Below, piece by piece: positions 1 through 39,882 of a stretch of 39,882 bases of DNA. How positions within the stretch are numbered: position 1 is the stretch's first letter; each line of letters begins with the position of its first letter. The position numbers and the translations under genes were made by a program. Below the pieces are notes generated by a model that saw nothing but the letters and a program-made list of their open reading frames with translations, was not told where the DNA came from and made no database searches. This stretch comes from a delta proteobacterium ML8_F1 (GTDB lineage Bacteria; Bacillota; Clostridia; Peptostreptococcales; Acidaminobacteraceae): assembly GCA_002029975.1 (NCBI GenBank), contig LQBE01000041.1, forward strand, positions 43,236 through 83,117. The letters are read 5' to 3'.

Positions 1-21
1 GATATTTCAGGAGTCCCGCTG

Positions 22-402
22 ATGAATATTACGCTGCCTGTGACCCTGGTTCTTGCTTTGATGGTAATCATGAGTGTGATGGTGCTTGTCTTTGACTATT
101 TTACTTATCTCAACCAGAATATTGAGATGATTTATGTGATGAGGCCTTATCTGTATCATCTGGGGGATCGGGGAGAGTTGACCCCGCAGCAGCTTCAAAT
201 CATCGAAGAAAGACTTGAAAATATCGGTCTTGAGGCGGTCGAGATCGATATTCTGGGAAGCGGTGGTTTTGGCGGGAAAATGACTGTAGAAGTCACCGGC
301 CGGGGGGAGAGTTCCCGACTTGCCGGCTTTCTCAGACGGGAAAACAAGGCCCTCGACTATCACTACCGGCGGGAAGTCATCATTACAAGGATCAGCAATT
401 GA
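22..402 (+). CDS. small single-span membrane protein of a Tad/Flp-type pilus locus
   Basis: 126 residues. A hydrophobic segment at about residues 4-27 is followed by a polar domain of about 95 residues with no cysteines. This is the shape of TadE-like or other minor pilus proteins, but no diagnostic motif is visible. The ATG at 22 has AGGAG at 9-13, an ideal spacing. The stop codon overlaps the TTG start of the next gene (TTGA), so the two are translationally coupled. The pilus assignment rests mainly on the CpaB-like protein two genes downstream. The locus continues off the left edge of the window, so the partner genes (ATPase, TadB/C) are not visible. Function is inferred from context. Confidence 0.6.
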   Translation: MNITLPVTLVLALMVIMSVMVLVFDYFTYLNQNIEMIYVMRPYLYHLGDRGELTPQQLQIIEERLENIGLEAVEIDILGSGGFGGKMTVEVTGRGESSRLAGFLRRENKALDYHYRREVIITRISN

Positions 403-809
403 GCGATATGATGGTTTCAATCACTATATTTTTACTGGTGGGGCTGCTTTTGCTGCCTGCAGGACTTTTTCTGATTGAAAAGGCCCTGCATCTGTACCAG
501 CTGGAGGTCGTTAAGGACCATCTGGACCTGGGACTGGACTGGATCCTCGTGTCCCTTGAACCTGGGGCCCTTTCCGATGGGAGGCTCAGGGTCAGCAACT
601 GGGAGGTAGAAGCCCGGCTGGGCAGTTATCTCCAGGAGAGGGGAGTCGTCTGTGATGACGTGAAGGTGGTCCTGTTGCCCAGAGGCGGGACCCTCGAGGG
701 TGAAGTGAGACTCAAAGTGAAGGTGATGGCCAACCTGATTAATAAAAATCTATTGAATAGGGAGACATATGAGATTATTAGAAAGATTAAGATTCCAGTG
801 GACCGATAA
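399..809 (+). CDS. second small membrane protein of the pilus-like locus
   Basis: 136 residues with one strongly hydrophobic helix at about residues 5-26, then a soluble domain. I choose the TTG at 399 because AAGG lies 8 bases upstream and the codon overlaps the previous stop. ATG at 408 is the alternative. Size and layout match its upstream neighbour, so both may be pseudopilin-like or TadE/TadF-like subunits. The 3' end overlaps the next gene by 41 bases, so the three genes form one tightly packed translational unit. No catalytic motif is seen; the role is inferred from context. Confidence 0.6.
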   Translation: MSDMMVSITIFLLVGLLLLPAGLFLIEKALHLYQLEVVKDHLDLGLDWILVSLEPGALSDGRLRVSNWEVEARLGSYLQERGVVCDDVKVVLLPRGGTLEGEVRLKVKVMANLINKNLLNRETYEIIRKIKIPVDR

Positions 810-1374
810 CCGCAGGAAAATGATTCTGGTACTGTCGATGATACTTTCCCTGAGTCTGATAATTATTCAGTCCCTGTTATTGGGAGCAGACCCCGTGCAA
901 CAGGTGTTTTTTGCTACCCGGACCATAGAGGCTGGAGAGACCATGGGTTCCCACAATACTGAAAAACACATTGTTGCAAGGGAGCTGCCGGAAAGGTTTT
1001 CCTATGTCCGGGAGGTTGAGGGCCTGGTGGCGGCTCAAAGGCTTCTCCCCGGTGAAGTCATCTTGAAAGCCAGTACTGCCGGGAAGAAGGATTTTTACGA
1101 CAAAAAAGAAACAGAATACCTGGTCAGCCTGAAAATGGATGAAGAAACCACTGCCGCTTATCATTTCGAACAGGGACAGTGGGTGGACCTGATCCATGTC
1201 ACGGAGAATTCCCCGGTTCCAATGAAGGTTTTTGAGGAAATCTTTGTACAGGAACTCATCTATGAAGATCCCAAGGCGATTTACCCTCAAACGCTTCTAC
1301 TGAGAGTGGAGGAGGAGGTCAGAAATTATATTCTGACACATAGAAGGGAAGGTCGTTTTGAGATATCGCCATGA
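769..1374 (+). CDS. CpaB/RcpC-like SAF-domain pilus assembly protein
   Basis: 201 residues. A basic N-terminus and one transmembrane helix (about residues 18-38) are followed by a SAF-type domain at about 45-100, recognisable from the pattern of an A-T-R-x-I-x-A-G-E core, V-x-G-x-V-A-A-x-R-L-x-P-G-E and a following K/S/T-rich strand. SAF domains of this type occur in CpaB/RcpC, which supports secretin or pilus assembly at the envelope in Tad/Flp systems. The C-terminal part is a divergent RcpC-like domain. ATG at 769 has AGGGAG only 4 bases upstream; ATG at 820 is an alternative start just before the helix. It is the last gene of its unit and is followed directly by a terminator. Confidence 0.7.
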   Translation: MRLLERLRFQWTDNRRKMILVLSMILSLSLIIIQSLLLGADPVQQVFFATRTIEAGETMGSHNTEKHIVARELPERFSYVREVEGLVAAQRLLPGEVILKASTAGKKDFYDKKETEYLVSLKMDEETTAAYHFEQGQWVDLIHVTENSPVPMKVFEEIFVQELIYEDPKAIYPQTLLLRVEEEVRNYILTHRREGRFEISP

Positions 1375-1405
1375 AAAAAGCAGATCCGTCAAAGATCTGC
1401 TTTTT
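1374..1405. terminator. bidirectional intrinsic terminator between the pilus locus and buk
   Basis: The stem AAAGCAGATC/GATCTGCTTT has arms 1377-1386 and 1394-1403 and a 7-base loop. It is flanked by an A-run on the left and a T-run on the right, so it can end both the rightward pilus unit and the leftward buk operon. Confidence 0.85.
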
Positions 1406-1410
1406 GTATG

Positions 1411-2475
1411 CTAGTCAATATCGTATTCCCTGGCGGATTCTTCCCCCTGGAGGACCCTGAAGGTTCCATTGGCCAGGGCCTGCAGTTCGTTTTCCCCCGG
1501 GCTGACAATCACCGGGGCAATGAATCCAACTCTTTTGCTGATCCACTCAGTGATCCGTTTTGAGTAGGCGATGCCGCCGGTCAGGATGATGTGGTCGACG
1601 CTGCCGCTGAGGACGGTGGCAAGCTCTCCGATTCCTTTGGCAATCTGATAGGCCATGGCCTCGTAAACCAGCAGTGCCTCAGTGTCGCCGGCTTCAATCA
1701 TTTCCTCGACCTTGAGGGCTTCATTGGTGCCCAGGTAGGACACAAGGCCACCCTTGCCGCGGAGTTTCTTTTTCATAGTGGCCTGGTCGTTTTTGTAGCT
1801 CATGGCCACAAGGTCCTTCCCCGGCAGACCGCCGGACCGTTCGGGAGAGAAGGGCCCCTCGTCATCGGAAACGATGTCGATCATTTTGCCCCCGGAAATT
1901 GCCGCAATGGTGATGCCGCCCCCTAAATGGGCCACGATGGCATTGAAGGCAGAGAGATCCTTCCCTTTGGATTTGGCCGTATTGATGGCTACAGAGCGAA
2001 TATTGAGGGCGTGGACAAGGCTGCGTCTGGGGATTTCCTTGAGACCGGACAACCGGGCGATGTCCTGAAGTTCGTCCACCGCCACCGGATCATAGATATA
2101 GGCATCGATCCCTGCATGCTTTGCAATTTCGAAGGCTATCAAGGCGCCGAGATTGGAGGCGTGTTCCACTACTGGATTGAAACGCAGCCGGTCCACCATT
2201 TTCTGGTTAACCAGGTAGGCGCCGGATGCTACCGGCGGCAGGAGTCCCCCTCTGCCGACTACGGCGCTCAGATCCTGGACAGTGATTCCGATTTCCTTCA
2301 AAAATGCCATGATGCTTTCATAACGCATGGCATATTGGTCCGTGATTTTCTCGAAGCCTTCCAAGGTTTCACTGGGGTGGACGATATTGGTTTTGTGAAG
2401 CTCCTGCTGGTTTTCAAATACGGCCACCTTGGTTGAGGTGGAACCCGGGTTGATGGCAAGAATGAGTTTTCCCAT
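1411..2475 (-). CDS. buk: butyrate kinase
   Basis: 354 residues, the usual length for butyrate kinase. It interconverts butyryl phosphate (or branched or aryl acyl phosphate) and ADP with the acid and ATP, giving substrate-level phosphorylation in the cytoplasm. The ASKHA-family N-terminal motif AINPGSTSTKVAVF lies at residues 7-20 and the phosphate-loop motif HLGGGIT at about residue 185. The ATG has AAAGGAG upstream with good spacing. It is the last gene of an operon after iorA, iorB and a membrane protein. That points to a role in the energy-yielding end of amino acid or 2-keto acid oxidation. No phosphotransacylase gene (ptb) is present in the window. Confidence 0.93.
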   Translation of the reverse strand: MGKLILAINPGSTSTKVAVFENQQELHKTNIVHPSETLEGFEKITDQYAMRYESIMAFLKEIGITVQDLSAVVGRGGLLPPVASGAYLVNQKMVDRLRFNPVVEHASNLGALIAFEIAKHAGIDAYIYDPVAVDELQDIARLSGLKEIPRRSLVHALNIRSVAINTAKSKGKDLSAFNAIVAHLGGGITIAAISGGKMIDIVSDDEGPFSPERSGGLPGKDLVAMSYKNDQATMKKKLRGKGGLVSYLGTNEALKVEEMIEAGDTEALLVYEAMAYQIAKGIGELATVLSGSVDHIILTGGIAYSKRITEWISKRVGFIAPVIVSPGENELQALANGTFRVLQGEESAREYDID

Positions 2476-2494
2476 TTTTTAGACTCCTTTCAGA

Positions 2495-3145
2495 TTAAGC
2501 GGATTTCATTTTTCTCGAGAAGGCGAGAATGGCTCCGAGGGCTACAGACAGATAGGCGGCGACCACCACCCGGTATTCTCCAGGGAGTAAAAACGTAATG
2601 GTGTGGGCCGGTATCCAGAACAAAGGGATGGTCTTCATCACAACAAAGGAAATGAACCCGTACCAGTCGATTCGGGATTCGACCGCCTTCAAATCGATTC
2701 GAGTGTTTTTGTTGGCCACCTTGGCATCGATGATGGTATCGGTAATGCGGTGGAAGGCCATAAAGGTCGGGGCAAAGGTGAGATTCATGAATGCACTGGT
2801 GAAAAAGGCAAAGGCGAAGGAGGAGCCTTTGAAGGGGAGCAGGCCGCTGTTCATGCCTGCGGTGACCCCTGCGCCGTAGATGTTGAAAATCAGCGTGATG
2901 ATGATGCCCAGAAAACCCCAGACCAGGGCCCGGTATAAAAGGCCGCCGGGATTGATCCACTCGCCGGAGCTTATCCTGATGGAAAGAAGTTCTCCCATGG
3001 TGGCCAGAAGCATGAACTTCAAAAAGCCGCCCGCCAGGGGATAAGTGCTAGTCAAGCCTATGAAACTGGTGCGGCTGGATTCGAAAACAAATATCAGTGA
3101 AAACAGAACCAGTACGCCGCCCCAGATAAAATCTCCTTTTTTCAA
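2495..3145 (-). CDS. conserved multi-pass membrane protein, possibly Mpv17/PMP22-like
   Basis: 216 residues with about five hydrophobic segments. The motif GGFLKFMLLATMGELLSIR and the later run FTSAFMNLTFAPTFMAFHR resemble a family found in clostridia and often labelled Mpv17/PMP22-like. The substrate or function is unknown. The start is TTG at 3143-3145, with GGGAGG 8 bases upstream. The gene lies 14 bases after iorB and 19 bases before buk on the same strand, so it belongs to the operon. It might move an acid, ion or precursor linked to arylpyruvate or branched-chain fermentation, but nothing in the sequence proves this. Confidence 0.75.
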   Translation of the reverse strand: MKKGDFIWGGVLVLFSLIFVFESSRTSFIGLTSTYPLAGGFLKFMLLATMGELLSIRISSGEWINPGGLLYRALVWGFLGIIITLIFNIYGAGVTAGMNSGLLPFKGSSFAFAFFTSAFMNLTFAPTFMAFHRITDTIIDAKVANKNTRIDLKAVESRIDWYGFISFVVMKTIPLFWIPAHTITFLLPGEYRVVVAAYLSVALGAILAFSRKMKSA

Positions 3146-3159
3146 ATGAAAATCCTCCC

Positions 3160-3735
3160 TTATATTTCCTTCATTCCGGCACTAAGGGCCTGAATGTTGA
3201 TATCGACAAAGGCTTCTTTGACATTTTCCCTGATGATTTCTTCCCAGTTCAGATCCTCAAGCGCCATGGATTTGATCAGAGCGCCAAGGAGGACCACGTT
3301 CATGGTCCTGCGATTGCCGAGGGATTTCGCGATGTCACTGGCATCAATTACTGTGGTGTTCGCTTTCTCCCGGATTCGCTCAAGGATATTCTGGGGATAG
3401 CTGTCGATACCGGAATTGATCCTGACCGAGGGCAGCTGATAGTTGTTGATGACCATTTTCCCCGTCGGTTTGAGATGACCCAGCCATCTGAGGGCCTCCA
3501 TCATCTCAAAGGCGACAATGATATCGGCATCCCCCTTGTCGATGACCGGAGAATGGACCTCCTCCCCATAGCGGACCTGGGAGACTACGGAGCCGCCTCT
3601 TTGGGACATGCCGTGGATTTCAGCCATTTTCACATCGTACCCGTGGGCCACGAGACCATTGGATAGAATTTTACTGGCAGTGATGGTCCCTTGACCGCCC
3701 ACGCCGACTAGCAGGATATTTTTTGTGGTACTCAT
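3160..3735 (-). CDS. iorB: indolepyruvate:ferredoxin oxidoreductase, beta subunit
   Basis: 191 residues of the gamma-type 2-oxoacid oxidoreductase domain, with the hallmark GVGGQGTITASKIL near the N-terminus and SQRGGSV at about residue 46. It partners IorA to oxidise aryl pyruvates (from transamination of Trp, Phe, Tyr) to aryl-CoA, reducing ferredoxin. An upstream in-frame start exists at 3804, but the real start is ATG 3733-3735. That ATG overlaps the iorA stop as ATGA and has a run of AAAGGGGG at proper spacing. The overlap implies translational coupling and a 1:1 complex. Confidence 0.93.
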   Translation of the reverse strand: MSTTKNILLVGVGGQGTITASKILSNGLVAHGYDVKMAEIHGMSQRGGSVVSQVRYGEEVHSPVIDKGDADIIVAFEMMEALRWLGHLKPTGKMVINNYQLPSVRINSGIDSYPQNILERIREKANTTVIDASDIAKSLGNRRTMNVVLLGALIKSMALEDLNWEEIIRENVKEAFVDINIQALSAGMKEI

Positions 3736-5519
3736 CGGGCAACCCCCTTTACACTGATGGCATTGACTGGACAGGTCTGCAGACAGACCTGACAACCCAC
3801 ACACTGATTGGTATCGATGGAGACCCTGCGCTTTTCAGGATGCCAGATGAGTGCGGGACATCCGGTTTTTAGGCATTTTTTACAGCCGATGCATGTGGAT
3901 TCGTCCACGACGCACTGGGAATCAATGGCTCCGAATTCCTCAAGGTCCTGAGGAGAGTATTTTTTAAGGGCGCAGGGGTAGCGGGTGATGATGACGGAGG
4001 GTTCATTGTCAATGGCCAGGGCCCAGTCAAGGGCCTCATTCACTTCGTCAAGGTGGTGGGGATTGATCACTCTGACGTGTTTGACTCCCATGGCCTTGAC
4101 AACATCCTCTATTTCCACGATGGTGGTGGGCATTCCCTGAAGGGTGTATCCGGTGCCGGGATGGTCCTGATGTCCTGTCATGCCGGTAATCCGGTTGTCG
4201 AGTATGCAGGTAATGGTATTGGAGCGGTTGTAGATGACATCCAGGAGAGAATTCATACCGGTATGGAAAAAGGTAGAGTCACCGATGGTGGCTACCGCCC
4301 GCATGTCTTCATTGTACCGGTTGAAAATGGTCTGGGCGCCGTGGGCCATGCTGACGCTTGCCCCCATACAGATGGTGGTGTCCTTGGCGTTGAGAGGTTC
4401 GAAACCGCTGAGTCCATAACATCCGATGTCGCCGTTGATCATGATGTTCTTTCTTTTACCAAGCTCGTAATAGAATCCGCGATGGGGGCATCCGGCACAG
4501 AGGGTGGGGGGTCTGGGTACCATATCCGAGGCATCGTAGTCGATAACCTCCAGCTTTTCCTCTAAAAAGGCACTGCGGATGATTTCCGGACTCAGTTCAC
4601 CCTGATTGGAAAGCCTCTCTTTTCCGATGCAGTGGATGCCCCGGGACTTGATCTGCTCTTCAATATAAGGTTCGAGTTCCTCGATGACATAGAGGGTCTC
4701 GACTTCCCTGGCGAAATCCTCAATCTTCTTGAAGGGCAGGGGGTGGGTAAAACCGAGTTTCAGATAGGATGCCCGGTCCCCGAAAACTTCCTTTGCATAT
4801 TCATAGGAAATTCCCGAGGCGATGACGCCGATTTTTTTATCATGCCATTCAATGAAATTCAAAGGGGTTTCGTTGCTGAAGGCTTCTAGAGCCGTCAGGC
4901 GTTTTTCGACCTTTGCGTGAAGCTTTCTGGCAGTAGAGGGGACGGCGTCAAATTTATCAAGCTGCTTTGTATAGGGCTTTTTCTCCCCCTCCACCCTGTC
5001 GCCGAGGTTGACGAGGCTCTTGGAATGACAGATTCTTGTGGTCACCCGAAGGAGAACAAGACTGTCGTAGGTCTCACTGATTCTGATGGCCTCCACCACC
5101 ATGTCCTTGGCCTCCTGGGAATTGCTGGGCTCAAGCATGGGGATTTTTGAAAACCTGGCATAGTAACGGTTGTCCTGTTCGTTCTGGGATGAATGCATCC
5201 CGGGTTCGTCTGCGGTGACTAAGACCGTCCCTCCGGTGACTCCGGTATAAGCGAAGGTGAAGAGGGGGTCTGCAGCGACGTTCACACCGACGTGTTTCAT
5301 GGAAGCAATGGCCCTGCCTCCGGCTATGGAGGCGCCGATGACAGCCTCTAGGGCAACCTTTTCATTGGGGGCCCACTCTGCGATGATGTCTTCTTTGTAG
5401 AGGGCTATGTTTTCTAGTATTTCCGTCGAGGGAGTGCCTGGATAGGCGCTGGCATACACGATGCCGCCTTCGTAGGCTCCCCGGGCAATGGCCTCATTGC
5501 CTGTCAGTAGTTTTTTCAC
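3732..5519 (-). CDS. iorA: indolepyruvate:ferredoxin oxidoreductase, alpha subunit
   Basis: 595 residues, a typical IorA length. The N-terminal pyrimidine-binding domain starts with a YPGTPSTEI motif. A central region carries the thiamine-diphosphate domain (CAGCPHRGF, GDIGCYGL and GDSTFFHTG). The last 55 residues carry two [4Fe-4S] clusters of ferredoxin type (CIGCKKCLKTGC and CVGCQVCLQTCP). The enzyme oxidatively decarboxylates aryl or other 2-keto acids with CoA and ferredoxin. The start is GTG 5517-5519, with AAGGAGG 7 bases upstream. It is the first gene of the ior-membrane protein-buk operon and is preceded by a near-consensus promoter. Confidence 0.95.
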   Translation of the reverse strand: MKKLLTGNEAIARGAYEGGIVYASAYPGTPSTEILENIALYKEDIIAEWAPNEKVALEAVIGASIAGGRAIASMKHVGVNVAADPLFTFAYTGVTGGTVLVTADEPGMHSSQNEQDNRYYARFSKIPMLEPSNSQEAKDMVVEAIRISETYDSLVLLRVTTRICHSKSLVNLGDRVEGEKKPYTKQLDKFDAVPSTARKLHAKVEKRLTALEAFSNETPLNFIEWHDKKIGVIASGISYEYAKEVFGDRASYLKLGFTHPLPFKKIEDFAREVETLYVIEELEPYIEEQIKSRGIHCIGKERLSNQGELSPEIIRSAFLEEKLEVIDYDASDMVPRPPTLCAGCPHRGFYYELGKRKNIMINGDIGCYGLSGFEPLNAKDTTICMGASVSMAHGAQTIFNRYNEDMRAVATIGDSTFFHTGMNSLLDVIYNRSNTITCILDNRITGMTGHQDHPGTGYTLQGMPTTIVEIEDVVKAMGVKHVRVINPHHLDEVNEALDWALAIDNEPSVIITRYPCALKKYSPQDLEEFGAIDSQCVVDESTCIGCKKCLKTGCPALIWHPEKRRVSIDTNQCVGCQVCLQTCPVNAISVKGVAR

Positions 5520-5553
5520 CCTGTGTCCTCCTTGTCTGTTTTTTCACCCTATC

Positions 5554-5582
5554 ATTATACTAAATAATTTTAGGTTTTACAA
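5554..5582 (-). promoter_or_regulatory. sigma-A promoter of the iorAB-buk operon
   Basis: On the minus strand, TTGTAA (5577-5582) and TATAAT (5554-5559) are 17 bases apart, about 35 bases before the GTG start of iorA. Confidence 0.8.
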
Positions 5583-5593
5583 AAACATTGTAA

Positions 5594-5607
5594 TTCCCCA
5601 AGGGGAA
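5594..5607. promoter_or_regulatory. perfect palindrome in the iorA/MFS divergent region
   Basis: TTCCCCAAGGGGAA is a perfect 14-bp palindrome. It lies 11 bases upstream of the iorA -35 box and between the two divergent genes, a fitting position for a dimeric regulator. No regulator gene is adjacent; function is inferred. Confidence 0.35.
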
Positions 5608-5691
5608 GAAATCTTCGAAAGAGATGGCCACTTGTCTGAAGAATTTTGGTAGAATGGAAATAACTACAATCTTTGGAATGGAGATAACCAC

Positions 5692-6837
5692 GTGAAAAAA
5701 CTCAATCACTATGCCATCTTGTCCCTGTCTCTGATGACCATCATGTCCGGAGCGGTGGTGGCACCGGTACTTGGCCTCATTGCAGAGGAATTCCCGGATG
5801 CGGGGGATCTGTACATCCGGATGGTCATCGCTCTGCCGGCGCTGTTCATTGTCGCCTTCTCACTCGTTTCCGGCTATTTGTCCAGGTGGTTTCGCAAGAA
5901 AAAACTGGTGGTTGCCGGGGTGGTTCTTTTCTTTGTCGGAGGTGTCGGAGGAGCCATGGCCAACAGCATCACAGAGCTGCTGTTCACCAGGGCTGTTCTC
6001 GGCAGCGGTCTGGGACTGGTGCTCCCCCATTCCACGGGATTCATTGCGGACTTTTATGAAGGGTCCGACAGAATCCGGAACATGGGGTACTCCACGGCCA
6101 TGAACAATTTCGGTGGCATTTTCGCGACCATAGCTTCCGGCTATTTGGCCCTGGTTGACTGGCGGTACTCTTTTTATTTTTACGGGATTACTTTTTTTAT
6201 TCTGTTGTTGATTCTGGGTTTTCTGCCGGAGAAACCCCCTGCCAAAAGGAGCCTCCCGGCCAAAAGGGTCTCTGTGCCACCCAAAGTTGTTTTCATGGGT
6301 CTGTCCATGCTCGTGGTGACGCTGATTTTTTATTCCTCCCCCTCCAACCTGGCTCTTTTTGTGGCCCAGGAGGGTATCGGGACCAGCAATACCTCGGCCT
6401 TTCTGATTACAGTCCTGACCATATCAGGCTTCGGTTTCGGCATGGTTTTCAAAAGCATCAAGACAAGGCTGCGGTCCCATACCGGCACCTTCGGCTTTGG
6501 AGCCTTCATAGCCGGCTATGGGATTCTTGTCGGGTTTTCCGATCTTCCGGCCCTTTCTCTGGCCATGGTGTTGATTGGCTACGGTACCGGGACCTTGAAC
6601 CCCTTGATATTCTATACCACTTCCATGGTCTCAAAAAAAGAGGAAACCACCTTTTCCCTGGCTTTGGTGAGCGGGTCCATGTTCCTGGCCCAGTTTCTGA
6701 CCCCCTTTATCATTGGCGGCATTGCCAGCTACAGCGGGATTGCTTCCATCCGCCTACCCTTTTGGTTTTCCATTGGATTGGGCGGCGCGGCACTACTGGT
6801 CTATCTTCTCTTGAGGGAGAGGCTATATATTGACTAG
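5692..6837 (+). CDS. major facilitator superfamily transporter
   Basis: 381 residues with about 12 hydrophobic segments, the layout of MFS drug or metabolite transporters. A basic loop (SRWFRKKK) follows TM2, at the place of the family A motif. The substrate is not predictable. GTG at 5692 has TGGAGA upstream. An extended -10 (TGGTAGAAT, ending 5655) could serve it. It is divergent from iorA, so the two may share regulation; export of aryl or branched acids or amines is possible but unproven. The gene ends 38 bases before the aminopeptidase. Confidence 0.85.
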   Translation: MKKLNHYAILSLSLMTIMSGAVVAPVLGLIAEEFPDAGDLYIRMVIALPALFIVAFSLVSGYLSRWFRKKKLVVAGVVLFFVGGVGGAMANSITELLFTRAVLGSGLGLVLPHSTGFIADFYEGSDRIRNMGYSTAMNNFGGIFATIASGYLALVDWRYSFYFYGITFFILLLILGFLPEKPPAKRSLPAKRVSVPPKVVFMGLSMLVVTLIFYSSPSNLALFVAQEGIGTSNTSAFLITVLTISGFGFGMVFKSIKTRLRSHTGTFGFGAFIAGYGILVGFSDLPALSLAMVLIGYGTGTLNPLIFYTTSMVSKKEETTFSLALVSGSMFLAQFLTPFIIGGIASYSGIASIRLPFWFSIGLGGAALLVYLLLRERLYID

Positions 6838-6874
6838 GGATTGATGTATAATAAGAACCTGGGAGGGAAGAAAA

Positions 6875-8299
6875 ATGAAAATAAATGTCAACGCATCCAT
6901 CAGCGATCATCAGATGATCCTGGTTCCGGTCTATAAGCACCAGGTTTTGAAAAAGGACGAACTCGACCTCAACGGTGAACTGGAGTTTCTCTTTGATTTG
7001 AAAATATTCGACGGCAGTAAGGGAAGCTTTCATTTCCTGAGAAAAAACAAGAATATTCTTTTTTTCGGTCTGGGGGATGAAAGTGCGGTCACTCCCTCAA
7101 TCACCCGGGAAATGATTGGCGGTGCGGTCAGGGAAGCGAAAAAACTCAAGGCCAAAAGTCTGGTTTTCTACTGCAGGGAGCCGAAATATCTCGGGGCCCT
7201 GGTGGAAACGGTGATTTTGGCGGATTACGATTTTGAAGTCTACAAAACCGCTGACAGGGAACAGAAGATAGAAACCCTCAATCTTGTCCTCAAGGAAGAT
7301 TTCGATGAGGCGGTGATCAGGGAGTATCAAGCTCTGGCACAGGGGACCATGATTGCCAGAGATCTGGCCAACGAGCCTGCCAATATCCTGAACCCGGCAG
7401 AACTGGCCAGGCGGACCAGGGACCTGGGGGAAACCTTTGGCTTCGAGGTCGAGGTGTACGGTCGAGAGGCGATAGAGAAGGAAAGGATGGCGGCCTATCT
7501 AGCGGTGGCTTCCGCTTCAGAAAACGAGCCCCAGCTGATTGTAATGCGCTACAAGGGGGCGCCTGCAACGAAAAAGACCTACGGGCTTGTGGGCAAGGGT
7601 CTCACCTACGATTCCGGTGGGCTTTCCATCAAACCCACTGACGGGATGGTCACCATGAAGGGGGACATGAGCGGCAGTGCCGCGGTAATCGGGACCTTCA
7701 CAGCCCTGAGCGCAAATGGGGTCAAAGCCAATGTGACGGGGGTGATTGCCGCCTGTGAAAACATGATTTCAGGGAAGGGCTTTCGGCCGGGGGATATCCT
7801 CAGAGCAAGAAACGGCAAGACCATTTTTGTAGGCAACACCGATGCCGAGGGAAGGCTGACCCTTGCGGATGCCCTGGATTATATCATTGAAAAAGAAAAG
7901 GTGGATGAGGTGGTGGATATAGCGACCCTGACAGGAGCGGCCGTCAGAGCGCTCGGTCACACCACCACGGCGATCCTGGGAAATTCTGCTGAAAAAATCG
8001 GTGCATTTTTCAAGGCTTCAGAACCGGCGGATGAAAGACTGTGGGAGCTGCCTCTGTTTGATGACTACAAGGATCAGCTCAAGCATCATGAGGCCGACTT
8101 GAACAACCTGGGCGGGGATCCGGGTACAATTACCGCAGCGGCCTTCCTGGAAAATTTCGTTGGTGAAACGCCCTGGGTCCATCTGGATATTGCCGGCACG
8201 GCCTTTTCAGAAAAGGCCAGGGGCTATCGGCCCAAGGGGGCTACCGGTATGGGTGTCAGGCTCCTCTACCACTATATCAAAGGGGATGAGTCCAATTAA
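6875..8299 (+). CDS. pepA: cytosolic (leucyl) aminopeptidase, M17 family
   Basis: 474 residues, the normal M17 length. It releases N-terminal residues from peptides with two bound metal ions and forms hexamers in the cytoplasm. The metal and catalytic motifs are present: K241 and D246 in GKGLTYDSGG, D264 in the MKGDMSG stretch, and the signature NTDAEGRLTLADAL from residue 321. The ATG at 6875 has GGGAGGGAAG upstream. A TATAAT lies at 6847-6852, but no good -35 box matches it, so co-transcription with the MFS gene is possible. The rRNA methyltransferase start overlaps its 3' end. Confidence 0.93.
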   Translation: MKINVNASISDHQMILVPVYKHQVLKKDELDLNGELEFLFDLKIFDGSKGSFHFLRKNKNILFFGLGDESAVTPSITREMIGGAVREAKKLKAKSLVFYCREPKYLGALVETVILADYDFEVYKTADREQKIETLNLVLKEDFDEAVIREYQALAQGTMIARDLANEPANILNPAELARRTRDLGETFGFEVEVYGREAIEKERMAAYLAVASASENEPQLIVMRYKGAPATKKTYGLVGKGLTYDSGGLSIKPTDGMVTMKGDMSGSAAVIGTFTALSANGVKANVTGVIAACENMISGKGFRPGDILRARNGKTIFVGNTDAEGRLTLADALDYIIEKEKVDEVVDIATLTGAAVRALGHTTTAILGNSAEKIGAFFKASEPADERLWELPLFDDYKDQLKHHEADLNNLGGDPGTITAAAFLENFVGETPWVHLDIAGTAFSEKARGYRPKGATGMGVRLLYHYIKGDESN

Positions 8300-9425
8300 A
8301 CTAGTCGCAACCACCGCCTTCGGGATTGAATCCGTTGCAGCCCAGGAGATCAAGGACCTGGGCTTTGAAGGGATAGTCACTGAGAATTCCAGGGTGATTT
8401 ATGAAGGAGATCACCTGGGGATTGTGCTTTCCAATCTCTGGCTGAGAACGCCGGACCGGATATATATCCTGATGGGCACCTTCAAGGCCTTGACCTTTGA
8501 GGAACTGTTCCAGGGAGTTTCCCGGATTGAATGGGAAAAATTCATTGATGCAAAGGGCAGATTCCCCGTGGAGGCCAAGAGTGTCAAATCACAGCTCTTC
8601 AGTCTCTCGGATATCCAGGCAATCAGCAAAAAAGCCATGGTGAAGCGGCTGGGTGCCCACTACAAAACCGAGTGGTTTGAAGAATCCGCAGGCACCTACA
8701 GGGTGGTGGTGTCAATCCTCAAGGATCAGGTGTCCGTGCTTTTGGACACTTCAGGGGAGGCCCTCCACAAACGGGGTTACCGGTCCAGGGGCTATCAGGC
8801 ACCTCTTAAGGAAACCCTGAGTGCGGCCCTGATCAAAATCAGCCGCTGGAGACCCGGCATACAGCTGGTGGATCCCCTGTGCGGGACGGGGACGATTCTG
8901 ATTGAAGCGGCCATGATGGGCAGAAATATCGCCCCGGGGCTCAACAGGAAATTCGCTTCTGAGAAATGGCCTTTATTTCCAGGAGAGCTCTACCCCCGGG
9001 AAAGAAAGAAAGCTTTTGAGGCCATTGACCATGAGGCGGCACTTCATCTTGAAGGTTACGACCAGGATTCCCGGGCGATAAAAATCGCCATGGAGAACGC
9101 TCTGGAGGCGGGAGTAGCGGAGGATATTCACTTCCAGGTCAGAAGGCTGGAGGCATTCAGCACCAAAAGGGCCTACGGCTATATCATCACAAATCCGCCT
9201 TATGGGGAGCGTCTGGGAGAAAAAGCCCAGGTGGAGGCCCTTTACAGGCAAATGGGGGAAGTTTTCAATCCTCTTGCCACCTGGTCAAAATACATTCTCA
9301 CCTCCATGGAGACCTTTGAAGAGAATTTTGGCCACAAGGCGACAAAAAACAGAAAATTGTACAATGGAAGAATCAAGGCATATTTTTATCAGTATTACGG
9401 AGAGAAACCCAAAAGAGGTGTTTAG
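8286..9425 (+). CDS. THUMP-domain 23S rRNA (guanine-N2) methyltransferase, RlmL/YpsC type
   Basis: 379 residues. The N-terminal half holds the THUMP RNA-binding domain. The C-terminal half is a class I SAM methyltransferase with motif DPLCGTGT (196-203) and the catalytic NPPYGERLG (303-311), typical of N2-guanine methyltransferases of the RlmL/YpsC family. The open frame runs back to 8160, but ATG 8286 begins the conserved sequence (KLVATTAFGIES) and overlaps the aminopeptidase stop by 14 bases. The nearest purine-rich run (AAAGGGG) abuts the start, so initiation probably relies on coupling. The exact target base is inferred from the family. Confidence 0.9.
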   Translation: MSPIKLVATTAFGIESVAAQEIKDLGFEGIVTENSRVIYEGDHLGIVLSNLWLRTPDRIYILMGTFKALTFEELFQGVSRIEWEKFIDAKGRFPVEAKSVKSQLFSLSDIQAISKKAMVKRLGAHYKTEWFEESAGTYRVVVSILKDQVSVLLDTSGEALHKRGYRSRGYQAPLKETLSAALIKISRWRPGIQLVDPLCGTGTILIEAAMMGRNIAPGLNRKFASEKWPLFPGELYPRERKKAFEAIDHEAALHLEGYDQDSRAIKIAMENALEAGVAEDIHFQVRRLEAFSTKRAYGYIITNPPYGERLGEKAQVEALYRQMGEVFNPLATWSKYILTSMETFEENFGHKATKNRKLYNGRIKAYFYQYYGEKPKRGV

Positions 9426-9431
9426 AAAGTC

Positions 9432-10559
9432 ATGAAAAAAACCAAGGGTGAGAAATTCATATCCTTTGTGGTTTTCCTGGTTATTGCCTTTGGTGTATTC
9501 AATTATCAGTCGATGGCAGATTACTTGATGGGTTTTCTCGGCCGGGGACAGTACACCATGACCAGGGTTAAAACCGTTCCCCTCGAAAACAAGCTGGAGA
9601 ATTCCGTGATACCGTCGGTGCACCCCCTTGAGCAGGAGATAGTGGTTCTGGAAAAGACCCGGCTGACGCTTTACAACCGGGATGGTGAGGCGGTGTGGCA
9701 GGTGGTCAATGACTTTTCCGAGGTCCTGGTTGCCGGCAATGAGAATTTTTTTGTGGTGGGGGACCAGGTGACCGGGGAGGTGTACGCCTATGACTACCGG
9801 TCCAATATCAATGCAAGGGTCGAGACGGCAGGTGAGGTCAAGGGTATCGAAATCACCCGCAAGGGATATGTTCTGCTTCAGGTGGGGGAAAACGAAATCC
9901 AGGTGTATGATCCCAGACTCAATCTGATATCGTCCCTCAAAATCAACCAGGGGGTCATCACTCATGTCGCCTTCAATGAGTCTGACGAGCAGGTGTACCT
10001 TGTGGACCTGGACATGGCCTCGGGAAGGGTGAAAAGCACCCTGTACAAATACCGTGTCACCGGCGAACTTGTGGGTTCCATCGAGATGGATAATGAAGTG
10101 ATTTTCGAGTTGTTCTTCGAGGGAAAGGCGCTGATCAAGCTTTCGGACCTTGAGACTGGTATCATTGGTGAGGACATGCTGCTGGAAACCCGGATCCCCT
10201 CAACGGGACTAGTGGACCGGGCGGCCTATGGGGCGGGCCATCTGGTTGTCCAGAACTACGACAGGGATTCAGACAATATGGGAGGGAGCAATATCTATGA
10301 CCTTCTGGTGTATGACATCGCGCAAAAGAAAGTCAGTTTCAAAAGATCCTATCCTGAAGCCTTTGCCGGGATAACCTTCTTGGAGGAGAAAATTCTAGGC
10401 CATACCAACAGCAGGGCCCTGCTGTATGATCTGGAAGGGGTTTTGCTGGGAGAATTCAATTTCTCCAGGGAATTCAAGAATCTGAAGGTTCTGGGAAATG
10501 ACCGGATTTTCATCCAGGGGGTCGACTATTTTGAAATCTACACCCTTGAAAAACGATAA
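9432..10559 (+). CDS. DUF5711-type membrane-anchored beta-propeller protein
   Basis: 375 residues. One N-terminal transmembrane helix (about residues 9-27) anchors an extracytoplasmic region made of repeated short beta strands (V-x-A-Y-D-Y, I-Q-V-Y-D-P, LVYDI, ALLYDLEG), the pattern of a WD/PQQ-like propeller. This fits the DUF5711 family, which is of unknown function. It starts 6 bases after the methyltransferase and precedes cvpA by 21 bases, so it is in the same unit. It has no catalytic motif; it may be an envelope scaffold. Confidence 0.75.
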   Translation: MKKTKGEKFISFVVFLVIAFGVFNYQSMADYLMGFLGRGQYTMTRVKTVPLENKLENSVIPSVHPLEQEIVVLEKTRLTLYNRDGEAVWQVVNDFSEVLVAGNENFFVVGDQVTGEVYAYDYRSNINARVETAGEVKGIEITRKGYVLLQVGENEIQVYDPRLNLISSLKINQGVITHVAFNESDEQVYLVDLDMASGRVKSTLYKYRVTGELVGSIEMDNEVIFELFFEGKALIKLSDLETGIIGEDMLLETRIPSTGLVDRAAYGAGHLVVQNYDRDSDNMGGSNIYDLLVYDIAQKKVSFKRSYPEAFAGITFLEEKILGHTNSRALLYDLEGVLLGEFNFSREFKNLKVLGNDRIFIQGVDYFEIYTLEKR

Positions 10560-10580
10560 TTACAGGAGTAAGGTGATAGG

Positions 10581-11210
10581 ATGAACTGGCTGGATATTAT
10601 GATACTGCTCATTGTGGCATGGGTTGCAGTGAGGGGGATTACAAGGGGTTTGATCAAGTCCGTGACTGGGATTGTTGCGATGGTTGCCGGTTTTTTAGCT
10701 GGAAACCTGCTCTATGGAGAGGTTGCCGGGTTTTTGAAGACTCACACAGGGGTATTCGCCGGCATCCGGGAATTTTTCAACAGAGAATTTTTTTCCAATC
10801 TCAGGATTCCAGAGTTTGAATCGGATTTCAGTGATATTACCCGGGAAATATTTCAACAGGGAAGAATCTGGAGAGGGTATCCGGGCAGTGATTTCGGCGA
10901 ATTCATGGCAACGGTTCTTTTGAATATTCTCTCCTGGCTGCTGGTGTTTTTTATTGTGGTGCTGCTGGTGACGATTCTGGGGGTTGTGGTGGATACGGTC
11001 TTCAAACTCCCCGTCCTCAAGACTCTCAATGCCCTTGGGGGATTTGTCTTTGGAATTGTCAAAGGGACTATGTATGTCTTCTTTATTGTCATTGTGATGG
11101 ATTTTTTCGGTGGAATCGCTCAGAGCAGCTATTTGAAGGACCTGATCCAGGGATCGATTTTCGCCGAGGTTGTCCTCGGGTACAATATTTTCACTTGGAT
11201 CAACTTTTAA
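10581..11210 (+). CDS. CvpA family membrane protein
   Basis: 209 residues. The N-terminus reads as a CvpA start (NWLDIMILLIVAWVAVRG) with the G-x-x-x-G-L-I-K pattern, followed by four hydrophobic segments. CvpA proteins are inner-membrane proteins linked to envelope stress and, in Enterobacteria, colicin V production; the biochemical role is unresolved. ATG at 10581 has CAGGAGTAAGGTG upstream. It is co-directional and tightly spaced with the DUF5711 and DUF951 genes. Confidence 0.85.
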   Translation: MNWLDIMILLIVAWVAVRGITRGLIKSVTGIVAMVAGFLAGNLLYGEVAGFLKTHTGVFAGIREFFNREFFSNLRIPEFESDFSDITREIFQQGRIWRGYPGSDFGEFMATVLLNILSWLLVFFIVVLLVTILGVVVDTVFKLPVLKTLNALGGFVFGIVKGTMYVFFIVIVMDFFGGIAQSSYLKDLIQGSIFAEVVLGYNIFTWINF

Positions 11211-11225
11211 GAGGGGGGAAGGCCT

Positions 11226-11414
11226 GTGCCCATGCCTATCGATGTAGGAGACAAGGTAATCACCAAGAAACCGCATCCCTGCGGCAACAATGAGTTTATC
11301 ATCACCCGGACGGGGATGGATTTCAGAATGCGGTGCACCAAGTGTCAAAAGGAAATCTGGATCAGCCGGGTGAAGCTGGAAAAGAGAATCAAGAAGATAG
11401 TCAAGGAAGATTAG
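11226..11414 (+). CDS. DUF951 (YyzM-like) small protein
   Basis: 62 residues with the family pattern of a V-G-D-x-V-x-x-K-K-P-H-P-C-G start, followed by an R-C-x-x-C pair. It is a DUF951 protein; in Bacillus the homologue YyzM also lies near rpsF. The function is unknown; the cysteines and basic C-terminus hint at zinc or nucleic acid binding. GTG at 11226 has a strong GGGGGGAAGG site; ATG at 11232 is the alternative. Confidence 0.88.
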   Translation: MPMPIDVGDKVITKKPHPCGNNEFIITRTGMDFRMRCTKCQKEIWISRVKLEKRIKKIVKED

Positions 11415-11456
11415 TGTATAATGGAAGTGAGAAAATAATTATGGAGGTGCTCACAA

Positions 11457-12638
11457 TTGAGTATTAAGTATGCTGAAAGAATGGACAACCTGAAGGCTTC
11501 GGAAATCAGAGAGATTCTGAAGCTGACGGAACGACCTGAGGTAATCTCCTTTGCAGGGGGGCTTCCGGCGCCGGAACTTTTTCCGATAGAGGAAATGAAG
11601 GTGGTGTCCCGCAAGGTACTCGAGGAAATGGGTCAGGCGGCTCTGCAGTACAGTGCGACAGAGGGCTATCCGCCCCTGAGAAAAGCCATCACAGAGCGGA
11701 TGAAGGTTTTCGGCATTGAAAGTGATCCCGATGAGATTCTGATCACCAGCGGATCCCAGCAGGGTCTGGATTTCTGCGCCAAGATTTTCATCGATCCCGG
11801 CGACGTGGTGGTGGTGGAGAGTCCCAGCTATCTGGGCGCCATCAATGCGTTCAAGGCCTACCAGTGCAACTTCGTCGAAGTGCCTACGGACCAGGACGGG
11901 ATGCTTATGGAAGACCTCGAGAATGTTTTGAAAAACACCCCTAATGTCAAGTATATCTATGTCATCCCGGATTTTCAGAATCCAACGGGTAAAACCTGGT
12001 CCGTGGAAAGAAGAAAGGCATTTATGGCCCTGGCCAACCAGTACGATGTGCCGGTGGTAGAGGACAATCCCTATGGAGAACTTCGCTTTGAAGGAGAAAT
12101 CCCCCCTTCCTTGAAATCCATGGATCCGGAGAATCGGGTTATTTTTCTGGGAACCTTTTCTAAGACCTTCACACCGGGTCTGCGTATGGGATGGGTCCTG
12201 GCTGAAAAATCGATTCTGGAGAAGTTCATCCTGGTGAAGCAGGGTGCTGACCTTCAGACCAACTCCATGACCCAGAGGGAGCTGGCCATGTTCCTGGAGA
12301 TGTATGATCTCGACGCCCATATAGAGAAAATCAAGAATGTCTACAGAAAAAGACGGGACATCATGCTCAAGACCATGGAAGAGACCTTCCCCGAAGGGGT
12401 TACCTGGACCTATCCCAATGGGGGATTGTTCACCTGGGTGGAGTTCCCTGAGCATATCAACACCAGGGACCTGATGGTGGAAGCCATCAAGAAAAATGTC
12501 GCCTGCGTCCCCGGAGGATCCTTCTATCCCAACGGTGGCAGAGAAAATGCAATCCGGGTCAATTACTCCAATATGCCAGAGGACCGCATCGTCGAGGGTA
12601 TCAAGAGACTTGCCGAGGTCATCAGGGAAGCCCTTTAA
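11457..12638 (+). CDS. PLP-dependent class I/II aminotransferase (2-aminoadipate/aromatic type)
   Basis: 393 residues of fold-type I aminotransferase. The PLP-binding lysine is K236 in TFSKTFTPGLRMGW, and other family motifs are PDFQNPTG (171-178) and EDNPYGELR. It resembles the LysN/MocR-like aminotransferases that act on 2-aminoadipate, branched-chain or aromatic amino acids. A role supplying keto acids to IorAB is tempting but unproven. The start is TTG 11457 with GGAGGTG 7 bases upstream. TATAAT at 11417-11422 may be its promoter, without a clear -35 box. It is followed by a strong terminator. Confidence 0.9.
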   Translation: MSIKYAERMDNLKASEIREILKLTERPEVISFAGGLPAPELFPIEEMKVVSRKVLEEMGQAALQYSATEGYPPLRKAITERMKVFGIESDPDEILITSGSQQGLDFCAKIFIDPGDVVVVESPSYLGAINAFKAYQCNFVEVPTDQDGMLMEDLENVLKNTPNVKYIYVIPDFQNPTGKTWSVERRKAFMALANQYDVPVVEDNPYGELRFEGEIPPSLKSMDPENRVIFLGTFSKTFTPGLRMGWVLAEKSILEKFILVKQGADLQTNSMTQRELAMFLEMYDLDAHIEKIKNVYRKRRDIMLKTMEETFPEGVTWTYPNGGLFTWVEFPEHINTRDLMVEAIKKNVACVPGGSFYPNGGRENAIRVNYSNMPEDRIVEGIKRLAEVIREAL

Positions 12639-12664
12639 AGCTGGAATTATCCAGCTTTTTTTCT
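12637..12664 (+). terminator. intrinsic terminator after the aminotransferase
   Basis: Arms AAAGCTGGA (12637-12645) and TCCAGCTTT (12650-12658) with a 4-base loop, followed by a T-run. The stem overlaps the stop codon. Confidence 0.9.
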
Positions 12665-12692
12665 TGTCTTTAAGGGTCGGGCATGGTATAAT
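12664..12692 (+). promoter_or_regulatory. promoter of rpsF-ssb-rpsR
   Basis: TTGTCT (12664-12669) and TATAAT (12687-12692) are 17 bases apart, with an extended TGG before the -10 box. It is directly downstream of the previous terminator. Confidence 0.85.
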
Positions 12693-12702
12693 TCATAAAT
12701 GC

Positions 12703-12748
12703 AACGAGAAACTCTCTGCCCGTAGAGGGCCAAATAGACCATAGGGAG
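12703..12748 (+). promoter_or_regulatory. probable S6:S18 autoregulatory leader
   Basis: The 5' leader before rpsF contains a short hairpin with CTCT (12712-12715) and AGAG (12724-12727) arms enclosing CTGCCCGT. A CCG trinucleotide followed by TAG in a loop is the recognition feature described for the S6:S18 complex on its own mRNA, mimicking the 16S rRNA site. The fold is my reading by eye, so confidence is limited. Confidence 0.5.
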
Positions 12749-12757
12749 GTGTATTTA

Positions 12758-13045
12758 ATGACAAATTACGAAACCATGTACATTCTGAGACCCAGTGTTG
12801 AAGAAGAAGACAGAAATGCCATTGTTGAAAAGTTCAAAGGAATCGTTTCGAATGGCGGAGAAGTAGTTTCAGTCGATGAGTGGGGCAGCCGCAAGCTGGC
12901 TTACGAAATCGAGAAGGTGAAGGACGGTTACTACGTGTTGATGACCTTTAAAGGCGACGGCGCGATTGTCACTGAGCTTGAGCGAAACTACAGAATTTCT
13001 GATGACGTCATGCGGTTTATTGTGATTAACCTGGACCAGAAATAG
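12758..13045 (+). CDS. rpsF: 30S ribosomal protein S6
   Basis: 95 residues with the typical S6 start NYETMYILRP and the W-G-x-R-K-L-A-Y motif at about residue 46. It binds S18 in the 30S platform. The open frame extends to 12749, but ATG 12758 has GGGAGGTG at 12744-12751 and begins the conserved sequence. It is the first gene of the rpsF-ssb-rpsR operon. Confidence 0.97.
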   Translation: MTNYETMYILRPSVEEEDRNAIVEKFKGIVSNGGEVVSVDEWGSRKLAYEIEKVKDGYYVLMTFKGDGAIVTELERNYRISDDVMRFIVINLDQK

Positions 13046-13055
13046 AGGTGTTTTC

Positions 13056-13475
13056 ATGAACAGTGTTTTTTTAATTGGACGGCTGACCAAGGATCCTGAA
13101 CTCCGATTTGTTGCGGGCAGCGGCAAGGCTGTAGCGAATTTCAGCATTGCCGTGGATCGAGAATTTTCCAAGGAGAAGGTGGCTGATTTCTTCCCGATAG
13201 TCGTCTGGGGAAAGCAAGCGGAAACGGTCTCCCAGTACATGTCCAAAGGAAAAAGGGTCGCTGTGCGTGGTTCCCTTCAAACGGATAAATACCAGGATAA
13301 AAACGATATTACCCGCTACGTTACCAGAGTGGTCGCTGATCGAGTGGAATTTCTCGATTGGGGTGGTGATTCTTCAGACTCATCATCCGGTGACAACAAA
13401 TCATCCAAAAATTCTGAAGATAACTTTGATTTTTCGGCTTTCCAGTCCGTTGAGGACGAGGATGTCCCATTCTAA
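13056..13475 (+). CDS. ssb: single-stranded DNA-binding protein
   Basis: 139 residues. The OB fold begins NSVFLIGRLTKDPELRF, and the acidic C-terminal tip (VEDEDVPF) is the peptide that docks replication and repair proteins. A Ser/Asp/Asn-rich linker lies at about 105-128. It coats single-stranded DNA at replication forks. It sits 10 bases after rpsF, as in most Firmicutes. Confidence 0.97.
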   Translation: MNSVFLIGRLTKDPELRFVAGSGKAVANFSIAVDREFSKEKVADFFPIVVWGKQAETVSQYMSKGKRVAVRGSLQTDKYQDKNDITRYVTRVVADRVEFLDWGGDSSDSSSGDNKSSKNSEDNFDFSAFQSVEDEDVPF

Positions 13476-13495
13476 AAGCAAGGAGGGAAATATAA

Positions 13496-13720
13496 ATGGC
13501 ATTCAAGAGAAAAAAAAGAAAAAAAGTGTGTCGATTCTGCGAAGAAAAAGTAGATCATATCGACTACAAGGATATAAAAAAGTTACAAAGGTACCTGACA
13601 GAACGAGGTAAAATTTTGCCCCGCCGAGTCACTGGAACTTGTGCTAAGCATCAAAGAGCATTGACCGCCTCTATCAAACGCGCTAGAATCATGGCGTTAC
13701 TGCCCTTTGTCAAAGATTGA
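13496..13720 (+). CDS. rpsR: 30S ribosomal protein S18
   Basis: 74 residues. A basic N-terminus is followed by [16 protein letters not shown] and the conserved L[14 protein letters not shown] core. The C-x-x-C start is the zinc-type (C+) form. It is the partner of S6 in the 30S subunit. It has AAGGAGG upstream and is followed by a hairpin. Confidence 0.97.
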
Positions 13721-13725
13721 TCATC

Positions 13726-13758
13726 AAGAGAATCCGGGTGGATTCTCTTTGTTCGTTA
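13726..13758 (+). terminator. hairpin after rpsR
   Basis: Arms AAGAGAATCC (13726-13735) and GGATTCTCTT (13740-13749) with a GGGT loop. The U-tract is interrupted (TTGTTCGTT), so termination is probably partial and allows readthrough into DUF2232-gdpP. Confidence 0.7.
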
Positions 13759-13794
13759 TGGAATATTTTCACTCACATCAGCGGGAGGGTCAAT

Positions 13795-14739
13795 TTGAAT
13801 TCAACTAATCCAACCAAAGCTCTTGTGGAGACAGCCCTTTTGTCCTCCATCACCAGCATCCTGGCAATCGCCGGTATGTACATTCCCTTTTTAGGGTATC
13901 TGATGCTCATTGTGGCGGTGCCCTTTATCCTGATTGTTGTCAGACACTCCGCAAGATACGGTGTGCTAGGGGCCCTGGCTACGGGAATGCTCGTCATGTT
14001 TGTTTCCTTTCCCACCTATGGTATCTACGTAGCGGCCATGGGCGGCGGCGTCGGAATCCTCATGGGACAACAGATCAAGAAAAGAAAAGAATCCATGACG
14101 GTCATATTCTATGGGGCCCTGGGGGCCTCGGTGACGATGATTCTTCTGTTGACCCTGACCACCCTGGTCACCGGAGTCAGTCTCATTGCCATGGTGGAAG
14201 AACTCCTTGCGGAGTCTTTTCAAATCACCGACCGGATGGGACTGGAAAATGTCCTGCTGGAGTCCGGGGTAACCCTGGAGGACATCCTTGAAATATTCAA
14301 ATTGATTTTACCCAGTACCCTGATACTCACTTCAGCTTTTTTTGCCGTCTTCAACTACAACGTGGGAAGAGTGATACTCAGAAGAACGGGTTTCACGGCC
14401 GGGGAATCGAAGCCTTTCAGTCAGTTCACCCTGCCCGGAAATATCATAATGGGGACCACTCTGATTCTGATTTTGACTTATCTCAGCGGCTATTTCAATA
14501 TTGTCGACACGGAAGTGCTTTTTATCAATATCTTGAATCTTTTCATCTACATTTTTCTGTTGCAGGGTCTGGCAATCATCTTTTTTCTCTTGGAAAAGAA
14601 ACAGTTTAAAACCGGCATGAAAATCTTTGTGGTGCTGATGGTGTTTCTCTTGCAGATGGTTGTGGGCGTGGCGCTTATCGGGTGGATTGACAATATTTTT
14701 GATTTTAGAAAAATCCGTCAAAAGAAAACAGGTGTCTAA
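13795..14739 (+). CDS. DUF2232 (YybS-like) multi-pass membrane protein
   Basis: 314 residues with about eight hydrophobic segments, matching DUF2232/YybS, which lies between rpsR and gdpP in many Firmicutes. The function is unknown; the fold is thought to resemble ECF-transporter S components. The open frame begins at 13717, but the TTG at 13795 has GGGAGGG 5 bases upstream and removes a leader that overlaps the terminator. The natural downstream neighbour gdpP is now 1.75 kb away because an insertion sequence begins right after this stop codon. Confidence 0.82.
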   Translation: MNSTNPTKALVETALLSSITSILAIAGMYIPFLGYLMLIVAVPFILIVVRHSARYGVLGALATGMLVMFVSFPTYGIYVAAMGGGVGILMGQQIKKRKESMTVIFYGALGASVTMILLLTLTTLVTGVSLIAMVEELLAESFQITDRMGLENVLLESGVTLEDILEIFKLILPSTLILTSAFFAVFNYNVGRVILRRTGFTAGESKPFSQFTLPGNIIMGTTLILILTYLSGYFNIVDTEVLFINILNLFIYIFLLQGLAIIFFLLEKKQFKTGMKIFVVLMVFLLQMVVGVALIGWIDNIFDFRKIRQKKTGV

Positions 14740-14960
14740 GTCAACTACCCATCACCTAAAGGAAATGGGCTTGTAACTGCCCAGTAGTACGAACGGCTCA
14801 CGCCTCCTACCTTTAACCCCAATAAGCATTAATGCTTAAAGTGGCGTTACATCATAGGGTGGCTGACAGCACCCTTTACAAAAGAGTTTACTCTTTTGCA
14901 ACTGCACTAGGTACTTGACTATCAACAAGATAGTTTGTTCCCATACGGTACAGATTCATT
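14740..14960 (-). ncRNA. candidate omega-RNA (reRNA) of TnpB
   Basis: In IS605-type TnpB systems the guide RNA scaffold spans the 3' end of tnpB and the right end, with the guide read from flanking DNA just outside. Here the minus strand from the tnpB 3' end through 14740 contains several short stems, including the AAGCATTAATGCTT palindrome around 14830 and the terminal hairpin 14748-14769. The guide would be the minus strand of 14739 downward, that is the DUF2232 3' end. This is inferred from family knowledge; no transcript is seen. Confidence 0.5.
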
Positions 14961-16027
14961 GCTCCAATACGGTCATCATTTGACTGATAACCACAGTTTT
15001 TGCAAGTAAATAGATGTTTTTTCTTGTTACGATTAGCTTTTTCAGTATGTCCACACTTAGGACAACACTGACTTGTGTAAGCTGGGTCAACCTTTATTAC
15101 TGCTGATTCGTTTTGCTTTGCCTTGTAGATTAGCTTTTGCTCAAGGTCATAGAACGACCATGATACAGAAACATACCGGGTCTTGGTATGAATACGTTCC
15201 GTGGCATTACGGACACCTGTCAAGTCTTCCAGTACGAATAAAGTATGTTTTGGGTTGTTTTCAACGAGTGCCTTTGATACTTGATGGTTAATATCTTGCA
15301 TCCAACGGTTTTCTCGTTGTCCAATAGCTTTGATTCTTCGTCTTGAAGAGGGTGTTTTTCGTATTTGCAGTTCTTTACGTAGTTTTGAATAATTTGCTCG
15401 TTTTTGTTTGATGGCTTTACCACTTACAAAACCTGATTTATGTTTGCTATCATAGGTGGCAATTAAGAAGTTTATCCCTCTATCAATGCCTACAACATGG
15501 CATACTTCTGAGAGCTTGTAGGCAGGAACATCATAAGTGACAGGAATGTGCAGAAAATATTTACCGTGTTTGTAGACAAGCTTTGCAGTACCAAACTTAT
15601 AGGTCGTTGCATTAAAATATTTTTCCATACCCTTTGAGTGATAGCTTAGTTTAACTCGACCTTCAAGTGTATTAATTGAAAATGTTTCTTGCGTTAAAGA
15701 ATAATCTCTATTCCATACCAAGTCATATTGTGGCTTCTTAAATACAGGTTTTATCCATTCCTTTTGATTCTGGGTAATAGTTTTGTATCTTGCGATAACT
15801 GTTTTGAGAACAGATTGAGCCATCTGTGATTTAAGTCCAAATCTCTCACGAAGGGTAGCGTACAAAACTTTATTCAGTGAAAATTGTTTTAGGTCGTGGG
15901 TATGGAATATGTGATTCGAAACATAGTTACAGGCATTACGATAAACAGCCATCGTATTATTAAGCAATACCCTGTCTGTATCCGAAGTTATAATTTGTAT
16001 CTTTGCGGTAATGGTAATCTGTTCCAT
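14888..16027 (-). CDS. tnpB: TnpB, RNA-guided RuvC-like nuclease of IS200/IS605
   Basis: 379 residues, a full-length IS605 OrfB. The RuvC active-site residues appear intact: D182 in GIDRGIN, E267 in LEDLTG, and D351/D352 in NDDRIGAMNL. The zinc ribbon has C322/C325 and C342/C345. TnpB is a programmable DNA nuclease that cuts the empty donor site and so helps the element persist. It faces left, away from tnpA, with the probable guide RNA at its 3' end. Because tnpA is dead, this copy may survive as a nuclease alone or be mobilised only by another TnpA in the cell. Confidence 0.93.
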   Translation of the reverse strand: MEQITITAKIQIITSDTDRVLLNNTMAVYRNACNYVSNHIFHTHDLKQFSLNKVLYATLRERFGLKSQMAQSVLKTVIARYKTITQNQKEWIKPVFKKPQYDLVWNRDYSLTQETFSINTLEGRVKLSYHSKGMEKYFNATTYKFGTAKLVYKHGKYFLHIPVTYDVPAYKLSEVCHVVGIDRGINFLIATYDSKHKSGFVSGKAIKQKRANYSKLRKELQIRKTPSSRRRIKAIGQRENRWMQDINHQVSKALVENNPKHTLFVLEDLTGVRNATERIHTKTRYVSVSWSFYDLEQKLIYKAKQNESAVIKVDPAYTSQCCPKCGHTEKANRNKKKHLFTCKNCGYQSNDDRIGAMNLYRMGTNYLVDSQVPSAVAKE

Positions 16028-16106
16028 AAATGCGACCTCACGACTTTGTATTCACCAAATATAGTATATAATAATAATTAGTGAGGTCAAGCGAGGGAGT
16101 AGTAGT

Positions 16107-16448
16107 ATGGATACGAATTATAACCGTAAAAACAGGCGTAAATACAGCTTAAAAGCACCTATTGTATTAGTCACCAAATATAGAAAACAACTACTTAAAG
16201 GCATCATAATGGAAACAGATAAAGACCCTATTCATTTTCTTATCAGTCATGATACCACCGTTAGTATATGCGAGATTGTGAAAAGAATAAAATAGGAAAC
16301 AACCTATAGATTGTGGCAAAAACAGTCTTTACTCTTATCTAAGCACGATTGGAAAAGAAAAATATTTTGCTCAGATGGTTATTTTGCCTGTAGTATCGGT
16401 GAAGTATCATTTTCAACAATCCAAAGATACATTGAAAATCAAGGGTAG
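16107..16448 (+). pseudogene. tnpA: IS200/IS605 TnpA transposase remnant
   Basis: The reading frame starts in TnpA style (KAPIVLVTKYRKQLLKG) and ends with YFACSIGEVSFSTIQRYIENQG. It is broken in three ways. A block of about 20 residues after the LLKG stretch is missing. The HUH metal site reads DPIHFLI, where family members have D-H-I-H. An in-frame TAG at 16293-16295 interrupts it (Lys-stop-Glu-Thr-Thr, where a Gln is expected). The frame then stays open to the native stop at 16446-16448. Such a protein cannot carry out Y1/HUH transposition. Confidence 0.88.
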
Positions 16449-16494
16449 AAAGGAGCATGGCACTCCTCCCACCACCTAAAGGTAATGGGCTTTT

Positions 16495-18501
16495 GTGCCA
16501 CAAAAATTTATGAAAACCAACAACAAGATAATGAATATTCTGCTCCCCGACAACAAAATCTATCTCATCATCATTCTGTTCCTCAATTTTGCGATGCTGT
16601 ATTACAATATGGTGATCGGTATTCTGGGACTGGTGACCCTGGTCGCCTTGACCCTCTACGGGATAGTCACCTCAAGAGAAAAAATGAAGACCTGGTCAAA
16701 TTACATTGAAAACCTATCCCAGGATCTCGGCAGCGCGGCCCAGAGCTCTCTGATCAATATTCCGGTACCCCTTTCCCTGGTGAACCTTGAGGGGAAATTT
16801 GTCTGGTACAACTCCAAGTTCACCGATATGGTAGAGGAGGAGGGCCTGCTCAATTCCAACATCACCGAGGTGCTGCCTCAGATTACCATAGATGAGATTC
16901 TCAGCCGGGAGCTTGAATCCATAGATGTGAAGGTGGGAGAGCGCTCATTCCAGGTCAAGAAAAACATGGTCAGCATTGAGGCCAAGAACAAGGACGACAG
17001 CGTGATTATCATGCTGTACTGGATTGAGACTACGGCATACTCCAAACTGAAAATCAAATACAATGAAGAAAGACCCCTGATGGCTTTTGTACAGGTGGAC
17101 AACTACGACGAGGTGGTCAACAACACCAAGGAGGAGAAACTGCCCTTTGTCCTCAGTGAAATCGAGAGCAAAATCAACGCCTGGGGAGCCAGAATGAATG
17201 GAATGGTCAAAAGATATCAAAATGACCGCTACATGATTATCTTTGAAAACAAGTTTTTAAGCAACCTGGAAGAGAAGAAGTTCTCGATCCTGGATGAAAT
17301 CCGGGAGATTGACATGGGCAACAAGATACCGGTCACCCTCAGTATCGGTGTAGGGGCCAATGCAAAAAACCTTGAGCAACTGGAGGAATTTGCATTTTCA
17401 GCGCTGGAACTCGGCCTGGCCAGAGGGGGAGACCAGGCGGTGGTGAGAAAAAACAGCGCCTTTGATTTCTACGGTGGCAAGACCAAGGCGGTTGAAAAGA
17501 GAAACCGGGTGAAGGCCCGGGTGGTGGCCCATGCCTTGAGACCCCTCTTCGACGAGTCAGAGAACATCTATATCATGGGTCACAAATACCCTGACATGGA
17601 CGCCTTCGGGGCGGCAATCGGTGTCTATCGCGCCGCCATCAACCGCGGGAAAAAAGCCTACATTGTTCTCAATGAAGTCAATGAGACCATTGTCAGTGTC
17701 TATAATCTCTTCAAGGACGACCCCACCTATCAGTTTGTGACATCGGAGGCGGCTTTGGAGAAATCCACTCCGGAGGATCTGCTTTTCGTGGTGGATACCC
17801 ATCGGCCGAGTTTTACAGAATGTCCGGAGCTTATCGGCCGGATGGACCGGATTGTGCTCTTTGACCACCACCGCCGGGGGACGGAGTTCATCGAGGAGAC
17901 CTCTTTGACCTACCTTGAACCCTACGCTTCCTCCACCTGCGAGCTGGTGACCGAAGTCATCCAGTACATTGATGAAAAGGGCATTCTCAAGGAACACGAA
18001 GCCGAGGCCCTTCTGGCCGGGATCATGCTCGATACCAAGAATTTCAGTGTCAAGACCGGGGTGAGGACCTTTGATGCGGCCTCGTTTCTCAGAAGAAGCG
18101 GTGCCGATACCATGAAGGTCATGCAGTTGTTCCAGGACGATTTCGAAACCATCCGCCTGAAGTCCGATATTGTGTCTGAAGCGCAGATTCTGCATCGCAG
18201 AGTGGCCCTTTCGGTTTACAGAAGACCGATTAAGAACATCAAGCTCATTGCCTCCCAGAGCGCCGACCTGCTGCTCAGGGTCAGGGGGGTGGATGTGTCC
18301 TTTGTGATTGGCAGCGATCTTGAGGGAGAGATTGTCGTGAGCGGGAGGTCCATGGGTGAAGCCAATGTCCAGGTCATTCTCGAAAAGCTTGGAGGTGGCG
18401 GGCATCTGACCACCGCCGGGGCGCAGTTCAAGGATAAATCGATTGACGAAGTCGAACAGCTGGTAATAGATGAGATAGAAACCTATATTAAGGAGGCCTG
18501 A
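16495..18501 (+). CDS. gdpP: GdpP, cyclic-di-AMP phosphodiesterase
   Basis: 668 residues, the typical length. Two transmembrane helices (about 20-58) are followed by a PAS-like region (about 85-180), a degenerate GGDEF domain (about 190-320) and a DHH/DHHA1 phosphodiesterase with [10 protein letters not shown] (361-370), VDTHRP (433-438) and FDHHRRG (456-462), ending with a GGGGH motif. It hydrolyses c-di-AMP and so affects cell-wall, potassium and beta-lactam responses. The insertion sequence ends exactly at its start. GTG 16495 and ATG 16510 are both possible, and the only nearby Shine-Dalgarno-like run (AAAGGT, 16478-16483) lies inside the element end. It is followed by rplI after 5 bases. 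Confidence 0.93.
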
Positions 18502-18506
18502 CAAGG

Positions 18507-18953
18507 ATGAAAGTCATATTGCTCAAGGATATCAAAGGGACAGGGAAAAAGGGCGAGATTATCAATGCCAGTGACGGCCACGCCCGGAACTTTCTGATTC
18601 CCAGAAAGTACGCCATGGAGGCGACTGAAGGGAATATGAAGGAACTGCAATTCAAAAAGGACAATGAAAAACGGATCAAGGAGGAGGAGCTTGAAGCGGC
18701 CCGGGAACTGGCCAGGGAAATTTCCAACAAGGAGATTCTCCTGAATGTCAAGGCCGGGGGAGCAGGCAAGCTTTTTGGAGCCATCACCTCAAAGGACCTG
18801 GCGGAGGCCATCAGTCAGAAACTTGACCTGGAAATTGATAAAAAGAAAATTGTTTTGAAGGATCCCATCAAGGAAATCGGGTCCTATGATGTGGAAATTA
18901 AAATCTATCCCACTGTCAAGGCGACCATCAGAGTGGTTTTAACAGCGGAGTAA
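18507..18953 (+). CDS. rplI: 50S ribosomal protein L9
   Basis: 148 residues with the L9 N-terminal signature [18 protein letters not shown] and N-F-L-I-P-R-K-Y-A, a long central helix and the C-terminal domain. It sits immediately after gdpP, as in Bacillus, with AAGGAGG overlapping the gdpP end. It stabilises the L1 stalk region and reading frame of the ribosome. Confidence 0.97.
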
Positions 18954-18978
18954 GGGGACCCTGGAGTCCCTTTTTTTA
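18953..18978 (+). terminator. intrinsic terminator after rplI
   Basis: Stem GGGAC (18955-18959)/GTCCC (18966-18970) with a 6-base loop, followed by seven T residues. Confidence 0.8.
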
Positions 18979-19050
18979 TCTTGTGTTTTTTCTTGAAGGA
19001 AAAAGTTATATAATAAAGTTAGTATTTTAAGAGATAAAGGCGGTGCTGCC

Positions 19051-20379
19051 ATGGGAATCGATATCAACCAGCTTCCCCACAATATCGAGGCTGAAGAGTC
19101 AGTCCTCGGTGCCATGATTCTGGACAAAGAAGCCATTATTGATGTCGTGGACGTCATCACCCATGAAGATTACTTCAAGGACGAACACAAGCACATCCAT
19201 GCATCAATCATAGAACTCTTCAATGAAAACAGCTCAGTGGACCTGGTGACCCTGGGAAATCGGCTGGACCAGAAAAACCAGCTTTCAGGCATTGGGGGGA
19301 CAAAGTATCTCAGAGAACTTTCTGCTAGAGGCGTCCTGACTGCCCACGCGAGAGCTTATGCAAAAATTGTTGAAGAGAAGTCAATGCTCAGACAGCTGAT
19401 TCTGGCTTCGACGCAGATTGTACAGCGGGGCTATTCCCAGGAGGAGGCGGACACTCTTCTGGAAATGGCTGAGCAGACGATTTTTGATATTTCCCAGAAG
19501 AAAAACAAAGTCGGTCTGGTCGAGGTGGGTGAGATTCTTAAAACCACTCTCCAGGAAATTGAGCGTTTAAGCAAGGATCCGGGGGCCCTCATCGGGCTTA
19601 GCACAGGCTTTCCGGATATCGACCGCAAGACCAACGGCCTCAGCAAATCGGACCTGATTCTGGTGGCGGCCAGACCGTCCATGGGTAAAACGGCCTTCGC
19701 CTTGAATATCTGTCAGCATATCGCCTTGAAGGAAAAGGCTTCAGTGGCGGTGTTTTCTCTGGAAATGGCCAAGGAACAACTGGTTCAGCGGCTGTTGTCC
19801 AGCGAAGCCATGATTCCCATACAGAACATTCGAACGGGCAACCTCAAACAGAATGAATGGAACACCCTCATCAAAGGGGTGAGTCTGCTGACCAGGTCAA
19901 AGCTTTTCATCGATGACACTCCCGGAATCACCGTGCTGGAGATGCGGGCCAAGGCCAGGCGGCTCAAAATTGAAATGGGACTGGATCTTATTATGGTGGA
20001 TTATATGCAGCTGATGAGTGTCCAGGGCAGTGCTGAAAGCCGGCAGCAGGAAATCTCCAGCATATCCAGAGGCCTCAAGGCTCTCGCCCGGGAAATGGAA
20101 TGTCCGGTAATCGCCCTGTCCCAGTTGTCCCGGGCGCCGGAAACTAGGAGTGACCACAGGCCCATTCTCTCAGACCTGAGAGAGTCAGGAGCCATCGAGC
20201 AGGATGCCGATATTGTTATGTTTCTTTACCGGGACGAGTATTACCATGGGGATTCAGAAAAGAAGAATATCGGCGAAGTCATCATTGCCAAGCAGCGTAA
20301 CGGAGAGACAGGACATATAGAACTGGCCTGGCTGGGCCCCTACACCAAATTTGCCAGCATTCAGCACGGGAGTGAGTAG
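19051..20379 (+). CDS. dnaB: replicative DNA helicase DnaB
   Basis: 442 residues, with the DnaB N-terminal domain (PHNIEAEESVLGAMI) and a RecA-like core. The Walker A motif is ARPSMGKTAF (207-216), the Walker B region reads DLIMVDYMQLM at about 310, and the LSQLSR and LRESGAIEQDAD motifs follow. It unwinds DNA at the fork as a hexamer (called DnaC in B. subtilis). ATG 19051 has AAAGGCGGTG upstream. A TATAAT lies at 19009-19014 but without a well-spaced -35 box. Its probable loader (DnaI) and DnaD are encoded 2-4 kb downstream on the other strand. Confidence 0.97.
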   Translation: MGIDINQLPHNIEAEESVLGAMILDKEAIIDVVDVITHEDYFKDEHKHIHASIIELFNENSSVDLVTLGNRLDQKNQLSGIGGTKYLRELSARGVLTAHARAYAKIVEEKSMLRQLILASTQIVQRGYSQEEADTLLEMAEQTIFDISQKKNKVGLVEVGEILKTTLQEIERLSKDPGALIGLSTGFPDIDRKTNGLSKSDLILVAARPSMGKTAFALNICQHIALKEKASVAVFSLEMAKEQLVQRLLSSEAMIPIQNIRTGNLKQNEWNTLIKGVSLLTRSKLFIDDTPGITVLEMRAKARRLKIEMGLDLIMVDYMQLMSVQGSAESRQQEISSISRGLKALAREMECPVIALSQLSRAPETRSDHRPILSDLRESGAIEQDADIVMFLYRDEYYHGDSEKKNIGEVIIAKQRNGETGHIELAWLGPYTKFASIQHGSE

Positions 20380-20381
20380 AT

Positions 20382-20912
20382 GTGGACTTTGAAATAAGGA
20401 AGATTCTCAAAGAGGATGTTGCCACCATGACGAAATGGGGACGATTCAGTGATTCCCGCTACCACCACTTCAATTTCTATTATGAAACTCCGGAAGAATT
20501 CGACAGGTGGTATCAAGAGAAGGTGCAGGGATTTTTCACCCGGACCGTGGGGGTCTTCCACCATGAGAATCTGATTGCCTTTATATCCTTCAAGAAAATC
20601 AACCCCCTGACCCGAAACGCTGAGCTGGGGGTTATTTTTGACAGCAACTATGTCTCTATGGGAATCGGGACCCGGGCCCTTGGGGAGATTTTGAAAGAAG
20701 CGCCCTACAAAAGGGTCACCCTCTATGTTTCCTCTTTCAATGTGCGGGCCTATAGAAGCTATCTGAAGCTCGGTTTCAGGCCCCTTGGGGAAGTCTTCAA
20801 GGTTTTTGAAAATCAAATGATTCTGGAGGAGGTTTCCCGGTATCCGGAGGATTTTTTGGTCAAAAAAGGCGTTGTTTATGGAAAATATTTGAAAATGAAC
20901 AAAAAACTGTAA
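20382..20912 (+). CDS. GNAT-family N-acetyltransferase
   Basis: 176 residues with RimJ/RimL-like GNAT features: L-G-V-I-F-D strand, the acetyl-CoA loop in VSMGIGTRALGEIL (about residues 87-100), and the NVRAYRSYLKLGFRPLGE motif near 125. The substrate is unknown. GTG at 20382 follows the dnaB stop by 2 bases, with GGGAG 9 bases upstream, so it is co-transcribed with dnaB. A short GC-rich hairpin (CAGCC/GGCTG) follows its stop. Confidence 0.85.
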   Translation: MDFEIRKILKEDVATMTKWGRFSDSRYHHFNFYYETPEEFDRWYQEKVQGFFTRTVGVFHHENLIAFISFKKINPLTRNAELGVIFDSNYVSMGIGTRALGEILKEAPYKRVTLYVSSFNVRAYRSYLKLGFRPLGEVFKVFENQMILEEVSRYPEDFLVKKGVVYGKYLKMNKKL

Positions 20913-20958
20913 CAGCCTGCGGCGGCTGACCCTCTATATAATAAAGGGGGAAATCAAT

Positions 20959-21093
20959 ATGACCAGATGCAGTATCTGTGGATCAACAAAAGATGTGGTG
21001 AGATTCAAGGAGGGTAATATCTGCAAGTCGTGTATTGCGGCCATAAAAGCACAAACAAAAGAAATAACTGCAGAAAAAACATACGAATATTGA
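20959..21093 (+). CDS. 44-residue zinc-ribbon-like small protein
   Basis: A complete small frame: ATG 20959 has AAAGGGGG at 20943-20950, an excellent Shine-Dalgarno site, and TGA ends it at 21091-21093. The protein starts TRCSICGST and continues with CKSC, so two C-x-x-C pairs can form one zinc ribbon (residues about 4-27), followed by a Lys/Glu-rich tail. TATAAT at 20937-20942 may give it its own promoter. It sits between the dnaB-GNAT pair and purA. I do not recognise the family; nucleic-acid or protein binding is the usual role of such ribbons. Confidence 0.75.
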   Translation: MTRCSICGSTKDVVRFKEGNICKSCIAAIKAQTKEITAEKTYEY

Positions 21094-21118
21094 CGTATCA
21101 GACCCACTCTGTTAAGAT
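21090..21118 (+). promoter_or_regulatory. promoter of purA
   Basis: TTGACG (21090-21095) and TAAGAT (21113-21118) are 17 bases apart, 33 bases before the purA start. The -35 box overlaps the end of the small zinc-ribbon gene. Confidence 0.75.
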
Positions 21119-21142
21119 GTTTGTGTGTTTTTAAGAAAGTAG

Positions 21143-22431
<1,289 letters not shown>

Positions 22432-22432
<1 letters not shown>

Positions 22433-22459
22433 CTGCAGAGAAATCTGCAGTTTTATTTT
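22432..22459. terminator. terminator between purA and dnaI
   Basis: ACTGCAGA (22432-22439), GAAA loop, TCTGCAGT (22444-22451), then TTTATTTTT. The T-rich tail serves the rightward purA transcript; the stem may also slow the convergent one. Confidence 0.85.
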
Positions 22460-23430
22460 TGCCATCTGACGTCGGGTCCGTAGAATTTGAACAGGTCGAA
22501 ATTGCCATAGATTCTTGAGGTGAGCCTTGAAGAATAGACCTGGTCAAGCTCTGTCAGGGTCAGATTGGTTGAAATGACAAGGGGTTTGTTTTTCAGCAGC
22601 CGGCCGTTGATGATATTGAACAGCTCGGTATTGGTGAAGGAGTTGTTGAATTCTGTTCCCAGATCGTCGATAATCAACAGGTCCGCCTGCAGCAGCAGAT
22701 TGTACTGAGCCTTGGCCAGAGTGTCGCTTTTTTCGAAGCGGTAACGCTGGATGATATCAATCAGTTTAAAAGCGGTTTCGTAAACGACCTGGATGCCCCG
22801 GTCCAGAAGATATTTGGCGATTGCATTGCAGAAATAGGTTTTTCCCTGGCCCGGGGGCCCGTAGAAAAGAAGACTCTTTTTGTTTGAAGGGAACTGGTAG
22901 ACAAATTTTTCGGTAAAGCTCAGAATAGACTGGATATTGTCTCTTTGGGAAACCTCCCCCTCTTTGGCCCTGGGTGAGAATATTTCGATATCGAAGTGGT
23001 CGAAATTCTCCTCTTGAATCTTCTCCTGGAGGTTGGACTGGCTGTAGAGGTGTTTGACAATCTTCTGGCTGAAGCAGGTGCACTTGGTCTGGTCTTCCAA
23101 ATAACCGGTGTCCTTGCATTTGCTGCAGGTGTAGGGGACTTCCAGGTATTCCAGGGGAATGTCGTTCTGGGCCAGCACCAGGGCTTGTTCCTTTAAAAGC
23201 TGCCGGGATTCAGCCTCGAATTCCTCAAGAGTCTTTGCAGCCTGGGAGGGATTTTCAAGGACCTGCCGGGCCACGTCAATCCCCATCTGGTCGAGGGTCT
23301 GCCGGATGTTTTTCAATCTGGGGATATCCCGGTAGAGCTGCGCCAGGCGTTTGCGATGATACGCTTCATTGCGCTGCCGCGTGGCATCATATTCTCTTAG
23401 GATTTCTTTAATGATTTCATTGGAGAGCAT
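22453..23430 (-). CDS. dnaI: DnaI/DnaC-like helicase loader ATPase
   Basis: 325 residues. An N-terminal helical part is followed by a zinc-binding C-x2-C...C-x-C (C102, C105, C117, C119). The AAA+ domain has Walker A GPPGQGKT (191-198) and Walker B LLIIDDLG at about 253. The zinc site plus AAA+ layout fits DnaI-type loaders that place DnaB on DNA, rather than transposon IstB. It follows dnaD by 4 bases in the same leftward unit. Confidence 0.88.
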   Translation of the reverse strand: MLSNEIIKEILREYDATRQRNEAYHRKRLAQLYRDIPRLKNIRQTLDQMGIDVARQVLENPSQAAKTLEEFEAESRQLLKEQALVLAQNDIPLEYLEVPYTCSKCKDTGYLEDQTKCTCFSQKIVKHLYSQSNLQEKIQEENFDHFDIEIFSPRAKEGEVSQRDNIQSILSFTEKFVYQFPSNKKSLLFYGPPGQGKTYFCNAIAKYLLDRGIQVVYETAFKLIDIIQRYRFEKSDTLAKAQYNLLLQADLLIIDDLGTEFNNSFTNTELFNIINGRLLKNKPLVISTNLTLTELDQVYSSRLTSRIYGNFDLFKFYGPDVRWQK

Positions 23431-23434
23431 GGCA

Positions 23435-24415
23435 TCACCTGGATTTCATATTTTTTACGAGTTGTTTCTCTAATTCTTCCTCTGTGGGTTTTTCCCGGCT
23501 ATCAGTGTAGTTGTGGAAGCGGTTGGCTTTCCCCTTTTGTTTCGAGGGTGGCTTGCGGGTGGTTTCTCCCTGGGACAAAGCCGTCATGACGACATCGAGA
23601 TAGTTCATATTGACACTGGGATTTTTCAGGGTGATGTCACGGATTTTCGCCATGATATCCTCTCCTTCAAGGTGGTAGGTATCCAGCCATTTGTCGACGA
23701 CTTCCTTTTCTCCCAGGGTGGGCTTTTGGCGATTGATGCCCAGGGCAGACAGCAGTTCCCGGTAAAAGCGATTTCTTTCGTCGCTGTAATCCGTGTATTC
23801 CCTGAGCTGCTCGAGGGTGGTGATGCCCAGGTCTTTCCAGTTGAAAAGTCTTTTTTTGACGGTGCTAATCCGGCTGGAGTAGGCGCCCCGCTTCAAGTTC
23901 TCAAAGGCGGCGAGCACCAGGTCGTCGGTGAAGGGGTAGGCTTCCAGAAATTCAACCAGCTGACGGCGTTCGTTGGCCTGGAGTTCACTGCCCAGTGCCT
24001 CGGTAATCGCATCGAAAAGACGATCGTAGAGTTTGTCTGTTTTTGAACGAAGAATCTGCTCATGGGAATGATGGGGATTGTAGTAATTCTTGTCGATGAA
24101 CAGCTGACGCAGCGAGATGAATTCCACATCAAAATCCGACTTATCCGGTGGATTTTTGGGATGAATCCTGACTACGGATTTTTGCTCCCAGTACTGCCAG
24201 GCCCGAATCACGTCATTGAGGGGAACCTTCAGAATTTTAGAGAGGCTTTCGTTGTCCAGACCCGGATGACCCCCGGTATCTGAAGCCAGTTTCAATGCCA
24301 GGAGGTAGACCTTGACGAACAGGCCGTCTGCTCCGGGCATGAAATCATTGATAAAAATATTTTCGATCTCGATGGTCCCGAGATCGAAGTCAGGGGTTTT
24401 AAAATAGAAGCTCAT
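23435..24415 (-). CDS. dnaD: DnaD-domain replication initiation protein
   Basis: 326 residues. The N-terminal winged-helix region (about 1-110) is followed by a DnaB_2/DnaD C-terminal domain around 200-270, including a Y-R-E-L-L-S-A-L-G-I and V-D-K-W-L pattern. DnaD proteins help DnaA and DnaI load the helicase at oriC. ATG 24415 has GGAAAGGTG upstream. The promoter is an extended -10, TGTTATAAT on the minus strand (24439-24447). Together with dnaI it forms a loader operon inverted within the purA-wal region. Confidence 0.88.
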   Translation of the reverse strand: MSFYFKTPDFDLGTIEIENIFINDFMPGADGLFVKVYLLALKLASDTGGHPGLDNESLSKILKVPLNDVIRAWQYWEQKSVVRIHPKNPPDKSDFDVEFISLRQLFIDKNYYNPHHSHEQILRSKTDKLYDRLFDAITEALGSELQANERRQLVEFLEAYPFTDDLVLAAFENLKRGAYSSRISTVKKRLFNWKDLGITTLEQLREYTDYSDERNRFYRELLSALGINRQKPTLGEKEVVDKWLDTYHLEGEDIMAKIRDITLKNPSVNMNYLDVVMTALSQGETTRKPPSKQKGKANRFHNYTDSREKPTEEELEKQLVKNMKSR

Positions 24416-24438
24416 GGAATCACCTTTCCTGTATGGCT

Positions 24439-24447
24439 ATTATAACA
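24439..24447 (-). promoter_or_regulatory. extended -10 promoter of dnaD-dnaI
   Basis: Minus-strand TGTTATAAT about 24 bases before the dnaD start. No good -35 box is visible, as expected for an extended -10 promoter. Confidence 0.6.
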
Positions 24448-24499
24448 CATCGAAAGTAGAGATTTTTAATAACATTGTAAAGATAATCAAAAGGAAATG

Positions 24500-24508
24500 T
24501 GATATAAT
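24500..24508 (+). promoter_or_regulatory. extended -10 promoter of the M23 peptidase
   Basis: TGATATAAT at 24500-24508. Upstream, TGTAAA (24476) and TGTGAT (24498) sit 22 bases apart, that is two turns in 11-bp phase, a weak match to WalR half-sites. Confidence 0.5.
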
Positions 24509-24544
24509 GTTGAAGGATGTTTTACCTTGAAAAGGAGAAAATTG

Positions 24545-25750
24545 ATGACGAAAATCGCGCTCAGACCGAAGATTGTGCTCACCGCCTGCGCCTTGACCTT
24601 GATGGCAAGTGGCACATTGGCGTTTGCCAACGAGGTACCAGAGGTTAACTATTTAGTAGAGAACATTGGCAGGGATATGAATGTGAATATCTCGAAATAC
24701 GGTATTTTTGTGGACGGCAAGCCCGTCGGGTACCTCGATTCCGAGTCAGAGGCGGAATCCATATTGGACACTCTCAAAATGATGTATATCGATGAAGATT
24801 CGACGGACTATGAGGTGACTTTCAAGGAAGAAGTCACGGTAATCAAGGATTCCCTGAGGATTATGGACCAGGACAGGGTCTTTACCCGGGAAGAGTTGCT
24901 CGATTACATAATAAGAGGGACGACTGAAAGAAGAATTCACAAGGTGGAGAAGGGCGAGAACTTCTGGTTCATTGCAGAACGCTACGGCATCCCGGTGGAC
25001 AATCTCCTCAAGGCGAATCCTCTGGTAGTCCCTGAAAGGCTTCAGATTGGCCAGGAAATCAGTCTGATTGTGCCCAAGCCTCTCATCACTGTAGTGGGGA
25101 TGGAGGAAAAAATCTACTCTGAGAACATTCCCTACGAAATCGAATATGAAGATTCAGCAGAGTACTACAAGGACGATTTCAGAATCAAGATTTCCGGCGC
25201 CTACGGTGAAATGGAAATCGTGGCCAATGTTTACAAGGAAAACGGCATTGAATCCTATCGGGAGATTGTCAGTGAGACGGTGGTGAAGGAGCCCAAAACC
25301 CGGGTCGTCTATCGCGGCACCAAGGATCCGCCACCTAGAATCGGGACAGGGACCTTCAGCTATCCCTTTGATACCAGCCGGGGACGGGTGACATCCACCT
25401 TCGGCAGCCGGTTTCATCCCATTTATCGAAGGACCATGATGCACACGGGAATTGACATCGCCATGCCTACGGGGTCTTTGATTTATGCGGCGGACGGCGG
25501 CAAGGTGGTTGATGTCGGCTACAGCGGGGGCTATGGACTCATGGTCAAGATTGATCACGGGGAGAACATTGAAACCCTGTACGCCCACCTCAGCGACACC
25601 TATGTCAGTGTGGGCGACAAGGTGTTCAAGGGAGAAAAAATCGCCCTTAGCGGCAACACGGGAACCAGCACTGGACCCCATCTGCACTTTGAGGTCAGAA
25701 AGCTGGGCACGGCCATCAATCCTGCAAATTATCTGAGTTTTGTCTTCTAA
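24545..25750 (+). CDS. secreted M23 endopeptidase with LysM and G5 domains
   Basis: 401 residues. A signal peptide (about 1-28, ending near ALAFA-like GTLAFA) is followed by a LysM domain (KVEKGENFWFIAERYGI, about 128-170), a G5-type domain (about 172-255) and a C-terminal peptidase M23 domain (about 280-395). The zinc motifs are MMHTGID and HLHFEV. It should cleave cell-wall peptide cross-bridges outside the cell. The open frame begins at 24527, but ATG 24545 has AAGGAG 7 bases upstream and starts the signal peptide. It lies just before walR, whose homologues control wall hydrolases. Confidence 0.92.
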   Translation: MTKIALRPKIVLTACALTLMASGTLAFANEVPEVNYLVENIGRDMNVNISKYGIFVDGKPVGYLDSESEAESILDTLKMMYIDEDSTDYEVTFKEEVTVIKDSLRIMDQDRVFTREELLDYIIRGTTERRIHKVEKGENFWFIAERYGIPVDNLLKANPLVVPERLQIGQEISLIVPKPLITVVGMEEKIYSENIPYEIEYEDSAEYYKDDFRIKISGAYGEMEIVANVYKENGIESYREIVSETVVKEPKTRVVYRGTKDPPPRIGTGTFSYPFDTSRGRVTSTFGSRFHPIYRRTMMHTGIDIAMPTGSLIYAADGGKVVDVGYSGGYGLMVKIDHGENIETLYAHLSDTYVSVGDKVFKGEKIALSGNTGTSTGPHLHFEVRKLGTAINPANYLSFVF

Positions 25751-25754
25751 AAAA

Positions 25755-25784
25755 TAAAAACACGGAAATCTTCCGTGTTTTTTT
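25755..25784 (+). terminator. intrinsic terminator after the M23 gene
   Basis: AAAAACACGGAA (25756-25767) and TTCCGTGTTTTT (25771-25782) with a 3-base loop and a T-run. Confidence 0.9.
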
Positions 25785-25792
25785 GTTATAAT
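25784..25792 (+). promoter_or_regulatory. extended -10 of walR
   Basis: TGTTATAAT abuts the previous terminator's T-run, 20 bases before the walR ATG. No clear -35 box. Confidence 0.5.
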
Positions 25793-25811
25793 CAGACAAG
25801 GGAGTGAAGCC

Positions 25812-26510
25812 ATGAAAAAAGTTCTGGTAGTGGAAGATGAAAAGAATATTTCTGATATTATAAAGCTGAATCTCCTCAAGGAAGGCTATGAGGTGGTCTG
25901 CGCCTATGATGGGCAGGAAGCTATCAACTTGAATGGGGAAGAGGATCCCGATTTGATACTCCTCGACGTCATGCTGCCCACCATAGACGGGTTTCAGGTC
26001 TGCAGAAAAATCAGGGCAAAGTCCAATGTGCCCATTATCATGCTGACTGCCAAGGAGGAAGAGGTGGACAAGGTGCTAGGGCTTGAACTCGGGGCTGACG
26101 ACTATGTCACCAAACCCTTCGGGATGAGAGAGTTGATTGCCCGGGTCAAGGCCAATATACGCCGAAGGGAATTCGATTCAGTCGCTGAGGCTTCTAGTGA
26201 GAGTGACACCTCTTTGATTTCTGAGAATCTGTCTATTGACTTCGGCCGATATGAGGTCAAAAAAGCCGGGGTGGTTCTGGAGTTGACAAAAAGGGAATTT
26301 GAACTGCTCAAGTTTCTGGCCACCCAGGACAATCAGGTTTTCACCCGGGAACAGCTTCTCAAGGACGTCTGGGGCTACGAGTATTATGGGGATATCCGCA
26401 CGGTTGACGTGACCGTCAGACGCATGAGAGAAAAGCTGGAGGACGATCCCTCCAATCCGAAATTCATTATGACAAAAAGAGGCGTGGGCTATTACTTTAG
26501 GAGGATCTGA
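25812..26510 (+). CDS. walR: response regulator WalR (YycF)
   Basis: 232 residues. The receiver domain has E8/D9, the phospho-acceptor D52 (LLDVMLP) and TKPFG, followed by an OmpR/PhoB winged helix with TKREFELL and DIRTVDVTVRRMREKLE. The position directly before a HAMP-PAS histidine kinase and the walH-I-J genes identifies it as the essential WalR rather than PhoP. It regulates wall hydrolases through TGTWAH-N5-TGTWAH boxes in Firmicutes; such a box lies 1.8 kb downstream. Confidence 0.93.
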   Translation: MKKVLVVEDEKNISDIIKLNLLKEGYEVVCAYDGQEAINLNGEEDPDLILLDVMLPTIDGFQVCRKIRAKSNVPIIMLTAKEEEVDKVLGLELGADDYVTKPFGMRELIARVKANIRRREFDSVAEASSESDTSLISENLSIDFGRYEVKKAGVVLELTKREFELLKFLATQDNQVFTREQLLKDVWGYEYYGDIRTVDVTVRRMREKLEDDPSNPKFIMTKRGVGYYFRRI

Positions 26511-26511
26511 G

Positions 26512-28293
26512 ATGTTCAAAACCATCCGATGGCGATTTGTCTTTATCTACTTCATGCTGGTTTTCATCGCTATGATCATTGCGGGGGTTTTCATCATCAA
26601 CTCCTACGAGAATTACTATGAGGCCGACATTGAAAACCGTCTTGATGACCTGAACCGGACCATCAATGAAAGACTCCGGGTCTATGGTGATCTGGAATAC
26701 AATACGGAGCGCATACAGAGCTATATCGAGGGGTATCAGAATATTGGATTCACCCAGGAGATATTTGTTCTTTCCATGAATAATCGCACCATTGCCTCGA
26801 CGGTGGAGGATTTTTTTATTGATCCCCTCAGTATCCTCAACTACAATCTTCTGGTCACGGGCATGGACCGGGATTCCCTGGAGGCCAAATTCATTGATCG
26901 CGAGGGATTGACCTTCGACAAGATTTATCCGGTGTTCAGCGAGGTTAATGAGGAAAAAATCGGCAATATCTATATCCGGTATGATATGACAGACATCTAC
27001 AGGGCCCTGGACCAGAATAAGATCATCATTATCAGGGCCACAGCCCTGGCGCTGGTGATTACGATTCTTCTGGGATTTTTCATTGCCAGGAGCATTACCG
27101 AGCCCATCAATGACGTGACCTTCAAGGCGGCGAAAATGGCCAATGGGGATTTTAACCAATACGTAGAGGTGAAATCCCAGGATGAGATTGGGAAGCTTGC
27201 CGAGATGTTCAACATCCTGACCAGCAAGTTGAAGGAAAGCATCAGTGAAATTTACCAGGAAAAATCCAAAATGGAAACCATTGTCAACCAGATGGCAGAC
27301 GGCCTGGTGGCCATAGACCTCGAGGGCAAGATTGTCCATATCAACCAGAGGGCCCTGGAAATCATGAATATCACAGAGCTTCAGGCTGAAAATCTGAATT
27401 ACAAAAGGGTTTTGTCCCAGTACAACATGGAACTGAATCTGGAAAAGATTATTGACAGCGGTGACTGGGAGGGCAAGGAAACCGTCTACGGTAAAAAATC
27501 CATTTACAGTGTCAAATATGCACCCTTTGAAGACGACAACGGTTCAAAAATTGGCATTGTGTTCATTATTCAGGATATCACGGAGGAACAGAAACTCGAG
27601 GCAATGCGACGGGATTTTGTAGCCAATGTGTCCCATGAACTCAAAACGCCTCTGACCACCATCAAGAGCTATGTGGAAACCATTCTGGATGGAGTGGTGA
27701 CAGACCAGGAGTCCGTCAACCATTTCATGACGGTAATCAACAGCGAATCAGACCGGATGACGCGACTGGTCCGGGATCTCCTTGAGCTGAGCAATTTTGA
27801 CTCCAATAAAATCAAGTTTGAATACGAGTACAACAACTATGTGGATTTGATGAAACAGACCATAGAAAAACTCCAGGTGATGGCTGGGAAGAAAAACCAG
27901 ACGATTACCTTCTATCCCATTGGACAGGCTATTATCGGCTATTGTGATTATGACCGCCTGGAGCAGGTGATGATCAATGTGATTTCCAATGCCATCAAGT
28001 ATTCCAGAGAAAATACGACCATCGAGGTAACCTTGAAGCGTGTCGATGACCATGCGAGAATCAAGGTCAAGGACAATGGAATAGGGATTCCTGAAGAGGA
28101 TCTCAAGAGAATTTTCGAAAGATTTTATCGGGTGGATAAGGCCAGGTCGCGGGATCTTGGGGGTACCGGACTGGGCCTGTCTATAGCAAAAGAAATCATT
28201 GATGCCCATGAGGGGACCATTTCCCTCACATCCAAGGTAGGTGAAGGCACCCAGGTCGTGATAGAAATTCCTCTCAAAATGATTCAAGTGTAA
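26512..28293 (+). CDS. walK: sensor histidine kinase WalK (YycG)
   Basis: 593 residues. TM1 (about 8-30), an extracellular sensor region (about 31-170), TM2 (about 172-194), HAMP (about 195-245) and PAS (about 255-355) precede HisKA, with the phospho-histidine H375 in NVSHELKTPLTTI. The HATPase domain has N, G1 (DNGIGI) and G2 (GGTGLGLSIAK) boxes. It phosphorylates WalR in response to wall or lipid II status. GGAGGATCTGAG precedes ATG 26512, one base after the walR stop, so both are co-translated. Confidence 0.95.
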   Translation: MFKTIRWRFVFIYFMLVFIAMIIAGVFIINSYENYYEADIENRLDDLNRTINERLRVYGDLEYNTERIQSYIEGYQNIGFTQEIFVLSMNNRTIASTVEDFFIDPLSILNYNLLVTGMDRDSLEAKFIDREGLTFDKIYPVFSEVNEEKIGNIYIRYDMTDIYRALDQNKIIIIRATALALVITILLGFFIARSITEPINDVTFKAAKMANGDFNQYVEVKSQDEIGKLAEMFNILTSKLKESISEIYQEKSKMETIVNQMADGLVAIDLEGKIVHINQRALEIMNITELQAENLNYKRVLSQYNMELNLEKIIDSGDWEGKETVYGKKSIYSVKYAPFEDDNGSKIGIVFIIQDITEEQKLEAMRRDFVANVSHELKTPLTTIKSYVETILDGVVTDQESVNHFMTVINSESDRMTRLVRDLLELSNFDSNKIKFEYEYNNYVDLMKQTIEKLQVMAGKKNQTITFYPIGQAIIGYCDYDRLEQVMINVISNAIKYSRENTTIEVTLKRVDDHARIKVKDNGIGIPEEDLKRIFERFYRVDKARSRDLGGTGLGLSIAKEIIDAHEGTISLTSKVGEGTQVVIEIPLKMIQV

Positions 28294-28343
28294 TTATCAT
28301 TTAAAGTCCCTGTAACTCCCCTGTAATATTGGTAGGCTATAAT
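28289..28343 (+). promoter_or_regulatory. WalR-box cluster and promoter before the secreted coiled-coil gene
   Basis: TGTAAC (28311-28316), 5 bases, TGTAAT (28322-28327) is an exact match to the WalR consensus TGTWAH-N5-TGTWAH. It covers the -35 position of a TATAAT at 28338-28343. A further TGTAAT at 28289-28294, overlapping the walK stop, sits 22 bases upstream in the same 11-bp phase, with a degenerate TTTAAA between. The arrangement is that of PhoB-type activator boxes. A Pho-type regulator would be the alternative. Confidence 0.75.
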
Positions 28344-28378
28344 GAACCTACTTTAGGATAATGGGAGGGATGGGCTTA

Positions 28379-29065
28379 ATGAAAAAATATGCTTTGATCA
28401 TAGTCTTCATATGGCTCATGGGGATACCGGCCTTCGCACAGGATGCCTTTGATGGTCCCGTTGAGGTGGTCAGTCCTGTGACAGGCAATTACAACGATGT
28501 GGTCGTCGGCAAGGATTTGTATATTTCTGTCCGTATCGATGAACCTGTTGATTATACGGTAGAGCTCGTCAAGATGGTGGAGTTTGAGGTGGATCTCGAA
28601 ATTCTCGACAAGATGTTTCTCAATATCGAATTGACCGAGGAAGAGAAGCAGCAGATTATCGGGGCGAATGTCGTGAGAATCTACAATTCGCTGGGAGACA
28701 GGTTGAGAGAACTTGAATCCAGCTATGATGAGCTGTCCGGCAGTGGCGGCGACTTTGAAGAGGATTTGATCAGTCTGGAGAAGGAGATTCGAAATGTTTC
28801 GAATCAATACGAGGAAATCAAGGCTTCCTATGAGGCGCTTTCCTATCAGACGGTCATTGAAGAGGAGCCCCTGGTTTACGAGGGCGTACTGCCCTTTTAT
28901 GAGAGAAGGCTCTCCGGAGTGCCGGATGGTTCCTATCATTTGATTTTCAGAGACGGGGACGATTCGGTTATCTACAAGTATTCCTTCAATCTGAAAACCA
29001 TTGACACGGTGGCCTCTGAGGTTTTTGAAAGTATTCCCCAGCACCTGCTGAAATTATTTGAATAG
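28379..29065 (+). CDS. secreted protein of unknown function with coiled coil, between walK and walH
   Basis: 229 residues. The signal peptide is MKKYALIIVFIWLMGIPAFAQ. A beta-rich first part (about 25-75) is followed by an acidic coiled-coil stretch with Leu/Ile heptads (about 100-165), and a C-terminal beta region ends the protein. No catalytic motif is visible. Starts at 28361 and 28370 are in frame, but 28379 begins the signal peptide and has a purine-rich GGGAGGGATGGG upstream. It follows a WalR-box promoter and leads into walH-walI-walJ. I do not recognise the family; a wall-associated or sensory accessory role in the Wal system is inferred only from position. Confidence 0.7.
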   Translation: MKKYALIIVFIWLMGIPAFAQDAFDGPVEVVSPVTGNYNDVVVGKDLYISVRIDEPVDYTVELVKMVEFEVDLEILDKMFLNIELTEEEKQQIIGANVVRIYNSLGDRLRELESSYDELSGSGGDFEEDLISLEKEIRNVSNQYEEIKASYEALSYQTVIEEEPLVYEGVLPFYERRLSGVPDGSYHLIFRDGDDSVIYKYSFNLKTIDTVASEVFESIPQHLLKLFE

Positions 29066-29088
29066 AACACGATCGAGGTTGATTAAAA

Positions 29089-30528
29089 ATGAACTGGGAA
29101 AAGTTCAAAACCTTCATTCTGGTGTTTCTCGCCCTGTCAAGCATTTCCCTGACGGGGATATTCATGTACGAGACCACAGGACTGGAAAAGGATTTCAATT
29201 TAAATGAATTCAATTTCCCAACCATCATAATCGATGCCGACGCAATCACTCACCCCCAAGGTTTGTTTGTCAACTTTGGGGGTGATTCCTATACGGCGTT
29301 TTTCTTTGATGAGGAATTTCTGTGGGAAAAAATCCATGGGACGCTTGGGAAATTCATCACAGAAGAGAGTCTGATCCGGGTGGATGAAAGGCGATTCACC
29401 AGCAATTCCAAGGAACGGTCCATTAAAATTGTCTATGACACTCCTGTCCCCCTGGGAGAGTATTTTGGAGACGGATTCAATCAGGAGTTGATGGTAGATG
29501 AAATTCTGATGCCTCTTTTAGGGAGGAACTATATTCTGATACGTTCGGGGGAAGCGTATTATCAGCATATGCTCATCCTGGATGATGAAATCAAAGAGGC
29601 TGTGAAAGCACTCGAAAATGAAGAGTACAGGGTTTTTCGAACCATCGAGGACCGGTTTTCAATCCAGACCGTCCTTGAAGAAAACGGCATTGAAACCGGG
29701 ATAAACACCACCCTGATTCCGAGTTCTGAGATCACAGATGTTCCCTTTTATAAAATGGCACTGGTTGAGGAAGAGCTCAATAGCCAGGTAATGGAGGGAT
29801 ACGTCAAGAAGATATTCGGGGATGACTTGAGTTTTGTCAAGCGGATGACGGACTACGACGGGACAATCATCTACATGACGAATTTCGGCAAACAGGTTCT
29901 GAGTTTTTCTTCAGAGGGCTTGATTCGGTATACGGACAACGCCATGGGGGACAAGGACGGGGGGACAACCCCCGACTACCGGGACGATTTGCAGACAGCC
30001 TGGGATTTCATCCAATACTTTGAAGAGGGGATTGAAGGAATCCGACTGGCCCGGCATGAAGTCACCAGTCAAGGGAGTCTTTTCACCTTCGCCCATTCCC
30101 TGGCGGGAACGCCCATCTACTACAAGGGGGATCTGGAGGGACAAGCCCTCGAGGTGAGGGTAGAAAAGGGTAAAGTTGTGGCCTACCAAAGCAATTACCG
30201 CAGACGGTATGAAGAGTTCAGGGTGAGTCAGTTCTATGGCAGTGCAGAGACCTTCAGCAGAATTTTCGACAAGAATTTCAGTGTTTTCAGTGATAATTTC
30301 CGCAGTGACAATGAAAGTGGATTTTCCAGGGACACTCAGGTGTATGTCTTCCAACTCCTCAGTGCCATAGAAGATTTCCGTTTTGAATACTTTGTCGATA
30401 CCACGGTGAATACCACGACGGTGATTCCCGCCTGGCAGATAACCATCGGCAATTTCACCTATCATATTGACATCTATCAGGGGACGTTGCTGCATGTCGG
30501 GGAGGGACAAGACCGTGGATTGGAATAA
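29089..30528 (+). CDS. walH: WalH (YycH-like) regulator of WalK
   Basis: 479 residues. One N-terminal transmembrane helix (about 9-27) is followed by a long extracytoplasmic domain. Position after walRK and before a YycI-like protein, with the same membrane topology, supports YycH/WalH, which modulates WalK at the membrane. Sequence conservation in this family is low, so the name rests largely on context. ATG 29089 has GAGGTTGAT upstream. The 3' end overlaps walI by 14 bases. Confidence 0.8.
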   Translation: MNWEKFKTFILVFLALSSISLTGIFMYETTGLEKDFNLNEFNFPTIIIDADAITHPQGLFVNFGGDSYTAFFFDEEFLWEKIHGTLGKFITEESLIRVDERRFTSNSKERSIKIVYDTPVPLGEYFGDGFNQELMVDEILMPLLGRNYILIRSGEAYYQHMLILDDEIKEAVKALENEEYRVFRTIEDRFSIQTVLEENGIETGINTTLIPSSEITDVPFYKMALVEEELNSQVMEGYVKKIFGDDLSFVKRMTDYDGTIIYMTNFGKQVLSFSSEGLIRYTDNAMGDKDGGTTPDYRDDLQTAWDFIQYFEEGIEGIRLARHEVTSQGSLFTFAHSLAGTPIYYKGDLEGQALEVRVEKGKVVAYQSNYRRRYEEFRVSQFYGSAETFSRIFDKNFSVFSDNFRSDNESGFSRDTQVYVFQLLSAIEDFRFEYFVDTTVNTTTVIPAWQITIGNFTYHIDIYQGTLLHVGEGQDRGLE

Positions 30529-31282
30529 AACCAAGAATATCCTGATTCTGACCCTGCTGCTGATGAATGTCTTTTTGATCTACACAATTTATTTCAAGGA
30601 TGTCCCCCAGAGCAGCGACTTTGACTATGATTCCGTTGTGGCGCTGCTTGGAGACCGCAATGTTGACATCACCAACCTCAAGGTCAGGCATTATGAGACC
30701 CTTCCGAGATTTGAACTCACCAAGGCAAAAATCAGTTTGTCGGAAACTACGGCGCTGAAGGATGCGGGGTTTGAACTCTACGAAAAAGAAGATACTTTGG
30801 GTCTGGGTCTTGCCCTTGAAGAGGGGGACCAAAGGGAATTTGACCAGATACTCGAAACACTCCTGTCAATCCTCGGTGCGGATGCTGAGCATCGGACCTT
30901 GATTTATGACAGGACTTTAGGCTCCCAGCGGCAGCTGCTCTTCAACCAGTGTGAAAGGGGCTTTTGCTTTGACGATGGATTTCTCGAAGTGTCGTACATC
31001 GAAGGGGAGATTTTTCAAGCCACTTACCAGTGGTTGAGGGTGAAGGAGCAGGGAGGGATCTATGAAGAGAATATCTATCCCTTTGAAAAGGCGGTTCTGA
31101 ACCTGATTGAGTTCGGGGAAACCTTCCCGGAGAAAAGGGAAATAGTGGATTTTCAAATTGTCTACAGGGTAGAGGATCAGGAGAATCTTAAAACGGACAG
31201 CATAACCGCCAGCTACCCTTCTCCCTTCTGGCGGGGGATTACAGCTGACGGGGAAAAGATATTTATTGACGGATTGAGGTAA
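30515..31282 (+). CDS. walI: WalI (YycI-like) regulator of WalK
   Basis: 255 residues. The N-terminus VDWNKTKNILILTLLLMNVFLIY is the characteristic YycI start (D-W-x-K-x-K-x-I-x-I), and it forms one membrane anchor. The rest is an extracytoplasmic YycI domain. It partners WalH to control WalK. The frame begins at 30467, but GTG 30515 has GGAGG 9 bases upstream and starts the conserved sequence, overlapping the walH end. Confidence 0.88.
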   Translation: MDWNKTKNILILTLLLMNVFLIYTIYFKDVPQSSDFDYDSVVALLGDRNVDITNLKVRHYETLPRFELTKAKISLSETTALKDAGFELYEKEDTLGLGLALEEGDQREFDQILETLLSILGADAEHRTLIYDRTLGSQRQLLFNQCERGFCFDDGFLEVSYIEGEIFQATYQWLRVKEQGGIYEENIYPFEKAVLNLIEFGETFPEKREIVDFQIVYRVEDQENLKTDSITASYPSPFWRGITADGEKIFIDGLR

Positions 31283-31288
31283 TAGCGC

Positions 31289-32089
31289 ATGGCAATCAAC
31301 TACTGTTCCCTGGCCAGTGGCAGTTCCGGCAACTGTCACTTCATTGGGACGCAAACCACAAGAATCCTGGTGGATATCGGCATGAGCCACCGGTATGTCA
31401 AAAAAGCCCTGGCCTCCATCGGAGAGGCTATTGAAACCATCGACGGCATCCTGTTGACCCACGAGCACAGCGACCATATCAAAGGATTGAAAACCACCCT
31501 CAAGAAAGAGGATTTGAAGGTCTATGTGAACCGGAAAACATTTGAATGCCTCAAAGAGAAGGTCCGGGAAGAGGATCTGGATAAGTTTGTAATTTTTGAC
31601 AAGTACGTGGACTTCACCCTGGGAGACCTGGAGATTTCAAGCTTTGAGATTCTTCACGATGCGGTGGATCCTTTGGGTTACCGGTTCACACATGGGGGAA
31701 AAATCCTGAGCGTCGTGACGGATATCGGGGCCATGACAGACGCAGTGCTCTCGAAGATACGGCAGTCGGATTTTCTAGTCCTTGAATCCAATCACGACGT
31801 GAACATGCTGATGTACGGGGCCTACCCCTATCCCTTGAAAAGAAGAATTGCCGGTGACAGGGGGCACCTTTCCAATATGGAAGCGGCAAAAACTGTTTTT
31901 GAGGTTTTCAAGTGGGGTAATCTAAAAAGTGTAGTCCTCGCCCACCTGAGCAAGGACAACAATATGCCGGAACTTGCCAAACTCACTGTGCAGAAGTACC
32001 TTGAGGAAAGAGGAATCGATACGGAATACGAGATCAACCTCGATTTGAGTTATCGGGATAAAATCGGAAAGGTCTACAGGATTGTGTGA
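31289..32089 (+). CDS. walJ: WalJ (YycJ-like) metallo-beta-lactamase-fold hydrolase
   Basis: 266 residues. The SGSSGN motif (10-15) and the metal-binding HEHSDH (58-63) mark a YycJ/WalJ MBL-fold exonuclease-like protein. The later LESNHD and DRGHLSN stretches supply other ligands. YycJ has been linked to mismatch repair and cell division coordination. It ends the walRKHIJ block, with the next start 1 base after its stop. Confidence 0.92.
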   Translation: MAINYCSLASGSSGNCHFIGTQTTRILVDIGMSHRYVKKALASIGEAIETIDGILLTHEHSDHIKGLKTTLKKEDLKVYVNRKTFECLKEKVREEDLDKFVIFDKYVDFTLGDLEISSFEILHDAVDPLGYRFTHGGKILSVVTDIGAMTDAVLSKIRQSDFLVLESNHDVNMLMYGAYPYPLKRRIAGDRGHLSNMEAAKTVFEVFKWGNLKSVVLAHLSKDNNMPELAKLTVQKYLEERGIDTEYEINLDLSYRDKIGKVYRIV

Positions 32090-32090
32090 G

Positions 32091-32507
32091 ATGGATAAGG
32101 CAACCAAGCATTACATCTATGTCAGAGACGGCGGTCTGTGTTACCACTGTTTGAAACCGCTGAAAATGAATCAGGTCAATATCGACCATTATCTGCCAAG
32201 GGCCAGGGGCGGCAAGGATGAAATCTACAATTATGTGCTTTCCTGCCAGCGCTGTAACAAGTACAAGGGTGAAAGGGTGCCCGGGGATTGTCCCGGGGTT
32301 CATGTGAGAAATTTCATCAGAGGGGTGAGGGATCGAAAGATCACCACATCAGTCAAGGGTCTGAAAGTAAGAGAACTTATCCAGAAGGTAGAAACAGTCA
32401 AAGAAGTGACTTATCGTAAATCGGACACGGTATTTTCCTCAGAAAACAACAGATTTTATGTGGTTCATGACACGATTTACAAGATAGAAGGAGGAGTGAA
32501 CAAATGA
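32091..32507 (+). CDS. HNH endonuclease-domain protein
   Basis: 138 residues. A zinc-type HNH fold is visible: CYHC (about 16-19), IDHYLPRARGG (about 31-41), and N-Y-V-L-S-C-Q-R-C-N-K-Y-K-G (about 46-59). The HNH Asp-His pair and Asn are present, so it may cut DNA; the substrate is unknown. The C-terminal 70 residues are not recognised. ATG 32091 lies 1 base after walJ; no strong Shine-Dalgarno is seen, suggesting coupling. The stop overlaps the mscS start (ATGA). Confidence 0.8.
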   Translation: MDKATKHYIYVRDGGLCYHCLKPLKMNQVNIDHYLPRARGGKDEIYNYVLSCQRCNKYKGERVPGDCPGVHVRNFIRGVRDRKITTSVKGLKVRELIQKVETVKEVTYRKSDTVFSSENNRFYVVHDTIYKIEGGVNK

Positions 32508-33295
32508 TTGACCTGGCTGTGATACAGGTGTGGGGACTCAAAGTAATCTATGCTGCCGTTGTGCTGGTCATAGGACTCTATGCCATTAGGATTCTGGGCA
32601 AAATGATTGAAAAATCAATTCTCAATGCCAAAGTGGATGAAGCGGTGAAAGTCTTTACCCAGTCTCTGATAAAAATGGTGTTGAGGATTCTTCTGGTGGT
32701 GACGGTGGTGGGCACCCTGGGGGTTCCCATGACATCCTTTGCCGCTCTGATTGGGGCGGCGGGTCTGGCCATCGGTCTGTCTCTTCAGGGGAGTCTTGCG
32801 AATTTTGCCGGCGGGCTGATTCTGCTGATTCTCAAGCCTTTTAAACTGGGGGATTACATCAATGCGGCAGGCTTTGAGGGAACAGTGAAGGGCATTTCAA
32901 TTTTCTACACTTATCTGGACACCTTTGACAATAAACGGGTGGTCATCCCCAATGGGGAACTGTCCAATAACAGTATTCTCAACTTTTCAGAAAATACCAC
33001 AAGAAGAATCGACTACACCTTTGGCGTGGGCTATGATTCTAAAATCCCCCAGGTCAAGGCAGTTATTCTGGAGGTTATTTCCAGGCACCCTGAAGTGCTG
33101 CCGGATCCGGCTCCCCAGGTCCGACTGGCTGAGCATGGAGAAAGTGCTTTGAATTTCAAGGCCAGGATATGGGTCAAGACAGAGGATTACTGGACGATTT
33201 ACTTCGATATCATCGAAGAGGTGAAAGAGGCCTTTGACCAGGAGGGAATTGAAATACCCTATCCTCATCAGGTGCATATTGTAAAAAACGCATAG
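32504..33295 (+). CDS. mscS: small-conductance mechanosensitive channel, MscS family
   Basis: 263 residues. Three transmembrane helices (about 10-28, 55-75, 80-105) include the pore-lining GAAGLAIGLSLQGSLANFAGGL helix, followed by the beta domain with FDNKRVVIPNGEL and the mixed alpha/beta C-terminus. It releases solutes on hypo-osmotic shock. It overlaps the HNH gene by 4 bases (ATGA) and has AGGAGGAG upstream. It is followed by a terminator. Confidence 0.93.
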   Translation: MIDLAVIQVWGLKVIYAAVVLVIGLYAIRILGKMIEKSILNAKVDEAVKVFTQSLIKMVLRILLVVTVVGTLGVPMTSFAALIGAAGLAIGLSLQGSLANFAGGLILLILKPFKLGDYINAAGFEGTVKGISIFYTYLDTFDNKRVVIPNGELSNNSILNFSENTTRRIDYTFGVGYDSKIPQVKAVILEVISRHPEVLPDPAPQVRLAEHGESALNFKARIWVKTEDYWTIYFDIIEEVKEAFDQEGIEIPYPHQVHIVKNA

Positions 33296-33304
33296 ACAAC
33301 AGTC

Positions 33305-33337
33305 AAAAAGTCCATTCATCAGAGAATGGACTTTTTT
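33305..33337 (+). terminator. intrinsic terminator after mscS
   Basis: AAAAAGTCCATTC (33305-33317) and GAATGGACTTTTT (33324-33336), 6-base loop, T-run. Confidence 0.92.
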
Positions 33338-33573
33338 GCATTCAGGTGACTGTTTCAGATTTAGATTTCTCACGATGTCTATGGCCATCGTCCATGTTTC
33401 ACAAAGGCCGTGGACGATCTGCTGAGAAAGCGGTTGACAGCCTCTGAAGTCCCAGCAATGTTTTGTTTGACTCTTCCGACTCCTGGATGGTATGGTTAAT
33501 GGGGTAATGAGATTTGCAGCAAATGGTCAAAATAAGCGGAAGCTTACTTTGTTCTGGAGCCCGGTCTTTGTGA
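33338..33573. other. intergenic region with one long hairpin, no gene seen
   Basis: No convincing coding frame. ATCGTCCATG (33387-33396) and CGTGGACGAT (33409-33418) form a 10-bp stem with one G-U pair and a 12-base loop. Its role is unknown; it could be a decayed terminator or a small RNA. Confidence 0.4.
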
Positions 33574-33609
33574 CAAAAAACAAAAAACCCGCAGATATCA
33601 ACGGGTTTT
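33574..33609 (-). terminator. terminator of the tRNA-Ala transcript
   Basis: On the minus strand the stem AAAACCCG/CGGGTTTT (33602-33609 pairing with 33584-33591) is followed by a T-rich stretch. Confidence 0.8.
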
Positions 33610-33685
33610 GAGGTTGAAAATTTTTTTTGTGTCCAGTTCGGCTGCCAATTGTGAACTTACTCTGATAGGGTTGATGCAATGTTTG

Positions 33686-33761
33686 TGGTGGAGATAAGGG
33701 GACTCGAACCCCTGACTTCCACGCTGCCAGCGTGGCGCTCTCCCAACTGAGCTATACCCCC
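33686..33761 (-). tRNA. tRNA-Ala (anticodon GGC)
   Basis: 76 bases with encoded CCA. The acceptor stem begins GGGGGTA and pairs with TATCTCC with two G-U pairs; the D-loop region reads AGCTCAGTTGGGAGAGC. The anticodon stem-loop is CCACG-CTGGCAG-CGTGG, giving anticodon GGC, which reads GCC and GCU alanine codons. The T-arm is AGGGG-TTCGAGT-CCCCT. It is a single gene, not part of an array. Confidence 0.95.
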
Positions 33762-33780
33762 GGAAAAAAGCCCTATCAAT

Positions 33781-33809
33781 AAGATACTGATTTTAAGCTA
33801 AAAAATCAA
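33781..33809 (-). promoter_or_regulatory. promoter of tRNA-Ala
   Basis: Minus-strand TTGATT (33804-33809) and TATCTT (33781-33786), 17 bases apart, about 20 bases before the tRNA 5' end. Confidence 0.65.
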
Positions 33810-33847
33810 GTGTTTTTTTCAAATATCTGAACAAGGAGGCAATATCC

Positions 33848-34852
33848 ATGAAAAGACCCCGTCAAAAAACCTATCCACTGATGAGAACCCCTATCCACAC
33901 TTTGACAAACCTCTCCCGGGAGACCGGGGTGGAGCTTTTAATCAAACGGGACGATCTCAACGGATTTGGTTTTGGAGGCAACAAACTGAGAAAGTTGGCC
34001 TATCTGGTGGAGGAGGCCAAGGACAAGGGTGCCACGGTGCTTTTGACCTACGGAGGCGTTCAGACCAATCATGGCCGGATGACTGCCGCCGTGGCAGCCT
34101 CTGAGGGTTTGAAGTGCTGTATTGTTCTAATGGGGGAAGAGCCCGAGGAAAGAACGGGGAATCTTGTCCTGGATGGCATGTTCGATGCGCAGCTGGTCTA
34201 TGTCGGTGCTGATGAGTCCCTTGAGCAGGTCACCCGGGAGGTTATGGACCGGTACGAGGCAAGTGGAGAGCAGGTCTATGAAATTCCCTTGGGAGGGAGC
34301 AACAGCCTCGGTGTTCTCGGATATTTTGATGCGGCCCTTGAAATCCAGGAGCAACTTCAAAGACCGGTCGACTACCTGGTTCATGCCTACGGTTCCGGGG
34401 GTACCTATGGAGGGCTGTATCTTGGAAGCCGCGTTCTTTCAAACCCCTTTGAGGTCATGGGGATGAATGTCCTGTATCCTCCTTCTGAGCGACAGAAGCT
34501 CATTGACTCCCTCATGCCAGTCCTCAGGGAAGCCAATGAGCGGTTCGAACTGGGGGTACAAATCAGGGAAAGCGACTTCAATATTACCATGGATACGGTG
34601 ATGGAAGGCTATAACCTCCCGGACAAAAGAACCCAGTCCACAGTGCTGAGGGTGGCACGAAAGGAAGGAATTGTTCTGGATTACTGCTATACGGGCAAGG
34701 CTTTCAGTGGCATGCTTCAAAAGATAGAAACCGGCGAGATTCCCAAGGGGTCACGGGTTCTTTTCCTGCACACCGGCGGTTCTCCCGGCATTTTCAGCGA
34801 GGGTCACCTTGAGGCGATGAAGCCCCGCTTCTCAGGAGGAGGGTCAAAGTGA
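33848..34852 (+). CDS. dcyD: D-cysteine desulfhydrase / ACC-deaminase family PLP enzyme
   Basis: 334 residues of fold-type II PLP enzyme. Lys46 in FGGNKLRKL is the PLP lysine, GVQTNHGR (about 69-76) is typical of the ACC deaminase/D-cysteine desulfhydrase family, and LHTGGSPGIFS closes the phosphate site. It releases sulfide, ammonia and pyruvate from D-cysteine or a related amino acid; exact substrate is inferred. AAGGAGG precedes ATG 33848. Its stop overlaps the rlmH start (GTGA), so rlmH is translated from the same message. Confidence 0.88.
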   Translation: MKRPRQKTYPLMRTPIHTLTNLSRETGVELLIKRDDLNGFGFGGNKLRKLAYLVEEAKDKGATVLLTYGGVQTNHGRMTAAVAASEGLKCCIVLMGEEPEERTGNLVLDGMFDAQLVYVGADESLEQVTREVMDRYEASGEQVYEIPLGGSNSLGVLGYFDAALEIQEQLQRPVDYLVHAYGSGGTYGGLYLGSRVLSNPFEVMGMNVLYPPSERQKLIDSLMPVLREANERFELGVQIRESDFNITMDTVMEGYNLPDKRTQSTVLRVARKEGIVLDYCYTGKAFSGMLQKIETGEIPKGSRVLFLHTGGSPGIFSEGHLEAMKPRFSGGGSK

Positions 34853-35327
34853 ACATCACGGTTCTCTGCGTAGGGTCCGTCAAGGAAAAATATCTCGTTG
34901 ACGGGATCAAAGAGTATCAAAAGCGCCTTGGGAACTACTGCAATTTGAGTATCCTGGAAGTGAAGGACGAGAAAACCCGGGAAAACCTATCCCCCAAGGA
35001 GGCGGCAATCATCCAAGACAGGGAGGGGGAGAGGCTCTTGAGCAGGATCAGACCCTCCCAGTATATGATTACCCTGGAAATAGAGGGAGAACAGATTTCC
35101 TCAGAAGCCTTTGCCAGACAACTCGAGGGTTTTCCCCATCAGGGTGTTGCCGACATTGTTTGGTAATCGGTGGGTCCCTGGGGCTGTCTTCCAGTGTTAA
35201 AAAAGCCTCCCAGGGGACTCTATCCTTTTCAAAGATGACCTTTCCCCATCAACTGATGCGAATGATACTCCTTGAGCAGATCTACAGGGCGTATCGGATT
35301 ATGCGCGGTGAGCCGTATCATAAGTGA
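34849..35327 (+). pseudogene. rlmH: 23S rRNA pseudouridine(1915) methyltransferase, frameshifted
   Basis: The first 105 codons match RlmH and end at TAA 35164-35166. Reading one base back at about 35158-35161 restores the rest: VIGGSLGL (SAM-binding knot motif), then the conserved [12 protein letters not shown] and RGEPYHK-stop at 35325-35327. With one base added the gene would be exactly 159 codons, the usual RlmH length. The break is a one-base loss near GTTTGG: a real mutation or a sequencing error. RlmH methylates the pseudouridine at position 1915 in helix 69. The GTG start at 34849 has GGAGGAGGG upstream. The 3' end doubles as an integration-site repeat. Confidence 0.9.
35307..35327 (+). 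repeat. attL-like repeat at the 3' end of rlmH
   Basis: GGTGAG followed by CCGTATCATAAGTGA, the last codons and stop of rlmH. It matches 18 of 21 bases at 37577-37597. The equivalent sequence in Staphylococcus is the SCC attachment core. AGTGACTTCA (35323-35332) has a gapped inverted copy near the other end (37559-37569). Confidence 0.75.
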
Positions 35328-35389
35328 CTTCAGATATGTTTAGGTTTCCAGGGCATCAGGCCACCTCCTGTTTTCTCCTTAAAAAAGAA

Positions 35390-35422
35390 ATATAAAAAGC
35401 TCCAGTTTATTAACTAGAGCTT
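35390..35422 (-). terminator. leftward terminator inside the island
   Basis: AAGCTC-C-AGTT (35397-35407) pairs with AACT-A-GAGCTT (35412-35422), one mismatch and a 4-base loop. On the minus strand it is followed by TTTTTATA. It would end the fragmented gene upstream of it. Confidence 0.7.
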
Positions 35423-35507
35423 AATGTCCATTCGTAATATACTTCAGATGATATCTATACAAATATCATATTTATAAATCATATAGTATCCCCTATGAAA
35501 ATATATT

Positions 35508-35646
35508 TTAGTTGCCTTGTTTCGATGTTCCATCCGTGAACACAATAGATTTAACCGCATACTCAAAGTTAAGATCATCATACGCTGTATTATACAATTT
35601 CATATCTTCATCTGAAAACTGATTAGGGTCAAAGTATAAATCGTCC
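35508..35646 (-). pseudogene. C-terminal fragment of a broken leftward gene
   Basis: The open minus-strand frame encodes about 45 residues containing LYFDPNQFSDEDMKLYNTAY and ending SIVFTDGTSKQGN-stop (35508-35510). It has no start and runs straight into the istB remnant. The family is not recognised. It is probably the 3' part of the gene whose 5' part lies at 35880-35995. Confidence 0.55.
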
Positions 35647-35838
35647 ACTATCTTCTGTTCTCAGTATCGAGAACAGGGTTGGTACAATCAGCTTGGCGGG
35701 GATGATGCTCCACTTGCAGATGCAATTCTCGATCGCATAGTGCACGATGCCTACAAGATCAATATCGAAAGCATAGACCCAAGCAGAGACATTTCCATGC
35801 GTGAAGTCTATGGCCTTGATCAAATAAACAATGAGTAA
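35647..35838 (+). pseudogene. istB: IS21-family IstB remnant, C-terminal end
   Basis: A 63-codon frame, open at its left end, reads TIFCSQYREQGWYNQLGG, then LADAILDRIVHDAYKINIES and ends with TAA 35836-35838. This is the recognisable C-terminus of IstB, the ATPase helper of IS21 transposition. The ATP-binding part and all of istA are gone. The following 45 bases, with short inverted CCGGA/GTGGC blocks, look like the element end. The base composition is higher in GC than the surrounding island. Confidence 0.85.
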
Positions 35839-35879
35839 GCAGTGGCTCACGCCACTCCGGACCAGCGGCTCTGCCGCAC

Positions 35880-35995
35880 CGGTATATTCATTACCATCAT
35901 TATAATGCTTTGGATTATTTTTTATTTTTTCTTTTACATGATTAAACATTTCTTCACTAATTTCTTAATTACACTTTCATAAGATATATCCTTAG
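35880..35995 (-). pseudogene. N-terminal fragment of the gene split by the IS21 remnant
   Basis: Minus-strand sequence encodes KDISYESVIKKLVK in one frame and, after a one-base shift, MFNHVKEKIKNNPKHYNDGN in the next, and then meets the IS21 end at about 35880. The AT-rich, Lys/Asn-rich coding resembles the fragment at 35508-35646. Both are probably pieces of one lost gene. Family not recognised. Confidence 0.45.
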
Positions 35996-36092
35996 CTTAA
36001 GAATAGTCTTTTAACTGTTTAATCCGTCTTTTTAAATTATTTTCCGTTTTTTATTAGTGTCAATTTTTATCTTTAAAGGAATATCTTACCTA

Positions 36093-37355
36093 TCAATTCT
36101 TTAAACAACCTATGGGTACTACTATTACTCCATCTTTTCTTTCGTAAGCGTATCCAGTTCCTGTAACTATCATTAGAAATGATGGTTCCTTTATTTTATT
36201 AGTATCTATTATTTTTTTTAATTTTATCAAATTCTCTGAAGCTTCATCTATTAAGTGGTTTCCTAATTTAACCTCTACTAATCCCCATCTTCCATCATCT
36301 AAGTGTATTACTGCATCTGCTTCTAGTCCTGTATTATCCCTATAATGAAATACTGATCCTCCTATAGCTTGTGTATATACTCTTAAATCTCTAACAACTA
36401 GGGATTCAAATAGTAACCCAAAGGTATTCATATCAAATATTAAATCCTCTGGAGATGCTTTTAACATGTTTGCTGCTATGGCAGGATCTATTAAATGTCT
36501 TTTGTTAGAAGTTCTTATTATAGTCTTCGATCTTAATGTTGGACTCCATGCTGGTAAATCTTCTATTACAAATAGTTTTTTCAATGCATCTAAATAGTCT
36601 GATAAGGTATTTCTATGAATTGAAGAATTATTAACTTTAACATCACTTAATATGGTTGAATCTGATGCTGTTGATGAAGTATGTCTTGCTAAAGATCTTA
36701 GAATACTCTTCGTAGTTTCTTCATTTCGTTTTACTCCATCTACAGTTTGAATCTCTGAAGTTGCAATTATATCACAGTATCCTTCTATTGATCTCATAGA
36801 TGCTTTTAAAGGCTTGTTAATATTTTCTGGCCAGCCCCCTTTTATTATAAGCTCTGCTATATCTTCAATGTTTAAATTTGAAGTTCCATCTATTTCATTT
36901 TTTCCATCAAATAAATCTTTCAGGCTTACATTACCATTTGAATCTAATGATTCAAATAAAGACATAGTTCTCATCTTGATTCGACTTATCCTGCCTGCCC
37001 CAGAGTGTGATATTTTACTTTCATCAACTGTAGTGGATCCTGTCAAGATATAAAGTCCAGTTTTATTTTTCATATCTACATCAAATCTTACAGAATCCCA
37101 CAGTTGTGGAGCCATTTGCCATTCGTCAATCAGTCTTGGTTTTTCTCCTTCTAGTAGTTTTGATGGTTGTATGTTTGCAAGAGTTAAATAAGATTCTTTT
37201 CTGTCAGGGTCTTGCATATATAAAAAACTTCTTGCTATTTGTTTTGCAGTAGTAGTTTTACCACACCACTTTGGTCCAGTTATTAGAACTGCACCAAATG
37301 CTTCTAGTTCATATTTAATTACTTTATCCATAATTCTATTAATATAATCTTTCAT
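36093..37355 (-). CDS. AAA ATPase with DUF4143 domain
   Basis: About 420 residues. The ATPase has Walker A GPKWCGKT (about 27-34), Walker B RLIDEWQ and a sensor-like LTGST. The C-terminal DUF4143 region holds GLEADAVI and WGLVEVK, an arrangement (D...ExK) like PD-(D/E)xK nucleases. The frame opens at 37367, but ATG 37355 is better placed after GGTG. The cellular role of this family is not known; it is common in mobile or variable loci. The gene is complete, very AT-rich, and is the only intact gene of the island. Its promoter region carries a 23-bp repeat array. Confidence 0.88.
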   Translation of the reverse strand: MKDYINRIMDKVIKYELEAFGAVLITGPKWCGKTTTAKQIARSFLYMQDPDRKESYLTLANIQPSKLLEGEKPRLIDEWQMAPQLWDSVRFDVDMKNKTGLYILTGSTTVDESKISHSGAGRISRIKMRTMSLFESLDSNGNVSLKDLFDGKNEIDGTSNLNIEDIAELIIKGGWPENINKPLKASMRSIEGYCDIIATSEIQTVDGVKRNEETTKSILRSLARHTSSTASDSTILSDVKVNNSSIHRNTLSDYLDALKKLFVIEDLPAWSPTLRSKTIIRTSNKRHLIDPAIAANMLKASPEDLIFDMNTFGLLFESLVVRDLRVYTQAIGGSVFHYRDNTGLEADAVIHLDDGRWGLVEVKLGNHLIDEASENLIKLKKIIDTNKIKEPSFLMIVTGTGYAYERKDGVIVVPIGCLKN

Positions 37356-37404
37356 ATATATCACCATCTCTATATTATCAGAATGTACAATTATCTACAA
37401 TTAA

Positions 37405-37496
37405 ATTATGCAAATTGTAATAATTCTATTGTGCAAGTTATAATAATATTATTGTGCATATTGTAATTATTTTATTGTGCATATTGTAATTTTAAA
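37405..37496. repeat. four 23-bp tandem repeats upstream of the DUF4143 gene
   Basis: Units start at 37405, 37428, 37451 and 37474, exactly 23 bases apart. The core is ATT(G/A)TGCA followed by TTGTAAT or a close variant. A weaker fifth unit may begin at 37382. A minus-strand promoter for the ATPase (TTGTAG, 17 bases, TAATAT) lies just downstream, so the repeats fit operators or binding iterons. Confidence 0.85.
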
Positions 37497-37519
37497 TATT
37501 TAAATTATAAGTTGTTTTA

Positions 37520-37558
37520 AATACCAGTACAATTCTTAGAATCATACTGGTATTATTT
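37520..37558. other. strong hairpin near the right end of the island
   Basis: AATACCAGTA (37520-37529) pairs with TACTGGTATT (37545-37554), with a nested ATTCT/AGAAT pair. It is followed by ATTTTG on the plus strand. It could be a terminator or a structured end of the mobile element. Confidence 0.6.
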
Positions 37559-37576
37559 TGAAGTACACTATGTTAC

Positions 37577-37597
37577 GGTGAACCGTATCACAAGTAA
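37577..37597 (+). repeat. attR-like copy of the rlmH 3' end
   Basis: GGTGAA followed by CCGTATCACAAGTAA. It differs from 35307-35327 at three positions, all transitions, and all silent in the rlmH frame (GAG/GAA, CAT/CAC, TGA/TAA), so it still encodes GEPYHK-stop. No further rlmH sequence lies upstream of it. Confidence 0.75.
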
Positions 37598-38127
37598 GGT
37601 TTTGAAGTTGGGAATGGTCCCGCCATGGGATAGAAGATACTGGAGCAACCAATAAATATTTTCCGGTTTGACCGGGCGATATTTAATTGCACGGAAACTG
37701 CCGGTGGCAGATTCTATTGAAGCGGCAAAAGAGGTAACAAATCATTGAGTGCACAAAAGCAAAGCTATTGGAAGCTCCGATCAAGGCAAGTGACCAAGCA
37801 AAGCAAAAGGGAGCTGGATAGCAACGGCCTTTCGAAACATACAGGACCTCCTGGTATGTGCCCCGACGAAGCAGAGGAAAAATCTGCCGCTGAAAACAAA
37901 CGGATTTCTTTGCCACCTGAGGATGAGAGTACTATGGATTATGCCGGGAGCTTGATGGATAAAGGTGAATCCCAATAGCCGGAGGCAACCCGCACCCCCT
38001 CTTGTCTATAAAAGCCAGTCAATTTCCTCGGTTGTTGCATCAGGTAGCAAGAGAGATTTCTCAGTGGCTCTGATGATACGAGCGCGGGAGGGCAAAAGTC
38101 CTCGGGTGTCAAGTATATATAAAATTT
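37598..38127. other. region without a recognised gene to the right of the island
   Basis: Composition returns to that of the chromosome. On the plus strand a 77-codon frame (TTG 37745 to 37978) has AGAGG upstream but a low-complexity, polar product. On the minus strand an open stretch around 38000-38100 ends IIRATEKSLLLPDATTEEI...-stop, as if it were the end of a lost gene. Neither is recognised. This looks like decayed DNA or an older end of the mobile region. Confidence 0.5.
37745..37978 (+). CDS. small hypothetical ORF, doubtful
   Basis: 77 codons from TTG. The product is polar and rich in Lys, Glu, Ser and Pro, with no recognisable domain. AGAGG at 37729-37733 is a modest Shine-Dalgarno site. 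It may be chance in decayed sequence. Confidence 0.25.
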   Translation: MSAQKQSYWKLRSRQVTKQSKRELDSNGLSKHTGPPGMCPDEAEEKSAAENKRISLPPEDESTMDYAGSLMDKGESQ

Positions 38128-38145
38128 ATGATAAGGAGACTGACG

Positions 38146-38856
38146 ATGAAAAAAATTATTGTTGAGAGAGATTTCTGGGAGATATTCCCTGAAGCCAGGA
38201 TTGGAGTCCTGGTGGCAAGGGGGCTGGACAACCGGCTCAGGGATGGTGAAATCTATGAAGAGATACTCAAGGACGCCCAGAAAGAAGCCCTCAGGTACCT
38301 TGAGGCTTCAGAATTCACTTTGAATCCGGTGGTCAGAGACTGGCGGGAGGCCTTCAAAAAATTCAAGACAAAGAAGGGGGCCCGGGCTTCCATTGAGGCC
38401 TTGCTCAAGCGGGTCGTCAAGGGGAATCCCATTGGGACAATCAACCCGTTGGTGGACCTTTACAATGGCGTATCATTGACTTACGGCCTGCCCGTTGGAG
38501 GAGAGGATATCGACTGCTTTCAAGGGGATATCCGTCTGACCAGAGCCCGGGGAGACGAAGTGTTTGTTCCCCTTGGAGAGTCGGAAAATTCACCCCCCTA
38601 TGAAGGGGAGGTGGTCTACAAGGATGAAGCCGGAGCCATATGCCGCTGTTTCAACTGGCGGGAGGCGGAGCGGACCATGCTGACAGAATCCACTGTCAAT
38701 GCCCTGCTGATTATTGAAATACTGGACTTTGCCAGTCTTGACACCATGAACGCAGCCCTTGCAGCCCTTTGTGAAGCCGTTGAGGACCGCCTGGGGGCAC
38801 AGACTTCGACAGCGGTTCTGGACCGGGACCACCCTGCTTATACCCTGTTGGATTAA
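38146..38856 (+). CDS. B3/B4 tRNA-binding domain protein (PheT-like)
   Basis: 236 residues carrying the B3/B4 domain found in the phenylalanyl-tRNA synthetase beta subunit, where it edits mischarged tRNA. The recognisable stretch is NPLVDLYNGVSLTYGLPVGGEDID (in parts at about 107-130). Stand-alone versions are common in Firmicutes, and their function, perhaps editing or hydrolysis of an aminoacyl compound, is unproven. The frame starts at 38128, but ATG 38146 has AAGGAG 7 bases upstream. It converges on the ABC ATPase across a shared terminator. Confidence 0.88.
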   Translation: MKKIIVERDFWEIFPEARIGVLVARGLDNRLRDGEIYEEILKDAQKEALRYLEASEFTLNPVVRDWREAFKKFKTKKGARASIEALLKRVVKGNPIGTINPLVDLYNGVSLTYGLPVGGEDIDCFQGDIRLTRARGDEVFVPLGESENSPPYEGEVVYKDEAGAICRCFNWREAERTMLTESTVNALLIIEILDFASLDTMNAALAALCEAVEDRLGAQTSTAVLDRDHPAYTLLD

Positions 38857-38861
38857 AAAAC

Positions 38862-38887
38862 AAAGGTCAGCATGAATGCTGACCTTT
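38862..38887. terminator. bidirectional terminator between the B3/B4 gene and the ABC ATPase
   Basis: AAAGGTCAGCA (38862-38872), TGAA loop, TGCTGACCTTT (38877-38887), an 11-bp perfect stem preceded by an A-run, which gives the leftward transcript a U-tract. Confidence 0.9.
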
Positions 38888-38889
38888 GC

Positions 38890-39666
38890 CTAGTATTCCG
38901 GTCTGAGAAGATAGCGGCCGTTGCTTGTTTCAAAATGTACGGGAGTCTCAAAGAAATCTGAGAGGTTTTCCCGGGTCATGACCTCCCGGGTTTTGCCCCT
39001 GGCAAAGGCCTCTCCCCCGCGGATTAAAAGGGTGTGAGTGAAAACCGGCAGTATTTCTTCAACGTGATGGGTGACGTAGATGAGGGTGGGGGCCTCCTGG
39101 CGTTTGCCGAGGCTTTCGATGGTTTTCAAAAGGCTTTCCCTGGAGAAAATATCAAGACCGCCGCAGGGTTCGTCAAGAATCAGGATTCTGGGTTCAGCCA
39201 TCAAGGCTCTTCCAATAATGACCCGCTGCTTTTCTCCCTGGGAAAGGGTTCTGTAACGTCTGTTGGCGAAGGAGGCCATGTTCAGGTCTGTCAGGATGGT
39301 CATGGCTCTATCGTAATCCGCCTCAGTGAAGGGGTCATAGAGACCGATAGAGGCAAATTTCCCGCTGAGAATGACTTCAATTACGGGTTCCTTGCCGTAG
39401 AGCCTCTCTTGTAGAGCGGTACTTACCCATCCAATGGATTTTCTCAGCTCTCTCAAGTCATAGTGTCCAAAGGGTTTGCCCAGGACTGTGATTTCCCCCC
39501 TGGTGGGAAACTGATAACCGTTGATGATGTCAAGGAGTGTGGTTTTTCCAGACCCGTTGAGGCCCAACACCGCCCAGTGCTCACCGGGGTTGACCGTCCA
39601 ACTGAGATTGCGGATCAGGTAATTGTCTTCTTTGATGAGGGATATGTCCTTTGCCTGAATGACCAA
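38890..39666 (-). CDS. ABC transporter ATP-binding protein, YlmA-like
   Basis: 258 residues of one nucleotide-binding domain: Walker A GLNGSGKT (35-42), signature LSQGEKQ (141-147), Walker B ILILDEP (161-167) and H-loop VTHH. The sequence around the signature and the W-x-V-L-G-L-N-G start resemble YlmA/ModF-like ATPases that are often found without a permease. No permease gene is adjacent, so the cargo is unknown. The start is TTG 39664-39666 with AAAGGAG about 9 bases upstream. Confidence 0.9.
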   Translation of the reverse strand: MVIQAKDISLIKEDNYLIRNLSWTVNPGEHWAVLGLNGSGKTTLLDIINGYQFPTRGEITVLGKPFGHYDLRELRKSIGWVSTALQERLYGKEPVIEVILSGKFASIGLYDPFTEADYDRAMTILTDLNMASFANRRYRTLSQGEKQRVIIGRALMAEPRILILDEPCGGLDIFSRESLLKTIESLGKRQEAPTLIYVTHHVEEILPVFTHTLLIRGGEAFARGKTREVMTRENLSDFFETPVHFETSNGRYLLRPEY

Positions 39667-39689
39667 ATGGAATCGCTCCTTTGAGTGTG

Positions 39690-39740
39690 TGATTTTGTAG
39701 TTTATAATTGAAGCAGATGAGTTGAATTCATTATAAAGGA
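39690..39740. promoter_or_regulatory. possible divergent promoters at the right end
   Basis: On the plus strand TTGAAG and TATAAA lie 18 bases apart, and a minus-strand TATAAA-like box could serve the ABC gene. No coding frame is visible in the last 200 bases, so the rightward target, if any, lies beyond the window. Confidence 0.35.
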
Positions 39741-39882
39741 TAAGAGTGAGTTAGTCATCCCCCCGGAAGGTTTTTTATTGAAACCCACTACTAGATACCC
39801 TTAAAGGGGAAATTCTTGATCTACAGAGTATCCAGGAAAGACCAGCTATAAAATGTCAACCCAGAAATAGAAGATTTTTTGA

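Follow-up and report, generated by a model that had tools for sequence, protein, structure and literature searches.

The window (the whole 39,882-nucleotide stretch of DNA that was analysed) carries an island of 2.25 kb directly behind rlmH, bounded by two copies of the last codons of that gene (Table 1). The insertion point lies at the 3' end of rlmH, and the end of the protein is kept (GEPYHK-stop). GC content was 28-31% at positions 36001-37500 and 44-55% in the nearest flank windows, in agreement with the AT-rich stretch described by the initial annotation. The foreign content named there was recovered by Pfam or in the sequence itself for the ATPase, the IS21 remnant and the tandem repeats; that the IS21 scrap split a gene is plausible, and no Pfam match was obtained in the two frames tried around the scrap (including the gene piece of Table 1). 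The tandem repeats could possibly serve as an operator of the ATPase gene, which, to guess from its company, is perhaps a defence or conflict gene. As the initial annotation had also stated, no recombinase gene was found inside the island among its ORFs and Pfam matches. Separately from the insertion at the core, the reading frame of rlmH is broken, a frameshift that had been overlooked; the Pfam SPOUT_MTase match is divided over two frames (positions 1-100 in 34849-35166 and 101-154 in 35160-35327).

Table 1. Features of the rlmH locus and its island (positions within the window)
Feature	Position	Strand	Remarks
rlmH, host of the attachment site	34849-35327	+	Pfam SPOUT_MTase; frame broken near 35160
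rlmH-proximal att core, GEPYHK-stop	35307-35327	+	core repeat; no match in shuffled sequence
Island, probable SCC-like passive cassette	35328-37576		AT-rich; between the two att cores
Gene piece, apparently interrupted by IS21 scrap	35508-35660	-	stop-to-stop frame; by eye
Frame with IS21 IstB C-terminal remnant	35623-35838	+	PF01695, E 4.3e-6, frame residues 6-49
Cargo gene, AAA_14 + DUF4143 ATPase, 424 aa	36093-37367	-	Pfam; opposite to rlmH
Four 23-nt tandem repeats, upstream of ATPase gene	37399-37490		mostly inside the stretch common with G008
Element-type left half of distal att site, AAGTACACTATGTTACGG	37561-37578	+	dyad; absent from rlmH
Distal att core	37577-37597	+	core repeat; TAC+core 24-mer exact elsewhere
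Chromosomal flank gene, B3/4 domain	38128-38856	+	also 3' of rlmH in congener G001

The last 21 bases of rlmH (GGTGAGCCGTATCATAAGTGA) recur once, as GGTGAACCGTATCACAAGTAA, and the direct repeats flanking the island contain the att core (TATCATAA and TATCACAA). Rechecking confirmed that the two copies are identical at 18 of 21 bases and that all three differences are silent. At three or fewer mismatches, two core matches were found in the window (0 in 100 shuffles) and two in the whole 2.38-Mb genome, both at the island. Outside the core the identity of the copies is at chance (2/12 to the left and 3/12 to the right; 14/60 and 16/60). Since the distal copy has a left half of its own that is absent from rlmH, it is to be regarded as an attachment site and not as a duplicated rlmH end. 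The gapped inverted repeat that had been noted just inside the ends is weak by itself (outer arms, ungapped arm test, P=0.13); around the core the two element ends form a dyad, in which the distal left half and the proximal right half match at 13/18 positions (P ~5e-5 against random window positions), compared with 6/18 in situ at the rlmH site and 10/18 at the other site. The right half of the proximal core would have come from the element.

An exact match to the distal 24-mer (TAC plus core) is present in 25 further records of Bacillota, which come from Paenibacillus, Bacillus, Neobacillus, Cytobacillus, Cohnella, Alkaliphilus, Romboutsia and additional genera and include P. pinistramenti. 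This places the att site of the island in one sequence family with those of other rlmH islands in Bacillota. The order of the window was searched with a core pattern that requires the first codon GRN and therefore misses rlmH ends in NEPYHK or REPYHK (G053, G001) as well as degenerate distal cores, for instance B|A and C|A of genus g53. Of its 393 genomes, 126 gave matches, and 60 of these gave at least two (292 matches in total versus 7 for the reversed control). In many multi-site genomes the sites form arrays behind rlmH, the cassettes measuring about 2 kb, and up to six sites, the rlmH core counted, were among those listed behind one rlmH. The stretches between array sites have a median length of 2.2 kb, and most are without a ccr-like gene; the search for other cargo between the same repeats, proposed by the initial annotation, was positive in many relatives. 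The left neighbour TAC and the dyad of the distal copy are those of the array att sites. The right arm of the island differs from the usual GCGGTTTT, and its att score (15.4) falls slightly short of the range of 52 array sites, which starts at 17.2. In a phylum sample searched with a stricter pattern, 10 of 398 genomes gave matches (that of the window included), so the system is uneven.

Three further properties of the arrays were evaluated. End arms in relatives matched across the cassette with a score of 7.60, versus 6.62 for random pairs; pairing of arms within a site, in the style of integron attC, was rejected at 6.86, below the value across the cassette. Gene orientation was discarded as an integron-like mark: 134 of 150 cassette ORFs have the same orientation as rlmH, and similar orientation among ORFs upstream (57/58) and beyond the arrays (88/118) means that the strand bias of cassettes is not special. 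Decay outward from rlmH did not appear as a general trend (core score versus rank, rho -0.16, P=0.40, 31 sites).

The comparison of rlmH 3' flanks that had been suggested gave a divided result. In g53, a genus other than that of the window, cassettes are present in some relatives and absent from others precisely at the rlmH core, with flanks of 94-95% identity, and the core itself varies among inserted cassettes (four forms for five cassettes). No empty site was found in the genus of the window, because the only congener compared, G001, has unrelated DNA at the same place. Homology between G001 and the window breaks off at 35325, where rlmH ends, and is found again from 38147; behind its rlmH there is DNA unrelated to the island and a single REPYHK copy. 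The tRNA-to-rlmH side of the window is chromosome that can be aligned with G001.

A Ccr-type recombinase, likewise suggested as a target for searching, was absent from the genome of the window (no NF047343 match at 1e-40), and CcrB-like enzymes were found adjoining att sites in relatives. As a candidate mobiliser, a truncated recombinase on contig 13 of the same genome was dismissed: this large serine recombinase is broken, and the genome had no CcrB match at 1e-40. Each of the 15 best CcrB-like recombinases lies no more than 6.3 kb from an att site, as opposed to 0 of the 12 examined among 28 weaker rows, the dividing line of 278 bits having been drawn post hoc with the next row at 277.7 bits. 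This link is not exclusive to CcrB-like enzymes: att sites are also located at distances of 0.4-6.3 kb from three recombinases with little resemblance to CcrB (73, 75 and 143 bits), and the recombinase of G053, counted among the 12 "unlinked" rows, is 12.5 kb away from the end of an rlmH gene. On a tree the att-near recombinases cluster (2 changes versus a shuffled mean of 9.7). Six array recombinases scored 279-447 bits against the CcrB model, which has an equivalog cut-off of 900.

Given the att anatomy, the sites and arrays in relatives, the linkage of Ccr-like enzymes to att sites and the presence and absence of cassettes in g53, the SCC-like island proposed by the initial annotation is supported as a passive cassette remnant. 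We put the probability at roughly 84% that it belongs to an SCC-like system as a small, non-autonomous cassette, inserted at rlmH by Ccr-type recombination. The proposed event is recombination, by a CcrB-like large serine recombinase, between the final codons of rlmH and the att site on a cassette in circular form; rlmH would thereby have received its final bases from the element, and the former chromosomal right half would have been shifted to the distal core, behind the left half belonging to the element. The cassette would later have acquired the IS21 scrap, and at present it seems to be passive or decayed. As a CcrB-like enzyme is absent from this genome, it presumably acted in trans or in an ancestor. 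Both the arrival by recombination between a circular cassette and rlmH and the identity of the enzyme as Ccr are what we infer for this particular cassette. Points that speak against this reading are the genome without a Ccr-like match at 1e-40, the failure to find an empty site in the genus, the weak outer arms, the unusual right arm and low att score, the reversed orientation of the cargo gene, the att-free surroundings of most of its homologs, and the non-exclusive link between att sites and CcrB-like enzymes.

The alternative that fares best, and that is nevertheless unlikely, is a series of separate events, for example an old cassette reduced to its distal att site, followed by unrelated insertions (IS21, a mobile ATPase gene). 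It draws on the ATPase gene and its upstream repeats, which have 84% DNA identity over 36091-37471 to G008, their closest DNA relative, where no att site was found near the copy on a contig that ends 276 bases upstream. Among 29 non-self ATPase homolog loci, 28 had no att site in flanks of up to 1.5 kb, G004 being the sole exception; the family was consequently rejected as att-linked cargo, and together with G008 these loci indicate that the ATPase gene also travels otherwise. The gene is also transcribed against rlmH, unlike most array ORFs, and the IstB scrap shows a later insertion. Against separate events, the same ATPase family is represented in G004, where a homolog with 52% identity lies in an array behind rlmH, within a cassette bounded by att sites, and the dyad of the outer halves, better across the island than at either site in situ, fits one element; it leaves the time of cargo entry undated.

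Transfer of the island by homologous recombination or transformation from a carrier chromosome, with no recombinase acting in this lineage, is improbable. It is compatible with a genome that has no Ccr-like gene at 1e-40 and with the alignable tRNA-to-rlmH side; it covers the last transfer step only and not the att anatomy, so that site-specific insertion elsewhere would still be needed. Very improbable is that the 3' end of rlmH was duplicated in place and no recombinase took part, the reading named by the initial annotation as the one that would refute it: the repeat does encode exactly the last rlmH codons with only silent differences, and the family members G007, G055, G056, G010 and G015 have two partial rlmH matches on a single contig, but identity ends at the core edge (2/12 bases to the left), the TAC neighbour and dyad match array att sites, the exact 24-mer recurs in 25 other records, and cassette differences in relatives fall precisely at the core.

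A wider model, which we offer tentatively and consider somewhat less probable than its negation, is that the order runs an integron-like Ccr-type cassette system, in which small non-autonomous cassettes, with one gene or a few genes and half-sites of their own, would be stacked behind rlmH, entering beside the gene and decaying outward; a CcrB-like enzyme, encoded by just a few of the array elements, would serve all of them in trans, and the island would be one worn cassette. SCC is known mainly as a vehicle of methicillin resistance in staphylococci. With the same type of att site, recombinase family and rlmH target in clostridial arrays, SCC would become a single branch within an old cassette system that spans Bacillota, and the arrays would offer simple models for the movement of cassettes in trans by a large serine recombinase and for the origin of SCC cargo. 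SCC-like rlmH islands are already known from publications on Bacilli. The arrays in clostridia seem to be a variant that has not been described, no title on them having come up among open-licence PMC papers.

Chromosomal integrons are arrays of small cassettes between recombination sites at one fixed place, and in these respects the rlmH arrays are alike. Integrons are defined by an IntI tyrosine integrase and attC, whereas the enzymes linked to the rlmH arrays belong to the serine recombinases and have Resolvase, Recombinase and Zn-ribbon domains; the strand bias of the rlmH arrays is also not above the local background. In comparison with SCC, the host here is clostridial rather than staphylococcal or near kin, and the island has neither ccr nor mec and measures only 2.25 kb. 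Non-autonomous pseudo-SCC elements are also without ccr genes.

According to published accounts, SCC shares with the present system insertion at the last rlmH codons, att cores with TATCA[TC]AA, an element-supplied half-site, CcrB/CcrC-like recombinases (here in relatives) and tandem composite elements (PMC6222049, PMC10061031). The PolA-SSB primase islands of Bacillota are found mostly on the 3' side of rlmH together with large serine recombinases, had their second ends located by the last ~12 bp of rlmH, are in some cases composite and include P. pinistramenti among their named carriers (PMC10061031). Their clostridial examples (C. difficile, C. perfringens) are in ssrA and not in rlmH, and the consulted part of the account contains no description of cassette arrays that lack primase and recombinase (PMC10061031). 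The Enterococcus cassette chromosome (ECC) is 21-78 kb in length, as against the median of 2.2 kb between sites here, mostly without a ccr-like gene, and carries inverted repeats and ccrAB (PMC6222049). A remnant of ECC in which just attL and attR are left has also been reported (PMC6222049). ECC occupies the rlmH site with att sites of ~50 bp, and it is this rlmH target, together with att sites bearing TATCATAA, that it shares with the island (PMC6222049).

The island directly behind rlmH (35328-37576; the window lies on contig 41 of G000, its genome, at 43236-83117) is very probably a passive, worn SCC-like cassette (probability about 0.84). The second copy of the last rlmH codons proposed in the initial annotation was recovered, and at up to three mismatches the two core copies were the only ones both in the window (none in 100 shuffles) and in the whole genome. 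Identity directly beside the core was at a chance-like level (2/12 and 3/12 bases; further out, 14/60 and 16/60). Because similarity breaks off sharply at both core edges, the distal copy as part of a longer rlmH duplication was ruled out. Separately from the island, rlmH is frameshifted near 35160 (window 35150-35170), about 56 codons ahead of the gene end, and was matched as two Pfam pieces (positions 1-100 and 101-154); either a mutation or an error in the assembly could account for this.

Features of the window and recombinase genes near att sites in stretches (L numbers) of relatives' genomes
Feature	Position	Strand	Remarks
rlmH	34849-35327	+	3' end GGTGAGCCGTATCATAAGTGA
Distal core copy	37577-37597	+	GGTGAACCGTATCACAAGTAA; 18/21 identical to rlmH end
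AAA_14 + DUF4143 ATPase	36093-37367	-	Pfam
IstB scrap of IS21	within 35328-37576		Pfam
Pieces of a split gene	within 35328-37576		
Four 23-nt repeats	37399-37490		
17-nt inverted repeat (88%)	37520-37554		shortly ahead of distal att site; possibly terminator or operator
Large serine recombinases little like CcrB	L078 8349-9887; L091 11771-13354; L092 10548-12032		0.4-6.3 kb from att sites
Ccr-like genes	L077 1307-2980; L068 5088-6755		3' end overlaps att site itself

The content described for the island (AT-rich DNA with an IS21 remnant, an ATPase and tandem repeats) was confirmed by GC windows (28-31% at 36001-37500), Pfam and repeat coordinates. As also claimed, no recombinase lies between the two cores. 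The sole Resolvase-family match of G000 is a broken gene on a different contig.

Among the relatives, most core copies outside rlmH are directly preceded by TAC, which is absent from rlmH, and many have a left arm like AAAACCGCNGTTAC and the right arm GCGGTTTT. The distal copy in the window is an att site, carrying this TAC together with part of the left half. Training on 52 array sites, with the window left out, gave a position-weight model that ranked 37577 first (15.4) and 35307 second (9.9), with the next best position at -17.6; left-out training sites scored between 17.2 and 86, which places the window site slightly below the array-site range. Taken together, the distal left half and proximal right half match as a dyad at 13/18 positions (P about 5e-5 versus random window positions), stronger than the in-place dyads (10 and 6 of 18), and this would match the look expected of a circular element's own site. 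As to the inverted repeat claimed for the island ends, the outer arms on their own were not significant (P = 0.13). In the genome collection, 25 stretches contain the exact 24-mer of TAC plus core; they come from Paenibacillus, Bacillus, Neobacillus, Cytobacillus, Cohnella, Metalysinibacillus, Alkaliphilus, Romboutsia and other genera. Bacilli site variants with another arm (AAAACTTGCCGTTACAGACAGCGC and similar) were seen in Paenibacillaceae and Cohnella (L124, L126, L127, L111), in some of these several per locus.

In 393 genomes from the order, a degenerate core pattern gave 292 matches (reversed control, 7), spread over 126 genomes; many of these matches are rlmH ends themselves, and rlmH ends of the NEPYHK or REPYHK type are missed by it. 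At least two matches were found in 60 genomes, at least three in 42 and at least five in 13. Across the phylum the strict pattern was rare (10/398 genomes). Two adjacent rlmH matches were seen in one genus of the family (G007:C12, G055:C49, G056:C97), and G005, G010 and G015 have two as well. Same-strand runs behind rlmH, counting its own core, reached six sites in G141, five in G115 and three each in G025, G110 and G125. Other cargo between the same repeats, for which a search had been proposed, was found as 70 inter-site stretches of 0.3-9 kb (median 2.2 kb) with varied gene content in 42 loci, which were picked for having sites or recombinases and include the window's own. Pfam assigned 191 families to 142 of the ORFs in these stretches (100-900 aa), among those listed AraC (8), AAA_14 (6), Cass2 (6), MerR (4), AbiEii (3) and DUF4143 (3); PADLOC at 1e-10 detected AbiE, PDC-S01 and others.

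Pairwise DNA comparison showed that related array stretches occur across genera. Shared DNA started exactly at a site in both G025 and G073 (88.0% over 1953 bp), ended 15 bases from a site for G101 and G129 (94.1% over 1465 bp), and for G105 and G096 (96.8% over 1878 bp) had, as in other pairs, an end away from any site detected in the second genome. Another member of the window's family, G009, carries one island of 4.16 kb that encodes an AAA ATPase and a subtilase and whose distal core has the same sequence as the window's. These two genes (L064 8156-11603) overlap by a few bases and are possibly a two-gene defence module.

The window's ATPase gene itself is a general traveller, sometimes carried by rlmH cassettes. 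Relatives at 1e-60 occur in 66 of 393 genomes, and in flanks extending to at most 1.5 kb, att sites were found at 1 of 29 non-self loci. This was in G004, of the same family, where two att sites of an array behind rlmH flank an ATPase of 52% identity that contains one stop. The closest DNA, in G008 (84% over 36091-37471, most repeats included), had no att site seen beside it, on a contig cut 276 bases upstream.

Cassettes are gained and lost at the rlmH core, judging by six genomes of g53, another genus (G162, G134, G196, G126, G121, G138). The order is rlmH, A, flank in G162; rlmH, B (2.9 kb), A, flank in G134; and rlmH, C (1.3 kb), A, D in G196, whose stretch ends inside D. D lies directly at rlmH in G126 and G121, and another cassette, E, in G138. 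The first three genomes are mostly 94-95% identical where shared. Alignments of G162 with G134 and G196 break at the last rlmH-core base, apart from an overlap of a few core bases, and pick up again at A, beginning inside or at the G162 core; in other g53 pairs the break lies up to about 55 bases past the core. The rlmH core reads GTATCACAAGTAA ahead of A and E, GTACCATAAGTAA ahead of B, CATATCATAAGTAA ahead of C and GTATCATAAATAA ahead of D, a pattern that would follow if the final bases of rlmH came from the element. Where B meets A and C meets A, the cores are degenerate and were not found at 3 mismatches. Between G141 and G073, identity is 97.5% along 4.2 kb reaching almost to rlmH and 89% as far as the rlmH core, after which their arrays differ. 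The suggested rlmH 3'-flank comparison was thus informative among relatives, where g53 cassettes differ at the core, and not in the window's genus: against G001, its only congener in the set, homology breaks at 35325 and picks up at 38147, with unrelated DNA between. At the place corresponding to the island, between rlmH and the B3/4 gene, G001 has a 2973-aa open frame (L054 3730-12651; by eye resembling an S-layer/repeat surface protein) and, by eye, a transposase remnant.

The search for Ccr-type recombinases was positive in relatives and negative in G000, where nothing CcrB-like was found at 1e-40. For six large serine recombinases next to arrays, CcrB was the best NCBIfam match, at 279-447 bits (cut-off 900). 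Over 393 genomes, 43 CcrB-model rows reached 1e-60; all of the top 15 (at least 278 bits, a line set after the results were known, the next row having 277.7) had a core site within 6.3 kb, versus 0 in 12 examined of the 28 lower rows. One of these 12, in G053, lies 12.5 kb from an NEPYHK-type rlmH end. Two of the top 15 genes lie 44 and 89 bp from the core, directly behind rlmH on the opposite strand. Genomes with a CcrB match of at least 300 bits had at least two sites in 12 of 13 cases, versus 60/393 overall (P 7e-10). On a tree of 30 recombinases, 18 of them labelled as having an att site near, the label needed 2 changes versus 9.7 when shuffled (0/500 as low). Three recombinases far less like CcrB (73, 75 and 143 bits) lie 0.4, 6.3 and 0.4 kb from sites, and the arrays therefore contain other recombinases too. 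Element ends of a second class (TAG-GGACATACGG... / ...GTATGTCCC) were seen at L076 7199, L080 3352, L095 6259 and L132 1949; in G036 such ends bound an element holding a Ccr-like gene. Elements with these ends are possibly the autonomous members.

Compared with integrons, the strand bias of the arrays was not special and cores showed no general decay with rank from rlmH. Known relatives are SCC, ECC (PMC6222049) and the rlmH islands noted in PMC10061031. As far as open-access titles and abstract openings show, rlmH cassette arrays with Ccr-like enzymes are new in clostridia.
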